Of a stretch of DNA of 49,131 nt, positions 1 through 49,131 are shown one piece after another. The stretch lies in IMG/VR virus record IMGVR_UViG_3300034061_004397, positions 1-49,131 of that record. The stretch is one strand, 5' to 3'. This stretch comes from a virus. Position 1 is the stretch's first letter, and the number at the start of each line of letters is the position of its first letter. The position numbers and the translations under genes were made by a program. Under the pieces are notes generated by a model. It saw only the letters and a list, made by a program, of their open reading frames with translations. It ran no database searches and was not told the DNA's origin.

Positions 1-40
1 ATGCCGCCACAGCCAGAACGATAATCGCTGTTTCGCTCAT
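1..40 (-). CDS. partial small membrane protein, second copy of the 47218-47340 gene
   Basis: Only the first 13 codons are inside the window; the gene runs off the left edge. The start codon is at 38-40, preceded on the minus strand by an AGAGGGA ribosome-binding site. The bases are identical to the start of the 40-residue membrane protein at 47218-47340. It follows the 72-residue gene at 75-293, as in the right-hand copy. Confidence 0.6.
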   Translation of the reverse strand, partial: MSETAIIVLAVAA

Positions 41-74
41 TGTTCCCTCTGTGATTCCCCGCAGATCGCAAGCG

Positions 75-293
75 TTAGCCAACCCATGCCCGCTCGGGAT
101 CATCGTTCCAAGTTTTGCCACTCCGCGACGGCATCGCAGCCCCTTTTCGCGACGGCTGTTCCCGCTCGGGACATTGTCTGGCGTTCGCTCGCAGCAGACG
201 GATCTCGTCGTGTGCCGCAAACAGCCGGATCGACTGATACGCGGCGGCTACCCACCCAGCGGCGGCCAGTATCCACGGCAGGAATCTGGTCAT
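75..293 (-). CDS. 72-residue single-pass membrane protein (left copy)
   Basis: Begins MTRFLPWILAAAGW with one N-terminal hydrophobic segment, then a polar, basic C-terminal half. It is a close paralogue of the 72-residue protein at 47375-47593: same length, nearly identical last 14 residues. The stop codon TAA lies in a GTTAGCC box at 74-80, which follows an attC-like half-hairpin arm (CCGCAGATCGC, 59-69). A longer in-frame extension to 530 was rejected because it overlaps the upstream gene and looks like antisense read-through. Function unknown; a lysis or membrane-stress role would be a guess. Confidence 0.65.
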   Translation of the reverse strand: MTRFLPWILAAAGWVAAAYQSIRLFAAHDEIRLLRANARQCPEREQPSRKGAAMPSRSGKTWNDDPERAWVG

Positions 294-396
294 ATGGCGT
301 AACAGTTTTTTCGCGGCCGTAACAGTTTTCGGCACGTCGCCTCCCAACTCATATCCGTACTCCTCCGCTCCCCGTCGCTTTTCCAATACGGTCGGC

Positions 397-702
397 TCAC
401 TTCGCCCGTTCCAGCATTTTGCGGAGCGTTGACGTAGTCGTCGGCGGGATTTCCGGCGGTTCGGCGTCATCCCTGCCTTCCGGGTCGCGCAGGACAAGTA
501 TCGCTGTCTCGATCGCCTTCTGCTCCTCATTGGTGAGCGGCAATCGCTCGACGATCTCGGTCGGCCGGATCCTGACCGCCGTCACGGTTCCCAGCCCGGT
601 CGCAAGAACCGCGTCGAGCATATGGGCGCGGCAGTAGGGCCGGCTGGAAACCGTCCAGCCGGCCGGCTCAGGGCAGAGATGGAACGTGCAGGGGGTTGTC
701 AC
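397..702 (-). CDS. 101-residue protein with N-terminal Cys/His cluster and LT-EEQ motif
   Basis: The GTG start overlaps the TGA of the upstream gene (GTGA), which fixes the start. Residues 1-30 carry a likely metal-binding cluster (CTFHLC ... YCRAH). The C-terminal half has PLTNEEQKAI and ends in LRKMLERAK. That pattern matches the C-terminal halves of cassette proteins at 44368, 45142 and 45503, so it is probably a distant paralogue outside the array. Function unknown. Confidence 0.65.
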   Translation of the reverse strand: MTTPCTFHLCPEPAGWTVSSRPYCRAHMLDAVLATGLGTVTAVRIRPTEIVERLPLTNEEQKAIETAILVLRDPEGRDDAEPPEIPPTTTSTLRKMLERAK

Positions 703-926
703 GCATTCACCCTCACCTTCGCCTCCAACCACTTTGCCGCCTGCGTCAGCCAGGCCGCAAGCCTGCGGATCTCCGCGGCATCTCCCTCGTCAAACGCCAG
801 GCCCTCAATCTCGATGGCGGTGCCGCACTCGTAGCGGCCGAGCTGCCACGAAGTGATCTTGGCCGCCGGCGTGTCTTCCAGCGACCGCAGATTGCGATTC
901 AGGTTCAGTGGGCTTGGTTTTTTCAT
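699..926 (-). CDS. hypothetical 75-residue protein
   Basis: Starts MKKPSPLNLN at 926. The middle has a hydrophobic/acidic stretch (CGTAIEIEGLAFDEGD) followed by a helical, basic C-terminus (AAKWLEAKVRV). It lies 43 bp after the secreted protein gene and overlaps the next gene by GTGA. Not recognised. The longer in-frame extension to 1226 is the shadow of the 970-1260 gene. Confidence 0.6.
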   Translation of the reverse strand: MKKPSPLNLNRNLRSLEDTPAAKITSWQLGRYECGTAIEIEGLAFDEGDAAEIRRLAAWLTQAAKWLEAKVRVNA

Positions 927-969
927 GGTGGCGGCCCGGGGCGGCGCTGTGCCGCCCCAGGCCTCTCCT

Positions 970-1260
970 TCAGCGGTATCGGACCACGGCGTACCAGCCA
1001 CGCCGGATCGGCGACCAGGCGGTGCCGATGTCAACCGGGGTCCGGCGGCCCCAAAAACAGCACGCGCGGGTGGCTTCGGTCGGCCCCTTGGTCGAGAACC
1101 CGATGCCCTCGTACTGGTTGCAGTTGGAATGCACCAGCACTCCACGACGGGCCAGAACGACAGCGTGATCCTGCGCCGAGTTGATGACGACCACAGGGCC
1201 GGCGGCGGAAGCCGCAAACCCAACAACCGCCAGCAGAAACGCCAAAATGAAACGCATCAT
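970..1260 (-). CDS. small exported protein with signal peptide
   Basis: The N-terminus MMRFILAFLLAVVGFAASAA is a clear signal peptide with a likely cleavage site after an Ala-x-Ala. The mature part, about 76 residues, contains CNQYEGIGFSTKG and a pair of cysteines. A GGAGG ribosome-binding site precedes the ATG, and the spacer between them is the overrepresented motif TATTTCG. It lies downstream of the terminase, an unusual place for an exported protein. Function unknown; host surface modification or superinfection exclusion are possibilities. Confidence 0.7.
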   Translation of the reverse strand: MMRFILAFLLAVVGFAASAAGPVVVINSAQDHAVVLARRGVLVHSNCNQYEGIGFSTKGPTEATRACCFWGRRTPVDIGTAWSPIRRGWYAVVRYR

Positions 1261-1336
1261 CGAAATACCTCCAACGGGGGAAATGCCAGCCTCGCGGCCA
1301 GCCGCGAAAGTGTTTGGAGCAGGAATTTCTATTACG

Positions 1337-3442
1337 TCAACCGTACCTGCGGCCAGATTTTGCGAGCACGGCGGCGCGAGCCTTGGCGGCGTCCTCGCGG
1401 CTCACAACACGGGCCGGCGCGACCGGCCGGCCCTCAACGCCGATTGCCGAAATACCCCGGTATGACGCGGCGACCGCGGCGCCGATCACGCAGTCGAGCA
1501 AATGGTTGTCGCGGCCCGGCGTCAGCCGCCACTCGTCGCACTCGCGGGTCTTACTCGAGACTCGCGTCGGAACCTCGGCAGCCAGATGCTCGGCGAACAT
1601 GGTGTGGTCGCCGGCATGCAGCGTGACCCCTTGCGGATCGCCGAGGTTCAGCTTCCAGCGGGCCGCCAGAAACGTCTTCCAAGCGTTCGTGTCGAACAAG
1701 ACGTGCCGCTGCTTGCCGATCGTGCTGGTGCGCCAGTTGGGGCCGATCCGCTCGCCCTTGTCTGGAGCCTTGTCGGAGAGCGTTTGCCCGGACGCGCCGA
1801 CGAACCGGCCGTGAGTCGGAAGCACCCTCGGCCCCCAGCTCGACCGCCTGGCGAAGTCCCTCACGACCCCCTGCGTCTGTGCCCAATTCGCGTCCACGAA
1901 AAGCTGATCGACCCGGAGCACGGCGTCGTCGTTCTCGCGGGCAAACTCACGGTTGAGGAGCATTTCGCATACGGCGTGCAGTCCGGCATGAATCCCCGCC
2001 TCGACGTTGCCGCCGTGGGCCCGGCCCAGCGTCTTCCTCGCATCACGGAGGGTGTAGTACGCCCGCCCTTGGTCCGGGTAGGAACCGTAGGCGACAACGT
2101 GCCCACGGAATCCGTGGCCCCAGGCCATGACGGTCCAGTAGAGGAGATTCTGCTGCACGTCCACAGACACCGTGAGCGATTCGAGCCCGCGCGGCACGAT
2201 CCATCGCGGAATATCCACGGCCTTCGCCCGGACCTCGTCGCTCTTGAGCCCCGTGCTGCCTGCCTCGTCCTTGAGCGGCGCCTGTTGGAACTCCGAGGCG
2301 AACACGTCCGGCCCGTCGTCGATGAGAGCGTTGTAGGCATGCTGGATCGCCGACACTTCCCTCTCGGGATCGAAGCATGACGCCCACGAGACTTCGCAGC
2401 CCGCATCCATCTCCGCCTGGTTGGTCCGGTAGAAGTCGTTGGCCGCGGCGTGCGCCCGCTTCTGATCGCCAACTACGTCGCGGGCGAACGTCGTCCGGAT
2501 CTCGCGATACTTGTCGAGCCACAGGTCGTCGTTGCGGTCGGCGAATTTGCGGACCATCGGAATCCGCTCACCCTGCCAGCCGGGGTGTTTTCCGGAGTCG
2601 AGGAGCTGGTCAACCAGGTCGTCCGGAGCGATCACAGTCGCGTTGACGACGCAGGCCATGCTCGTCGTGTGTCCGGATAACTTGAGAACACTCTTGAGAA
2701 GTATTTCGAGCCGCGCTTGGCACTGGACCGGCGACCTGGCGGAGTCGCGCGTCTGCGGATCGTCCACGATCACAAAGTCCGGGCGCAGCTGCCGGCCGTC
2801 GCTGGCCTTGTGCCGCAGGCCAAGGATCGAGCCGGTGAGCCCGCGGCTCGTCAGGATGGCACCAGAAGACACCGAGCCGCCGATCGTCGGAATCACGACA
2901 GTGTCTTGCGTCCACTGGATATGAGTCCGCTCGCCGTTGTGAATCTGCGAAGCACACCGCTGCGGCTTGCCTTCCAGGGCACGAATTGCGTGGCACACTT
3001 CGGGGAAATCGGCGTAGAGCAGGTCGTTGTCGGAGAGCTCAGTCTTGATCGACATGATCGCCTTCGTCGCCAGCCCGGCCTCGGCCGCGAAGATGGCGCC
3101 GAATCGCCGGTGGCCGTAGCACGGCACCGCCCATAGCAGGGCATTCTCCGAGATCGTCGATTTGGCGAACCCACGGTAGACGGCGTTCGTGAACCGGCCG
3201 CCGTGCAGGACGCAGTCCTGGATGCGGCCGATCACGCGATCGTGGTCAGGGGAGAACGGAGAGAGGCCGGTCGAGTACGGGAAATACTCGATCAAGAACT
3301 GCCGCAGACTCAGCCGGCACCGCTCGCGGCGTTCCGGGTCCGCGACCTTGGGGATCTCCCCGATGTCGGCACCGCGGCGCGTACGCTCACGGCTCCGTTC
3401 GAGATCCTGAATCCGCTTGCGCTCAGTTCGCGTGTCGTCCAT
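1337..3442 (-). CDS. terL: phage terminase large subunit, GpA-like
   Basis: DNA-packaging motor of about 701 residues. With the start at MDDTRTERKR, the Walker A-like loop YRGFAKST is at residues 89-96 and Walker B FVIVDD at 223-228. The C-terminal nuclease half shows spaced acidic residues (SVDVQ, FVDAN, DNHLLDC). Size and motif order fit the GpA family, normally paired with a lambda-type portal, and such a portal is at 41888. The start overlaps the RuvC-like gene by 20 bp; an in-frame extension to 3577 was rejected. No small terminase was recognised nearby. The octamer at 2701-2708 falls in this gene and forces a rare ATA codon. Confidence 0.9.
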   Translation of the reverse strand: MDDTRTERKRIQDLERSRERTRRGADIGEIPKVADPERRERCRLSLRQFLIEYFPYSTGLSPFSPDHDRVIGRIQDCVLHGGRFTNAVYRGFAKSTISENALLWAVPCYGHRRFGAIFAAEAGLATKAIMSIKTELSDNDLLYADFPEVCHAIRALEGKPQRCASQIHNGERTHIQWTQDTVVIPTIGGSVSSGAILTSRGLTGSILGLRHKASDGRQLRPDFVIVDDPQTRDSARSPVQCQARLEILLKSVLKLSGHTTSMACVVNATVIAPDDLVDQLLDSGKHPGWQGERIPMVRKFADRNDDLWLDKYREIRTTFARDVVGDQKRAHAAANDFYRTNQAEMDAGCEVSWASCFDPEREVSAIQHAYNALIDDGPDVFASEFQQAPLKDEAGSTGLKSDEVRAKAVDIPRWIVPRGLESLTVSVDVQQNLLYWTVMAWGHGFRGHVVAYGSYPDQGRAYYTLRDARKTLGRAHGGNVEAGIHAGLHAVCEMLLNREFARENDDAVLRVDQLFVDANWAQTQGVVRDFARRSSWGPRVLPTHGRFVGASGQTLSDKAPDKGERIGPNWRTSTIGKQRHVLFDTNAWKTFLAARWKLNLGDPQGVTLHAGDHTMFAEHLAAEVPTRVSSKTRECDEWRLTPGRDNHLLDCVIGAAVAASYRGISAIGVEGRPVAPARVVSREDAAKARAAVLAKSGRRYG

Positions 3443-3887
3443 GTCGGATCCAGTAGTGTGCGATGAGCGCCGCGTCTGCGCGGCCGTCGTCCTTGACTCG
3501 GGCGAACAACTCGGCCTGCCGCGGCCAAAGTCCAACGGCCGTTTGCCGGTGGGCACCTTTGTCGCGGCTGACGCCAAGAGCCTTGGTCCACGCCTGCGGG
3601 CGGACGAGCGTCATCGGTAGCTGCAGGCCGGCAACGACGCCTTCCACCAGGCCGAACGACCGGCCGAATGAAAACGCCGACGTTGCGCCGGTGCCCTGCA
3701 CGCCCTGAACGTGCTCGATCACAACCATGCCGATCTGCCGTCCGTCGAGGATTGCCCTGACGCCCGCCGGCGAGACGTGCCGCTTGCCGCGGATCTCGAC
3801 CGTTGGCATGTCATGGACCTGAATTGCTCCATCCCACAGGACGGCGATCGCGCCGCCAAGCCCGGGGTCGATGCCCACAATGTTCAT
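3423..3887 (-). CDS. RuvC-like Holliday junction resolvase
   Basis: A 154-residue RNase H-fold protein. Acidic residues sit in the expected places: GIDPG at 5-9, VIEHV at 56-60 and KDDGRADA at 132-139. Family members cleave four-way DNA junctions; in phages they clear branched DNA before or during packaging, which fits the position directly upstream of the terminase. The ATG overlaps the previous TGA (ATGA), fixing the start and implying translational coupling. A long extension to 4658 was rejected. Confidence 0.85.
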   Translation of the reverse strand: MNIVGIDPGLGGAIAVLWDGAIQVHDMPTVEIRGKRHVSPAGVRAILDGRQIGMVVIEHVQGVQGTGATSAFSFGRSFGLVEGVVAGLQLPMTLVRPQAWTKALGVSRDKGAHRQTAVGLWPRQAELFARVKDDGRADAALIAHYWIRHGRHAN

Positions 3888-4138
3888 TTTGACTCCCGTT
3901 TCAAGCGTAGCGTGCGACATAGCCCAGGCTCCCATTCGACCAACCCATCCCGCCGCAGCCGCAGGAGCTTCTCGTACACGTCGTTCGTGTGACGCTGCCC
4001 GATCTCGGCCGCGACTTCGCGAACCGTTGGCGGGATGCCGTTCCGGCGTGCGGTGAGTATTTCGATGGCCCGGAGCACCGCCACCTGGCCGTCGCTCGTG
4101 CCCTGCGACACGGACCGTGAAATGTTGGCGAGTTTCAT
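3884..4138 (-). CDS. LexA-type winged-helix protein
   Basis: 84 residues. Residues about 20-75 resemble the DNA-binding domain of LexA: a helix, then GIPPTVREVAAEIG, then a recognition helix and a wing (LRRDGLVEW). There is no protease domain, so it cannot be a self-cleaving repressor. It is coupled by ATGA overlaps to the genes on both sides, so it is probably a regulator or replication accessory of the early operon. Confidence 0.7.
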   Translation of the reverse strand: MKLANISRSVSQGTSDGQVAVLRAIEILTARRNGIPPTVREVAAEIGQRHTNDVYEKLLRLRRDGLVEWEPGLCRTLRLKRESK

Positions 4139-4899
4139 AACTGGGCTCCTTGCCTCGTCGGCACAGGGTCAACGAACTCGCCGCCAAGCATCCGCGAGAC
4201 GAACGTCCCCTGCTCCGTCCGGGCACAGAACTGCCGGAGGGTGGGGGGAGTCTTGAACCCGGCGCACAGGCCGCGCTTGATCTCCGGGATCGCCGCGATC
4301 GCCTCGTCCAGCCAGCCGGGCTCCGCCGCCCTGGCCGCGAACTCCGGAGGGGGTTCCACGGACCGCCATTGCCGCTTCTCCCCCCATGCCGCATTCCAAG
4401 CCGTCCGGAGCCGCTCCCAGCCCTCCAAAAATCCTCCCGGCGAGGATGGAGGAGGAGGAGGAGAATAAGACATGGACATGGAAGCATCGCCGGGGCATAT
4501 GCGATCGCATTGCTCCACGCATTGCTCCACGCATGCGGAACCGTCTTTTTCGGCCGCAGGAGCGGGGTCCGCCGGCTGGGCATTGGCCTTGGCTGACCAC
4601 CGTGCGGAGGCGGACTGACGAGCCCGCTCGCTACGCTCGGATGCCAGGTGACGCTCATGCTCCAGGCGTGCGTTCCGACGCCTGCCGCCTCGACTCACAG
4701 GAAACTTTCCCTCAATCACACTCCACACCTTTTGAACGCCCGGGGAGATCAGTTCGAGCCGCTTGGGGTCGTTTGGAAGCCCGTCCTGCTCCCACTGGGC
4801 GATCAAGAGCGTGACGTAGTGGCCGCGCTCTTCGGCCGTCCACCCCATCGTGGCGGCCAGGAAGTCGCGACCGAAAAGTGGGAACCAGCTAGATGCCAT
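4135..4899 (-). CDS. DUF1376-type replication protein
   Basis: 254 residues. The N-terminus (WFPLFGRDFLAATMGWTAEE, then HYVTLLIAQWEQDGLP) is typical of DUF1376 proteins, found in phage replication modules. The middle is low-complexity Ala/Ser/Pro. The C-terminus (about 175-254) has EGWERLRTAWNAAW and PPTLRQFC and may act as an adapter to a helicase or primase. No phage helicase was found, so it may recruit the host one. ATGA overlap with the following gene. Confidence 0.7.
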   Translation of the reverse strand: MASSWFPLFGRDFLAATMGWTAEERGHYVTLLIAQWEQDGLPNDPKRLELISPGVQKVWSVIEGKFPVSRGGRRRNARLEHERHLASERSERARQSASARWSAKANAQPADPAPAAEKDGSACVEQCVEQCDRICPGDASMSMSYSPPPPPSSPGGFLEGWERLRTAWNAAWGEKRQWRSVEPPPEFAARAAEPGWLDEAIAAIPEIKRGLCAGFKTPPTLRQFCARTEQGTFVSRMLGGEFVDPVPTRQGAQL

Positions 4900-4928
4900 T
4901 GGCGGCCTCCGTCAGCCCGGCCTTTGCC

Positions 4929-5621
4929 TTACTGCTCATTAGGATTTCGCTCCTTGAGCAGCATCGCGTGCGTGGACGACGCGTTTCCCGGTGGGTCCAG
5001 CATCGCTATGAAATAATTTTCAAGTGCCTTTCTCTCGTGCCGATCGCACACGATAAAACCGATGCGCCTATCTCCAATCTCAGGCCGGCTCTTTGAAACT
5101 CGCACAGGCACGTTTTGCGACTCCCCGACGTAGTGGCATGTCCCGTCTTCATTGAACGAGAAATAAACCCCACAGAACGGTTTCATCGAGCGAATAGCGT
5201 CAACTTCAAACATGGCCGTCGGCTCGGCCGGATACTTTTGGCATTCGCTTGCAGTCAGTCGAACGGAATTACTCTCAGTCTCACGATGCCTCACGGCCCT
5301 AACTATCGTTCGCAGCCATCGCCTGTTTACGTCTGGTTTCCACTTGAGCTTTTTCAGCTTCCCGTCGGTCGCAGCCAGCCTGAGTTTCGGAGAATCTGGA
5401 CCCGCAACCGGATCTGCATGAGTTTCGCGGAAGAAGGTTCGGTCGGTCCAAGAAAATGTTATGTGCAGCCCGTCTTCGTCCGGTGAGGCTATGTAGCATC
5501 TCGCGTCATGCGGGTTACTCTCCTCGTCGAGTTTGTCGAACAGGCTGACGTCGCTAAACCCGGGCGGCATTTTGATGATGCTGAGAGTGTTGTTGGGCCA
5601 CACTGCAATGACGAGCGGCAT
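4929..5621 (-). CDS. GIY-YIG nuclease with unknown N-terminal domain
   Basis: 230 residues. The C-terminal third is a GIY-YIG nuclease: GVYF at 151-154, HYVGES at 163-168, Arg174, Glu201 and Asn213 in the order expected for the catalytic core. Residues 1-145 form an unrecognised domain that includes a WKPDVNRRWLRTIV helix. The gene looks less GC-rich than its neighbours and is not overlap-coupled to the next gene, which suggests a separately acquired piece. It could be a homing-type or repair-type nuclease; no split gene that would mark a homing site was seen. Confidence 0.75.
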   Translation of the reverse strand: MPLVIAVWPNNTLSIIKMPPGFSDVSLFDKLDEESNPHDARCYIASPDEDGLHITFSWTDRTFFRETHADPVAGPDSPKLRLAATDGKLKKLKWKPDVNRRWLRTIVRAVRHRETESNSVRLTASECQKYPAEPTAMFEVDAIRSMKPFCGVYFSFNEDGTCHYVGESQNVPVRVSKSRPEIGDRRIGFIVCDRHERKALENYFIAMLDPPGNASSTHAMLLKERNPNEQ

Positions 5622-5645
5622 TCTTTGATCTCCTTTCGTGTCCGA

Positions 5646-5840
5646 TCACTTCTCTTGCGCCGCCCGGTCCAACTCCGCGTTCACGTCGCGTAAGGCCGAC
5701 ACCAGCAGCTTGTAACTGTCCAGCATCCGATCCTTGACTACGATCTCGCCGCGCAACGCCGTGACGGCCTGCGCCAACTCGCGGTTGAGCGTCCGCAGGT
5801 GTGTTTTGCCAACAAGCCGATCCCAAAACGCCCTCATCAT
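5646..5840 (-). CDS. 64-residue coiled-coil protein
   Basis: Begins MMRAFWDRLVG. Residues 14-62 are predicted helical with heptad spacing (LNRELAQAVTALRGEIV ... LLVSALRDVNAELDRAAQ). The start overlaps the previous stop. Function unknown. A longer in-frame extension to 6110 is antisense-like, Arg-rich sequence and was rejected. Confidence 0.6.
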   Translation of the reverse strand: MMRAFWDRLVGKTHLRTLNRELAQAVTALRGEIVVKDRMLDSYKLLVSALRDVNAELDRAAQEK

Positions 5841-6160
5841 CGAACAGCCTCCCAAAGCCTTGCTCCACCCGTTCCGTGCCCCTTCCGCCGGATCCCGTAT
5901 CCGGCACAACGAATGAGGCCACCTCTGTTGAGCGACGAAAACACCACGCCAAATGCCCGGCCGTCGTGCGTCTCGATCCCTTCCGCCAGGCAGCGATCGA
6001 CGAGATCCTCGCCGCTCACGGGCCCGCCGGCGGCCCGCAGGGTATCGAGGATGATTCTCTTGGCCGCGCTGCCGTCGAACATGGCAACGTCGCGGGCTTT
6101 CAGGGCGCACGCTTGCGCGCGGCGTTCCCCGATCATGCGGAAAAGAGGTAGGTCATCCAT
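5837..6160 (-). CDS. winged-helix-like early protein
   Basis: 107 residues. Residues 30-95 look like a winged helix: KRIILDTLRAAGG, then SGEDLVDRCLAEG, then FGVVFSSLNRGGLIRCAGYG. It overlaps the 75-residue gene before it by 8 bp and the coiled-coil gene after it. Possibly a transcription factor of the early operon; no specific family recognised. Confidence 0.6.
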   Translation of the reverse strand: MDDLPLFRMIGERRAQACALKARDVAMFDGSAAKRIILDTLRAAGGPVSGEDLVDRCLAEGIETHDGRAFGVVFSSLNRGGLIRCAGYGIRRKGHGTGGARLWEAVR

Positions 6161-6380
6161 TTCCGGCCTCCCGTGGCTCGTCTTCCTTCACGATCTCAGC
6201 CTCCAGCCGCTCGATGTAGGCCGCCTGCCTCTCACTGTTTGCCAGCACGGCCCGCATGACACGAGCCACGTCCGCGCTGTAGTTCGCGTAATCGCCGGTG
6301 AGAAACCGCCCGCCCCAATCCAGCCAGAGCAGCGCATCCGCCGGGTTGTCGATTACCTGTCGTTCGCCTTCCATGACCAT
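6153..6380 (-). CDS. hypothetical 75-residue protein
   Basis: Begins MVMEGERQVIDNPADALLWL and ends in a charged helix (IERLEAEIVKEDEPREAG). Not recognised. It overlaps the next gene by 8 bp. Upstream, 6381-6529 holds no gene; its only clear element is the hairpin at 6509-6529. Confidence 0.55.
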   Translation of the reverse strand: MVMEGERQVIDNPADALLWLDWGGRFLTGDYANYSADVARVMRAVLANSERQAAYIERLEAEIVKEDEPREAGNG

Positions 6381-6508
6381 TTCCTTGAGTGGTGCGGCGT
6401 AACGTGCCGCTGACGACTGTGTGCCCGGGCGAAGTGAAACCCGTCATGCAGTTGCCGGTGTAGGCTGACGACCGCCGGCTGCGTCCTCCCTGCGGCTGAC
6501 CACGAAAA

Positions 6509-6529
6509 GCCGCTTCGGCCGGGAGCGGC
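6509..6529 (-). terminator. probable intrinsic terminator
   Basis: GCCGCT (6509-6514) pairs with AGCGGC (6524-6529). On the minus strand the stem is followed by TTTTCG, and it begins one base after the stop codon of the 6530-6784 gene. On the plus strand the stem is followed by a T5 run. Confidence 0.5.
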
Positions 6530-6784
6530 CTATTTTTCTCCACGCAGAAGCCGGGCGTGCTGCGCGGCGAGCACCATCGCCGCTTCCGCAACCTTGGGCG
6601 CGGCGTCCATCAATGCCTCACGCCGGCTGGTCCGCCATGTCTCGTCACGCAATCGCAGGTTGCCCGGCTCGATCTCGACGTACTCTTTTCCGAAGATCGT
6701 TTTCGGCGTGCCTTCCAGCACGTTGACAAACATTTCTTGGCCGCAGTAGGTCGGGAAGGCGGTCGCTTGAAAGAGCTTCTGCAT
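6530..6784 (-). CDS. hypothetical 84-residue early protein
   Basis: Begins MQKLFQATAF. The ATG is preceded on the minus strand by GAGGAG and then TATTTCG, so the ribosome-binding site decides the start and the octamer CGAAATAC (6785-6792) forms the spacer. The middle (KTIFGKEYVEIEPGNLRLRDE) looks like beta structure; the C-terminus is an Ala-rich helix. Follows the SSB-like gene. Function unknown. Confidence 0.6.
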   Translation of the reverse strand: MQKLFQATAFPTYCGQEMFVNVLEGTPKTIFGKEYVEIEPGNLRLRDETWRTSRREALMDAAPKVAEAAMVLAAQHARLLRGEK

Positions 6785-6795
6785 CGAAATACTCC

Positions 6796-7254
6796 TCAAA
6801 AGGGGATGTCATCGTTGTCGGGCAACTGCTTCGCGGCCGGCTTGGTAGCCTTCGGCTGCGGAGCTGCGGCCGGCGCCGAGCCGGGCCGCGGCAGGAACTT
6901 CTCGACCTGGACGTAGAACGTGCCTTTGCCGCTGACCTTCTGCACCGTCTTGACCCTGACCGTCCGACCGATCAGCACCGACTCGTCCCAATACTGGCCC
7001 TTCTCCGGCCGAGGCATGCCGGCCGACTCGGCCAGGTCGCAGATCGTGTAGACGAGCCACGCCGGGATCACCGTCTCGAACTGGTAACCAGCGATGTCCA
7101 GCTCGATCGCCAGGCACGCTCCGGTCGGGTTCCGATCGGTCTGCAGATACTTCTTCGTCGTCTCCGCGGACTTCAGGACCATCGCTTCATGCTCGCCGTC
7201 CTCGGGGGGCATCCCGGTCGGCTGCTTGGACTCCGGCCACTCGTCGAATCTCAT
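6796..7254 (-). CDS. single-stranded DNA-binding protein, DUF669-like
   Basis: 152 residues. Residues 20-115 form a beta-rich domain (AMVLKSAETTKKYLQT ... GRTVRVKTVQKVSGKGTFYVQVEKF) like phage DUF669/SSB proteins. A Pro/Ala/Lys linker follows, and the protein ends in DNDDIPF, the acidic tip with terminal Phe used by SSBs to recruit partners. It lies in the same early operon as the Sak4-like ATPase, fitting a phage single-strand annealing system. The start overlaps the stop of the upstream gene. Confidence 0.8.
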   Translation of the reverse strand: MRFDEWPESKQPTGMPPEDGEHEAMVLKSAETTKKYLQTDRNPTGACLAIELDIAGYQFETVIPAWLVYTICDLAESAGMPRPEKGQYWDESVLIGRTVRVKTVQKVSGKGTFYVQVEKFLPRPGSAPAAAPQPKATKPAAKQLPDNDDIPF

Positions 7255-7451
7255 GTCTCTATCTCCGGTTGGTGTGTCTGCTCGCCGATCCGAACAATCG
7301 GATCTGTCACGATCTCGCGGATCCTCTCAACTACTGCCGTGGCGTTCATTTCTCCGTCGTTCCACAGGCGAATGGCCGCTTGGACCGCATCCAAACGCTC
7401 CACGGCACGGCGGCCTGCCACTCGCCGCTGTTCCAGGTAATCACTCAGCAT
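7251..7451 (-). CDS. hypothetical 66-residue protein
   Basis: Helical, charged protein (EQRRVAGRRAVERLDAVQAA) with an acidic/Ile-rich C-terminus. Coupled by ATGA overlap to the SSB gene and overlapping the upstream gene by 11 bp. Not recognised. Confidence 0.55.
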   Translation of the reverse strand: MLSDYLEQRRVAGRRAVERLDAVQAAIRLWNDGEMNATAVVERIREIVTDPIVRIGEQTHQPEIET

Positions 7452-7653
7452 CTTTGGATACCTCGTCGAAGGCTTGCGAAATACTGTCAGTGATCGCCCG
7501 ATGCAGCGCCATCCGCTGCTGCCGCAGCTGTCCCTTGAGCATCGCCACCCGCTCCAACAACTCGTCGATCGCAGCGGCTTGCTGCCGGACGGTTTCCTCG
7601 AGCACTTTCGGGTCGCGGGCCGGGTCGAACACGAAACGTGAAAGGCGGCTCAT
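7441..7653 (-). CDS. 70-residue coiled-coil protein
   Basis: The heptad-like stretch LEETVRQQAAAIDELLERV followed by MLKGQLRQQRMALHRAI suggests a coiled coil through residues 15-55. ATGA overlap with the Sak4-like ATPase gene. Its last part carries the octamer (7477-7484). Function unknown. Confidence 0.55.
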   Translation of the reverse strand: MSRLSRFVFDPARDPKVLEETVRQQAAAIDELLERVAMLKGQLRQQRMALHRAITDSISQAFDEVSKDAE

Positions 7654-8576
7654 GTCGCCACCTCCGCGACCGGGTCGATTTCGTTGTGGCGGGCCTGGAT
7701 CATTTCGCGGGCCTCGTCGGCCTGCTCGGCGGTGATCTTGGAATCCGACTCCAGCTTGTCGATCTTGTCGCCCAACTCCCCAAGCGCGACCAAAGTCGCC
7801 GCCTCGGCGATCTGCTCGCGAATCGTCTTCCTCTGCGGCTTGCTCTCCGCCGCCGGGCCGCCTGAAAACATCGGCGAAAGAGCGTCGAACGTCATGGGCA
7901 GCGTCGGCTCCAGGCCGAACCGGTTCTTCGCGTCCCAGGCCGCGGCCCGCTCGGTGTGCAGCACACGCTCCCGGCCGCCAACGGCCTTTTTCCGGCCGTC
8001 AGTGCCCTCGACCAGTGCCGATTTGTAAGTGGCGAACAGCAAGCAATCAGCCCATTCCTTCACCAGCGCCGCCCCCTGCTTGCTCAGTTTCAGTTCGTGG
8101 CGATCGTAGCCGTCCGTCAACTCCGGCGGGCTCGTTCTCTTGACGCAAGAATGACCGACAAGGACCACGTTCAGGCCGACGGCCACCAGGCCGTCGAGAG
8201 CGTCGAGGAACTTCGCGAGTTGTTCCGCCACGGCCACCCAGCCCTTGCCGAATCCAAAGTCTTCGATTGACTTTTTGTCGGCATCGCGGATCACCTTCTC
8301 CGCCAGTAGCCGCTCGGCCCAGTCGATCGAATCGACGATGATCGTCTCGAAGCCTTGGCGATCGACCTTGAGCTCGGCGAGCGCCAGAAGGATCGTCTTC
8401 CAATCGGGGATCGCCACGCGGGCCACGTCCAGGTGCCGCGTGCCGTCCTCGGTGTCGAGCACCAGCGGCGCAGGGAACGCCGCCGCCAGCGTGCTCTTGC
8501 CCACACCCTCCACGCCGTAGATCACGGCTCGAACCGGGGCGTGCTGCCGCCCGCGTGAAATCTTCAAAACTCCCAT
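7650..8576 (-). CDS. Sak4-like RecA-fold ATPase (single-strand annealing)
   Basis: 308 residues from the ATG that follows a strong AAGGAG site. Walker A GVEGVGKST at 21-29, Walker B-type IIVDS at 79-83, and a VVLVGHS strand about 70 residues later. Order and size match phage Sak4-type ATPases, which work with an SSB in annealing-based recombination; an SSB-like gene is two genes downstream. The C-terminal ~80 residues are helical and charged. The 29-residue N-terminal extension to 8663 was rejected. Confidence 0.8.
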   Translation of the reverse strand: MGVLKISRGRQHAPVRAVIYGVEGVGKSTLAAAFPAPLVLDTEDGTRHLDVARVAIPDWKTILLALAELKVDRQGFETIIVDSIDWAERLLAEKVIRDADKKSIEDFGFGKGWVAVAEQLAKFLDALDGLVAVGLNVVLVGHSCVKRTSPPELTDGYDRHELKLSKQGAALVKEWADCLLFATYKSALVEGTDGRKKAVGGRERVLHTERAAAWDAKNRFGLEPTLPMTFDALSPMFSGGPAAESKPQRKTIREQIAEAATLVALGELGDKIDKLESDSKITAEQADEAREMIQARHNEIDPVAEVAT

Positions 8577-8589
8577 GACTGAACTCCTT

Positions 8590-8814
8590 TCAGTTGTCAA
8601 CCTGCCGGGCCAACTCTGCGCTCGCACGCTCGCACGATTCACGCAGGGCCAGCCAATGACCACTCAATGCCCTATCCATCGAAATCCCGCTCGATTCCTT
8701 GTGCTGCACGAAACTGTTCGCCGTCCGGAGGACGCCAATCAGCGACTCCATCAACAGCGACTTTTGCGTGCCTTCCGCTCGCCGATCAATCGTCGTCCGT
8801 GACCGCGGATACAT
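8590..8814 (-). CDS. hypothetical 74-residue protein
   Basis: Begins MYPRSRTTIDRRAEG and is helical and basic (ALRESCERASAELARQ at the C-terminus). It overlaps the CsrA gene by 29 bp, so its true start may be further in. Not recognised. Confidence 0.5.
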   Translation of the reverse strand: MYPRSRTTIDRRAEGTQKSLLMESLIGVLRTANSFVQHKESSGISMDRALSGHWLALRESCERASAELARQVDN

Positions 8815-8977
8815 CGCACTCGCCCTCCGTGAGCAACTCCGACCGCACGACAGCAACGTGTGGCGGTGCCACAATCCCGATGCGGACGCGCCTCCCGGGG
8901 CCAATCCGCGTCACGACAACAGTCACGTCGTCGCCAATCTGGATTGACTCAGCCTCTTTTCGCCCAAGCACAAGCAT
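8786..8977 (-). CDS. csrA: CsrA-family translational regulator
   Basis: 63 residues with the CsrA signature throughout: MLVLGRKEAESIQIGDDVTV, then GRRVRIGIVAPPHVAVVR with Arg45 at the RNA-binding position. CsrA dimers bind GGA motifs around ribosome-binding sites. A phage copy could reprogramme host or phage translation; many genes here have GGAGG or GAGGAG leaders that could be targets. The start at MLVL fits the family; the upstream extension to 9073 was rejected. Confidence 0.85.
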   Translation of the reverse strand: MLVLGRKEAESIQIGDDVTVVVTRIGPGRRVRIGIVAPPHVAVVRSELLTEGECDVSAVTDDD

Positions 8978-8993
8978 TTGCCTCTCCCGTTCG

Positions 8994-9236
8994 TCAACCG
9001 TGATTCGCGGGCCCGCTCCTGTTGATGCCGCTCCTCTGCGGCTCCCTTCCGTGGGCATCCTTCCCCACGGCATCCTTGATCGTCTCGACGTAATGCCGGA
9101 TCGTCTCGATGGCTTCGGTCACCAGCTCCAGCGTCCCGAGCAGCACGACGGCCTTGCATCCGCAGTCGGTGGCGAAATCCACCTGGTTGAGAATGCCCTG
9201 CGCCGCCCGCTGAATCCCGGCCAGCGACGGAGTCAC
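8994..9236 (-). CDS. hypothetical 80-residue helical protein
   Basis: The GTG start overlaps the preceding TGA (GTGA). Residues 1-60 are helical with a CGC motif and a hydrophobic run (KAVVLLGTLELVTEAIETI); the C-terminus is polar. Not recognised. Confidence 0.55.
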   Translation of the reverse strand: MTPSLAGIQRAAQGILNQVDFATDCGCKAVVLLGTLELVTEAIETIRHYVETIKDAVGKDAHGREPQRSGINRSGPANHG

Positions 9237-9448
9237 TTGTGGTCGCGGAGTATTTCCGCCAGCGGCCCCGGGCAATGCGGCGCAGCCTGACGCCAATGGG
9301 CGAACTGGTTTCGCATCATCTCGCCTTGCCTGTTCCAGCCCCGCTGGAGCTCCTGGCACATGGCCTCGATCTGCTCGCGATTCGGCCAGCAGTTCTCCGC
9401 GGCCTCCTCCTCGTCTCGCGCTCCGACGTACTCGTGTGACCCGTCCAT
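9233..9448 (-). CDS. hypothetical 71-residue protein
   Basis: First gene after the putative early promoter. Acidic N-terminus (GARDEEEAAENC), then a Trp/Gln-rich helical part (MCQELQRGWNRQGEMM) and a CPGP motif. Function unknown. Confidence 0.55.
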   Translation of the reverse strand: MDGSHEYVGARDEEEAAENCWPNREQIEAMCQELQRGWNRQGEMMRNQFAHWRQAAPHCPGPLAEILRDHK

Positions 9449-9518
9449 GGGTGGCCCTTTCGTCCTGCGGGCTGCGCCGTTTCTTGCTTGGCACCGGCGC
9501 GTCCCTCGCCTGTGAATG

Positions 9519-9537
9519 ATCGACCGTTGTGGTCGAT
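9519..9537. promoter_or_regulatory. candidate operator, inverted repeat
   Basis: ATCGACC (9519-9525), a 5-base spacer and GGTCGAT (9531-9537) form a perfect inverted repeat. It lies just downstream of the putative early promoter and beside the Xre-type repressor gene, so it is a candidate repressor binding site. Confidence 0.5.
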
Positions 9538-9546
9538 GCTGGGCGG

Positions 9547-9575
9547 AAGGTACGGCAACGCGAAAACTCCGTCAA
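9547..9575 (-). promoter_or_regulatory. putative early promoter, sigma70-type
   Basis: On the minus strand TTGACG (9575-9570) and TACCTT (9552-9547) are separated by 17 bp. The -35 box lies in the loop of an 8-bp inverted repeat, AAAACTCC (9563-9570) / GGAGTTTT (9578-9585). The inverted repeat might also end the upstream repressor transcript. Confidence 0.5.
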
Positions 9576-9617
9576 GAGGAGTTTTCTCTTTTTCGTATCA
9601 GCCTGAAAAACTCGGCT

Positions 9618-9866
9618 TTATGCCAGCTTTTCGAGCGTCACGCCAAGCGCGGCGGCGATGGCCTTGACGGTACTCACTCGCGGGGACGCAATCCCGCCCG
9701 TCAGGATTCGATAGAGCGTAGCCTTTGCGATGCCGGCGCGGCCCGCGACTTCGTCGATATGCAGGCCCCGGAACTCAGCCAGCGATTCGATCCTCACGCC
9801 TAGATCGCACCGTCGAATCGTCCGTGGCCTGCCACCAGGGTGTCTAGTCTGCCCGTTCAATTGCAT
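9618..9866 (-). CDS. Xre-family HTH repressor
   Basis: 82 residues from an ATG with a GGAGG site. A helix-turn-helix of Xre type spans about residues 25-78 (IDEVAGRAGIAKATLYRILTGG ... VSTVKAIAAALGVTLEKL). The N-terminus carries an AT-hook-like GGRPR. It sits between the integrase and the early operon, the usual place for a lysogeny repressor. A TTG-started extension to 9905 is possible. Confidence 0.8.
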   Translation of the reverse strand: MQLNGQTRHPGGRPRTIRRCDLGVRIESLAEFRGLHIDEVAGRAGIAKATLYRILTGGIASPRVSTVKAIAAALGVTLEKLA

Positions 9867-10102
9867 CTGCGGCCTCCGCGGCATTATCGCTTTGGTTTTG
9901 GGCAAGATGCGTAGCCTTGTTCATGGCCGCAGGTCGCGATCCGACAGGATTGCAACCATCGGCGAGTGGCGGGGACAGGACGCAACCCTCCCCTATCACT
10001 CGTGCTGCGGGTAATCGGCACAACCGGCCCAACCGGCATGCCGACACGGAGGGGGCTACGCACACGGAAGTGTGAACTATCCATTCCGCGGAGGTACACA
10101 CC

Positions 10103-11116
10103 ATGACGCTCAACTGCTTCCTGGACACTGTCTATGTTCCGCTCCGGCTGCGCGGCCGGAGCAAGGAATCCGTTCGACTCCTGCGGCACGCGATTACTCA
10201 GTACGGCCGATGGCTGGGCCGGCCGGCGACACTCGACGATCTCGACGATCTGGCGGTCAGCCAATGGTTGACCGCCATGGGCCAGAAAAAGGCACCCAAC
10301 TCGGTCGCCCGGGAGCGTTCCGGGATCCTCGCGCTTTGGAACCTGGCCCAAGGCCGGGGCCTGGTGCGGCTTCGCCCCACCGTGGCCCCCGAGCTGGTGC
10401 CGCAGTCGGTCCCCCGGGCCTTCACGGAGGACGAGCTAGGTCGCCTGGCCCGCGCGGCCCTTCAGGCGACCGGCTGGATCGGCCCAGTGCCCGCGTGCGT
10501 GTTTTTTCCTGCGCTGTTGGCGGTGGGGCTCGAGACGGGCGAGCGGATCTCCGCGATGCTCAACACTCCAGCCGGTTACTGGCGTCGGCCGATGCTCACC
10601 GTGCCGGCGAGCGTCAGGAAAGGGGGCAGGCAGGAGCGTGTCTACGAGCTCTCGCCGGAGGCGAGCGATCTGCTCGACGCTGCCAGCCGTCACGGTGGGC
10701 CTACCGTCTTCTGGTGGCTCGCGTCCGGCACGGCCTTGAGGAAGCGGTGGAAGACCATTACCCGCCGGGCAGGAGTCGGCGACGGTCGAGATGTCCAATT
10801 CCATGCCCTGAGACGCAGCACTGCCTCGTTCCTGGCCGCGGCTGGGCTCGATGCAACCGCCTTCCTCGGTCATTCCAGCGATCGGGTCACACGTCGCAGC
10901 TACATTGACCCTCGCGTGGCCGAAAAAAATCGCCCGAAGGCGTGGCAGTCCATGCCGCGGCTGTTTGTGGGCGATTTGCAGCCCGGCAAGCCCGTTCTGG
11001 ACCGTCAGGAAGGGCCTGAATTTGGCCCAGGAAGCCCGTTTGTGGGGGTGGACGCACCGGCCGCGGCCGGCGACAATCGGGCCCCTGGCGGCCTGTCGGG
11101 AGAGAAACGGGCATAA
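10103..11116 (+). CDS. int: tyrosine recombinase (phage integrase)
   Basis: 337 residues. The SAM-like N-terminal domain (about 10-95) is followed by the catalytic domain: first Arg in GERISAM, HALRRS (His-x-x-Arg), GHSS, and Tyr in RRSYIDP. These are the catalytic residues of tyrosine recombinases. I see no extra helix typical of integron integrases, so it is more likely the phage integrase than IntI. Good GGAGGT site; transcribed opposite to the repressor. A ~60-residue C-terminal tail after the Tyr is low complexity. Confidence 0.85.
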   Translation: MTLNCFLDTVYVPLRLRGRSKESVRLLRHAITQYGRWLGRPATLDDLDDLAVSQWLTAMGQKKAPNSVARERSGILALWNLAQGRGLVRLRPTVAPELVPQSVPRAFTEDELGRLARAALQATGWIGPVPACVFFPALLAVGLETGERISAMLNTPAGYWRRPMLTVPASVRKGGRQERVYELSPEASDLLDAASRHGGPTVFWWLASGTALRKRWKTITRRAGVGDGRDVQFHALRRSTASFLAAAGLDATAFLGHSSDRVTRRSYIDPRVAEKNRPKAWQSMPRLFVGDLQPGKPVLDRQEGPEFGPGSPFVGVDAPAAAGDNRAPGGLSGEKRA

Positions 11117-11192
11117 CGTGGGGTTCGCAGCCGGTGGCCCCGCGGGACGCGGGGCGGAAGGACCCACCCCCCAAAAGGGGGGGTGGGGGGTA

Positions 11193-11318
11193 TACCCCCC
11201 AAAAAGGGGTATTTCGCAAGCCCCCCCACCTACCCTCATAGACGTGGGGGTACCCCCCTTGTGGGGTATTTCGCAAGGCCGCTCGACCGTACCCCCCCAC
11301 AATGGGGTATTTCGCAAG
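11193..11318 (+). repeat. three iterated repeats beside the integrase
   Basis: Three copies of TACCCCCC, 4-6 bases, then GGGGTATTTCGCAAG, at 11193-11220, 11251-11277 and 11290-11318. Each has a C-run facing a G-run, so each can fold. Each contains the dispersed octamer GTATTTCG. Candidate recombinase arm sites, part of attP, or a replication iteron. The whole 11117-11587 stretch has no convincing gene; it also holds CCCCCCAAAAGGGGGG-type palindromes just upstream. Confidence 0.7.
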
Positions 11319-11351
11319 CCTGCACCCTCACAATGGGGGGAGGGTACACAA

Positions 11352-11381
11352 GCGTACACGTCGGCACGTTGACGTGTACGC
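11352..11381. promoter_or_regulatory. 11-bp inverted repeat
   Basis: GCGTACACGTC and GACGTGTACGC form a perfect inverted repeat with an 8-base spacer, 34 bp after the iterated repeats. Could be an operator, a recombinase core site or an origin element. Confidence 0.5.
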
Positions 11382-11513
11382 ACGTTCAACGAATGCCCCA
11401 CCTATGGGGGGCCGGCCCGGGCCGGCCTCCCGGTCGGATTCTCAAATGCCAAGTGTCCAGTCGGGCCCACCTTGCCTGCGGCGCTCGTGAAAAAAGTTTT
11501 TTTGGATTCAGGC

Positions 11514-11542
11514 TTGACGCTTAACTGTGTCGATCGTATAAA
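11514..11542 (+). promoter_or_regulatory. sigma70-type promoter for the 11588 gene
   Basis: TTGACG, 17 bp, TATAAA. An A6/T7 tract around 11490-11504 lies directly upstream and could act as an UP element. The segment after the -10 (ATACTGGCAGA ... GGGCACGA) is repeated after the 11781 promoter. Confidence 0.7.
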
Positions 11543-11587
11543 TACTGGCAGACGGGGCACGAGAAACCACGAACGAGGAGAAAGACG

Positions 11588-11794
11588 ATGAGAACGGAAT
11601 TCGATCCCACAGTGATTCAGGCCGCCCGGGAATGGCTTATCGAATGCTTCGAGAGTCAAGAGGAAGAAATTCTTGAGGCTTCAGACCAAGTCATTTACTT
11701 CAACGTGTGCAAGCATCACGACGGTGGATGGAACGAATTTCTAAAAGGCCTTCTCGACCTTTCATTTTCAGAATCACAGTTTGACAACAACTGA
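11588..11794 (+). CDS. hypothetical 68-residue acidic protein
   Basis: GAGGAG site before the ATG. Acidic, helical protein (REWLIECFESQEEEILEASD) with FNVCKHHDGGWNEF in the middle. It has its own strong promoter. Less GC-rich than the genes that follow. Not recognised. Confidence 0.65.
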   Translation: MRTEFDPTVIQAAREWLIECFESQEEEILEASDQVIYFNVCKHHDGGWNEFLKGLLDLSFSESQFDNN

Positions 11795-11808
11795 ACCGAT
11801 TGTATAAA
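11781..11808 (+). promoter_or_regulatory. sigma70-type promoter for the 11839 gene
   Basis: Consensus TTGACA, 16 bp, TATAAA. It overlaps the last codons of the preceding gene. The downstream leader resembles that of the 11514 promoter. Confidence 0.7.
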
Positions 11809-11838
11809 TACTGGCAGAAGGGCACGACGAACTGAATC

Positions 11839-12414
11839 ATGGACCTTGAATTTCACAAGTCGCGGGCCGCGGCCGCCGGCATCGAGTGGCAGATTGTCGC
11901 CGCGGAATATGCCCGCGTCCGCCAGCTTGAACGTGACGAGCTCGACCGGGCCGCGGCCGCCCGGGCGGATGCCGCCCGGGCGCAGTCCGGCAACGGCAGC
12001 GCCGCGGCATTCAAGTCGCGACACCGGCGAGCATTCAACGGTGGCGACTCAACGTATATTCGCGGCCTCGACGTGGTCGCCGCCGGCCGCGGCTTGACGG
12101 CGGACGAGTTGTACGACGACTTGGCGGCCGGCGCCGATACTCTCCGCCCGGCGGATGACGTGTACCAAATCGTGATCGACGCCTTGACGGCAACGCCGGC
12201 CGGAGAGGACGAGTATCTCCCCCTGCCCGCCGCGGCCGCCGCGGCCGACATTACCGAACAATGGTTGCGTCAACTCGTGAAGGCCGGCCGCGTTCGCGGC
12301 CGCCGGGCCGGCCGATGCTGGAAGGTCCTCGCGGCCGACGTGGCGTTCTTCGCCCGGCATCCAACGGCCGGCCGGCCGCGGCTGCGGGCTCACCTTGAAC
12401 CGTCGCCATTCTGA
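11839..12414 (+). CDS. protein with C-terminal excisionase-like HTH
   Basis: 191 residues. The N-terminal half is charged and Ala-rich; residues about 125-175 resemble an HTH_17/excisionase fold (ADITEQWLRQLVKAGRVRGR, then WKVLAADVAFF), followed by a GRPR tail. The two tandem HTH proteins at 17791 and 18031 share the 'GRIRG ... GRPR' layout. It could be a DNA-binding regulator or recombination directionality factor for the nearby integrase. Codon use is extremely GC-rich. Confidence 0.6.
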   Translation: MDLEFHKSRAAAAGIEWQIVAAEYARVRQLERDELDRAAAARADAARAQSGNGSAAAFKSRHRRAFNGGDSTYIRGLDVVAAGRGLTADELYDDLAAGADTLRPADDVYQIVIDALTATPAGEDEYLPLPAAAAAADITEQWLRQLVKAGRVRGRRAGRCWKVLAADVAFFARHPTAGRPRLRAHLEPSPF

Positions 12415-12479
12415 ACCGATCGACAATCCCGATACGGCCGCGGGAAACCGGCCGTGCACCCTTGAACGGAGCCCCTACT

Positions 12480-12797
12480 ATGACGATCGTGCCTGACTTG
12501 GCAAGCGTACCTCATGACGTGGAATGGTCGATCCTCAGGTCCGCGGACCTGCAATCCGTCCGGCGCCGGCTGCAACGCACGCTAGGCTTGTGGGGCGTCG
12601 ATGAGTGGCGCAACCACTCCGGGAGTGGCGACCCGGCCGCGGTCGCGCTAGAGCGCCAAGCATTTGCCGGCCGTACCTGGGCATGGCGAGCCGCGGCCCG
12701 GGCCCGAATGCTCCGCCCGTCCGCCGTCCGCCGCGCTGTCCTCGTGCGCCACGAGGCCCCGGCCCCGGCCGCCGTTGTCCGCCGCCCTGCCCGATAG
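12480..12797 (+). CDS. hypothetical 105-residue protein
   Basis: Starts MTIVPDLASVPHDVEWSIL after a CGGAG site. Trp/Arg-rich (LGLWGVDEWRNH, TWAWRAAARAR) with a low-complexity Pro/Ala/Arg C-terminus. Not recognised. Confidence 0.5.
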   Translation: MTIVPDLASVPHDVEWSILRSADLQSVRRRLQRTLGLWGVDEWRNHSGSGDPAAVALERQAFAGRTWAWRAAARARMLRPSAVRRAVLVRHEAPAPAAVVRRPAR

Positions 12798-12840
12798 CCC
12801 CGCGGCCGCCGGGCCCGGCCGCCAGGCCGGCCCGGGGGCC

Positions 12841-12910
12841 GCCGACCGCCGACCGCTGACCGCCGACCGCCGACCGCCGACCAACGACCACCGACCGCCG
12901 ACCACCGAGG
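12841..12910 (+). repeat. tandem heptamer array, about 10 units of GCCGACC
   Basis: Ten consecutive 7-base units; six are exact GCCGACC, the rest differ by one to three bases. The last unit runs into the GAGGAG ribosome-binding site of the 12922 gene. Likely a slippage-prone spacer whose length could vary between isolates. Confidence 0.8.
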
Positions 12911-12921
12911 AGCCGCCGACC

Positions 12922-13176
12922 ATGACCGCCGTTCAATTTTGCCGACTGTCCGCAGAACTCGCCGACAAGCCGGCCGCCGTCCGGCTTGCCGTGGCTTGCA
13001 TGGCCGCCGGCGACCTGGCCGCGGCCGCCGACCACACCGGTGGCCGGTTTACTGACGATTGGTGGACGGCGGAGTTTTTCGTCCGCCGGCTCGCCGAGCA
13101 CGGCGCCGCCGACGCGCCCCGCTTCACCGCCGCCGAGCCCGTCCGCCGGGCACAGCGCGACCTTTTCGCCAACTGA
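12922..13176 (+). CDS. hypothetical 84-residue protein
   Basis: Starts MTAVQFCRLSAEL after the heptamer array. Ala-rich helices, then FTDDWWTAEFFVRRLAEHG, ending VRRAQRDLFAN. An in-frame extension to 12664 runs through the repeat and was rejected. Not recognised. Confidence 0.6.
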   Translation: MTAVQFCRLSAELADKPAAVRLAVACMAAGDLAAAADHTGGRFTDDWWTAEFFVRRLAEHGAADAPRFTAAEPVRRAQRDLFAN

Positions 13177-13238
13177 CGCACACCCGATACGGCCGCGGGA
13201 CAATCGGCCGCCGACCCCTTGACCCAGGAGCCTTGAAG

Positions 13239-13448
13239 ATGACCACCCCCACCAAAACGTACCGTATCGTCCGAATCGCCGACCCGCGTAGCGGCGGCGT
13301 GTGCTCATGGTTTGAGATTGAGGGCATGACCGCCGACGGCGGCCGCTGGCACGTCGCGACGTGCGACACAAGGACCGAGGCCCGATGCCTGGTGCGGCAG
13401 ATCGAAGCCGCCGACGCCGCGCGGGCCGCTTCCGAAAAATCCGCCTGA
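13239..13448 (+). CDS. hypothetical 69-residue protein
   Basis: Compact beta-alpha pattern: TYRIVRIADPRSGGVCSWFE, EGMTADGGRWHVATCDT, then a C-terminal helix. Own ribosome-binding site (CAGGAG). Not recognised. Confidence 0.6.
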   Translation: MTTPTKTYRIVRIADPRSGGVCSWFEIEGMTADGGRWHVATCDTRTEARCLVRQIEAADAARAASEKSA

Positions 13449-13452
13449 CCCC

Positions 13453-13481
13453 TTGCATTCTATCTTAACCGAGCGTAGTAT
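13453..13481 (+). promoter_or_regulatory. sigma70-type promoter
   Basis: TTGCAT, 17 bp, TAGTAT, upstream of the 13541 gene. Followed by a GCGGCC/GGCCGC hairpin and GCACAACA before the ribosome-binding site; the same leader plan recurs at 14578. Confidence 0.65.
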
Positions 13482-13540
13482 CCTTCTGACGATTGATCCC
13501 ACACCCGCGGCCGAGGCCGCACAACACGAGGAAAAGTACC

Positions 13541-14551
13541 ATGAGCGTTGCCCAGCTTGATGCCCGAGAACTTGCTTCCGTTGCCGCGTCCGCCGTCCGG
13601 CTTGGCTTGTGCCAGCTGGCAGACGTGGCCGACATGCTCGCAACCGTATCCGCCGCGAACGCCGCCGCGCTGGCGTCGCAGTATGGTGACCAGGCCGAGC
13701 CCGCCGACGCGGCTGAAATTGAATCGCTCGCGCTGGACATTCTCGCCGATCGGCTGGACGCTATCGGGTGGGCGCCGCTCACCTACAACTGCTTCACCAA
13801 CGACGGAACCGGCTTCCTGCCCGCGCAGGTGGCCGACCGCGTGCGCAGCATCGAGGACGCATGCCGCAAGCATGAGGACCGAGAGCAGGCCCAAGCCGCC
13901 CGGGCCGAGGCCAACGCCGTAGCGTATGACGACGTGCCGCGGCTCCCCACGATGGACGCCGACCAGCTCCGCCAGGCGATGACCGACGCCGGAGCCGACC
14001 GCGTTATCTTGGCTCGCTTCCGGGTGGACGAATCCGACGGGCACACCGACTACTACGGCGGCCGAACGACCCGGGAGGTCGTGATCGGGCTCGGCCGTGG
14101 CCGGCGGGAATCGTTCGCCCAACTGCGCAAGGCCGCGGCCGGGTTCAAGCCGACCGCCGACTACGGGCCGGGATTGTCACGCTGGCACGCCCAGCCGGTC
14201 ACCACGGAAGACTACACAGATGAACGCGGTCACCGCGTATACGCTGGCACCGTGTCCGGCTGGCATCGTGAACTGGTAGCCGGCCCGCTGCCAACCAGGG
14301 CGGCCGCCGATGCCCACGCGGCCGCCAATCCGCTGTCCCCGCTCAACATGGCCCACGGGCCGATTGTCCCGCTGGCTTGGAGCATCAAGGAAGACAGCAT
14401 CGAGCATCGCGAAAACTACAGCATGGGAGGCGGCAACTATCTCGGCGACAGCCGATACGGCGGCTGGACCGTCTGCAGCTCGACCTGGCTACCCGCTTCG
14501 ATCGAGTTTTTTTCGCTCACCGCGCACGGCACGAAGGCCCGAACCAAGTAG
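13541..14551 (+). CDS. hypothetical 336-residue protein
   Basis: Largest protein of the plus module after the integrase. Residues 1-120 are Ala-rich helices (ELASVAASAVRLGLCQLADV). Residues 150-270 look like mixed beta structure (VILARFRVDESDGHTDYYGG, TTREVVIGLG). The C-terminus has HRENYSMGGGNYLGDSRYGG and ASIEFFSLTAHG. A GAGG site and a promoter precede it; an A8 run follows the stop. No family recognised. Confidence 0.6.
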   Translation: MSVAQLDARELASVAASAVRLGLCQLADVADMLATVSAANAAALASQYGDQAEPADAAEIESLALDILADRLDAIGWAPLTYNCFTNDGTGFLPAQVADRVRSIEDACRKHEDREQAQAARAEANAVAYDDVPRLPTMDADQLRQAMTDAGADRVILARFRVDESDGHTDYYGGRTTREVVIGLGRGRRESFAQLRKAAAGFKPTADYGPGLSRWHAQPVTTEDYTDERGHRVYAGTVSGWHRELVAGPLPTRAAADAHAAANPLSPLNMAHGPIVPLAWSIKEDSIEHRENYSMGGGNYLGDSRYGGWTVCSSTWLPASIEFFSLTAHGTKARTK

Positions 14552-14577
14552 CCCAAAAAAAATCCAGAACGCCCCCC

Positions 14578-14606
14578 TTGCTTTCCGATTGAACCCAACG
14601 TAGAAT
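14578..14606 (+). promoter_or_regulatory. sigma70-type promoter
   Basis: TTGCTT, 17 bp, TAGAAT, with the same downstream leader plan as the 13453 promoter (GCGGC hairpin, then GCACAAC). Confidence 0.65.
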
Positions 14607-14662
14607 CCTCGAGACGATACCAACCCGCGGCCGCAAGCCGCACAACCCCAGGAGATGAAACC

Positions 14663-14962
14663 ATGACCGCCGACCTTGCCACCGCCGCCGTGACTTTCGC
14701 CGTGAACGCCGCATGGCGCCGCCTTTACTTGATCGGATGGACGCCCGCCGAAGTCCGCGACGAATCCGAAGCACTGGCCGCGGCCGTGAACGCCGCCGTC
14801 CGTGCCGCAATCCCGGCGGCCCTCGCGGACGCCCGCGCCGCCATCGAAGCCGGGATGGCCGCGGCCGCCGAGGAGACTTTCCGCGCTTCCTTCGTCCTTG
14901 CCGGCATCGCGGCCGCCGACCGTCACCACGCCGCCCGCCGCCCCGAGGCGGTGCCCGCCTGA
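14663..14962 (+). CDS. hypothetical 99-residue Ala-rich protein
   Basis: Almost entirely Ala-rich helix (ALAAAVNAAVRAAIPAALAD) after a WRRLYLIGWTPAEVRDE N-terminus. The downstream spacer contains a CCCTGCC/GGCAGGG hairpin and a CCGGGCCGGCCCGG palindrome. Not recognised. Confidence 0.55.
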   Translation: MTADLATAAVTFAVNAAWRRLYLIGWTPAEVRDESEALAAAVNAAVRAAIPAALADARAAIEAGMAAAAEETFRASFVLAGIAAADRHHAARRPEAVPA

Positions 14963-15068
14963 CCCTGGCCGCCCCGGCCACCCCTGCCGCCTTCGGGCAG
15001 GGGGAACCGGGCCGGCCCGGCGACCGCCGGACACCGCGACCCACTACCACCACCGAGGATCCTTGACC

Positions 15069-15674
15069 ATGACAACCGCGACCCAGGCCCGCAACCGTGC
15101 TCACTACGCCGAGCGGCTCGCCGCCGTACTTGGCGACGGCTCCCGATGGGAGTATCGAGGCGAATGCACTGAGCTCCCCCAGGCTACCGGCCGCTGCTCG
15201 TGCGGCCACCACGGGCTCCGCGTGCTTTTCACGCTGCACAACATGGACGACGGCCGGACCGCCATCGTCGGCCGGGTATGCGTCACCCAGTATGCCGGCA
15301 TCACCCCGGCCACGCTGGCCGCCGTCCAGGCCACCGCCGAACGGCTCGAGGCCGCGGCCGCCGACCGAGCCCGGGCCGCGCGTGAGACCGCCCGCGCCTT
15401 GACCGTGAGCGCGGCCCTCGATGAGCTGTCCGCGGCCCACTACGCGATCGACGAGGCGTGCCAGGCATGGCGGGACCTGCACCCCGGGCAGACGTGGGCC
15501 CCGTACCACGTCTACCGCCGGCAGCAGGCCGCCGCGCGGCTGGCGGACCGGCAGCCGACGCACCCGTACGTCCGGCTTCCGCAACTCAGGACCGCCGCCG
15601 GCATCGTCGCCCGGCTGCGCCGGGAAATCCGGGCGGCCGGCGACGTGCTCGACCAGGTCAAAGCCTACGCGTGA
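15069..15674 (+). CDS. hypothetical 201-residue protein with zinc-ribbon-like N-terminus
   Basis: CRCSC-type cysteines (GRCSCGHHGL and CVTQYAG) near residues 41-71 could bind zinc. The segment LFTLHNMDDGRTAIVGRVCV lies between them. The rest is Ala/Arg-rich helix. A longer in-frame reading from 14802 was rejected because this ATG has its own leader. Function unknown; nucleic-acid binding is plausible. Confidence 0.6.
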   Translation: MTTATQARNRAHYAERLAAVLGDGSRWEYRGECTELPQATGRCSCGHHGLRVLFTLHNMDDGRTAIVGRVCVTQYAGITPATLAAVQATAERLEAAAADRARAARETARALTVSAALDELSAAHYAIDEACQAWRDLHPGQTWAPYHVYRRQQAAARLADRQPTHPYVRLPQLRTAAGIVARLRREIRAAGDVLDQVKAYA

Positions 15675-15779
15675 GCCCGGCCGCCCCGGCCACCGCCGCC
15701 CCACCGGGGACGGCGGGCACCGGGCCGGCCCGGCACACCGCCGGACACCGATCCGAAATACCACCGAGGAGCCCATGCC

Positions 15780-15959
15780 ATGACCGCCAGACAAATTACC
15801 GAACCGAAGGCCGTCGCCTTGATCGTCGGTTTCGGCTTCACCGTCACCAAGATTGCAGGCCCGAACGAGACGCACGCTTACCGCGTCGTAGACACGCACG
15901 GCGCCGAAAAGATTTTCACGCCGTCAGAACTCCGCCGCGCGGCTTTTGTTTGGTCCTGA
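15780..15959 (+). CDS. 59-residue hypothetical protein
   Basis: Small gene with a GAGGAG site. MTARQITEPKAVALIVGFGF, then TVTKIAGPNETHAYRVVD and a C-terminal SELRRAAFVW. The compact beta-alpha pattern suggests a folded domain. Its leader contains CGAAATACC at 15754. Confidence 0.55.
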   Translation: MTARQITEPKAVALIVGFGFTVTKIAGPNETHAYRVVDTHGAEKIFTPSELRRAAFVWS

Positions 15960-16055
15960 CGCCGGCGCCCCCGCCACCGGCCGCGCCCGCGGCGGCCGGA
16001 ACCGGGGCCGCCGTCACTTCGACCACGCCCGAAATACCACCGAGGAGCCCGAACG

Positions 16056-16460
16056 ATGACCACGACTTGCACCCGAACGAAACTCGCCGACGCCGCAGCC
16101 GAGGCTATCGCCTGCAGCTTTCACAACCTGCCCGCCGGCCACGTCCCGACGTATCACGAGAAAGAGCAAACATGCGGAGGCTACGCGGCGGAATCGTGGA
16201 CGACCAACTACATCACCATCCACCCGCACGAAATCGACCACGAGCACGCCGACCAGCTGCCGCCGTTCGTCGCCGCGATTCTGTGGAACGTCCGCCCCTA
16301 CGCGTCCAACGACGCCCGCCGGATCCCGACTGTGAGCGTGGCCGCTTTCATCACGCCGACCGGCGGCCGCCTGGCCCGCACCATGACTACCGAAACGGCC
16401 GCGGCCATCGAAGCCGAAACCGCCGAGCTGCTCGAGGGATTTGGGCCGCGTGCCCGCTGA
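16056..16460 (+). CDS. hypothetical 134-residue protein
   Basis: Starts after a GAGGAG site in a leader with CGAAATACC (16030). Contains GYAAESWTTNYITIHPHEID and VSVAAFITPTGGRLA. The pattern suggests a small alpha-beta fold. Not recognised. Confidence 0.6.
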   Translation: MTTTCTRTKLADAAAEAIACSFHNLPAGHVPTYHEKEQTCGGYAAESWTTNYITIHPHEIDHEHADQLPPFVAAILWNVRPYASNDARRIPTVSVAAFITPTGGRLARTMTTETAAAIEAETAELLEGFGPRAR

Positions 16461-16567
16461 CCCGGCCGCCCCCACGCCGGCCCCGGCATCCGCCGCGGCC
16501 GGCCAGGGGGATGCCGGCGACAACCGCCGACCAGCCCCACCACCACCACCACCGAGGAGCCCCGCCG

Positions 16568-16846
16568 ATGACCACGACCGACTCGACCCAATGGCTTGAC
16601 CACCCGCAGGCCACAAAGCATATCGATCACCGCGAATACCCCCGGCTTTGCCGGGGCCGGTCCGACGCCGAGCTGCTTTTCACGATCGCCGATTGCCAGG
16701 CCACGCTCGCCGCATGGCCCGACCAGCCCAACCACGGCTACTATGCCGACGAAATCAACTACTGTGCCGACGAGCTGGCCCGCCGCCGCCGAGGCGGCCG
16801 ACGTGCCCGCCCGGCCGCCGCTTGCACCGCCGAGGGGCTTGATTGA
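16568..16846 (+). CDS. hypothetical 92-residue protein
   Basis: MTTTDSTQWLDHPQATKHID, then DAELLFTIADCQATLAAW and YYADEINYCADELARRRR. Helical with a basic tail. The ribosome-binding site lies in a (CCA)n tract. The long in-frame reading from 15458 was rejected. Confidence 0.6.
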   Translation: MTTTDSTQWLDHPQATKHIDHREYPRLCRGRSDAELLFTIADCQATLAAWPDQPNHGYYADEINYCADELARRRRGGRRARPAAACTAEGLD

Positions 16847-16859
16847 CCGCCGACCCGCC

Positions 16860-16881
16860 CCGCCGGCAATCACGCCGGCGG
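16860..16881 (+). promoter_or_regulatory. 8-bp inverted repeat before the 16937 gene
   Basis: CCGCCGGC (16860-16867) and GCCGGCGG (16874-16881) flank AATCAC. A possible -10 (GATACTAGA) follows at once, so this may be an operator or a terminator of the previous transcript. Confidence 0.4.
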
Positions 16882-16936
16882 ATACTAGACTGACGACCCA
16901 AACCCGCCTCGCGAGGGGCACAACAAGGAGACGACG

Positions 16937-17293
16937 ATGCCATCTTTTCAGCCGACCCACAAGATCACGACCGACCGTGAAACCATTGAGGTGATGCTCA
17001 CCGATGAAGGTGCGGCCTATACCGAGGCCGAGTGGGAAGTTATTGGCACTGCCGATTTTGAGCTCAACAGTGCCGGCGAGTGGACGTTCCAGGGTCAACC
17101 GTTTTCAGGCCGCGTAGAGAAGCTTGGCCGCCAGTATCAAGTCGCGTTCGTGCTGGAATCGACCGGAGGGTGGGACGTTGTTGAGACGTTTACCGCTGCC
17201 GATGACGCTGCCGCGAACGCCTACGCCGAGCAGCACTATGCTGACCGCGAGTGGTATGTGCTCGACGCTGACGGCGAGAACATCAACGGCTGA
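16937..17293 (+). CDS. hypothetical 118-residue acidic protein
   Basis: Beta-rich and acidic: TDRETIEVMLTDEGAAYTEA, then QYQVAFVLESTGGWDVVETF, ending EWYVLDADGENING. Ordinary codon use compared with its neighbours. Not recognised. Confidence 0.6.
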   Translation: MPSFQPTHKITTDRETIEVMLTDEGAAYTEAEWEVIGTADFELNSAGEWTFQGQPFSGRVEKLGRQYQVAFVLESTGGWDVVETFTAADDAAANAYAEQHYADREWYVLDADGENING

Positions 17294-17397
17294 CCGCCGA
17301 CCCGCCCGCAACCCCCGGCCGGCGAAAGCCGCGGGGGCGACGGGCGGGCCGCCTGGCCCGCAATTGGAACCGACACCCCAGTAACGAGGAGAAGACA

Positions 17398-17673
17398 ATG
17401 GGCGCCATGAAACAGTTTTTCCACGAGTGTGCCGAGGCTGGCCGATGCCCGGTCGGCCGCGAGACGCTCGACTACCTGGATGACCTCGAGTGTGCGAAAC
17501 AACTCGACTGGATCGGCTACACGGAGCACAGCTTCCGCAGTGCGGTATCCGGCCTGCTGGTGACGCAGGAGTGCATCACGATGGAGTCGGCCCGCCGGCT
17601 CGTCGCCGAGGGGCTCGCGAACGATGAAATCATGTTTTTCGTGGAATGCTTCGGTGACTTTGCCCCGGCCTGA
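17398..17673 (+). CDS. hypothetical 91-residue protein
   Basis: Starts MGAMKQFFHECAEAG (a second ATG at codon 4 is possible). Acidic, helical, Cys-containing (DYLDDLECAKQLDWIGY). GAGGAG site. Not recognised. Confidence 0.6.
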   Translation: MGAMKQFFHECAEAGRCPVGRETLDYLDDLECAKQLDWIGYTEHSFRSAVSGLLVTQECITMESARRLVAEGLANDEIMFFVECFGDFAPA

Positions 17674-17790
17674 CCCCGGCTGCCCGGCCACCTGGCTTGC
17701 CGGGGCGGCTTGTTACCGCCGAGGCAGCCAGGTGCCGCCGAGGCAGCCGAGGAGACTTGACCGAATGATCCGATCGGCAATAATCCCCCC

Positions 17791-18012
17791 ATGCAACGCA
17801 TCGACCCGACCAAGTACGTCTCGATTCTGAATGCCGCCCGGCTTATGGGGCTGTCACGTCAGCACGTTCACAACCTGCTCGACTCCGGCCGCATCCGGGG
17901 CTGCCAGATCGAGCAATACCGATTCGTGCTGAAAGCCGACTGCAGCACCTACACCCGGACGGCCGGGGCCGGCGGCCGGCCCCGGCAAAAGCCCGCAGAC
18001 GGCCGCGACTGA
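17791..18012 (+). CDS. small HTH protein, first of a tandem pair
   Basis: 73 residues. HTH_17/AlpA-like: SILNAARLMGLSRQHVHNLL, then DSGRIRGCQIEQYRFVL, ending GGRPRQKPADGRD. About one third identical by eye to the next protein, including the conserved N-terminus (ID...Y) and the GRPR...PADGR tail. Candidate directionality factor or regulator of the integrase module. Confidence 0.7.
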   Translation: MQRIDPTKYVSILNAARLMGLSRQHVHNLLDSGRIRGCQIEQYRFVLKADCSTYTRTAGAGGRPRQKPADGRD

Positions 18013-18030
18013 AATACCGCCGAGGCAGCC

Positions 18031-18252
18031 ATGCCGAAAATCGACCTCTCGCTTTACTGCACCATCAAGACCGCCGCCAAGACTGCCGGCTGCGGCCGGC
18101 TGACGATCCGCCGCGCCATCAAGGACGGCCGCATCCAAGGCATCATGATCGACCGCTGCTACTTTGCTCTCCGCTCCTCCGTCGAACAGTTCCAGATCGA
18201 CCCGGTCAGGCCAGGCCGACCCCGTATCCGTCCTGCCGATGGCCGGAATTGA
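18031..18252 (+). CDS. small HTH protein, second of a tandem pair
   Basis: 73 residues. TIKTAAKTAGCGRLTIRRAI, DGRIQGIMIDRCYFAL, and a GRPRIRPADGRN tail. Same length and layout as the preceding gene, 18 bp away, so a tandem duplication that has since diverged. The leader holds GAAATACC at 18011. Confidence 0.7.
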   Translation: MPKIDLSLYCTIKTAAKTAGCGRLTIRRAIKDGRIQGIMIDRCYFALRSSVEQFQIDPVRPGRPRIRPADGRN

Positions 18253-18311
18253 CCGCCTTATGTTTTTGCCCTTATTGTGCCGATTGACAATTGCCGCCGA
18301 GGAGCCTTGCG

Positions 18312-18761
18312 ATGGACGCGCGAAGAAACCTGCCGACGTGGTCCGCCATGCTCACGGCCCTCGTGCTGATCCGGATCGGGCAGGATCTCGGCACCGACTC
18401 CCGGCTGGCCCGGGCCGTCCACGACATGATCGCAGCCGTGGCCGCGCTACCAGCCGGCGAGATGGCGGGAGGCCGACCGGATCCACTCACGCCAGGCCGG
18501 CGACCGCTGCCACCGCTCCAGAACGGCCATCGAAATACCCGTTGCCGTGCCGCAGAGCAGCAACTTCCACAGCGGGCCGACGCCGTGCCGCAGCTCCCAT
18601 TCTTCGCGAACGCGGGCCCGGCAGAGCGCGAGGGCATGGCGGACAGCACGAGGGTCATCGTCGGATTCGTCAAGCAGCCGACCAGGCCAATGCCGAACGA
18701 CCGCGCGGCTCAATTCCTTGAACCTGGCTTCCCCGACGTGCACGACGCGAGTGGCAAATAG
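18312..18761 (+). CDS. hypothetical protein running into the convergent gene
   Basis: Has a GAGGAG site and a plausible N-terminus (MDARRNLPTWSAMLTALVLI, then ARAVHDMIAAVAALPAGEM), but from about codon 55 it reads antisense through the 18447-18797 gene and looks like shadow sequence. Probably a gene whose natural 3' end was lost where the plus module meets the late operon. Only the first ~55 codons are supported. Confidence 0.35.
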   Translation: MDARRNLPTWSAMLTALVLIRIGQDLGTDSRLARAVHDMIAAVAALPAGEMAGGRPDPLTPGRRPLPPLQNGHRNTRCRAAEQQLPQRADAVPQLPFFANAGPAEREGMADSTRVIVGFVKQPTRPMPNDRAAQFLEPGFPDVHDASGK

Positions 18762-18797
18762 CCGCCGCAGTTCTCGGTCGAGCGGCGACAGATCCAC
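18447..18797 (-). CDS. hypothetical 116-residue protein, last gene of the late operon
   Basis: MDLSPLDRELRRLFATRVVH with basic helices, a weak hydrophobic stretch (LWKLLLCGTATGISMAVLE) and a Trp/Arg-rich end. Carries the octamer at 18531. Overlaps the convergent plus-strand ORF. Not recognised. Confidence 0.55.
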   Translation of the reverse strand: MDLSPLDRELRRLFATRVVHVGEARFKELSRAVVRHWPGRLLDESDDDPRAVRHALALCRARVREEWELRHGVGPLWKLLLCGTATGISMAVLERWQRSPAWREWIRSASRHLAGW

Positions 18798-18804
18798 GGC
18801 TCAC

Positions 18805-19062
18805 CTATCGGATCGGGCAATTGCCGTCAGGGCATCCACGGCAGGCATCGCATTGCCAGTTCCGACCGGCCCGATGGACGAACCCCTTGCCGTCGCACTT
18901 CTGGCACCGCCGAGGAGACGGCGGGGACGGCCTGTCCGGCTCCATCGACGCCCGGGCCAGCGTGACCGCTGCCGCCGAGGCAGGCCGCTCGCGCTCGACC
19001 ATCCCAGCATCCGAGGACAGCCACACGAGCACGCCGACGATCCACAGCCACAGGTCGCTCAT
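18805..19062 (-). CDS. membrane-anchored CxxC zinc-finger-like protein
   Basis: 85 residues: N-terminal hydrophobic segment (LWLWIVGVLVWLSS), Pro/Ser linker, then a DnaJ-type CxxCxGxG motif (CQKCDGKG) with a second CDACRGC cluster. ATGA overlap with the previous gene. Membrane anchoring and operon position suggest an accessory of lysis or the envelope. Confidence 0.6.
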   Translation of the reverse strand: MSDLWLWIVGVLVWLSSDAGMVERERPASAAAVTLARASMEPDRPSPPSPRRCQKCDGKGFVHRAGRNWQCDACRGCPDGNCPIR

Positions 19063-19271
19063 TTGTCACCGGAAAAAAAGGTGTCGGCAATGTAGGTCAC
19101 TGCCACGGTCGTGCCGCCCACGGTCACGAACGTGCCGAACAGCTGGGCCGCGGTTTCGCCGGGCAGCATTTCCCAAATCCCGGCGATCGCCAGGCCGGCG
19201 GACGCCAGCGTGAGAATCGCCAGCACGGCGCCGCACACCACCCGGAGCGTTGCTGACTTTGGGATCCTCAT
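19059..19271 (-). CDS. small two-helix membrane protein
   Basis: 70 residues with two hydrophobic segments (VVCGAVLAILTLASAGLAIA and TFVTVGGTTVAVTYIADTFF). ATGA coupling to both neighbours. A holin candidate by size, topology and proximity to the peptidase; not proven. Confidence 0.55.
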   Translation of the reverse strand: MRIPKSATLRVVCGAVLAILTLASAGLAIAGIWEMLPGETAAQLFGTFVTVGGTTVAVTYIADTFFSGDK

Positions 19272-19528
19272 TTCTGCTCCCCTTCCGTGGCCGCGCGCCA
19301 CAGCCAGATCGCCGCGGCGGCCCCGGCCACCGACCACACCAGGCCCGCGGGCCGGTATGCCCCGCCGCTGACGAGCAGATCGAAATACCCGCCGAGGATC
19401 GAGCCGACCACACCGCAGCCGATCGTCTCGAGTCCGGTCGCCTTGCCGCCGTCACGGAGGGGCAGCAGGTAGTTGGCGATCGAGCCGGCGATCCAACCGA
19501 AAACGACCCACCCAAGAATTCCGAGCAT
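19268..19528 (-). CDS. GlsB/YeaQ-like membrane protein
   Basis: 86 residues, three hydrophobic segments. The start MLGILGWVVFGWIAGSIANY with the LETIGCGVVGSILGGY motif matches the small GlsB/YeaQ/YmgE (transglycosylase-associated) family. Rare in phages; here it lies between the peptidase and two other small membrane proteins. Could act as a holin-like or stress protein. The octamer at 19381 falls in this gene. Confidence 0.65.
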   Translation of the reverse strand: MLGILGWVVFGWIAGSIANYLLPLRDGGKATGLETIGCGVVGSILGGYFDLLVSGGAYRPAGLVWSVAGAAAAIWLWRAATEGEQK

Positions 19529-19797
19529 CACCACCCCCTGCGGTTGTCGAGTGTTTGGTAACCGTCCGCTCCGATCGTTGCCTGGACGACGTTGTGCCGG
19601 GCATTCGGGTTTTTCTCGGCGACCAGCGCCACCCACAAGAATGTCTTGGCGATTCGTGCGAGGAACTTCAGCACCGGCCGATCCTTTTCCGGCGCCCACG
19701 GATGCGGCTTCGGCCCGCGGCCGCCGGCGAGCGATCCCAGCACGACGCCGCCGATCAAGATGGCCGCGGCCGCGGCCAGAAGTTGCTTCTGAGTCAT
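19528..19797 (-). CDS. 89-residue membrane-anchored protein
   Basis: N-terminal hydrophobic segment (LLAAAAAILIGGVVLGSL) then a basic, soluble part (LKFLARIAKTFLWVALVAEK). The ATGA overlap with the peptidase gene fixes the start. Spanin- or holin-like topology; function unproven. Confidence 0.55.
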   Translation of the reverse strand: MTQKQLLAAAAAILIGGVVLGSLAGGRGPKPHPWAPEKDRPVLKFLARIAKTFLWVALVAEKNPNARHNVVQATIGADGYQTLDNRRGW

Positions 19798-20882
19798 CGC
19801 CTCTCCTTGTCGAACCACACGCGATTGTCGAGCTGACGCCAACGGAAATTTGCTTTGCCGATCGCGAACGAATCGCCTTGGGCCAATGCGGCCTCAATGT
19901 CGGCCCTGGAGGCCCAAAAGCTGCCGTCTGGTTGATCCGCGGGCCACTTGGGCCCGCCGCACCACCGCTTCGACCACGAGTTTTGAATTAGGCCGCCGTC
20001 GCGGCTCGAAGGGTCGCCCGGCTTGGCGTGCCGGACGCCCCAGGCCAACATCGCATGGGCCCAGCTCTTGCCGCGCGGCAGGAACCCCATCGAATCGCGT
20101 TGCGGGTTGCTGCCGTCCCACCGGCCGTAGCCGACCGTGCTGCACAGGACGACAGGAGAGCCGCGCTCAACCGAGGCGCTGAACTCCGCCCAGGTGTTGA
20201 TCTGAGCGACCGCCATCATCCGGACTTCGTGGGCCTTGACCGCCAGCGGTTGCGGCACGCCGGACCGGCCCCAGGCCCTCGACAGCGACGTGGAGTAGGT
20301 CGTCAGGTCCGCTTCGGCGTACTTCTCGCGGAACAGGACGCCGCCGATCCCCTCGACCTTGCACTGGCCGCTGACCCAGCGGGCCGCGGCCCCGCCATAC
20401 GAGCCGTCGCCACCGCCGTTGAACGAGATCGGCGGCATCCGGCCGGCGGTGCGGGATCCGCCATAGATCGGCTCGGTCGCCACCGCCGGGGGCGGCTGCG
20501 CCCCCTTGCCGGCGGCCACAGCCCAATCGACCGCCATCGCCGTCTGACAGCCAAGCCCAAAGGCCATGGAGACGCATGTCCCGACATCGCCCTGGTCCCA
20601 GCACTGCCACGGCTCGCCGTACACCTCCTGGTGGGCCTTGTCCGTGTAGCGGTAGAGGAACGTGTCAACGCCCCTCGCCTGCGACATGCTGTCTCGGCCG
20701 GCCTCGGCGAACGTCGGCTGCGTCAGCTCGCTCAAGAACTGCCGGGTGCCCTCCGGATTCGGGACGTATCCGTATTGGCCGGCGATCGTCACGCGGGCAA
20801 CGCGGGCAGCCCCAAGGACGCCGAACGCAATCGCGACGGCCAGCAGCCCGGCGACAGTCAAGAATCGTGCCCGCTGGGTCAT
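19794..20882 (-). CDS. papain-like (C1A-type) cysteine peptidase, candidate lysis enzyme
   Basis: 362 residues with an N-terminal membrane/signal segment (LTVAGLLAVAIAFGVLGAA). Papain catalytic set in order: Gln97 and Cys103 in QGDVGTC, His276 in SWAHAM, Asn301 in QNSWS. NGGGDGSYGGAAARW resembles the GCNGG region. C1A peptidases cleave proteins, unlike the usual NlpC/P60 endolysins. Its place among small membrane proteins argues for a lysis or entry role. An alternative is processing of virion proteins. The start at MTQRARF overlaps the upstream stop. Confidence 0.75.
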   Translation of the reverse strand: MTQRARFLTVAGLLAVAIAFGVLGAARVARVTIAGQYGYVPNPEGTRQFLSELTQPTFAEAGRDSMSQARGVDTFLYRYTDKAHQEVYGEPWQCWDQGDVGTCVSMAFGLGCQTAMAVDWAVAAGKGAQPPPAVATEPIYGGSRTAGRMPPISFNGGGDGSYGGAAARWVSGQCKVEGIGGVLFREKYAEADLTTYSTSLSRAWGRSGVPQPLAVKAHEVRMMAVAQINTWAEFSASVERGSPVVLCSTVGYGRWDGSNPQRDSMGFLPRGKSWAHAMLAWGVRHAKPGDPSSRDGGLIQNSWSKRWCGGPKWPADQPDGSFWASRADIEAALAQGDSFAIGKANFRWRQLDNRVWFDKERR

Positions 20883-21436
20883 CGCACGGCCTCCGCTGCC
20901 GCCTGACTGATCTCACGGAAGGCCTCGACCCACGCCGCGCGGCTGGCTACCGTCAACTTGCCGCCCGCCTGGCCGGCCTTGGCGTCCAAGTACGCCCCGA
21001 TCGCCTCTCGGGCTGCCGGATGCTTGGCCCCTAGCGTCTCGCCGGCACACCGCAGTTCCCGGGCCCGGGTGCGGAGCATCTCGACGGCCGCGCCGGTCGC
21101 GATTGCCGGCTCCGATTGGGTGCCGTCCCATTCGAGCTCGTCCGCCAGTTCAGCGGTCAGGCCGGCGGTGATCGCCGCATCCATCGCCGCACTGGGGCCG
21201 ACGAACTTCCCTTTGAGCGACAGGCTGGCCGGTGCCGGCGGCGGCGCCGGTCCGTGGTCATCCTCGGTCGCAGGCAACGCGAACATGACCGCCGCCGCAG
21301 CCACCAGCGCCGCCGCGGCCAGGTGACGGGTGGAAACTGCCGGCGGGTTGGCGGCGGCGATCCACTGCGCCATCGCCTTGATCTGGTCCGCGAAACCGAA
21401 CGCCCCGGCCGCCAGCAGGAGGATCAACACGATCAT
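20879..21436 (-). CDS. membrane protein with two N-terminal hydrophobic segments
   Basis: 185 residues. Segments MIVLILLLAAGAFGF and LAAAALVAAAAVMFALP, then a Pro-rich hinge and an Ala-rich soluble C-terminal domain of about 110 residues (GETLGAKHPAAREAIGAYLD). ATGA overlap with the previous gene. Possibly a holin or spanin-type protein; not recognised. Confidence 0.55.
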   Translation of the reverse strand: MIVLILLLAAGAFGFADQIKAMAQWIAAANPPAVSTRHLAAAALVAAAAVMFALPATEDDHGPAPPPAPASLSLKGKFVGPSAAMDAAITAGLTAELADELEWDGTQSEPAIATGAAVEMLRTRARELRCAGETLGAKHPAAREAIGAYLDAKAGQAGGKLTVASRAAWVEAFREISQAAAEAVR

Positions 21437-21795
21437 TTCATGGCCCTCATCAGTGGCAGGAATTGCTCCAGGATGCCGCCAGCAAGCGCGAGCAGCAGGG
21501 CCCGGGTGGCCGGGCGGGCTACGACCCACACCGGGTAGACGAGCAGCGGCACGCACCGGTCAGCGACGGCGTCGAAAAGCATCCCGACGGCCTCGATGAC
21601 CATGGCCCGTTTCGCGGGCCCGGCCATGCCGGAAATCTCCTCAAGCCCGGCGGCAACCAGGCGAATGAGCTTGGCGAGCAGTTCGCCGAACTCCCCCCAC
21701 GTCAGGCCGTCGGCCGCCGCCGCCTTGGCCTCGGCGATGAATGTCTGCGCCTTGGCGAACACGGCGAAACCGCCGCTGGTCATGTACGCTGGCAT
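21433..21795 (-). CDS. 120-residue protein with C-terminal membrane segment
   Basis: Starts MPAYMTSGGFAVF. Helical Ala-rich first half, then VPLLVYPVWVVA and ALLLALAGGILEQFLPL near the C-terminus. In the cluster of small membrane proteins upstream of the peptidase. Function unknown. Confidence 0.55.
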   Translation of the reverse strand: MPAYMTSGGFAVFAKAQTFIAEAKAAAADGLTWGEFGELLAKLIRLVAAGLEEISGMAGPAKRAMVIEAVGMLFDAVADRCVPLLVYPVWVVARPATRALLLALAGGILEQFLPLMRAMK

Positions 21796-21796
21796 G

Positions 21797-22306
21797 TCAG
21801 GTGTCCGAGTAGGTGCCGACGCCGACGAGGAGAAGGTCGATTTCCACGGATCCGGCGCTGGGGTTGGCAACGTGGATCATGTCGTTGGAGCTGTTCGTGA
21901 CAGTGATGCCGTCGGCGTAGTCCGCCCAGCGGTACTCGCCGCCGCGGCCGATCCGGGCCGCGTAGCCGGTGGTGTCGCCTGGACCGATGACGCCCCAAAG
22001 GACGTGGGCCCCGGCCGTGGTCGTGTTGACGAGAACGTAGACTTCCTTGAGTTTCGTGAGGCTGACCTGGCCGCCGAAGCCGAACACGGTCGCCCCGAGA
22101 GCCGTCAGGTCGAGCGAGTAGACCTGGCCGGCTGCGATCGTCACCCGGTTCCGCCACGCCGCATTCGCCTGCCCCGACCCGGTGCCGTTGTCGATCGTGC
22201 GATTCGTCGAGAGCTCGGCGCCCTCAGACACCGATCCGATCGCCGGATCATCAGAGAGCGAATACGAGGTGCGGCTTGCACCGCTCACGCTCAGACTGGT
22301 CGCCAT
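21797..22306 (-). CDS. probable virion protein, beta-rich
   Basis: 169 residues, Gly/Ser/Thr-rich with beta strands (LKEVYVLVNTTTAGAHVLWG, ITVTNSSNDMIHVANPSAGS). Such composition is typical of head-fibre or tail accessory proteins. The start overlaps the preceding stop. Confidence 0.55.
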   Translation of the reverse strand: MATSLSVSGASRTSYSLSDDPAIGSVSEGAELSTNRTIDNGTGSGQANAAWRNRVTIAAGQVYSLDLTALGATVFGFGGQVSLTKLKEVYVLVNTTTAGAHVLWGVIGPGDTTGYAARIGRGGEYRWADYADGITVTNSSNDMIHVANPSAGSVEIDLLLVGVGTYSDT

Positions 22307-22536
22307 CAGTTCACCAGCCCTTTCTCATGCAGTTTCTTGGCCGTACCGACATCGACGCCCAACTCCGCCGCCAGCAGGTCATAGAACGTCGGCCGCAAGG
22401 GCCGCGAGGTGACGCAGCCAATTCCGACGCGCTCCCTGGCCGAGTAATGGACGTGCATCCCGCCGGCGCCCGGCGGCGCCATCGGCTCACGGCCACCGCC
22501 GGCCCGTCGAAACTGGCATTCACTCGAGTCCTGCAT
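22306..22536 (-). CDS. hypothetical 76-residue protein
   Basis: GAGGAG site before the ATG at 22536. The C-terminal part (PTFYDLLAAELGVDVGTAKKL, ending HEKGLVN) resembles a short peptide seen in tail-associated small proteins. Overlaps the end of the kinase gene by 17 bp. Confidence 0.5.
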   Translation of the reverse strand: MQDSSECQFRRAGGGREPMAPPGAGGMHVHYSARERVGIGCVTSRPLRPTFYDLLAAELGVDVGTAKKLHEKGLVN

Positions 22537-23497
22537 CCGTCTCTCCTCTTACCCCATTGTACGCTTGTTCACCTGTCCCACAAATGGCCTCGACGGCCCG
22601 GCGAAGATCGTCCGGCGTGCCGGTGTTTTCGATGACGGCATCGCCTTCCAGGACGCGAATCCCCGCCTCGGAGACGTGCGAGGATCGAGCCACTCCCGGC
22701 CGGCTGACGTGAATGATCCGCCCGCCCACTTCCCGGATCGCGGCGGCCTCGTTCTCGAAGCGAACGTCCGCGAATGCCACAGTTTTTACGCCGGCCGCGA
22801 AGTTGGCCGCGACCCGCCGCATGGCATGAGCGACCCACAATGATTCCCATACCATGTCCCTGCCCCACTCAGTTCCAAGCGTCTGCAGGAGTTGCCGCGG
22901 GCTCTTGCCGAGCCATTCGATCGGCCGGGCCTTGGTGTCCTGGTGCCGCAGGCCGCTCTCCGAAATGCCCAGCAGGACCGAGATCATCGCGTAGAGCGGA
23001 TCAGAGAACCCAAGCACCAGCACGCCCGGAACCATGGACGCCGCGAGGCTCTTGCCGCTCCCGGCAGGGCCGGCGAAGCCGAACAGCGACGTGGTGACCG
23101 CCGCGGAGAACTTCTCCCGCCGCAGGACCGTCGGCTGGTCCCGGCTCCTTGCCGTGTCGAAGGCGCCGGCCATCGCGGAATAGTCAGGCACACTTACGGC
23201 GTACACCGGCGGCTTCCATGCGGAGTAGGTGTCGCTGCTCTCCTGAGTCCCTTTCTGTCTTGTCGGCGGGACATAGCCCTTCATCTTCGGGTCATCCGGC
23301 GACGTGGCAGCCATCCTCGCCGCGACCGCTTCCCGCACCGCCCGGTTCGCCTCTTCCAACGATTGCATGAGTTCGCTCCGTTCTTTGAGAAGTCGCATGA
23401 CAGCCCCAGCTAACCATCCAGATGTGCCGGCGTCCCAACAGCCAGAGAAGCACCTGGCCCGCTGCTCGCACAGCACGAGGTAGTCGTCCGGCAGCAT
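22520..23497 (-). CDS. deoxynucleoside monophosphate kinase with N-terminal extension
   Basis: 325 residues. P-loop GPAGSGKSL at 143-151, then a kinase domain with FADVRFENEAAAIREVGGRI and RVLEGDAVIENTGTPDDL, the pattern of phage dNMP kinases. These feed dNTP synthesis. Residues 1-135 are unrelated: a Cys-containing helix and a Pro/Lys linker. TGATG overlap with the phosphoesterase gene fixes the start; the longer reading to 23737 was rejected. Confidence 0.75.
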   Translation of the reverse strand: MLPDDYLVLCEQRARCFSGCWDAGTSGWLAGAVMRLLKERSELMQSLEEANRAVREAVAARMAATSPDDPKMKGYVPPTRQKGTQESSDTYSAWKPPVYAVSVPDYSAMAGAFDTARSRDQPTVLRREKFSAAVTTSLFGFAGPAGSGKSLAASMVPGVLVLGFSDPLYAMISVLLGISESGLRHQDTKARPIEWLGKSPRQLLQTLGTEWGRDMVWESLWVAHAMRRVAANFAAGVKTVAFADVRFENEAAAIREVGGRIIHVSRPGVARSSHVSEAGIRVLEGDAVIENTGTPDDLRRAVEAICGTGEQAYNGVRGETDAGLE

Positions 23498-24660
23498 CAA
23501 ATCCTCGGCCCGGCGACGTGCATGGCGGACAGTCCGCCAGCCTCGTCGTAGATGAACAATTCCATGGCCCGCCGCTGCCCGAGCCAGCCGTTGACGGCGT
23601 GGTAGTCGTCTGCCGGCCCGAGCGACGGCGCGACCCGGACAAGCACTCCGTCGAGCGTCTCGATCGGCCGCGACCACTCCGCCGCCTGGTGGTGCAGGTG
23701 GCCGGTGTGAACTTCCCGGTACGGGCAGCGTGCCCATGCCTGCGATGCCTCAATCGCCATGAGCTGCGGGAGTTTCCGCTTCGCCCGGTGGCCGTGAACG
23801 AATCCGAGGAGGTTGCGTCCGTGGTCGAGGTACTTCCGCGGCGTGAAAAGCCGATCGACCGCGACATGGCCGGACTGCCCATATCGCTCGACGAGCAGCC
23901 GATGGAAGGCCCACGTCAGCGTCTCGTCGTGGTTGCCGTTGACGATCACAACGTCGGCTTGGGCGACCTTCGCCGCGTCGTCGATCACTCCTACGAGCGA
24001 GTCCGTCCCGACGCCGATCATCTTCTGCAGCCGGCCGTCGCGCTCCAGCGGCGTCCCGCTGGTGGTCGTGCCGGACGGCGAATCGTAGTGGTACAGATCG
24101 CCCAGGCCGGCGACCGTCATCCTGCCCGGACTGTACCGGGCAGCGATTTCCAGCAACTTACTAGACGAATCGGCAACCAGCCGCGCGGCAATGTCCAGGT
24201 CGTAGTCGGCCTCTCCCGTCGATTTCGACCAGCAGTATTTGCCGAAATGCGTGTCGGCGACAACGAGGACGGCCCACGGCCCTCGCCTGGCCGGAGCTGC
24301 CGGCCTGGCTCGAACCCGGAACCCGGCAGACGCGGAGGCGATCATCGCCTCAACGCACTCCTGCACTGTTGGCCCGGCCTTCGGCCGAAGGCGGACCCAC
24401 ACCCGAAACAACTCCGAGACGATCGGCTTGCCGGTGGCCTTGTCGGCCGTCAATCCCTCGTACTTGGTCGCCTCGGACGCGGCGACCTCGAACCGACTCA
24501 TGTCGGCCTCGACGTGCCGAAGAAGATCCTCAACCGTGCGGATCGTGCGGGAGCACGATCGGGCCTCGAAGCCGTTGGCGTCGGTGCGTTGCGTCACCTG
24601 CTCGGCGTCAGCCGCCGGCCCAGGCCGCTTGAGCGAGTCGGCCACCGCCGCCGTCTGCAT
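23497..24660 (-). CDS. calcineurin-like metallophosphoesterase (Mre11-type)
   Basis: 387 residues. Metal-binding motifs in order: ADTHFG (135-140), GD (187-188), GNHDE (242-246), then GHLHH. Family members are nucleases or phosphatases; phage copies are often annotated as DNA-repair exonucleases. The N-terminal ~125 residues include FEVAASEATKYEG, as in other phage versions. Works next to a dNMP kinase, so DNA turnover is likely. Confidence 0.8.
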   Translation of the reverse strand: MQTAAVADSLKRPGPAADAEQVTQRTDANGFEARSCSRTIRTVEDLLRHVEADMSRFEVAASEATKYEGLTADKATGKPIVSELFRVWVRLRPKAGPTVQECVEAMIASASAGFRVRARPAAPARRGPWAVLVVADTHFGKYCWSKSTGEADYDLDIAARLVADSSSKLLEIAARYSPGRMTVAGLGDLYHYDSPSGTTTSGTPLERDGRLQKMIGVGTDSLVGVIDDAAKVAQADVVIVNGNHDETLTWAFHRLLVERYGQSGHVAVDRLFTPRKYLDHGRNLLGFVHGHRAKRKLPQLMAIEASQAWARCPYREVHTGHLHHQAAEWSRPIETLDGVLVRVAPSLGPADDYHAVNGWLGQRRAMELFIYDEAGGLSAMHVAGPRI

Positions 24661-24668
24661 CGCAGAAG

Positions 24669-24932
24669 CTAGTCCATCATCCACCGGACGATCGCCCACT
24701 CGCCCGCGATCGGCAGCCGCCTCGCGGCTGCCCACTTCTGAATGACCTTGGCCGCATGCCGCTTGGGCAGGTCGCCGTACTCCCCGGCGCGAAACCGTGT
24801 TTTGATTTGCTCGACTTCGGCCCGGGCGTCCGCCGGCAGCCTGGCGTACCACGGAATGTTTCCGCGGCGGACGACGCTTTCGGCCGCCGCTGCCGCCATT
24901 TCCGCGCTCAGGTCCATCAAAGGCTTTTTCAT
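24669..24932 (-). CDS. hypothetical 87-residue protein
   Basis: Begins MKKPLMDLSAEM after a strong CGAGGAG site, which decides the start over earlier in-frame ATGs. NIPWYARLPADARAEVEQIK, KTRFRAGEYG and a WAIVRWMMD end. Helical, charged. Could be DNA-binding; it lies just upstream of the phosphoesterase. Confidence 0.55.
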   Translation of the reverse strand: MKKPLMDLSAEMAAAAAESVVRRGNIPWYARLPADARAEVEQIKTRFRAGEYGDLPKRHAAKVIQKWAAARRLPIAGEWAIVRWMMD

Positions 24933-24987
24933 GCGTTCTCCTCGCCATAGTGCCTCCAACCGCAGGGTCGCGATTTTTCTCATCCTG

Positions 24988-25116
24988 TCAACCGATGCCG
25001 ACTCGTTTTCCGAGGGCGTCCAGCCATGCTTTCCTAGACTCACAGCCGCAATCATCGAACCCCAATACATGCGCTACTGCATTGGCACGTTCGACCGTTA
25101 TCCCGATGGCCGACAA
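24988..25116 (-). CDS. small CGC-motif protein, second of a tandem pair (start uncertain)
   Basis: About 42 residues from a TTG start; an ATG at 25233 is possible but would overlap the upstream gene by 98 bp. SAIGITVERANAVAHVLGF, then CGCESRKAWLDALGKRVG. The motif CGC-x2-R-x3-L-(N/D) and the ER before it match the preceding protein. Confidence 0.4.
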   Translation of the reverse strand: MSAIGITVERANAVAHVLGFDDCGCESRKAWLDALGKRVGIG

Positions 25117-25135
25117 GCCAGTTTTATTGCCCTCT

Positions 25136-25420
25136 TTACCAGAAGCGTGTCGCCGCGCGGATCGCCGCGCGGGCGCGCCGTTGCACGGCAACGCCAGCTT
25201 CGTTAAGCCACGACTGCCTGCGAAGGCATCCACACGGACTGCCTGTCACGGCCTGCAATCGCTCCTGCTTGATGCCGATGACAGACAACCACGCGGCAAT
25301 TAGGTCGCCGACCATCACAAACGAGCGTTCGCACACACGAAACCGTGTCCCTGGATGAGACGACCTTCCGCAGTTCGGGCAAGTATGGCCGCGTGATAGG
25401 TCGCAAAACTTTGTCACTAC
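25136..25420 (-). CDS. Cys-rich small protein with CPNCG and CGC motifs
   Basis: 94 residues. GTG start in a GTGA overlap with the previous gene's stop. CPNCGRSSHPGTRFRVC is zinc-ribbon-like; SVIGIKQERLQAVTGSPCGC then RRQSWLNEAG is the motif shared with the next gene. Function unknown. Confidence 0.55.
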   Translation of the reverse strand, partial: VVTKFCDLSRGHTCPNCGRSSHPGTRFRVCERSFVMVGDLIAAWLSVIGIKQERLQAVTGSPCGCLRRQSWLNEAGVAVQRRARAAIRAATRFW

Positions 25421-26628
25421 AGCCTCGTCATTTCGACGGACGCGTTGCCAAATGAAATCCAAGACGGCGTTGCCGACCATCCTTGCATTCGCCCTACGAA
25501 ACCGGCTCCCATGTAGGACTCGTCAACGGCAGGGCCGCCGAACGCTTGGTTTGTCCGAAACTCCGGCTTCGGGAGAGAAAAGTTTGCCGCATTCCCGGTT
25601 TTCAATAATTGCCAAGCGGCGTGAGTGACAGTCATACGAAACTGCCTTCCCGTCGGTGGCGTCCCGTACGCGCCTATATCGCCTTCTGGCATTCGGTAGC
25701 ACGCCAGCGGTGCGTAGGTGATGATTAAATCGGAGCAGTCGTATGGGATGCTGGCATCGCTGGATATAGCCGACGAAAAGTCAGCCACAAGAAGGCTGCC
25801 GGACAGAGCTGCTTCAAGCGAGTAAGAGAAGCCGCCGGAAAGGCTCGGTGCTGCGGCCGCGATCGAGTTGAGGGCGTATCTCCAGTAAGTGCATTGGGGG
25901 GCGCCGTCACCGGCCTGGATCGCGACCGGAGTCACCCCTTGAACCTGCTGCCCGCTTATCGCATCGACGGAGTAAGTCAGACCTCCGGACGCGCACAGGT
26001 TTCCTGAGTCGTCTCGCCTTTCTTTCGGAACAACGCTCGACGGCGAAGCAGCCGTCACCTTTACGGCCCATTCGCCGCTCATCGTTGCTTGGCTATCCAC
26101 AGGCCCAACTATAAGGGTTCCGAACTCAGACTGGGAGACGACTGGTATAGTCCTTATCCCATACGATCCGCCGCCGTATGTAAGGCCGCCGAAGTTGTTC
26201 GTTCTTGTGGTAGACCACGAAATGACGTCAGCCGACGTGAACTCAATTCGCGACCCTGGAAGTGAAACCCCCGCCGCGATCTTACGAAACTCAATCGTAA
26301 CCGTTCCATTTGCGCCGTATACGTTTGAGTTTGCATACAAAATCTCAAGAGCGGCAAGGCAATAGACATACCCGCCCGAAATTTTTAGTTTGATGCTCGC
26401 CGATCCGAATCTGCTCCAGTCTGTCGCCTGTCCTACTTCACCGACTGGGTACACTGCCTGACCGGCAGTCAGTACGTTCTGGCTTCCGCCCGCTGGGTAA
26501 TCCTCGCCGACTGAAAGCTGGTCGGTGTATCCGCTTGCGAGATTGAACGCCGACAGGGAGTCGGTGCAGTTCATGAACACGAAACCGAAAGACGATCGGC
26601 AGCAATTGCTGCACGGAAGCAGTACCAT
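25417..26628 (-). CDS. large hypothetical virion/tail protein
   Basis: 403 residues, Gly/Ser/Ala-rich and beta-dominated (ASIKLKISGGYVYCLAALEI, GTVTIEFRKIAAG). Looks less GC-rich than its neighbours. Position after the distal tail genes suggests a receptor-binding or fibre protein. CSNCC at the N-terminus is unusual. No family recognised. Confidence 0.55.
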   Translation of the reverse strand: MVLLPCSNCCRSSFGFVFMNCTDSLSAFNLASGYTDQLSVGEDYPAGGSQNVLTAGQAVYPVGEVGQATDWSRFGSASIKLKISGGYVYCLAALEILYANSNVYGANGTVTIEFRKIAAGVSLPGSRIEFTSADVISWSTTRTNNFGGLTYGGGSYGIRTIPVVSQSEFGTLIVGPVDSQATMSGEWAVKVTAASPSSVVPKERRDDSGNLCASGGLTYSVDAISGQQVQGVTPVAIQAGDGAPQCTYWRYALNSIAAAAPSLSGGFSYSLEAALSGSLLVADFSSAISSDASIPYDCSDLIITYAPLACYRMPEGDIGAYGTPPTGRQFRMTVTHAAWQLLKTGNAANFSLPKPEFRTNQAFGGPAVDESYMGAGFVGRMQGWSATPSWISFGNASVEMTRL

Positions 26629-26631
26629 TGG

Positions 26632-27429
26632 TCAGCACTCCGCCGAGATCAAGTGCCAATGCTGGTCGATTCTTCCAAGCGCCACCCACTTACCAGACCC
26701 GCCCGAGCCGGCAACGACGGTCGCGAACCGATTGACGCCGGTCACTGAAATCGATCCTGACGGCCCCGTTGTCTGCGAGCCATTGACCCCGGAGTATTGC
26801 CACACCACCCCCGTAGTGCCCTTTGTCCACGTCCCCGTGATCCGGCCAAGTATGATTTGGCTGCCGCCCGCCCCTGACCCGATCCGCACCAGCGCCCAGC
26901 GGTCATTTCCGGTCGTGGCGTTGTCGGCCCACAGGATCGTTGCCTCGCCGGCGTCGGCGGATTCCATCCGGTAGGTCGTCCCCGGCTTGGGCGTGGCAAA
27001 CTTGTGGCTGGCCGAGAGCACGTCCAGCTTGACCTGCACTACCCCGTCGATCGCGAAAAGGCCGCTGCGGCCACCGCCGACAGGCTCCAGGGCCACGGCG
27101 AACCGGCCGCCTGTTTCCGTTGTCGGCTGCCCCACGATGATCGCTGGCTGCCGCTCGAACTGCTGGAGCGCCGTGCCGGTGGCCGCGCCGGACGGAGCCG
27201 GCCGCACGCCAGTGATGCAGACGCACCCCCATTGCGGGATGGCCGTGCCTGGAGCGGTTCCCGTGGCGAGATTGAATCCGATGATCGAAAAGTTGATCGG
27301 CCGCGGCTCAAACGCTTCCGGGTTGTTGATCGTGGCCCCAGGGTTGACCTGGTCAAGCATCCGATTCCATGCGCGGCTCGACAGGCCCTTAATGGGCTCG
27401 CCGGGCCGGGTTTTCTGGAAGTCGCTCAT
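26632..27429 (-). CDS. hypothetical tail or baseplate protein
   Basis: 265 residues. N-terminus SDFQKTRPGEPIKGLSSRAW, then beta-rich repeats (FAVALEPVGGGRSGLFAIDG). ATGA overlap with the gene before. Probably a tip or baseplate component. Confidence 0.55.
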   Translation of the reverse strand: MSDFQKTRPGEPIKGLSSRAWNRMLDQVNPGATINNPEAFEPRPINFSIIGFNLATGTAPGTAIPQWGCVCITGVRPAPSGAATGTALQQFERQPAIIVGQPTTETGGRFAVALEPVGGGRSGLFAIDGVVQVKLDVLSASHKFATPKPGTTYRMESADAGEATILWADNATTGNDRWALVRIGSGAGGSQIILGRITGTWTKGTTGVVWQYSGVNGSQTTGPSGSISVTGVNRFATVVAGSGGSGKWVALGRIDQHWHLISAEC

Positions 27430-28448
27430 TTGCCCCTGGTCACGTCATCAGCAGCGGGGTCGATCGGGTGGATGAACTTACCTGTCTCGTCTACCTGCTC
27501 CGGCCGCAAGTAAATCGTTTTCCAGGCAGTGCCGATTTCGAGACTACTGAAAGCCCCGTAGGGGTAAATCTTGTCAACGAACACATACCGCGGGAATTTC
27601 AGGATTCGCGATGTATCGGCGCGGCTTTCATACTCGATCCAAAGTAGATCCCAGCCCTCTTTACTGGCTACTTTAATGTCATTGACCATGAAGTTTTTTC
27701 TGTTCGCACGAGCGGAGAACGAAAACGTGATCGTGACAGTTGCCGATCCGGGACTGATGTCGCCGCGAGCCCCCATGAAAAGCAGTTCGCCGGTCTCAAA
27801 TATCCTGAACTTGTTTCCGTTGACCGTGCCGGTCATGTCGTAGAGAGTCTTCAGGTACGGCGTGGTTTTCGTCCTCTGCGAATCTGTCCTGCCCAGCACA
27901 TACTCGGAAGGAAATGTCCACGTCTCCGTGAAGTTGAATCCGGGCACCGTGACCTCGGCCCCCTGCACGGAGTTTTCGTTGACGTTCAACGCGCCGTAGG
28001 TGTTCCAGGGCTCCTCGGGGTCCGAGTCTCGTTTGTATTTTCCCTGGTAGGCGGTCGGTGACGCCGAATCTGTGTAAGCCTGAAACACTCGCTCCGTCTG
28101 CCCCGTGGTGTCGAATGACAGTCCGCCGGGAATGACGTCGAATCCGTCCGCGTTTGCCACCACTCGCGACGGCGCGCCGCCCTTCTGCAGAACGCCGGCG
28201 TTGTCGTAGCTGACCTCAATTTCGTACCAGCCGTTGCCGAGAGGCGTGCAGCGGATTTGCGACCTGCGGTGGCCCGAGTAGTAGCGGGCTGCCATGTCCC
28301 GAGCCTGCTGCTCTGCTGCCTTGAGGCCGGAGAGCGAATGAACGTGGAAACGCAGATCGACGCTGCGGCTTTCGACACCGTCAGGATTGACGCTGATCGT
28401 GCCGGCGCCGCTGTCCAACCGCTCGGTTTCTTTTGGAATCACGGCCAT
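27426..28448 (-). CDS. probable tail tip protein
   Basis: 340 residues. Beta-rich with regular aromatic residues (NGWYEIEVSYDNAGVLQKGG, TETWTFPSEYVLGRTDSQRT). Directly follows the tape measure, the usual place of distal tail/baseplate genes. No specific family recognised. Confidence 0.6.
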   Translation of the reverse strand: MAVIPKETERLDSGAGTISVNPDGVESRSVDLRFHVHSLSGLKAAEQQARDMAARYYSGHRRSQIRCTPLGNGWYEIEVSYDNAGVLQKGGAPSRVVANADGFDVIPGGLSFDTTGQTERVFQAYTDSASPTAYQGKYKRDSDPEEPWNTYGALNVNENSVQGAEVTVPGFNFTETWTFPSEYVLGRTDSQRTKTTPYLKTLYDMTGTVNGNKFRIFETGELLFMGARGDISPGSATVTITFSFSARANRKNFMVNDIKVASKEGWDLLWIEYESRADTSRILKFPRYVFVDKIYPYGAFSSLEIGTAWKTIYLRPEQVDETGKFIHPIDPAADDVTRGK

Positions 28449-28449
28449 C

Positions 28450-30369
28450 TCAAGCGAACGCCAGTTGGCGACCCTCCGTAGCCGCGAGGATCCGACGCAG
28501 CAGATCGACAGTCTTTTCGCTGTTGAGTGCGGCGCGCTCGCTGGTATTGACGGCGGACAGCCGGCCGGCGATCCCGGCGTTTGCCCGCTGCTCCCGGTTC
28601 ATACCCTGGCGCAACGCCGCGGCAGGCGGGACGGCCACCCCTGGCTGTATGATCGGTGCGCCCAAAGCGGCTGGCATCTTGCCCTTGATTTCGTCGAGAG
28701 CCTCGGCGGCGCGCCGGGTGTTGTCCGCCGTCTGGTCCATGGCATTCAACCCAGGACCGACGCCGAGCCGGCTGGCGATCTGGCCGACGAGCGTGGCCGC
28801 AGCCTCGCCTCGCTTGGCGCTGTCCTTCGCGACCTCGCCAGGCTGCGCCATCGGCTCGCGGGCCTTGTCCCGCTTCAACTCGTTGGCTTCGGCCGGCCCT
28901 CCAGCCGCGGCCTGCCGCTCGCCGCGCTGCCGGAGCAAATAGATCGCACCGGCAGCGGTCGCGAGAGCGCCAAGACCGATGAGTAGATTTCGGGGATTCA
29001 GAAAGGCTTGCAGCGCACCGGCTGCCGTCGCCATCCGCCAGATTGCCGCAGTAATCATCGCGATTCCCCGGACGATCGCCCGCGAGCTGCCGACGATGAA
29101 CTTGAACCCTCCCGTCAGGAGCCACATCGCTCCAGAGGCAAACATTACTGCGATGCCGAAGGTAAACATCCCAACTGCCGCGATAGAAATAGCCTGCGAC
29201 AGTCGCGGGTATCGCTCAAGGACTACGCGGATTCCGTCTGCGACAAAAACCAACGACGTGCCGATTGCGTTGAGCGATCGGCTCATTGATTCGCCGAACC
29301 CGATCGAGATGAGCTTGGATGCCGTCTGCACCTTCTCGAAAAACCCGGTCAGTCCGGACATGACGATGGAGAACTTTTCCGCGACCGTGCGCGACTTTTC
29401 CATGTCGGCGGCAATCTTGTCGAACCCCTTTTGGCCCAAATCGGCGAATTGGGAAATGACTTTCAGCCCGCGCACGTCGAAGACTTTGACGAGCGCCTCG
29501 TCTTTCAGCATCATGTCCCGCTGCGCCTTGGTCATCTTGTCGATCTGCCCGCGAAATACTTCCGCGATCTGAGAGATCGGCAGCAGGACACCGGTGGCCT
29601 TGTCGCGAAAAGCCTCGACGGACAGCCCCATGCGGCCGAGAGCCTCTTTTGCGTCGTCTGCTGGGGCCACCAGTTTCGCCAGGAGTGTTTTGATGGCCGT
29701 CCCGGCCTCTTCGCCTCGAACGCCAGCAAGGGACATGGCACCCATCGCCTGCGAGATTCCGAATAGCGTCTGCCCCATCTGCTTGCCGCTGGAGCCGACC
29801 TGAGAAAACGCTTCGACCATCTCCGAGATTTTCGTCGGCGTGCTGTCGGCCGCGGCGGAAAGTGTGTCTACGGCCTCTTTGGCCGAGACTCCGAAGACAT
29901 TCATGGCGACTTGCATGAAAGTGGCCGCCTCTTCAGCCGCAACGCCGCCGACCTTGGCAAACTGCACCGCGGCCCTCGACGCCCCGCCAAGGGATTCCTC
30001 CACGCTCATGCCAGCCTTGACCAGCAGCGTGATCGCCCGCATGGTGTCGTCGGCCGATACGCCCATTTCGCGGCTCATCCGCAGGGCGGCCTCGCGGGCA
30101 GCGTTGAACTGTTCCGGAGTGATGTCGTTCGCGGAGGCTCGCAGCTCCAGCAGGGCGTCCTCGAATGTCGCCGCCGACCGCGCTGCCGCCACGAGAGGGA
30201 CGCCAATCGCAAGGCCGCCGGCCGTAGCGACGGACCCCACCTGAAGGAGCGTCCTCGCCAGGGATGCGATCCGGTTGTGGATGCGACCCATTGCCGCGAT
30301 GAACGGGCCGTCGTTCGCGCGAATCTCGACGAACGCAAGCCCGGCACGGACGGCGGCGGCACTGCTCAC
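28450..30369 (-). CDS. tail tape measure protein
   Basis: 639 residues, GTG start in a GTGA overlap with the preceding chaperone frame. Phage-tape-measure-type N-terminus with repeated helices (TFEDALLELRASANDITPEQ, SGKQMGQTLFGISQAMGAMS). Several hydrophobic stretches around 395-480 and a helical C-terminus. Length sets tail length; a ~640-residue tape predicts a fairly short, probably flexible, tail. The octamer occurs at 29552. Confidence 0.85.
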   Translation of the reverse strand: MSSAAAVRAGLAFVEIRANDGPFIAAMGRIHNRIASLARTLLQVGSVATAGGLAIGVPLVAAARSAATFEDALLELRASANDITPEQFNAAREAALRMSREMGVSADDTMRAITLLVKAGMSVEESLGGASRAAVQFAKVGGVAAEEAATFMQVAMNVFGVSAKEAVDTLSAAADSTPTKISEMVEAFSQVGSSGKQMGQTLFGISQAMGAMSLAGVRGEEAGTAIKTLLAKLVAPADDAKEALGRMGLSVEAFRDKATGVLLPISQIAEVFRGQIDKMTKAQRDMMLKDEALVKVFDVRGLKVISQFADLGQKGFDKIAADMEKSRTVAEKFSIVMSGLTGFFEKVQTASKLISIGFGESMSRSLNAIGTSLVFVADGIRVVLERYPRLSQAISIAAVGMFTFGIAVMFASGAMWLLTGGFKFIVGSSRAIVRGIAMITAAIWRMATAAGALQAFLNPRNLLIGLGALATAAGAIYLLRQRGERQAAAGGPAEANELKRDKAREPMAQPGEVAKDSAKRGEAAATLVGQIASRLGVGPGLNAMDQTADNTRRAAEALDEIKGKMPAALGAPIIQPGVAVPPAAALRQGMNREQRANAGIAGRLSAVNTSERAALNSEKTVDLLRRILAATEGRQLAFA

Positions 30370-30638
30370 AGCATGCCCTCCAATTGCTCAAGGCTCACTT
30401 CCGGCAGCGGAACGCGCTTCCTCATCGGGTGAATCTCCGCCCCGGTGTACGGTGCCGACCGTTGCTTCGGGTCGCGGTGGACTTCCGCGATCTGCGCGAT
30501 GACGGCGCAGGTGTGGTTCCAACTCTCCCGCTGGCGGCCTTCGACGGCAGCATGGAGCTGCCGAACGCTCCAGCCCCGGGGGTGGACTCCGAGGATGCCT
30601 GCGAGCTCGCAGGCATAGTCCCACACGTCAACGACGCG
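30366..30638 (-). CDS. tail assembly chaperone, minus-one frame segment (T-like)
   Basis: Second reading frame of the tail chaperone locus; the open frame runs from 30764 but coding character (third-position GC) is clear only from about 30630. It encodes DVWDYACELAGILGVHPRGW, VRQLHAAVEGRQRESWNHTC and EVHRDPKQRSA, the layout of G/GT-type chaperone C-terminal parts. It lies -1 to the 30422-31054 frame. It could be made by -1 slippage or from a GTG at about 30623. It ends where the tape measure begins. Confidence 0.6.
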   Translation of the reverse strand, partial: RVVDVWDYACELAGILGVHPRGWSVRQLHAAVEGRQRESWNHTCAVIAQIAEVHRDPKQRSAPYTGAEIHPMRKRVPLPEVSLEQLEGML

Positions 30639-31054
30639 ATCGCCTCGTCCATCGTCCGCTCGATCTCCGGAAGATGCGTCGGCAGCGTCTTGTCCGCCGC
30701 TGCCTCCGCTGCCCTCAGTTTCTCGACCATCAGACTCAGCACGGTCCGGGCGCGGCTTGGGCAAAAAAAAACCATTTCCTCGAGCAGCGCCATATGAGCG
30801 GCAACCAGCGTGTCGCCGTTCATCCGGCCGAGAAAATCGTCAACGGTCACATGCCGCTGAAGGGCCTGGGGCTCGACGATCGCCCACAAAACCTGGGTCA
30901 ACTGGAAGGCGTCGGCCAGTTGCTCCAGGCTCTTGCGATCGTCGGTGGCAATGTCCGTCAAATCGACATTGCACTGCGACTTGACGCGGGCCCAGGAGCC
31001 CATGTTGCCCTCGATGTCCCATGCCACGCCGTCGGTCGTTTTGAAGCTATGCAC
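30422..31054 (-). CDS. tail assembly chaperone, first frame (G-like)
   Basis: 210 residues, GTG start. The first ~145 residues are a normal helical protein (KSLEQLADAFQLTQVLWAIV, VLSLMVEKLRAAEAAADKTL). From about residue 145 the sequence becomes Ser/Thr/Arg-rich and looks like an overlapping-frame shadow, where the -1 frame takes over. A T9 run (30763-30771) interrupts the gene at codons 95-98, an exceptional homopolymer for this genome and a possible slippage site. Confidence 0.65.
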   Translation of the reverse strand: MHSFKTTDGVAWDIEGNMGSWARVKSQCNVDLTDIATDDRKSLEQLADAFQLTQVLWAIVEPQALQRHVTVDDFLGRMNGDTLVAAHMALLEEMVFFCPSRARTVLSLMVEKLRAAEAAADKTLPTHLPEIERTMDEAIASLTCGTMPASSQASSESTPGAGAFGSSMLPSKAASGRVGTTPAPSSRRSRKSTATRSNGRHRTPGRRFTR

Positions 31055-31442
31055 TGGCGAACTGCTTGAAAAGAAATTGGGACCGAACGACGCCGTTCAG
31101 CGGTTCCCCCGAGTCGAGTTCAAGGATCGTGAACTGGTATTTCTGCCCGTTGAACAGGCCGTTGAAAAACTCCAGTTCGACGATTACGGGCAGGAAGTAA
31201 CCACCAACATTCTGGTATGTCCGATCTCGCAAAAATTGCGCGACAGCCATATCCGGGGTGGCGAGCGCGACTTCAAACGTCCAGTGAGTCGAGACGGTCG
31301 TAACGCTTGAGGCTGTAGACGAAGTCAGGTCCAACTCCCGGGAGAGGATCCGGATTGTCACGTCCTCGACGCCGACCATGAGCACGCCGTCGATCGCTAG
31401 ACCGCAGTTGCGTCCGAGTCGGAAAATCTGCCCGGGCCGCAT
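31047..31442 (-). CDS. probable tail protein
   Basis: 131 residues. Beta-rich (ALATPDMAVAQFLRDRTYQN, YFLPVIVELEFFNGLFNGQK). Lies between the tail tube candidate and the chaperone. Not recognised. Confidence 0.55.
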   Translation of the reverse strand: MRPGQIFRLGRNCGLAIDGVLMVGVEDVTIRILSRELDLTSSTASSVTTVSTHWTFEVALATPDMAVAQFLRDRTYQNVGGYFLPVIVELEFFNGLFNGQKYQFTILELDSGEPLNGVVRSQFLFKQFASA

Positions 31443-31449
31443 GGTGCGA

Positions 31450-31818
31450 TCACCCCGGGGCCTTGCGCAGCGAAATGGTCGTCTCGATCACGCCGTCGAT
31501 TTCCTGCGGCTCGCCGATGTTGTTTACGTAGTAGACACCGGTCATCGTGGTGCCGGTCGTGCCCGTGCTCGGAGCGATCGTCACGGCGCCGGTGGCGTGC
31601 ATCACGCAAGAATGATCCAGCACCACGACCTCGAACGACGTGTTTCGCCGGATCGGCACGAACTCTTGGATGTCGTCGCTGCCCCGAGTGGTGACTTCGC
31701 CCTCGGCGGAAGTCTCGTGGGTGATCGTGACACTCTTCACGTCCTTGTTTGCGATTGACGACGCGAAGGTGAACGTGTTGTTTTTGCCGAGACGGTAAGC
31801 GTGAGCGACGGGGGGCAT
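31450..31818 (-). CDS. probable major tail protein (tail tube)
   Basis: 122 residues, CAGGAG site. Beta-rich (SVTITHETSAEGEVTTRGSD, RNTSFEVVVLDHSCVMHATG). Position two genes upstream of the chaperone and size fit a tube subunit; sequence alone does not settle it. Confidence 0.55.
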   Translation of the reverse strand: MPPVAHAYRLGKNNTFTFASSIANKDVKSVTITHETSAEGEVTTRGSDDIQEFVPIRRNTSFEVVVLDHSCVMHATGAVTIAPSTGTTGTTMTGVYYVNNIGEPQEIDGVIETTISLRKAPG

Positions 31819-31875
31819 TTGTGGCTCCTGTGCGACTGTGGCGGCCGATCGGCCGCCTGAACATGAGTATACCTG

Positions 31876-32643
31876 TCACCACGTCCGAACGGTAATCGCC
31901 TGGCCGGCGTAGCTGACCCTGGCATGGGGCCGGAATGCCCCCCGGAAGGCCCGGCAAATATCGCCGTTCAGGATGGCCCGTCGCATGGCAGGGGCCATGA
32001 AAGGCCGGGCGGGGTAACGGACCATTTGCCTTGCGCCCGGCACTTGCGTCCACAGGTTCGTGTTCGCCGGCGTGGCGCCGGCCCCCATCCGCCAGATGAT
32101 CGGTGACCGCATTTGCCCACTGCGGGTCGGAATCTGCGGGTTGTAAACCCAGGTGTTGAGCTGAACCGTGCCCCCGAACTCGTGCAAGAACGGCAGCATT
32201 CGGCCTCGCCGGGCCGGGCCGACAACCGCCGAAGCGGTTTGGGCATCGTAGAAGTTGTAGAGGTTGCGCCGAAATCCAACGTGGCTCTGCGGACTGCCGG
32301 CATACGGAGTGTGCGTGAACGGCGGCGACCCAGGGGCCGATGCAGGGGGGTGTTGGACCTCGCGCACGATCCGGTCCGCGAGACGCTGGGTGATCCCACC
32401 GGCCTGAACCATCGCAGGCAGCCCCATGCCGGAAAACTGCCTCGCCACGCGGGTAGGCAGTCTCGCCATGCCGCGCTTCTGGATGAGCCGCTGGGCGTGC
32501 CGGCGGACCCGCAGGCTGGCCCGCGACAGAGCGTGGAAATCCATGTCGCTCAGCGCGTCCTTCACGGCCTGGCGGTCGAAAAACGCATTGAACGTGAACC
32601 GCTTGATGACGCTCGGAACGTGAATGCCGGCGGCGGGGATCAT
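31876..32643 (-). CDS. minor tail or morphogenesis protein
   Basis: 255 residues, very Arg-rich (ALSRASLRVRRHAQRLIQKR). The C-terminus has YPARPFMAPAMRRAILN, a pattern of HK97 gp10-type tail-completion proteins. ATGA overlap with the previous gene. Confidence 0.55.
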   Translation of the reverse strand: MIPAAGIHVPSVIKRFTFNAFFDRQAVKDALSDMDFHALSRASLRVRRHAQRLIQKRGMARLPTRVARQFSGMGLPAMVQAGGITQRLADRIVREVQHPPASAPGSPPFTHTPYAGSPQSHVGFRRNLYNFYDAQTASAVVGPARRGRMLPFLHEFGGTVQLNTWVYNPQIPTRSGQMRSPIIWRMGAGATPANTNLWTQVPGARQMVRYPARPFMAPAMRRAILNGDICRAFRGAFRPHARVSYAGQAITVRTW

Positions 32644-33101
32644 GGCAACTTCCCCTGACTGATGCGGTACGAGATTCCGATGTTCGCCACGAACACCCGC
32701 TGGTTCGCGACGGCATCGCGGTCATAGGTCACGTCGTTCGTGCAGTTCATCCAGACCACTCCGGCGGGCATGGCCGGCGTTGCAGCCGGCAATTTGTCGC
32801 TGCGGATGGCATCCACGATCTTCGTTCGCAGCTCGATGAGCGCGACGATGTCGGCATCGCTGGAAAACTTCTTTGACAGGATGACGTGGATCTGAGGCTC
32901 GAACAGGTCGGCCCCGTGGGTCAGGTTGCTCACTTCCACGGCCCCGGGCACCACGGAGACTTGCAGGGTTGGAGCGGCGACCACGTTTTCGTCCGGCACG
33001 AACCGCCTGGTGGCGGTCGAGCAATTCAGCGACCCGGAGAATGTCGCCGCCCGCAGCGAGGCGGCCAAAGCGTCGGCGATGCGGATTTCGATGGAGTCCA
33101 T
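32640..33101 (-). CDS. tail terminator / minor structural protein
   Basis: 153 residues from MDSIEIRIADALAASL; an ATG ten codons earlier (33131) is also possible but overlaps the glycosyltransferase gene. Alpha-beta pattern with LQVSVVPGAVEVSNLTHGAD and FEPQIHVILSKKF suits head-tail or tail-terminator proteins. Followed by ATGA coupling. Confidence 0.55.
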   Translation of the reverse strand: MDSIEIRIADALAASLRAATFSGSLNCSTATRRFVPDENVVAAPTLQVSVVPGAVEVSNLTHGADLFEPQIHVILSKKFSSDADIVALIELRTKIVDAIRSDKLPAATPAMPAGVVWMNCTNDVTYDRDAVANQRVFVANIGISYRISQGKLP

Positions 33102-33105
33102 GTGG

Positions 33106-34161
33106 TCACCAAGGTTTCGGGCCTGGCTCATCTCTCATTGTCGCAAGTCGCGCGGCGTTGGCCGTGAGCCGCTTGTCGCCCGGGGACCGTTCGGCGGCGC
33201 GCTCGGCGTGCTCGGCGGCTTCCTCGAACCGCCCGAGGCGGAACGCGGCCGAGGCCGCCATGTCCGCCGCGGCCTCACCGTAGGCCCGCGGATCGCTCGT
33301 GTGCGTCTGGTTGTCCTGGTGGCAGGCAATCGCCTGCCTGGCGTAGTAGAGGGCCGCCACGTCGTCCGACATGGAGTAGGCACGCTCGGCGAGGGCCAGG
33401 AATGCCTCCGGCTCGCACGGGCTCTCGATCACAGCCTGGAGGAGCCGCCTGGTGCTCCGCTCCGGCTCCCAGCGAGCCAGCACACGGTAGGCGTAGGATC
33501 GCTCGTGTTGCGTGCCGCCGGCGAGCTGCAGGTACTTGCGAAATACTTCCGCGGCCTCTGGATTGCCCGCGTAGTCCAGTTCACGGGCGAGATACCAGTG
33601 CATCCGGGCGTCCAGCGGGTATTCCTCCACGGCTCGCCGCAGGAGCGTCAGGTCGCTCTTGTGCGACTTCCCGGGCTGCCTGTGGTGCCGGATCACGAAC
33701 TGCTCCGACCTGGCCTCCCGCTCGTCCCCGGACCAGCGAACCAGACCCTCGTGGGTGGGCCCCACCCACCGGTAGCCGTCCCGGGAGTGGACGCGGTCGC
33801 ACAGGAACCGGATTTGGTCCGACCACCAGTACCAGTAGCGGAGTTTGGTCGTGCCCTCGACCCAGGCGGCCTCCAGGGCCTCACGCCAGCCGGGATCGAG
33901 AACCTCGTCCATGTCCAGGCGAATCGCCACGTCAACGTCGGCCGGAACGTGCATCAGCGAGAGATTGTGGGCATCGTCCCATCTCCACGGCGTCGGCGCG
34001 CCCGATCTCACCGTGACGCCCGCCTTTTCGAGCATCTCAACCGTTCCGTCGGTGGAGCCGGTGTCTGTCACCACGCGGCAGTCAGCGAACCTCGTAGACC
34101 TGGCCCAATCCTCGACGTTTTGGGCCTCGTTCTTCGCCAAGGCGTAGATTGCCACCCTCAT
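33106..34161 (-). CDS. family 2 glycosyltransferase with TPR-like C-terminus
   Basis: 351 residues. GT-A signatures: NE at 11-12, DTGSTDGT at 33-40, DxD-type DMDE at 83-86. The C-terminal ~180 residues are tandem helix pairs, like TPR repeats (AYRVLARWEPERSTRRLLQA). Family members add sugars to lipids, proteins or glycans. Its placement beside collagen-like fibre genes suggests virion glycosylation or modification of the host surface. ATGA overlap with the methyltransferase. Confidence 0.85.
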   Translation of the reverse strand: MRVAIYALAKNEAQNVEDWARSTRFADCRVVTDTGSTDGTVEMLEKAGVTVRSGAPTPWRWDDAHNLSLMHVPADVDVAIRLDMDEVLDPGWREALEAAWVEGTTKLRYWYWWSDQIRFLCDRVHSRDGYRWVGPTHEGLVRWSGDEREARSEQFVIRHHRQPGKSHKSDLTLLRRAVEEYPLDARMHWYLARELDYAGNPEAAEVFRKYLQLAGGTQHERSYAYRVLARWEPERSTRRLLQAVIESPCEPEAFLALAERAYSMSDDVAALYYARQAIACHQDNQTHTSDPRAYGEAAADMAASAAFRLGRFEEAAEHAERAAERSPGDKRLTANAARLATMRDEPGPKPW

Positions 34162-34718
34162 GTCAAGACCGCCCCCTTCCGCAGACCGTCGTCGTAGACC
34201 TCGATGGCCCTGTTTGCCTCCTCGACGAACACGCCGACGGCCCGGCGGACCTCCGGGCTGTCGTAGTCGTCCGCCAGGATCACCTTGCAGTGCTGGACGA
34301 GCCGCAGGTCGGCCAACGCCCCGGCGAAACTGTGGTCGCCGTCAACGTGGGCGAAATCCGCTCGCGGCAGCGACCGGACCGCATGGGAGTCAACCACGAT
34401 GAGCGATGCCTTCAGCGGGCAACTGTCAATGAGCTTCTTGGCGTGGGCAAGGCACTCGAGAGAATCGTCGTCCGTTGCCCCGTCGATACACAGCCAGCTA
34501 CACGTCGGAATCGCCGTGTAGAAGGCGAGCAACGAATACCCGCAGCGGGTGCCGATCTCGATTCCGCTCCGGGGCGCAGCGGCCGCGACCACGGCGGCCT
34601 TGAATGCGTAGTGCCGGATCACGCCCGAGTCGCAGCAGAACCAATCGTTATCCCGCCAATTGGATTGCAGGGCGGTTGCCACGTCATCGTGGAGCCGGTA
34701 CGGAACGGTCAGGCCCAT
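34158..34718 (-). CDS. class I SAM-dependent methyltransferase
   Basis: 186 residues. SAM-binding loop EIGTRCGYS at 54-62; acidic DGDHSF at 126-131. Matches the Methyltransf_24 type, common in sugar-modifying clusters. ATGA overlap with the glycosyltransferase and close to the propeller protein: three genes with a shared glycan theme. Could methylate a transferred sugar. Confidence 0.75.
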   Translation of the reverse strand: MGLTVPYRLHDDVATALQSNWRDNDWFCCDSGVIRHYAFKAAVVAAAAPRSGIEIGTRCGYSLLAFYTAIPTCSWLCIDGATDDDSLECLAHAKKLIDSCPLKASLIVVDSHAVRSLPRADFAHVDGDHSFAGALADLRLVQHCKVILADDYDSPEVRRAVGVFVEEANRAIEVYDDGLRKGAVLT

Positions 34719-35770
34719 GCGTCCTCCAGTGTTTGCAGGACCGCGTCGAGCCGCAGGCGGACCATCCAAGCCTCTTCGTCTCGCACGCCGAACGTAGCGA
34801 CCAGATCCTCCATTCCCGGCTCGCCGTCGATAGCCAGACCGGCACAGAACTCGATCGCCCGCGTTTCGCGAAACGCGAACGGCTCCGACACGGATTCGAT
34901 CCGCCAATCGTCCGGTTCGCTGAATTTGACGAACCGGTGTTCGTAGATCCGCCGGCCGGCGTCCTCCGCGACCTCGTGGATGACCGCCAACCATCTCCCG
35001 CAGCCAATCGGCACGAGCTGCGAACCGCCTCGGAACTCGTCAGCGATCGGCGGGGCCTCGGCGTGATGCGTGACGTGCCACGCCCCGTCGCGTAGTTCCA
35101 CGGTCGCCGTCCTGCCGTTCACCGAGCAGGCGTAGACCCATCGCTCCGCTCCGAGTATCGGCATCCAGTTTTTTTCGTGGTGGCCGTCGGCTGTCTCCGG
35201 GCAGACGGCCGGCACCGCCGCGGAAGGGGTGCGATTCAGCTCTCCGACAGCGATCCGTGCGGTGCCATCGTGCGGCGCCATGTTGCGGGTCGTCGCGCTG
35301 AAAACCAGCCGGCGGCCGATTGCGTTGAGCCGAACGTCCTCGTATCCGTCCACAGGGCAGTTCGTCTTCTCGTAGTCGGCGCCCCAGCGGGTGCAAAGCG
35401 ACTCTCCGACGCCCCACAGGACATTCTCGGTGCGAATTACGCCCGCATCCGACTCCGGCATGACGTACTGCCCGTCAACGATCCGGTAATTCGACGATCG
35501 GACATTGACGAGCAACTCGTCGCCGTACCGAACAACCGTGGGGTTGAACAGCGACCAGCCTTCACGGGCTGGCATGACGGTGATCTGCCGGTATTCGGCA
35601 GCCGCCATCTCGCCGATCGTGCGGGTGTACCAGGTCCGGTTTCTTCGGACGATCGGCCGCAGCCTGTCAGGGAGCCGCATCCGGGCCAGCCGCTCGCAGG
35701 CCCGGCGGCCGGCCTCATGCTCTCCGACGTGCCAGGCGTGGGCGGCGATGCAGTGCAGGTGTTCGATCAT
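34709..35770 (-). CDS. beta-propeller protein, GH130/GH32-like
   Basis: 353 residues. Repeated propeller-like strands (GDELLVNVRSSNYRIVDG, YEDVRLNAIGRRLVFSATTR, GCGRWLAVIHEVAEDAGRRI) with ITVMPAREGWSLFNPTVVRY resembling five-bladed propellers of glycoside hydrolases/phosphorylases. Reaction not assignable. The in-frame extension to 36973 reads antisense through the fibre gene and was rejected. Confidence 0.6.
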   Translation of the reverse strand: MIEHLHCIAAHAWHVGEHEAGRRACERLARMRLPDRLRPIVRRNRTWYTRTIGEMAAAEYRQITVMPAREGWSLFNPTVVRYGDELLVNVRSSNYRIVDGQYVMPESDAGVIRTENVLWGVGESLCTRWGADYEKTNCPVDGYEDVRLNAIGRRLVFSATTRNMAPHDGTARIAVGELNRTPSAAVPAVCPETADGHHEKNWMPILGAERWVYACSVNGRTATVELRDGAWHVTHHAEAPPIADEFRGGSQLVPIGCGRWLAVIHEVAEDAGRRIYEHRFVKFSEPDDWRIESVSEPFAFRETRAIEFCAGLAIDGEPGMEDLVATFGVRDEEAWMVRLRLDAVLQTLEDAWA

Positions 35771-35811
35771 GGGTACATTCGTACACCACTCCGGCGAGCC
35801 TGGAAAGCCCC

Positions 35812-36210
35812 CTAAATGACCGCCGCCTCGCGGAACGCTGTGTCGAGGGTCGAGGCGTCGAGGCCGAGAGCCGGGCCGAGGGCGGCGAGCCACGCGCTGT
35901 TGCGCTTGACGTCCGTCCCGTACTCCCATTCGACGCGGACGCTCTCGCGGGTTATTGCGTCGGGGATCGACGCGATCACGGCATCGACCTGGGCGAGCGT
36001 GATCCCGTGACGGATTAGCCAGAGGCGGGCCTGCCGGGCGGAGATCGTGGCGGGGACCGGCGAATCGTCGGCGGCATACTGCCAGCCGGCCGGCAGTTGG
36101 TCGGCCGGAACGGCCGTGCATCCGTCGGGCGGAGCCCAGCCGGCAGGAACGTCTGGACGGACGAACGTCAGGACGAAACCGCGCCCGTCTACGATTGCGA
36201 TGTCGCTCAT
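35812..36210 (-). CDS. tail-fibre-associated protein
   Basis: 132 residues. WAPPDGCTAVPADQLPAGW then ISARQARLWLIRHGITLAQ and AITRESVRVEWEYGTDVKRN: typical of the small protein that follows phage fibres (XkdW/fibre-assembly type). Starts at the end of the large fibre gene. Confidence 0.6.
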   Translation of the reverse strand: MSDIAIVDGRGFVLTFVRPDVPAGWAPPDGCTAVPADQLPAGWQYAADDSPVPATISARQARLWLIRHGITLAQVDAVIASIPDAITRESVRVEWEYGTDVKRNSAWLAALGPALGLDASTLDTAFREAAVI

Positions 36211-37862
36211 CAGAAATACACCACGATTCGGACCATGCCGTTTGCCCCGTTGCCGCCGGCGCCGCTGGCGTAGTCGTTGAACGCAGCGCCGCCCCCGCCC
36301 CCGCCCCCGCCTGGAAATCCGCCGTTGCCGCCGTTGCCGCCGGCCGTCGAGGCGTTGCCGGCTCCACCGCCACCGCCACCGTTGCCGCCGGCGGAAACGA
36401 TGTTGTTTGTTCCGGCGCTGGTTGCGTTGCCGCCCGGCGCCGTTCCTCCAGCCCCGGAGCCAATTCCGCCACCCGAGCCGCTGGAGGCCCAACTCTGCGT
36501 AGTTCCAGGAGCGCCGTTGCGGCTGACGTTGCCGGAGTCGATGCCACCGCCAGGACCGCCAGGAGCGCCACCGCGCACAAACATTCCCTGCCCGCTCCCG
36601 TTCGCGGTGACACTGCCAGCCACAGCAGCGACAGATGATCCCGTTCCAGCGGGCTGGTTGAATCCGCCAGTCCCAGCCGCAGCCGTCCCGCCGCTGCCGC
36701 CGCCGTTGTTTGTGCCGAAGGCGAGCAGCGGCGCCGTGCCACTGGAGAGGGCCACAGAGGACAATCCGCCGTTGGTCCCGTTGTTGCCGTTCGTGTCGTT
36801 GGTCGTCTGCGACGCCCCGCCTGCGCCGCCGGCGCCGACCGTGATGGTGAGCGTGGTCGAGGGCAGTTCCGCGACGGAGAGAATTGTTTCTCCGAGCGCG
36901 CCGCCGACGCCACCGCCGCCGCCGAACCGCGCGGAGGCCGCGGCCCCTCGGCGGCCAGAACCGCCGCCGGCACCGCCAGCGATGGCGATCATGTAGACGG
37001 CCTTCGCTCCGGCCGGGATCGTCCAGGTGTACGGGCCGGGTGTTGCCCCGGTCGCGCCGGCCGGCGCCGCCGTTCGCGTGAAGTCAAATACCTGGGAGGT
37101 CGGGGCGTAGGTCTGGTCGCCGCGAAGGAAAGTCGAGGCCGACGCCGTCCCGCTCCCGAGCCGCGCTGTCGCGATCGTGCCGCTGGTCAACAGACTTGCG
37201 TCTGTGGTGGCTGGCCCGGTTGGTCCGGTCACCGTGGACGCCGCGCCGGTCGGCCCCGTCACCGTGGATGCCGCGCCGGTTGGCCCGGTGATCGCCAGCA
37301 GGTCGATGGTCGCCGCCCCCCAAGAGCCGCCGGCCTTCGGCCCATAGAAGTCGGCCCCGAGGGTGTCGATGTACCAATCGCCATCGAGGCCATACGCGGA
37401 CAGCGGAGCCCCGGATCCGGCGAGCAGCGTTGCGCCGCGAGCTCCGGAGGGCCCTGTGCTGCCCGTCACGCCGGTCGATCCGGTGGCGCCCGTGCTGCCA
37501 TTGCTGCCGTTACTGCCGGCCGCACCGGTGGAACCGGTGGCCCCCTGCTGGCCGGCAGTGAGGAGCACGCCCCCGCCCCACACACCGCTATCCTTCGGGC
37601 CGTAGAGGCGGCCGGCATTCGTGTCGAGGAAGAAGTCGCCGCTGTTGCCGAAACCAGACAGCGGGCCGGTCGTGCCGCTCCAGAACTTCGCCCCATCAAG
37701 CCCCCGCGGCCCGGTGGCTCCTGTCTGGCCCGTGCCAGGCAGCCATGAGGTGCCGTCCCACGTCAGGAGCGAGCCAGTTGCCGGGGCGGTCGCCGAGACG
37801 GCGCGGCCTTGGAGCTGCGTGGCGTTTCCGGAGGACGGAGATGAGATCAAGAAGAATGGCAT
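36210..37862 (-). CDS. collagen-like tail fibre, glycine-rich
   Basis: 550 residues. The N-terminus [19 protein letters not shown] is almost identical to that of the fibre at 38283, so both likely dock to the same site. Collagen-like GPTGAAS runs, then a long Gly/Asn-rich tail (GGGGGGGGAAFND) of glycine-rich-fibre type. Repeats of a D-YGPK motif (RLYGPKDSG, DFYGPKAGG). Thr/Ser content makes it a plausible glycosylation substrate. Confidence 0.75.
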   Translation of the reverse strand: MPFFLISSPSSGNATQLQGRAVSATAPATGSLLTWDGTSWLPGTGQTGATGPRGLDGAKFWSGTTGPLSGFGNSGDFFLDTNAGRLYGPKDSGVWGGGVLLTAGQQGATGSTGAAGSNGSNGSTGATGSTGVTGSTGPSGARGATLLAGSGAPLSAYGLDGDWYIDTLGADFYGPKAGGSWGAATIDLLAITGPTGAASTVTGPTGAASTVTGPTGPATTDASLLTSGTIATARLGSGTASASTFLRGDQTYAPTSQVFDFTRTAAPAGATGATPGPYTWTIPAGAKAVYMIAIAGGAGGGSGRRGAAASARFGGGGGVGGALGETILSVAELPSTTLTITVGAGGAGGASQTTNDTNGNNGTNGGLSSVALSSGTAPLLAFGTNNGGGSGGTAAAGTGGFNQPAGTGSSVAAVAGSVTANGSGQGMFVRGGAPGGPGGGIDSGNVSRNGAPGTTQSWASSGSGGGIGSGAGGTAPGGNATSAGTNNIVSAGGNGGGGGGAGNASTAGGNGGNGGFPGGGGGGGGAAFNDYASGAGGNGANGMVRIVVYF

Positions 37863-37863
37863 G

Positions 37864-38286
37864 TCACGCGACCCACAGCGACGTGGCGACCTTGTCTAGT
37901 GTTGATGATACCGAAGTGTTTTTTGAGTACCGAAGTTGTATCAAGTCGCCCTTGGAGACGTACCACTCGCCGGCGCCGAATGCTTCACCGGATTGCCCGC
38001 TCGCGCTGTCGATCAAAGTTTTGCTGCTATCGTGCCACGACAAATATGCGTAGTCCGCATTCGATTCGGTCCACGCCTCAAGCCCATAGGCAAGCGTTCC
38101 AGTAACGAGAACCCGCAGCCAAACTTCCGGCGTGACGTTATGCACGCCGTTCCCAAACAGGGTGACGTTGAACGGGATCGACTCCGTACCGTGGCCGACA
38201 ATTTCTCGGGTCATGCCGGACAGAAACAAGTCTTCCACCCACTCGATGAGCGTGGCGGGCCTCGTATATCCAACGCGACCGATCAT
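37864..38286 (-). CDS. hypothetical protein between two fibres
   Basis: 140 residues, ATGA overlap with the upstream fibre. [20 protein letters not shown], then [20 protein letters not shown] and [17 protein letters not shown]: beta-rich, looks like a virion protein. Possibly receptor-binding or fibre-tip. Confidence 0.55.
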
Positions 38287-39209
38287 TCCTTCAAGTCTCC
38301 GACGAGGAGCCATTCGTCTTGTCGAATCAACACCGCACTGGCGGACGAGCCTGCCGCGCGAAGCTGCTGGCCTGGCGTAGACCAGATCGTGACGCCGTTG
38401 GCGCCGGTTATAAGCAGCGGAATCGTGCCAATTTTGGCGATATCGAGATGCACGCCCGTGGCGTATGCCACCGATCCTGAGTGGGGAATCGTGGCCCGCT
38501 GCGTTGTGGTGCCGTTATTCGTCCACACCGTAATCTTTCCTGCATCCGCCAGCACAAACGTGTAGTCATTCGTTTTGAGCTGGACCGCCTGCCCGTCACT
38601 AAAACTCCCGGCCGGCCCGGTGACGCCCGCCGCCCCAGTCGGGCCTGCGCTTGGGCCCGTCGGGCCGGTAACAGTCGAGTTCGCTCCGGTTGGGCCCGTG
38701 CTGCCCGTCGGGCCAGTCACGCTCGATGCGGCGCCCGTGGCCCCGGTTGGGCCGGTGACGGTCGATGCCGCGCCGGTTGGCCCAGTCACGGTCGATTCCG
38801 GGCCCGTCGGGCCAGGGACCGTCGAAATCGCCCCGGTGGGCCCTGTCACGACCGACGCGGCGCCGGTCGATCCGGTCATTCCCGTCGGCCCGGTGGGGCC
38901 ACCCGAAATACTCGTGCCGGCCCCCCACGAGCCGCTGGCCTTCGGTCCGTACAGAACGGAGTTGCCCGTATCGACGTAGAAATCGCCGCTCTTGCCGATC
39001 CCGTCCGATGGAGCCCCGGAGCCGTTGTAGATGGTCGCGCCGTCAACGCCCGCCGGGCCGGTCGATCCCGTCACGCCCTGCGAGGCCAGCCAGGCAGACC
39101 CCGAGTAGGTCAGGACCGAGCCGGTAGCCGGAGCCGTCGCGCTCACGGGTTGCCCCTGGAGCTGCGTGGCATTGCCAGACGACGGCGAGGAGATGAGGAA
39201 GAATGGCAT
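38283..39209 (-). CDS. collagen-like tail fibre
   Basis: 308 residues. Same N-terminus as the 36210 fibre, D-YGPK module ([11 protein letters not shown]), then about 15 GPTG-type triplets and a C-terminal beta domain ([20 protein letters not shown] in close variants). The repeated triplets predict a trimeric collagen-like stalk. Carries the octamer at 38904 in an unusual frame. Confidence 0.75.
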
Positions 39210-39580
39210 CAGTCGCTCTCGACCATTTGAGTGTGGATCCGTCTCGTCCGCTGCTGCCTGTCAGCCCAGCTCCACGGTGCGTTTCCACCGCCCGGCACAA
39301 ATACCTCGTAGGTCCGCTGGACGCCGTCGATCGTCTCTCTGATCCTGTCGCCGAGCACGGGTGCGTCTTGAATGTCGGCCGCGGCCATATAAAAGTCCCG
39401 CGTCTCCGTCCGGATGATCTGGCCGCTCGCGTCCTGGGATTGCCACTTCGACGATCCGATCGTCGCCGGCACGGCCTTGTCGAACATCGTGCCGCTCCGG
39501 CGGTACTGCACCATCACGGCCATATGGAGCCGCCGCTGCGCCTCGAAGTAATCCGCACCCTTGCCGATAAGGTCTTGCAT
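39209..39580 (-). CDS. hypothetical head-tail protein
   Basis: 123 residues: [40 protein letters not shown] and [18 protein letters not shown]. Position between DUF2190 and fibres suggests a connector or decoration. Not recognised. Confidence 0.55.
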
Positions 39581-39595
39581 GGTTCACCACTAGGG

Positions 39596-39626
39596 GCCCG
39601 GGGGCGGCCGCAGCCTGCCCCCGGGC
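39596..39626 (-). terminator. hairpin between capsid-associated genes
   Basis: GCCCGGGGGC (39596-39605) pairs with GCCCCCGGGC (39617-39626), 11-base loop. No clear T-run, so it may be an attenuator or RNA-stability element downstream of the DUF2190 gene. Confidence 0.45.
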
Positions 39627-39641
39627 AACCCTCGATCATCC

Positions 39642-39968
39642 TCAAGCACCAGGAACCAGGAGCACGTCCACCGTGGTATCGCCAGTGGCCGGAGCCTTGG
39701 CGACGTAGCCGGCCGCCGTGCCCGTGACACCGGTCACCATCTGGTCTTGATACCAGTAGACCTTGCTCCCTTGGGCGTAGGCGGTGCCTGCGCCGGTGGG
39801 CTTGGGGAAATTGAAAACACCCTTGACCGCGACGGCGCCGAGCGCGTTGGCGGCGATCGCCCGATCGGCAACCGTCACCAGCGACCCGAGAACCACCACG
39901 TCGCCCGCTGCCACGGCCGAACTGGGCGTGTAGTCGAGCTTGTCACCATCCGCACGAGTAGAAGCCAC
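39642..39968 (-). CDS. DUF2190-like capsid accessory protein
   Basis: 108 residues. SSAVAAGDVVVLGSLVTVAD, then VKGVFNFPKPTGAGTAYAQG and QGSKVYWYQDQM: the pattern of DUF2190 proteins, found beside capsid genes and thought to decorate the head. Confidence 0.7.
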   Translation of the reverse strand: MASTRADGDKLDYTPSSAVAAGDVVVLGSLVTVADRAIAANALGAVAVKGVFNFPKPTGAGTAYAQGSKVYWYQDQMVTGVTGTAAGYVAKAPATGDTTVDVLLVPGA

Positions 39969-40006
39969 GTTGAAACCCTTTCGTTCTGGAATCTGGAAAA
40001 TTGAAC

Positions 40007-40036
40007 CCCGGGGGCCGGCAATCGCCGGCCCCCGGG
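40007..40036 (-). terminator. strong hairpin after the capsid gene
   Basis: CCCGGGGGCCGGC pairs with GCCGGCCCCCGGG, 13-bp stem, 4-base loop. On the minus strand it is followed by TTCAATTTTCC. Probably a partial terminator that lets the capsid gene be expressed above the genes downstream. Confidence 0.6.
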
Positions 40037-40052
40037 CACGTTGAAATCACAC

Positions 40053-41891
40053 TCAGGCAGTCGCCATCCGGTAGCAGGCACGGCCCTCGGCCTTCGCCAC
40101 GCCGAAGGAGAAGTGACCGCGGACCTGGATCCCCAGCACGTTGAAGTCGGCCTCGGCCTGCTCCACCGTCGGCGTCCGGACCCCGTTGAGGAACGCCACT
40201 TCCATCGCAGGCAGCTCGGCGGGGTTGGCGGCAAGCCACCACGTCGTAGCGCTGGTCAGGTAGGACGAGCTGACCACCCGGTAGCGGCCGGCGAGCACGT
40301 TGACGTTCGTCCGCGTGCTGTTCTCGCCGGTGATGAGCAGCGAGCCGCCCATCAGCTCCGCAGCCGTGATCTCCAGCTCCGGCGGCACCAGCAGGATCGA
40401 CGGAGCGATCCCCAGCGGGTTGCCGTCCGGATCGTTGATCTTCCGGTAGGCTGCGGCCGCCGTCTTGAGCGACCCGATCGCCAGCGCGTTGCCCCCGGCG
40501 GCCGAAGCCGCCTGGTAGAACGAGCTGTTGTTGAGCTCGAACGCGGTCCAGAAGACCTTGTTGAGCCGGGTCGCCGCCCCACGCCCGAGCCGAGCCGGGA
40601 CCGCCGTGAGAGCCCCGAGATCGTCGTTCACGATGTCCACCATCGTGATGGACGAGATCCGGCCGTACAGGTCGGCCTTGATCGTCCGGTTCTCGTCGCT
40701 CGCATCGGCGCTCTTGAGCTCGCCGTTTCCCCCCACCTGCTCGAACTCGAATCCGCCGTTGAGCCGGACGCCCGTCACGCTCTTGTAGTCGCTGACGCTC
40801 CGGATCGAGGCGATCTGCTCGTAGGTGGACTCGACCGCGGTGTAGCCCTGGAGAAGAAACTTCCCGTAGGTGGCCGCCAGCACGTTGGAGATGGAGTGGG
40901 TGGCGAACGCTCCCGCGAGGATTTCGCGGATGTTGCCCTCACGCACCTTCCCGCCGCACTGGACGCCGTTCGCGCGAGCCGCCTCGATCAGAACTTCCTG
41001 CAGGCCGATCGTCCGCGACCGCTGGTGGGCAGCCTCGAGCGTCCGGCTGTCGAAAGCCTTCTCGACGTTGGCGAGGCCGCCGGCGAGGCACAGGGCGGCC
41101 TGGACCACCCCGGGCGATTCCGGCCCCCTCTCCACGACGTGCACAGCCGGCGCCGACGGGCGGGAGGCACGGACCGCGGCGAGATTGTCCGCCTTGATCC
41201 GCTCCACCACCTTCGCGGCGATGCTGTCCACGTCGATGAGGCTCGCACCGTCACCGCCCTTGGCGGCAACGACGGACTCGACCTTCGGCTCCGCGGCGAC
41301 GATCGCCGGGGCTTCCGTCTGCGGCACGGCGGCCTCGACGGGCTTCTCGTTGAGCTGCTCGCTCATATTGGAAACCTCACTCGCCTCGGCGGCGATAGCC
41401 GCGGACGTGGAAGCGTCCGCACCGAACAACACGACACTGGTTTCCCGGAGATCGGATCCCCGGACGACACTGACCGGGCCAGCGAACTCGCGACCGTTGA
41501 CGGTCACGGCCCCGCCGGCACTGATGTTTTCGATGGCGCCCGCATCGGCGCCGATTGATGCCTGGAGCGGGATGCCCGCCTTCGCCAGAGCGATCACCCG
41601 CTCCGCCACCAGCCCGCTCGTGAGCAGCTCGCCGCGGATGACCAGCATTTCGCCGCTGTTGAGTATTTCGGTGGACCGGCCGATCACACCGTCCAGCGTG
41701 CGATCATGCGACCACAGGATCGGGATGGAGGCTTTGGCCGTGTTCATTCCGGCCAGGTCAACGACCAACGGATTGCGGCTCCACCCCTGCCGGATCGCGG
41801 CACCGGTGTAGGCCACGAGCTCGAAGGTGGGCGCGGCCTGCCCCTCGGCCGCCTGAACGGAGAATTGTGCGGACAACTCCAGTCGGTTCAT
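40053..41891 (-). CDS. fused prohead protease and major capsid protein
   Basis: 612 residues. Residues 1-~160 are an S78-type prohead protease: ILWSHD (58-63, His62) and ASIGAD (111-116, Ser112). Residues 165-270 are an Ala/Glu/Lys-rich scaffold-like linker. The C-terminal ~340 residues are the capsid domain. A single ORF would supply protease, scaffold and capsid. ATGA overlap with the portal gene. The octamer at 41663 forces an ATA codon in the protease part. Confidence 0.8.
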   Translation of the reverse strand: MNRLELSAQFSVQAAEGQAAPTFELVAYTGAAIRQGWSRNPLVVDLAGMNTAKASIPILWSHDRTLDGVIGRSTEILNSGEMLVIRGELLTSGLVAERVIALAKAGIPLQASIGADAGAIENISAGGAVTVNGREFAGPVSVVRGSDLRETSVVLFGADASTSAAIAAEASEVSNMSEQLNEKPVEAAVPQTEAPAIVAAEPKVESVVAAKGGDGASLIDVDSIAAKVVERIKADNLAAVRASRPSAPAVHVVERGPESPGVVQAALCLAGGLANVEKAFDSRTLEAAHQRSRTIGLQEVLIEAARANGVQCGGKVREGNIREILAGAFATHSISNVLAATYGKFLLQGYTAVESTYEQIASIRSVSDYKSVTGVRLNGGFEFEQVGGNGELKSADASDENRTIKADLYGRISSITMVDIVNDDLGALTAVPARLGRGAATRLNKVFWTAFELNNSSFYQAASAAGGNALAIGSLKTAAAAYRKINDPDGNPLGIAPSILLVPPELEITAAELMGGSLLITGENSTRTNVNVLAGRYRVVSSSYLTSATTWWLAANPAELPAMEVAFLNGVRTPTVEQAEADFNVLGIQVRGHFSFGVAKAEGRACYRMATA

Positions 41892-43336
41892 GCGGGTTGC
41901 TCCTGACGCCGGCCGCGGGCGGCCGGCTGGGCGGCCTCAAGGCCAAGCTCTTGCTCCAGTGCCTTCTCGGCGGCCCGCTGCCGGAGAACCATTCGCCAAT
42001 CGCGGCCGCGCTTGGCGCAGACTTCCGCGAGGCTCGCCATGTTTTGATTCACCATAGCCGCGTCGGCGTTGGCCTCTTTGAGCGGATCGACGTGCTCGAA
42101 GCCGTCCCAGCCCCACGCCCAATTCCACTCGGCGAACGGCGGCAGGCCGTCCGGCACCACGCCGGGCATCATCGCAGCCTCTTCGTGCCACGCCCGGAGC
42201 AGCGGGTCCAGCCACACCCGCTCCAGGTCTGCACGCTCGACCGCGATTCGCTTGCGATACACGAGGTAGTCGCCGCGCATCGAACTGTAGTTGGCCGACG
42301 AGGAATCCATCGCAGCCACGATGTAGGGCATGTCAACCGCGCGGGCAATCTCGTTGAGCAGTCGCCGCACAAACCCGTCGTAGGTGCTCGTGGGATGCTC
42401 GGCCTTCATTTGGTACGGCTCCCAGCCGTCCGGCGCCGCCACGGCCATGCCGCGAGTGATTGGCATCGTCTCGAACAGTTCCAGCTTCGCGGCCGCGCCG
42501 CCCTCGGCCGGCATGGTCGTCTTGAGGATCGCCGCGAAGTCAGCAGCCGTCTCGGCGGCCGTCACGGTCGCCAGCGTGTACCGCCGCAGAAGGGCGAACA
42601 GTTCAAGGGCCGGTGCAAACTCCGGCACGCCCCGATGCTGGCCGGGGCGGACCTGGTGGAACCAGTGCAGGCATTTGTCGGAGCCGATCCACTCGCCATC
42701 GAGGAACCAGCCCGGGAACAGGCCGCCAGGGTGCCGCTTCGAGATCCAGTATTGGGTCGGGTTGCCGTTCTCGTCGAACCGCACGCCGTCCACGTCGTTC
42801 TCCGGCGGGACACCGAACGGACTGATGCAATGATCGGCCTCGACCAGCTTGAGGTCGAGCTGCACGCCCTCCAGCCTCTTGTTGTTAACGTGCACGCCGA
42901 ATGATTCGCCGTCGCCCAACTTGGCGATCTTGGCAAGCCGCAACTTGCGCGCCAGGTCGATCGCCTCGAACCAATCGGCGATCGCATGCTCGACGGAGCG
43001 AGTTGCGTCAGCGTCCGCGTCAGGCCCAAGGTCGAGCCGCAGCGACGGGCCGGTGCCGACGAGGTCGTGGGCCCACGTCGAGGCCATGCCGGCCGCGTAG
43101 GAGTTGTTCGCGATTTCGTAGCGGGCCCTCGCCCGCATTTTCCGCCGCACTTCCGGCTGCAGCGCGGCATCGGCGGAGTAGTAGTCGGCCATGCTCCAAT
43201 GCCGCTCGTTGAGCGGCGTGGTCTGCGCGGCGTCGTACCGGGCACGCACGAGCTGGTTGATCGCCGCCTGCTGGGTGGCAACCTGCCGCCGCAACTTGCG
43301 GCCCGCAGAGAACGGGAGGTAGTCGGAGATCGGCAT
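41888..43336 (-). CDS. portal protein, lambda-type
   Basis: 482 residues. N-terminal clamp and wing helices (KMRARARYEIANNSYAAGMA), a WISKRHPGGLFPGWFLDGEW region, and FVRRLLNEIARAVDMPYIVA. Matches the Phage_portal_2 (lambda) family, which pairs with a GpA-type terminase. The terminase here is far upstream at 1337 rather than adjacent. TAATG overlap with the preceding gene. Confidence 0.85.
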   Translation of the reverse strand: MPISDYLPFSAGRKLRRQVATQQAAINQLVRARYDAAQTTPLNERHWSMADYYSADAALQPEVRRKMRARARYEIANNSYAAGMASTWAHDLVGTGPSLRLDLGPDADADATRSVEHAIADWFEAIDLARKLRLAKIAKLGDGESFGVHVNNKRLEGVQLDLKLVEADHCISPFGVPPENDVDGVRFDENGNPTQYWISKRHPGGLFPGWFLDGEWIGSDKCLHWFHQVRPGQHRGVPEFAPALELFALLRRYTLATVTAAETAADFAAILKTTMPAEGGAAAKLELFETMPITRGMAVAAPDGWEPYQMKAEHPTSTYDGFVRRLLNEIARAVDMPYIVAAMDSSSANYSSMRGDYLVYRKRIAVERADLERVWLDPLLRAWHEEAAMMPGVVPDGLPPFAEWNWAWGWDGFEHVDPLKEANADAAMVNQNMASLAEVCAKRGRDWRMVLRQRAAEKALEQELGLEAAQPAARGRRQEQPA

Positions 43337-43551
43337 TAGCCGTTGGCCCCCGGAGATTCGATCTGCGCGAACCGCAGTGCGGAAAACGGCGACCCGCCCG
43401 TGCTCTGAACACGGGCCTTCATGACGAACTCCGCGGCGGCAACCTGCTTGTCCAGTTCGTGCTGCTCGACTTCACCGGCGTCGGTGCGAGCGCGCTTCGG
43501 CTGGGCCAGGTTGGCCGCGATCGCGTCGAGCACGTCGTCGTTGGTTGCCAT
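43336..43551 (-). CDS. small head-tail joining protein (gpW-like)
   Basis: 71 residues from an ATG with a GAGG site (MATNDDVLDAIAANLAQPKR). Helical, charged. Position directly before the portal fits a gpW/connector-type protein. A hairpin CGTAGCGG-ATG-CCGCTACG lies at 43561-43579 in its leader. Confidence 0.6.
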   Translation of the reverse strand: MATNDDVLDAIAANLAQPKRARTDAGEVEQHELDKQVAAAEFVMKARVQSTGGSPFSALRFAQIESPGANG

Positions 43552-43609
43552 CGGAGTCCTCGTAGCGGATGCCGCTACGTTTAGTGTACCAACGTACACC
43601 GCTCCGACG

Positions 43610-43675
43610 CTAGGCAAACTCCATCAAGACAATGGCCTCGTCGTCGTCCTCGAAGGCATCGAAGTCGCAGTCCAT
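43610..43675 (-). CDS. 21-residue acidic microprotein
   Basis: MDCDFDAFEDDDEAIVLMEFA with a strong CGGAGG site 6 bp before the ATG. Too short to be certain, but the ribosome-binding site is the best in this leader. Could be a leader peptide. Confidence 0.35.
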   Translation of the reverse strand: MDCDFDAFEDDDEAIVLMEFA

Positions 43676-43695
43676 GAGCGGCCTCCGAGAAAAGT

Positions 43696-43709
43696 GGGGG
43701 TCTACCCCC
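43696..43709. other. compact hairpin GGGGGT/ACCCCC
   Basis: A 6-bp stem with a two-base gap, probably opening to a four-base loop, between the 47-residue membrane protein and the microprotein. Role unclear: terminator or leader structure. Confidence 0.35.
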
Positions 43710-43765
43710 AATTTTACCCGTCAGGCAGCCGCCAGCCGGCAGTGAGTGCCGAGCCTGTTTCGAGG

Positions 43766-43909
43766 CTATTTCGCAGCCATCGCGAGGCCGACGTTTGCGA
43801 GGCTGTAGCCCAGCCAGGCCAGGGCCATGCCGCCCGCGCCCTTGCGGTACTGGTCGATGGCGACCGCCAGGTAGATCACTCCGACGAAGAGGATGAGTTT
43901 CGCGCTCAT
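43766..43909 (-). CDS. 47-residue membrane protein
   Basis: MSAKLILFVGVIYLAVAIDQ, RKGAGGMALAWLGYSLANVG, LAMAAK. Two hydrophobic segments joined by DQYRKG. Resembles small conserved phage membrane proteins of unknown role. GGAGA site. Confidence 0.65.
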   Translation of the reverse strand: MSAKLILFVGVIYLAVAIDQYRKGAGGMALAWLGYSLANVGLAMAAK

Positions 43910-43939
43910 GCTGGCAATTCTCCGTGCGGGTTTTTCGTC

Positions 43940-44043
43940 TTATACGGCCCCGCATAACGCCGGCTCTCGCCGTCACGCCGCAGCCTGGCGTCGATCCGGC
44001 GGGGTGATATACGGCAGGGGGCGTGATATACGGGGCCGTATAA
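43940..44043. promoter_or_regulatory. 13-bp inverted repeat at the array edge
   Basis: TTATACGGCCCCG (43940-43952) and CGGGGCCGTATAA (44031-44043) are perfect inverted repeats 78 bp apart. Between them GTGATATACGG occurs twice. The element lies between the last cassette and the head genes. Candidate attachment-type site, operator or cruciform. Confidence 0.5.
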
Positions 44044-44052
44044 ATGTGGTTC

Positions 44053-44328
44053 TCAGAATATCGCCGCGTTGCCCTGCGTGTAGTCGCAGTCGGGGCAAAT
44101 CAGCCGAATCCGCTTGCCGTCAAACCAAGGGAACAGCCGCCCGTGCGAAGAGTCCTTGCCGCATGTCAAGGGGTGCATAGCCCACCTTTTCGGCGACCCG
44201 TCGTACTCGCGATCGCATTGGTGCAGCGACACCGCGTTCATTCGCTCAATGATGCTCTGTAGTTCGTTGACGTAGTCCGGCTGAGAACCACGCGATGCAG
44301 CGGACATCTCATTTACCTCGTCTCTCAT
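44053..44328 (-). CDS. cassette protein with Cys pair
   Basis: 91 residues (MRDEVNEMSAASRGSQPDYV). N-terminal ~15 residues are encoded by the attC-like site at 44282-44370. The body has MHPLTCGKDSSHGRLFPWFD and ICPDCDY, a zinc-ribbon-like layout. The stop lies in the lone GTTCTCA box at 44049-44055. Function unknown. Confidence 0.65.
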   Translation of the reverse strand: MRDEVNEMSAASRGSQPDYVNELQSIIERMNAVSLHQCDREYDGSPKRWAMHPLTCGKDSSHGRLFPWFDGKRIRLICPDCDYTQGNAAIF

Positions 44329-44370
44329 GGTTGCTCCTGTGTTCGATGCCGCTGATCGCTGGCGTTCTCA
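44282..44370 (+). repeat. attC-like site A
   Basis: Core TGAGAAC (44282-44288) and GTTCTCA (44364-44370). Arms GCGATgCAGCGG and CCGCTGATCGC with one extra G in the left arm. Loop 44304-44348 contains the start and ribosome-binding site of the 44053-44328 gene. Confidence 0.8.
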
Positions 44371-44697
44371 GCCTAACCGCTCAATCACGCCGCGAAGCGT
44401 AGCCGCGACCCTCGCACAGTCCTCGTCATCGTCGTTGTCCGCATACGACTCCGCAGCACACGCAATCGCCTCCCGCTCCTCGTCGGAAAGCGTGGGCTTC
44501 TTGACCACCAGCCCCAGCGAAAACAAAGCCGTGACGATGTTGACCGGCGCGCTGAGTGACGCATTGTTGTCGCGGCACCACTCAAAGGCTGCGTGCGCCA
44601 TCTTGGACCGCTCCGAGAAGAGCGGGCCACCCGGCAACTCGTATTCATCACCGTGAGAACCACGCGATGGAATGGGCTGCTCATTTTCGTCTGTCAT
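44368..44697 (-). CDS. cassette protein, LSDEER family
   Basis: 109 residues (MTDENEQPIPSRGSHGDEYE). KKPTLSDEEREAIACAAESY and LRGVIERLG at the end resemble the proteins at 45142, 45503 and 397. Starts in site B's loop, stops in site A's GTTCTCA box. Confidence 0.65.
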   Translation of the reverse strand: MTDENEQPIPSRGSHGDEYELPGGPLFSERSKMAHAAFEWCRDNNASLSAPVNIVTALFSLGLVVKKPTLSDEEREAIACAAESYADNDDDEDCARVAATLRGVIERLG

Positions 44698-44742
44698 GTG
44701 TCATGCTCCTGTGTTCGCAGCCATTCATCGCTGGCGTTCTCC
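44654..44742 (+). repeat. attC-like site B
   Basis: Core TGAGAAC (44654-44660) and GTTCTCC (44736-44742). Arms GCGATGgAATGG and CCATTCATCGC: the bases differ from site A but pairing is kept, and the single extra G is kept, which is the covariation expected of a structured site. Confidence 0.8.
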
Positions 44743-44771
44743 GACTTAATCCAATCAAACATTTCCACTGG

Positions 44772-45098
44772 TCACACGTCGGGGCTGCCGCAGCGAATGC
44801 GATCCAAGTGCCACCAAAGGGATGGACCAGGCTTGTCGCCAATGTCTGGAAACATCGCAACCAACGCCGACCCTTCTTCTGTGGTGATTCGCTCGGCTCG
44901 CCGGAATCCGTTGGCACGCTGGCTTCGTCCGTCGTTGTCCACAACCAAATAACGCCCGTGATGCGTGTAGCCTGAGACGAACCCGACGAAAAAATGGTCG
45001 CCCGCGTCGCCGTCGTCGTACTTGGTCGCAAGCACGTACTCCCCGACAGCCAGCGGAGAACCACGCATTGCAACAGACCGCTCAGTATCGTCGCTCAT
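44772..45098 (-). CDS. cassette protein
   Basis: 108 residues (MSDDTERSVAMRGSPLAVGE). GDAGDHFFVGFVSGYTHHGR and a WHLDRIRCG end. Different from the LT-EER family. Strong AGGAGG site in site C. The stop is ~30 bp short of site B's core box, the exception in the array. Confidence 0.6.
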   Translation of the reverse strand: MSDDTERSVAMRGSPLAVGEYVLATKYDDGDAGDHFFVGFVSGYTHHGRYLVVDNDGRSQRANGFRRAERITTEEGSALVAMFPDIGDKPGPSLWWHLDRIRCGSPDV

Positions 45099-45144
45099 GG
45101 TTGCCACCTCCTTAGTTCGCCGCTCCTGATCCTTCACGTTCTCA
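45055..45144 (+). repeat. attC-like site C (degenerate)
   Basis: Core GGAGAAC (45055-45061) and GTTCTCA (45138-45144). Arms pair poorly. It contains the start of the 44772 gene. Confidence 0.5.
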
Positions 45145-45459
45145 TTGTGTCCGCTCAAGCAGCCCGCGAATGATCGCGGCATCCTTAACCGTCACAAACC
45201 ACGGCCGGCCGTTGGAATACTTGTCCCACTCGCCAGTTTCGTAACCGAGTTGCGACAGCACCCCACGCTCCTCTTCGGTGAGCGCGGGCGAGCGGCACAG
45301 CGGGACGACGCCGTGATTGCCAGTCACCACTTCGTCAATCGCCTTGGCCTCCTCTTCGTAGCGATAGACATCGTAGACGCTGCCGTCGATCCGCAGCACG
45401 GCCCACGCCGCCGGCTGAGAACCAGCCGATGCAACAGACCGCTCATTTTCATCACTCAT
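45142..45459 (-). CDS. cassette protein, LTEEER family
   Basis: 105 residues (MSDENERSVASAGSQPAAWA). Contains VPLCRSPALTEEERGVLSQL and ends IIRGLLERTQ. N-terminus from attC-like site D, stop in site C's box. AAGGAGG site. Family resembles small proteins that I recall from planctomycetes and their phages; function unknown. Confidence 0.7.
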   Translation of the reverse strand: MSDENERSVASAGSQPAAWAVLRIDGSVYDVYRYEEEAKAIDEVVTGNHGVVPLCRSPALTEEERGVLSQLGYETGEWDKYSNGRPWFVTVKDAAIIRGLLERTQ

Positions 45460-45505
45460 AGTCGCCGCCTCCTTTGTTCGCGGCTGCTGATCGTTCACGT
45501 TCTCA
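45416..45505 (+). repeat. attC-like site D
   Basis: Core TGAGAAC (45416-45422) and GTTCTCA (45499-45505). Arms CGATgCAACAG and CTGCTGATCG: one extra G and one mismatch. The loop holds the start codon of the 45142 gene. Confidence 0.7.
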
Positions 45506-45790
45506 ACCTAATCGTTCCAGTAAGCCTTTCAGCGTTGCTTCCCATGCAAACGCCCCTCGCCCGTGCTCGGATGCAATCGCACCGCCAATCGCCGCCCGCT
45601 CCTCGTCGGTGAGTATGGGCTTGCGGTAGAGGGCGGCAACTTGCCAGCCCATTCTGGCGGCCACTTCCTCAACAGCCTGACGGTTCAAGGACGTAGCGCC
45701 CGTTTCTCCGCTGTCGTCAGCGAAGGCAGCCCAAGCCGCAGGCTTTTGAGAACCACGCGATGCAGCGGACATCTCAGCCTCGTCTTTCAT
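45503..45790 (-). CDS. cassette protein, LTDEER family
   Basis: 95 residues (MKDEAEMSAASRGSQKPAAW). YRKPILTDEERAAIGGAIAS, ending LKGLLERLG. Starts in site E's loop, stops in site D's GTTCTCA box. Paralogue of the 45142 protein. Confidence 0.7.
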   Translation of the reverse strand: MKDEAEMSAASRGSQKPAAWAAFADDSGETGATSLNRQAVEEVAARMGWQVAALYRKPILTDEERAAIGGAIASEHGRGAFAWEATLKGLLERLG

Positions 45791-45835
45791 GGTTGTGAAT
45801 CTTCCCTTCGATGCTGCTCAATGCAGCCGTTAGCG
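45747..45835 (+). repeat. attC-like site E (chimeric)
   Basis: Left core TGAGAAC (45747-45753) and left arm GCGATGCAGCGG are standard; the right core is GTTAGCG (45829-45835) with a poorly matching right arm. Looks like two half-sites joined by recombination. Confidence 0.6.
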
Positions 45836-46063
45836 GACGTGCGATGCAATCCACTGATCCATGTCTGGCTGGTGATCCTTGAGAGCCAAGCCAAATCTGC
45901 CAGCGTCAGTGATGTACGGCCGGTCTGAATCTGGCTCGTACCCCAGCAGCGTCAACCCACGCCTGGACATTTCGCGAGGCTCTCCAGTATTTCGGCAACC
46001 GACACGCATCCCGACTTCAATCGTCCGTCCGATCTCGTCTCGTATTACCATCTGATTCTCCAT
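45830..46063 (-). CDS. cassette protein
   Basis: 77 residues (MENQMVIRDEIGRTIEVGMR). MSRRGLTLLGYEPDSDRPYI and WIASHVR. Begins next to site F (GCGAGGAA site), stops in site E's GTTAGCG box. Unrecognised. Confidence 0.6.
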   Translation of the reverse strand: MENQMVIRDEIGRTIEVGMRVGCRNTGEPREMSRRGLTLLGYEPDSDRPYITDAGRFGLALKDHQPDMDQWIASHVR

Positions 46064-46068
46064 TTCCT

Positions 46069-46118
46069 CGCTAACCAAGCGATGCTGCGGACTGACGCCG
46101 CAGATCGCATCGTTAGCC
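46069..46118 (+). repeat. attC-like site F (compact)
   Basis: Core CGCTAAC (46069-46075) and GTTAGCC (46112-46118). Arms GCGATgCTGCGG and CCGCAGATCGC pair perfectly apart from one extra G; loop 7 bases. The cleanest site in the array; its arms covary with sites A and B. Confidence 0.85.
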
Positions 46119-46580
46119 CATACCAGAGCCACGGCGGCCCCTGCGTTTCGTCCTCTTCGCCGCGTTGACCCTCTTGATCGTTTCGACGTGACCTTCCATT
46201 GCCGGTGCCGCAACCCGCAGCTTGGCCGCTAGCGCGGCACGGATCACGTCGCTCGGCGTTGTGCCGTGTCGCTCGCAGTGGGCCGCCAGAAGGGCAGCCA
46301 GTGGGCCGAGACGCAAGGTTACGCGGTCGTTCATTTCATCTCCACCGAGCCGAAACAAAGGGTAAATACTGGCCGTGCAATCACAGCCGTAGTCGGACAG
46401 ATACAGATCGGCCTCGCCTTGCGTCTCGTGTATTGTCGTGCATCCGTCAATGTCGCATACCCAGCAATAGGCGTCATTGAGATTTACGCCCAAAACGCTG
46501 AACAACTCCGGCAAGGCGCGCAGCGGAGGCTGTTTCCCTCGCCGAAACTCGGCCTTTTCTGCGTCAGATAATTTCGTCAT
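46113..46580 (-). CDS. cassette protein with RHH-like C-terminus
   Basis: 155 residues from MTKLSDAEKAEFRRGKQPPL. Cys-rich middle (CWVCDIDGCTTIHETQG, DYGCDCTA); from ~93 a ribbon-helix-helix-like segment (NDRVTLRLGPLAALLAAHCE, GTTPSDVIRAALAAKL). Stop in site F's GTTAGCC box. Could be a regulator. Confidence 0.6.
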   Translation of the reverse strand: MTKLSDAEKAEFRRGKQPPLRALPELFSVLGVNLNDAYCWVCDIDGCTTIHETQGEADLYLSDYGCDCTASIYPLFRLGGDEMNDRVTLRLGPLAALLAAHCERHGTTPSDVIRAALAAKLRVAAPAMEGHVETIKRVNAAKRTKRRGRRGSGMG

Positions 46581-46842
46581 CGCTAAATCCTGCGTCTCGT
46601 CGCTCTTGCTGCAATCTCTCAAGTTGTTGGTCCGACAGCCCTTCGGATGCTATCCAGCCAGCGGCCCTGGCCCTGGCCTTGGAGGCCGTCTTAGACGTGC
46701 CTCGATCAATCTGGCGACCAGTCACGTCCTGAATAATCCAGTCCCAACCCTGCGGAGACTTCCGCACCCAAGCGACACGCTTCGGGTGCTCCTCTTTGAT
46801 GAGGTTGTATTGTCCGCTCGGAAATCGCATCCAATCCGTCAT
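46564..46842 (-). CDS. hypothetical 92-residue protein
   Basis: MTDWMRFPSGQYNLIKEEHP, WVRKSPQGWDWIIQDVTGRQ and a charged helix at the C-terminus. ATGA overlap with the previous gene. Same cassette as its two neighbours. Confidence 0.6.
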   Translation of the reverse strand: MTDWMRFPSGQYNLIKEEHPKRVAWVRKSPQGWDWIIQDVTGRQIDRGTSKTASKARARAAGWIASEGLSDQQLERLQQERRDAGFSDDEII

Positions 46843-47015
46843 TCCTGCCACTCCTTCCTGTATTCGATCACCATGCCCCCGACGTAGGCGGCTGCTGCTT
46901 CGGCAATCTTCCGGCGAGCATGGCGGCTCACTTCTTCGCCGTTCACCATCACCACAAACTGCGTCTTGGTCTTGGTCTTCATCGTTCGGCCCCCAGTGGT
47001 GTCGTTGATCGCCAT
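46839..47015 (-). CDS. hypothetical 58-residue protein
   Basis: Starts MAINDTTGGRTMKTKTKTQF; FVVMVNGEEVSRHARRKIAE and IEYRKEWQE. First gene of the three-gene segment between sites F and G. A later ATG (MKTKTKTQ) is possible. Confidence 0.55.
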   Translation of the reverse strand: MAINDTTGGRTMKTKTKTQFVVMVNGEEVSRHARRKIAEAAAAYVGGMVIEYRKEWQE

Positions 47016-47099
47016 GTCCGTATTGTACCATCGTCGGACAAAGGAGCAAGCCCCCTGCACTTATTTCTTTCGGATCCTTGTTGTTCCCGAGAAAAGCAA

Positions 47100-47188
47100 G
47101 GCTAACCACGCGATGCAGCGGACCCGCGAGCCGCCGTCTGGTTGTAGTTTCGTCAACGGTCGCGGGCCGCTGATCGCAAGCGTTATGC
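47100..47188 (+). repeat. attC-like site G
   Basis: Core GGCTAAC (47100-47106) and GTTATGC (47182-47188). Arms GCGATgCAGCGG (47110-47121) and CCGCTGATCGC (47167-47177). The loop region has its own CCCGCG/CGCGGG stem. Translated on the plus strand it gives NHAMQRTR, a peptide I recall from planctomycete annotations. Confidence 0.85.
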
Positions 47189-47217
47189 GTCTCAACTTTT
47201 TCGCTCAAGTGCGCAAT

Positions 47218-47340
47218 TCAGCGGCGGCGTTGATGCCATCGCGGCCGATGGCTGCGCTTGTGAGGGAACCCGATAGACAATGCGCCCATCATCACGACGA
47301 ATGCCGCCACAGCCAGAACGATAATCGCTGTTTCGCTCAT
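47218..47340 (-). CDS. 40-residue membrane protein (right copy)
   Basis: MSETAIIVLAVAAFVVMMGA then a basic tail (SHRPRWHQRRR). One transmembrane segment, positive-inside C-terminus. AGAGGGA site. The first 13 codons are repeated at 1-40. Confidence 0.65.
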   Translation of the reverse strand: MSETAIIVLAVAAFVVMMGALSIGFPHKRSHRPRWHQRRR

Positions 47341-47427
47341 TGTTCCCTCTGTGATTCCCCGCAGATCGCAAGCGTTAGCCAACCCATGCCCGCTCGGGAT
47401 CATCGTTCCAAGTTTTGCCACTCCGCG
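47301..47427 (+). repeat. 127-bp exact direct repeat with window start
   Basis: Identical to positions 1-127; both copies diverge at the next base (A at 128, C at 47428). Includes an attC-like half site H (arm 47359-47369, core GTTAGCC 47374-47380) and the start of the membrane protein. Confidence 0.9.
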
Positions 47428-47593
47428 CCGGCATCGTAGCCTCATTTCGCGCCGGCTGTGCCCGCTCGGGACAATGCCTGGCGTTCGCTCGCAGCAGACG
47501 AATCTCGTCGTGCGCAGCAAACAGCCGGATCGACTGATACGCTGCCGCCATCCAACCAGCGGCGGCCAGTATCCACGGAAGGGCTCTACTCAT
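47375..47593 (-). CDS. 72-residue single-pass membrane protein (right copy)
   Basis: MSRALPWILAAAGWMAAAYQ plus a polar C-terminus (SGKTWNDDPERAWVG). Paralogue of 75-293. Stop in the GTTAGCC box at 47374-47380. Function unknown. Confidence 0.65.
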   Translation of the reverse strand: MSRALPWILAAAGWMAAAYQSIRLFAAHDEIRLLRANARHCPERAQPARNEATMPARSGKTWNDDPERAWVG

Positions 47594-47643
47594 ATCCGCA
47601 ATCCTCCGCTTTTCGTCGGTTTTCCCATACGTTCGATTGGCGC

Positions 47644-47695
47644 ACCCCGGCGGGTTCGGCGGGCCGCTTTATCGGAGCGGTGCCTGCCCGCCGGG
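47644..47695 (-). terminator. nested hairpins downstream of the clamp operon
   Basis: CCCCGGCGGG (47644-47653) pairs with CCCGCCGGGG (47686-47695), enclosing a smaller CCGCT/AGCGG hairpin. Lies after the HTH gene stop. Likely terminator or RNA-stabilising structure; no T-run. Confidence 0.5.
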
Positions 47696-47707
47696 GGCGC
47701 TGTTCGG

Positions 47708-47986
47708 TCACTCTGCGTACGGCCCGATCTTCAACAACTCGATCCGCCGTCTCACGTAGGGGCTGAGTTCCAACGTCTCAGCCCCATCCTCGTCCTCGAG
47801 CTCCTCGGCCGTCGCCGACGTATGCCTCCAGCAGTATGGCCGCTCTGGCAAGGCGCGGTCTCGCGCCAACCGGCGGACGTGGCGGTCCGAGACGCCAAGG
47901 TCTCGCGCCACCTCCGACACGGTCAGGCTGTGGTCGTTCCACAAGCGAAACAGAGCCGGCACGTCGATGTCGAGTCTAGTCGCCAC
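47708..47986 (-). CDS. HTH protein after the sliding clamp
   Basis: 92 residues. Homeodomain-like HTH at 20-48 (LTVSEVARDLGVSDRHVRRL), then an acidic tail. Begins 2 bp after the clamp stop. Candidate regulator; a small-terminase role is possible since none was found, but unsupported. Confidence 0.65.
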   Translation of the reverse strand: MATRLDIDVPALFRLWNDHSLTVSEVARDLGVSDRHVRRLARDRALPERPYCWRHTSATAEELEDEDGAETLELSPYVRRRIELLKIGPYAE

Positions 47987-47988
47987 GT

Positions 47989-49104
47989 TCAGGCCTCCGT
48001 GTCTAGGGGCATGATCACGCCCGTGTAGGTGTCGTCGCTCCGCATGACGACCGCCGAGCCCTTGTCCTTGGCCGTGAGGGTCACGACCGGGTCACCGCCC
48101 GAAGGCAGACACCGCAGCCACTCACGCACGAAGGCCGGGTCAAGCACCACCGAGCACTCATGCCCGGCGTCCTGAACCTCGCACGTCACGCTTGACTCCC
48201 CAACCTCGGCCGACCGAGCCACCATGTGGATGCCTTCCTGCGTGAACGTGTACCGCACGCCCTTCGACTGCTCACTCGTCACGATCGCCGCTGCCGTCGT
48301 GGCCGACAGCAGATCCGCCGCCAGGACAACGGTCGGCTCCTGCTCGCCCTTCGGCAGCACGTCACGCCACCGAGGGAATCGCCCCTCGACCAGCCTGGCC
48401 GTCAGCCTGACGCCGTCGCAGGTGCAGACCACCTCACGGTCGCTGGCGTCGATCTCCACCTTCTCCTGCCCCCCGGCCGATGCCAGCGAGTAGAGAATCC
48501 CCGCAGCCCGAGCCGGCAGCAGCGTCTGCGACGGGTCAAGGTTCACCGCGTTCTCGATCGCCGCCAGGTGCAGCCGCCGCCCGTCGGTTGCGACGAACGA
48601 CACCTTGCCCTCAGCCTCGACCTCAATCAGCACCGCACCCAGGGCGTAGCGGCTGCTCTCGTTGTCGGTCGCCACCAGCACCGAGCGGATGGCGTGGGCC
48701 AGCTGCTCAGCCGGATGCTGCGTCCGTGCCTTCAGCCCTTCCGGTTCCCACGAAGGGAACTCCGCTGCATCCTCGGTAGGCAGCGTCCAACTGCCCCGAC
48801 CGCACCGCACCTCGCACGTCGAGTCCTTCGGCGTGAACGTGACCTCATCGCAGCCGGCGGCGTTCAAGATCGCCAGCAGTCTGCCGTGGGGCAACAGCAT
48901 GGCATCGCCGTGGTAGTCGATGTCCACGTCCAGGCGGACCTCAAGGTCCGTGGCCGAGACTCGACCGTCACCGATCCTGACGTTCGCCAGCACCGGTTTT
49001 ACGGCACGGGCCGACACAGCCTTGCCGACCACCTGCAATGCACTCCGCAACTCGGCGACGTTCAATGTCACGCCACCAGTCCGCTTTCGTTCCTTGACTG
49101 CCAT
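47989..49104 (-). CDS. dnaN: DNA polymerase sliding clamp (beta subunit)
   Basis: 371 residues with the three-domain beta-clamp pattern: LRSALQVVGKAVSARAVKPV, VATDNESSRYALGAVLIEVE, FVATDGRRLHLAAIE, VEGRFPRWRDVLP, and the C-terminal GVIMPL. Clamps tether polymerases to DNA. No phage polymerase is visible, so it may load host polymerase or replace the host clamp. Stops 3 bp before the HTH gene. Confidence 0.9.
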   Translation of the reverse strand: MAVKERKRTGGVTLNVAELRSALQVVGKAVSARAVKPVLANVRIGDGRVSATDLEVRLDVDIDYHGDAMLLPHGRLLAILNAAGCDEVTFTPKDSTCEVRCGRGSWTLPTEDAAEFPSWEPEGLKARTQHPAEQLAHAIRSVLVATDNESSRYALGAVLIEVEAEGKVSFVATDGRRLHLAAIENAVNLDPSQTLLPARAAGILYSLASAGGQEKVEIDASDREVVCTCDGVRLTARLVEGRFPRWRDVLPKGEQEPTVVLAADLLSATTAAAIVTSEQSKGVRYTFTQEGIHMVARSAEVGESSVTCEVQDAGHECSVVLDPAFVREWLRCLPSGGDPVVTLTAKDKGSAVVMRSDDTYTGVIMPLDTEA

Positions 49105-49131
49105 CGTTCGGCTCCTTCCTCAAAGCCACAC

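Follow-up and report, generated by a model that had tools for sequence, protein, structure and literature searches.

A putative host-type attI site and a changing array of inverted attC cassettes in a tailed-phage record without a detected integron integrase

How can an array of integron-type attC sites be maintained in the genome of a tailed phage, and which enzyme could act on it? The window, that is, the whole stretch of DNA analysed here, is a linear virus record of 49,131 bp (IMGVR_UViG_3300034061_004397) that encodes a terminase, a lambda-type portal, a capsid, a head protease (capsid/protease), a tail tape measure and tail proteins. Congruently, the gene profiles supported the original prediction of a tailed virus with terminase, portal and capsid but no IntI in the record. 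Among the components of a complete integron, intI was not found when the integron integrase (TIGR02249) was searched across the whole window record, which may be incomplete. The array begins with a GTT box at 44049 and closes with a half attC whose last base is 47379, so the predicted location (44049-47380) was right, and it lies between the portal gene on one side and an HTH/dnaN pair on the other. The relevant phage genes are:

10103-11116, + strand: phage tyrosine recombinase, not IntI (phrog_1; XerD-like, 31 bits; no TIGR02249 match)
41888-43336, - strand: portal protein, left flank of the array (PF05136, E 3e-56)
47708-47986: HTH protein, right flank, beside dnaN (Pfam)
47989-49104, - strand: DnaN-like sliding clamp, right flank (Pfam)

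The sliding clamp gene is phage-borne and lies next to the array. Positions 1-130 of the window are a copy of 47299-47430 (the end of the last cassette and the backbone that follows); since the contig start falls in a repeat, a second array end may be where the record is broken. Scans of the window for Rfam families and for tRNA genes returned no matches.

We then characterized the hairpin sites, of which at least six had been predicted. The analysis confirmed attC-type hairpins and raised the count to seven complete sites within 44283-47187, every top strand being on the + strand, plus one half-site. Scores refer to our covariance model R1:

44283-44369, + strand: attC 1 (GAGAAC/GTTCTC), 62.4 bits, E 7.8e-16; loop with SD and ATG (44328) on the - strand
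44655-44741, + strand: attC 2 (GAGAAC/GTTCTC), 52.1 bits; SD and ATG (44697) on the - strand
45056-45143, + strand: attC 3, imperfect stem, 26.9 bits, E 1.7e-5; SD and ATG (45098) on the - strand
45417-45504, + strand: attC 4, 49.8 bits; SD and ATG (45459) on the - strand
45748-45834, + strand: attC 5, hybrid (R'' GAGAAC, R' GTTAGC), imperfect stem, 33.4 bits; ATG (45790) on the - strand, weak SD
46070-46117, + strand: attC 6, short and clean (GCTAAC/GTTAGC), 34.2 bits; single-stranded DNA fold z -5.5
47101-47187, + strand: attC 7, host-type, with a CGCG-rich inner stem (GCTAAC/GTTATG) and a loop without a start codon, 72.5 bits, E 8.8e-19; z -3.9
47358-47379, + strand: half attC (L' and R' only) at the array end; backbone in common with the sister phage L245 resumes at 47379 (sequence, repeats D9/D12, L245 alignment)

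The sites show complementary R''/R' and L''/L' arms, an extra base in L'', an unpaired spacer and a GTT core, and the three stems singled out in the prediction (CAGCGG/CCGCTG, GAATGG/CCATTC and CTGCGG/CCGCAG, each with the extra base) are present as described. A planctomycete attC model has been published (Ghaly et al., 2021, PMC8352920). The proposed covariance-model check was carried out with a model of our own, not that of IntegronFinder, for which we used 41 attC sites from hosts, almost all of them planctomycetes. In the window it matched the seven sites, with E values between 2e-5 and 9e-19; no other match in the window was better than E 0.3. As the host sites were collected with a pattern that included the R''/L'' arm of the window sites, that arm is shared by construction, but L', R' and the pairing evidence are not. 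A strict structural scanner found 3 sites on the + strand and none on the - strand, against ~0.1 per shuffled strand. Single-strand folding, the other proposed check, gave a mixed outcome: it was strong for the sites at 46070 and 47101, but the one at 45417 folded no better than shuffles (z -0.4).

The predicted stem covariation was borne out in a larger set. Across 142 distinct phage sites, in an alignment that was fitted to the structure and so leans towards it, 92.5% of cells were paired and 349 two-sided changes were counted, compared with 102 +/- 8 after shuffling; none of 500 shuffles reached 349, and slid controls were much lower. These comparisons identify the sites as attC by sequence and structure. 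With seven in a row and no TIGR02249 match, the array is a CALIN, a term for at least two consecutive attC sites with no intI nearby. In the phage sites the top strand mostly has G as the extra base, and both G and C occur in host planctomycete sites; in class 1 and Vibrio attC sites the top strand has C.

Next, we looked for a site at which cassettes might enter. In host loci the attI separates intI from the first cassette and has the same orientation as the cassette attC sites, and the 12 host attI sites have in common a 17-nt tail such as CCGTAGAATTACAAGTT downstream of a TATACGG-like box. A position weight matrix (PWM) built from these 12, with one deletion allowed equally for all sites, ranked window positions 44026-44051 first of 1130 GTT sites with 22.2 bits, the next scoring 2.5 bits; the host sites themselves scored 17.5-39.8 when left out one at a time.

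43998-44051, + strand: attI-like site, with a 17-nt direct repeat at 43998-44014 / 44017-44033 (...TGATATACGG; repeat D18) followed by CCGTATAAATGTG and GTT; junction at 44049-44051

The attI-like site also ranked first in each of the sister phages L245, L246 and L247, and the spacing of the direct repeat upstream of it agrees with host attI in the alignment. The phage thus appears to carry a host-type attI, and it is the match to host attI, together with the turnover at the junction described below, that would make it the attI of a complete integron. A 17-nt inverted repeat, TTATACGGCCCCGCATA / TATACGGGGCCGTATAA, at 43940-43956 and 44027-44043 spans the site; it is possibly a hairpin or terminator.

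The orientation of the array follows from the same loci. On the strand that leads away from intI in the host loci, the arm with the extra base comes first (5'), so the top strand of the window sites is +. We had considered the - strand as the functional top strand, with each cassette body fused to its neighbour's start codon, but rejected it because the host intI/attI loci set the orientation, the phage attI faces the same way, and a relocated unit in L246 and L247 carries its own attC up to the R' box.

To which host do these sites point? The search of planctomycete genomes proposed in the original prediction showed the same attC family in arrays beside intI. An intI over cut-off was present in 18 of 34 planctomycete genomes with this attC family and, in one family, in 27 of 72. 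Relatives of the portal, at 44-51% identity, occur in many planctomycete genomes, the only group searched. The likeness of attC and attI and these portal relatives make a planctomycete the probable host. In the host loci L202-L209, intI and cassettes run in the same direction, unlike in class 1 integrons.

Our results lead us to consider it quite likely, from sequence comparison, that the window array is an integrase-less phage integron run by the IntI of its host. Host IntI would be the simplest agent because the attC, the attI and the junction are all the same. The phage would hold a host-type attI and a short, fast-changing cassette array in which an attC ends each cassette; during infection or lysogeny, host IntI would insert cassettes at the phage attI and excise or shuffle them via attC. 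Consistently, no IntI over cut-off was found in any of 50 array-bearing phage records, many of which are fragments.

The phage's own tyrosine recombinase (10103-11116) might instead move the cassettes, making host IntI unnecessary. Its homologues are present in 21 of 32 array-bearing phage records and, as a profile, recall XerC/XerD and weakly IntI4. We nevertheless regard this as improbable: TIGR02249 was touched by only 3 of 15 homologues (best E 4e-6), and the attI matched by the phage is that of host intI loci. Moreover, four portal relatives (G538, G543, G544 and G548) have a recombinase homologue and no attC match, which indicates that the enzyme goes with temperate life rather than with the arrays.

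We then compared related phages at the attI-like junction. The left boundary is common to the window and L245-L247 (set B), near-identical up to GTT and unrelated beyond, with four different first cassettes in the four phages. Another common boundary, in 17 phages (set A), is followed by 16 different continuations. In both sets identity is 0.88-1.0 before GTT and falls to 0.22-0.33, the random level, from +4 on. The attI-like sites of set A fit the host attI PWM weakly (ranks 1-10); we discarded them as matches to the same host attI type, given this weak fit and no similar sequence in the examined host intI loci.

The backbones of L246 and L247 are 99.65% identical over 9786 bp, after which the array content differs. 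An exact 313-bp unit with a GTT box at both ends is the attI-proximal cassette of L247, whereas in L246 it follows another attC; its left flanks in the two phages are non-homologous. The array of L245 measures 0.68 kb compared with 3.3 kb in the window, with the same backbone on both sides. Whole cassettes are common, at 90% identity or more, to 18 phage-phage pairs, and in 13 of these 18 the flanks are unrelated on both sides; cassette 6 of the window, for instance, matches one in phage contig L058 at 98.2% identity, between unrelated flanks. Comparison therefore establishes turnover at G/TT and the relocation of an intact cassette, and the relocated 313-bp unit and the cassettes in common behave as the mobile units of a complete integron. 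As judged from these genomes, cassettes have been exchanged between phages at the attI-like site, and recombination would have taken place at these sites.

Homologous recombination between similar attC repeats, rather than a site-specific reaction, could also produce differing arrays. Neighbouring attC copies in the window are 60-80% alike and could template such exchange, and some paralogous cassettes of L246 and L247 differ in body and have their attC in common. We consider this very unlikely, since the junctions fall at G/TT even at attI-like sites that lack a repeat arm, and the exact 313-bp unit has GTT boxes at both ends and non-homologous left flanks.

Returning to an array served by host IntI, we examined the cassettes themselves:

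44053-44328, - strand: cassette 1 ORF, 91 aa, with cysteine pairs reminiscent of a zinc ribbon; TGA stop within the GTTCTCA box on the attI side
44368-44697, - strand: cassette 2 ORF, 109 aa; TGA stop within the R' box of attC 1
44772-45098, - strand: cassette 3 ORF, 108 aa
45142-45459, - strand: cassette 4 ORF, 105 aa (PAAWAV...LERTQ type); stop codon within the R' box of attC 3
45503-45790, - strand: cassette 5 ORF, 95 aa (PAAWAV...LERTQ type); stop codon within the R' box of attC 4
45830-46063, - strand: cassette 6 ORF, 77 aa
46113-47000, - strand: cassette 7, three small ORFs at about 46113-46580, 46564-46842 and 46839-47000 (ORF list, translations)
47218-47340, - strand: last cassette, small ORF MSETAIIVLAV... 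(translation)

The cassette 1 ORF gave no Pfam match. In a complete integron a Pc promoter drives forward cassettes; the ORFs of the phage cassettes point in the opposite direction. Across phages, the main ORF runs against the top strand, i.e., is inverted, in 160 of 178 cassettes, compared with 15 of 88 in hosts (Fisher 8e-33), where 73 of 88 are forward; the call takes the longest ORF of each cassette with an ORF, a criterion that may err in GC-rich DNA, but the host control went the opposite way. The inversion itself is thus established by comparison, as is the placement of starts and stops. Of the 160 inverted phage cassettes, 108 start within their own attC, 89 of them in the same frame. 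An earlier scan found an SD-like stretch at 45 of 60 such starts in phages and at 0 of 19 host reverse ORFs. The first five window ORFs start at 44328, 44697, 45098, 45459 and 45790, with a clear SD in four, and a common leader (MxDExxE...ASRGS) is encoded by the attC loop and arm. The distance from the stop to the neighbour's GTT is typically 1 base (26 cassettes), 4 bases (61) or 9 bases (30), and the stop is often a TGA or TAA in the core box. The original prediction had included neither the attI-like site (44026-44051) nor the inversion of the cassettes nor start codons in attC loops.

Inverted relative to the host, cassettes would place their genes along the leftward transcription of the phage, readable as part of an operon, and would be expressed from upstream phage transcription. 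Most have a ribosome-binding site and start codon in their own attC loop and many take their stop from the neighbour's R' box; with its own start signals and a neighbour's stop, any inserted cassette would be ready to translate. Planctomycete phages would then probably run a cassette economy of their own on a borrowed enzyme, with a host-type attI, inverted phage-specific cassettes, attC sites as translation-start modules and no integrase.

The cargo presumably serves the phage. Among 134 cassette products scanned, 12 matched DUF551 and a few matched HNH, MT-A70, DNA methylase or HTH families, and PADLOC returned few matches, mostly single. Phage and host cassette pools are almost disjoint among the cassettes sampled: no cassette was shared between host and phage at the nucleotide level, and the only relation is that of the first cassette of L134, 45% identical in amino acids to a phage cassette protein. 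On this host contig intI lies beside ordinary chromosomal genes, and in the chromosomal integron at positions 1-1100 the cassette next to attI contains an inverted DUF551-like gene of the phage type, a single case that suggests phage-host exchange. The idea of a route for cassette transfer between hosts was not supported in the form proposed; the exchange we found is between phages. That the array is the decaying relic of a CALIN acquired a single time from a host chromosome is hardly credible despite two window sites with imperfect stems and a terminal half-site, as sister phages hold wholly different content at the same fixed site, the attC stems covary, phage cargo and orientation differ from the host pool, and the phage-type site TGAGAACCACGCGATGCAG is absent from 392 planctomycete genomes.

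How does this compare with known systems? The sections of Qi et al. (2023, PMC9892861) considered here focus on recruitment into bacterial integrons. They report 17 CALINs from scattered phages, and IntI1 recombined five of the six phage attC sites that were tested into attI1. The window array resembles those CALINs as an attC cluster without intI in a phage genome. The same sections describe neither a phage attI lacking intI nor a planctomycete phage nor arrays of inverted cassettes. In comparison with them, our array adds an attI-like site at a fixed position, at which sister phages differ in their cassettes, as well as the inversion of the cassettes and start codons within attC. In the open-access literature we found no description of a phage attI without intI, inverted phage cassettes or attC-borne start codons. 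With planctomycete chromosomal integrons (L134, L150, L153 and L202-L209) the array has in common the attC family, the attI sequence type and the G/TT junction; unlike the phage record, which lacks intI and has inverted cassettes, the hosts have intI and mostly forward cassettes. As in class 1 attI1 with ORF-11 (reviewed in PMC8876359), a recombination site also bears translation-initiation signals for a cassette. ORF-11, however, is part of attI and acts through coupling to assist the first cassette, whereas in the phage the SD and start codon lie in each cassette's own attC, fused to the ORF.

If our reading is right, integrons would be two-sided, a bacterial gene bank and a viral platform for fast swapping of accessory genes, and phages could in this way reshuffle genes for counter-defence or host takeover. 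An attI without intI would be a natural experiment on site choice by IntI, and a single DNA element would combine the hairpin for recombination with a ribosome-binding site and a start codon. Arrays of this kind may be undercounted in surveys of CALINs that presuppose forward cassettes or strict GTTRRRY cores.

Finally, two IntI were detected on viral contigs, neither tied to these arrays. One of the contigs, L275 (IMGVR_UViG_3300034053_000051), has tail-like ORFs, a phage-type integrase, four attC sites and a full-length IntI of 346 aa that is 50% identical to a planctomycete IntI; the contig may represent a phage or prophage with a complete integron.
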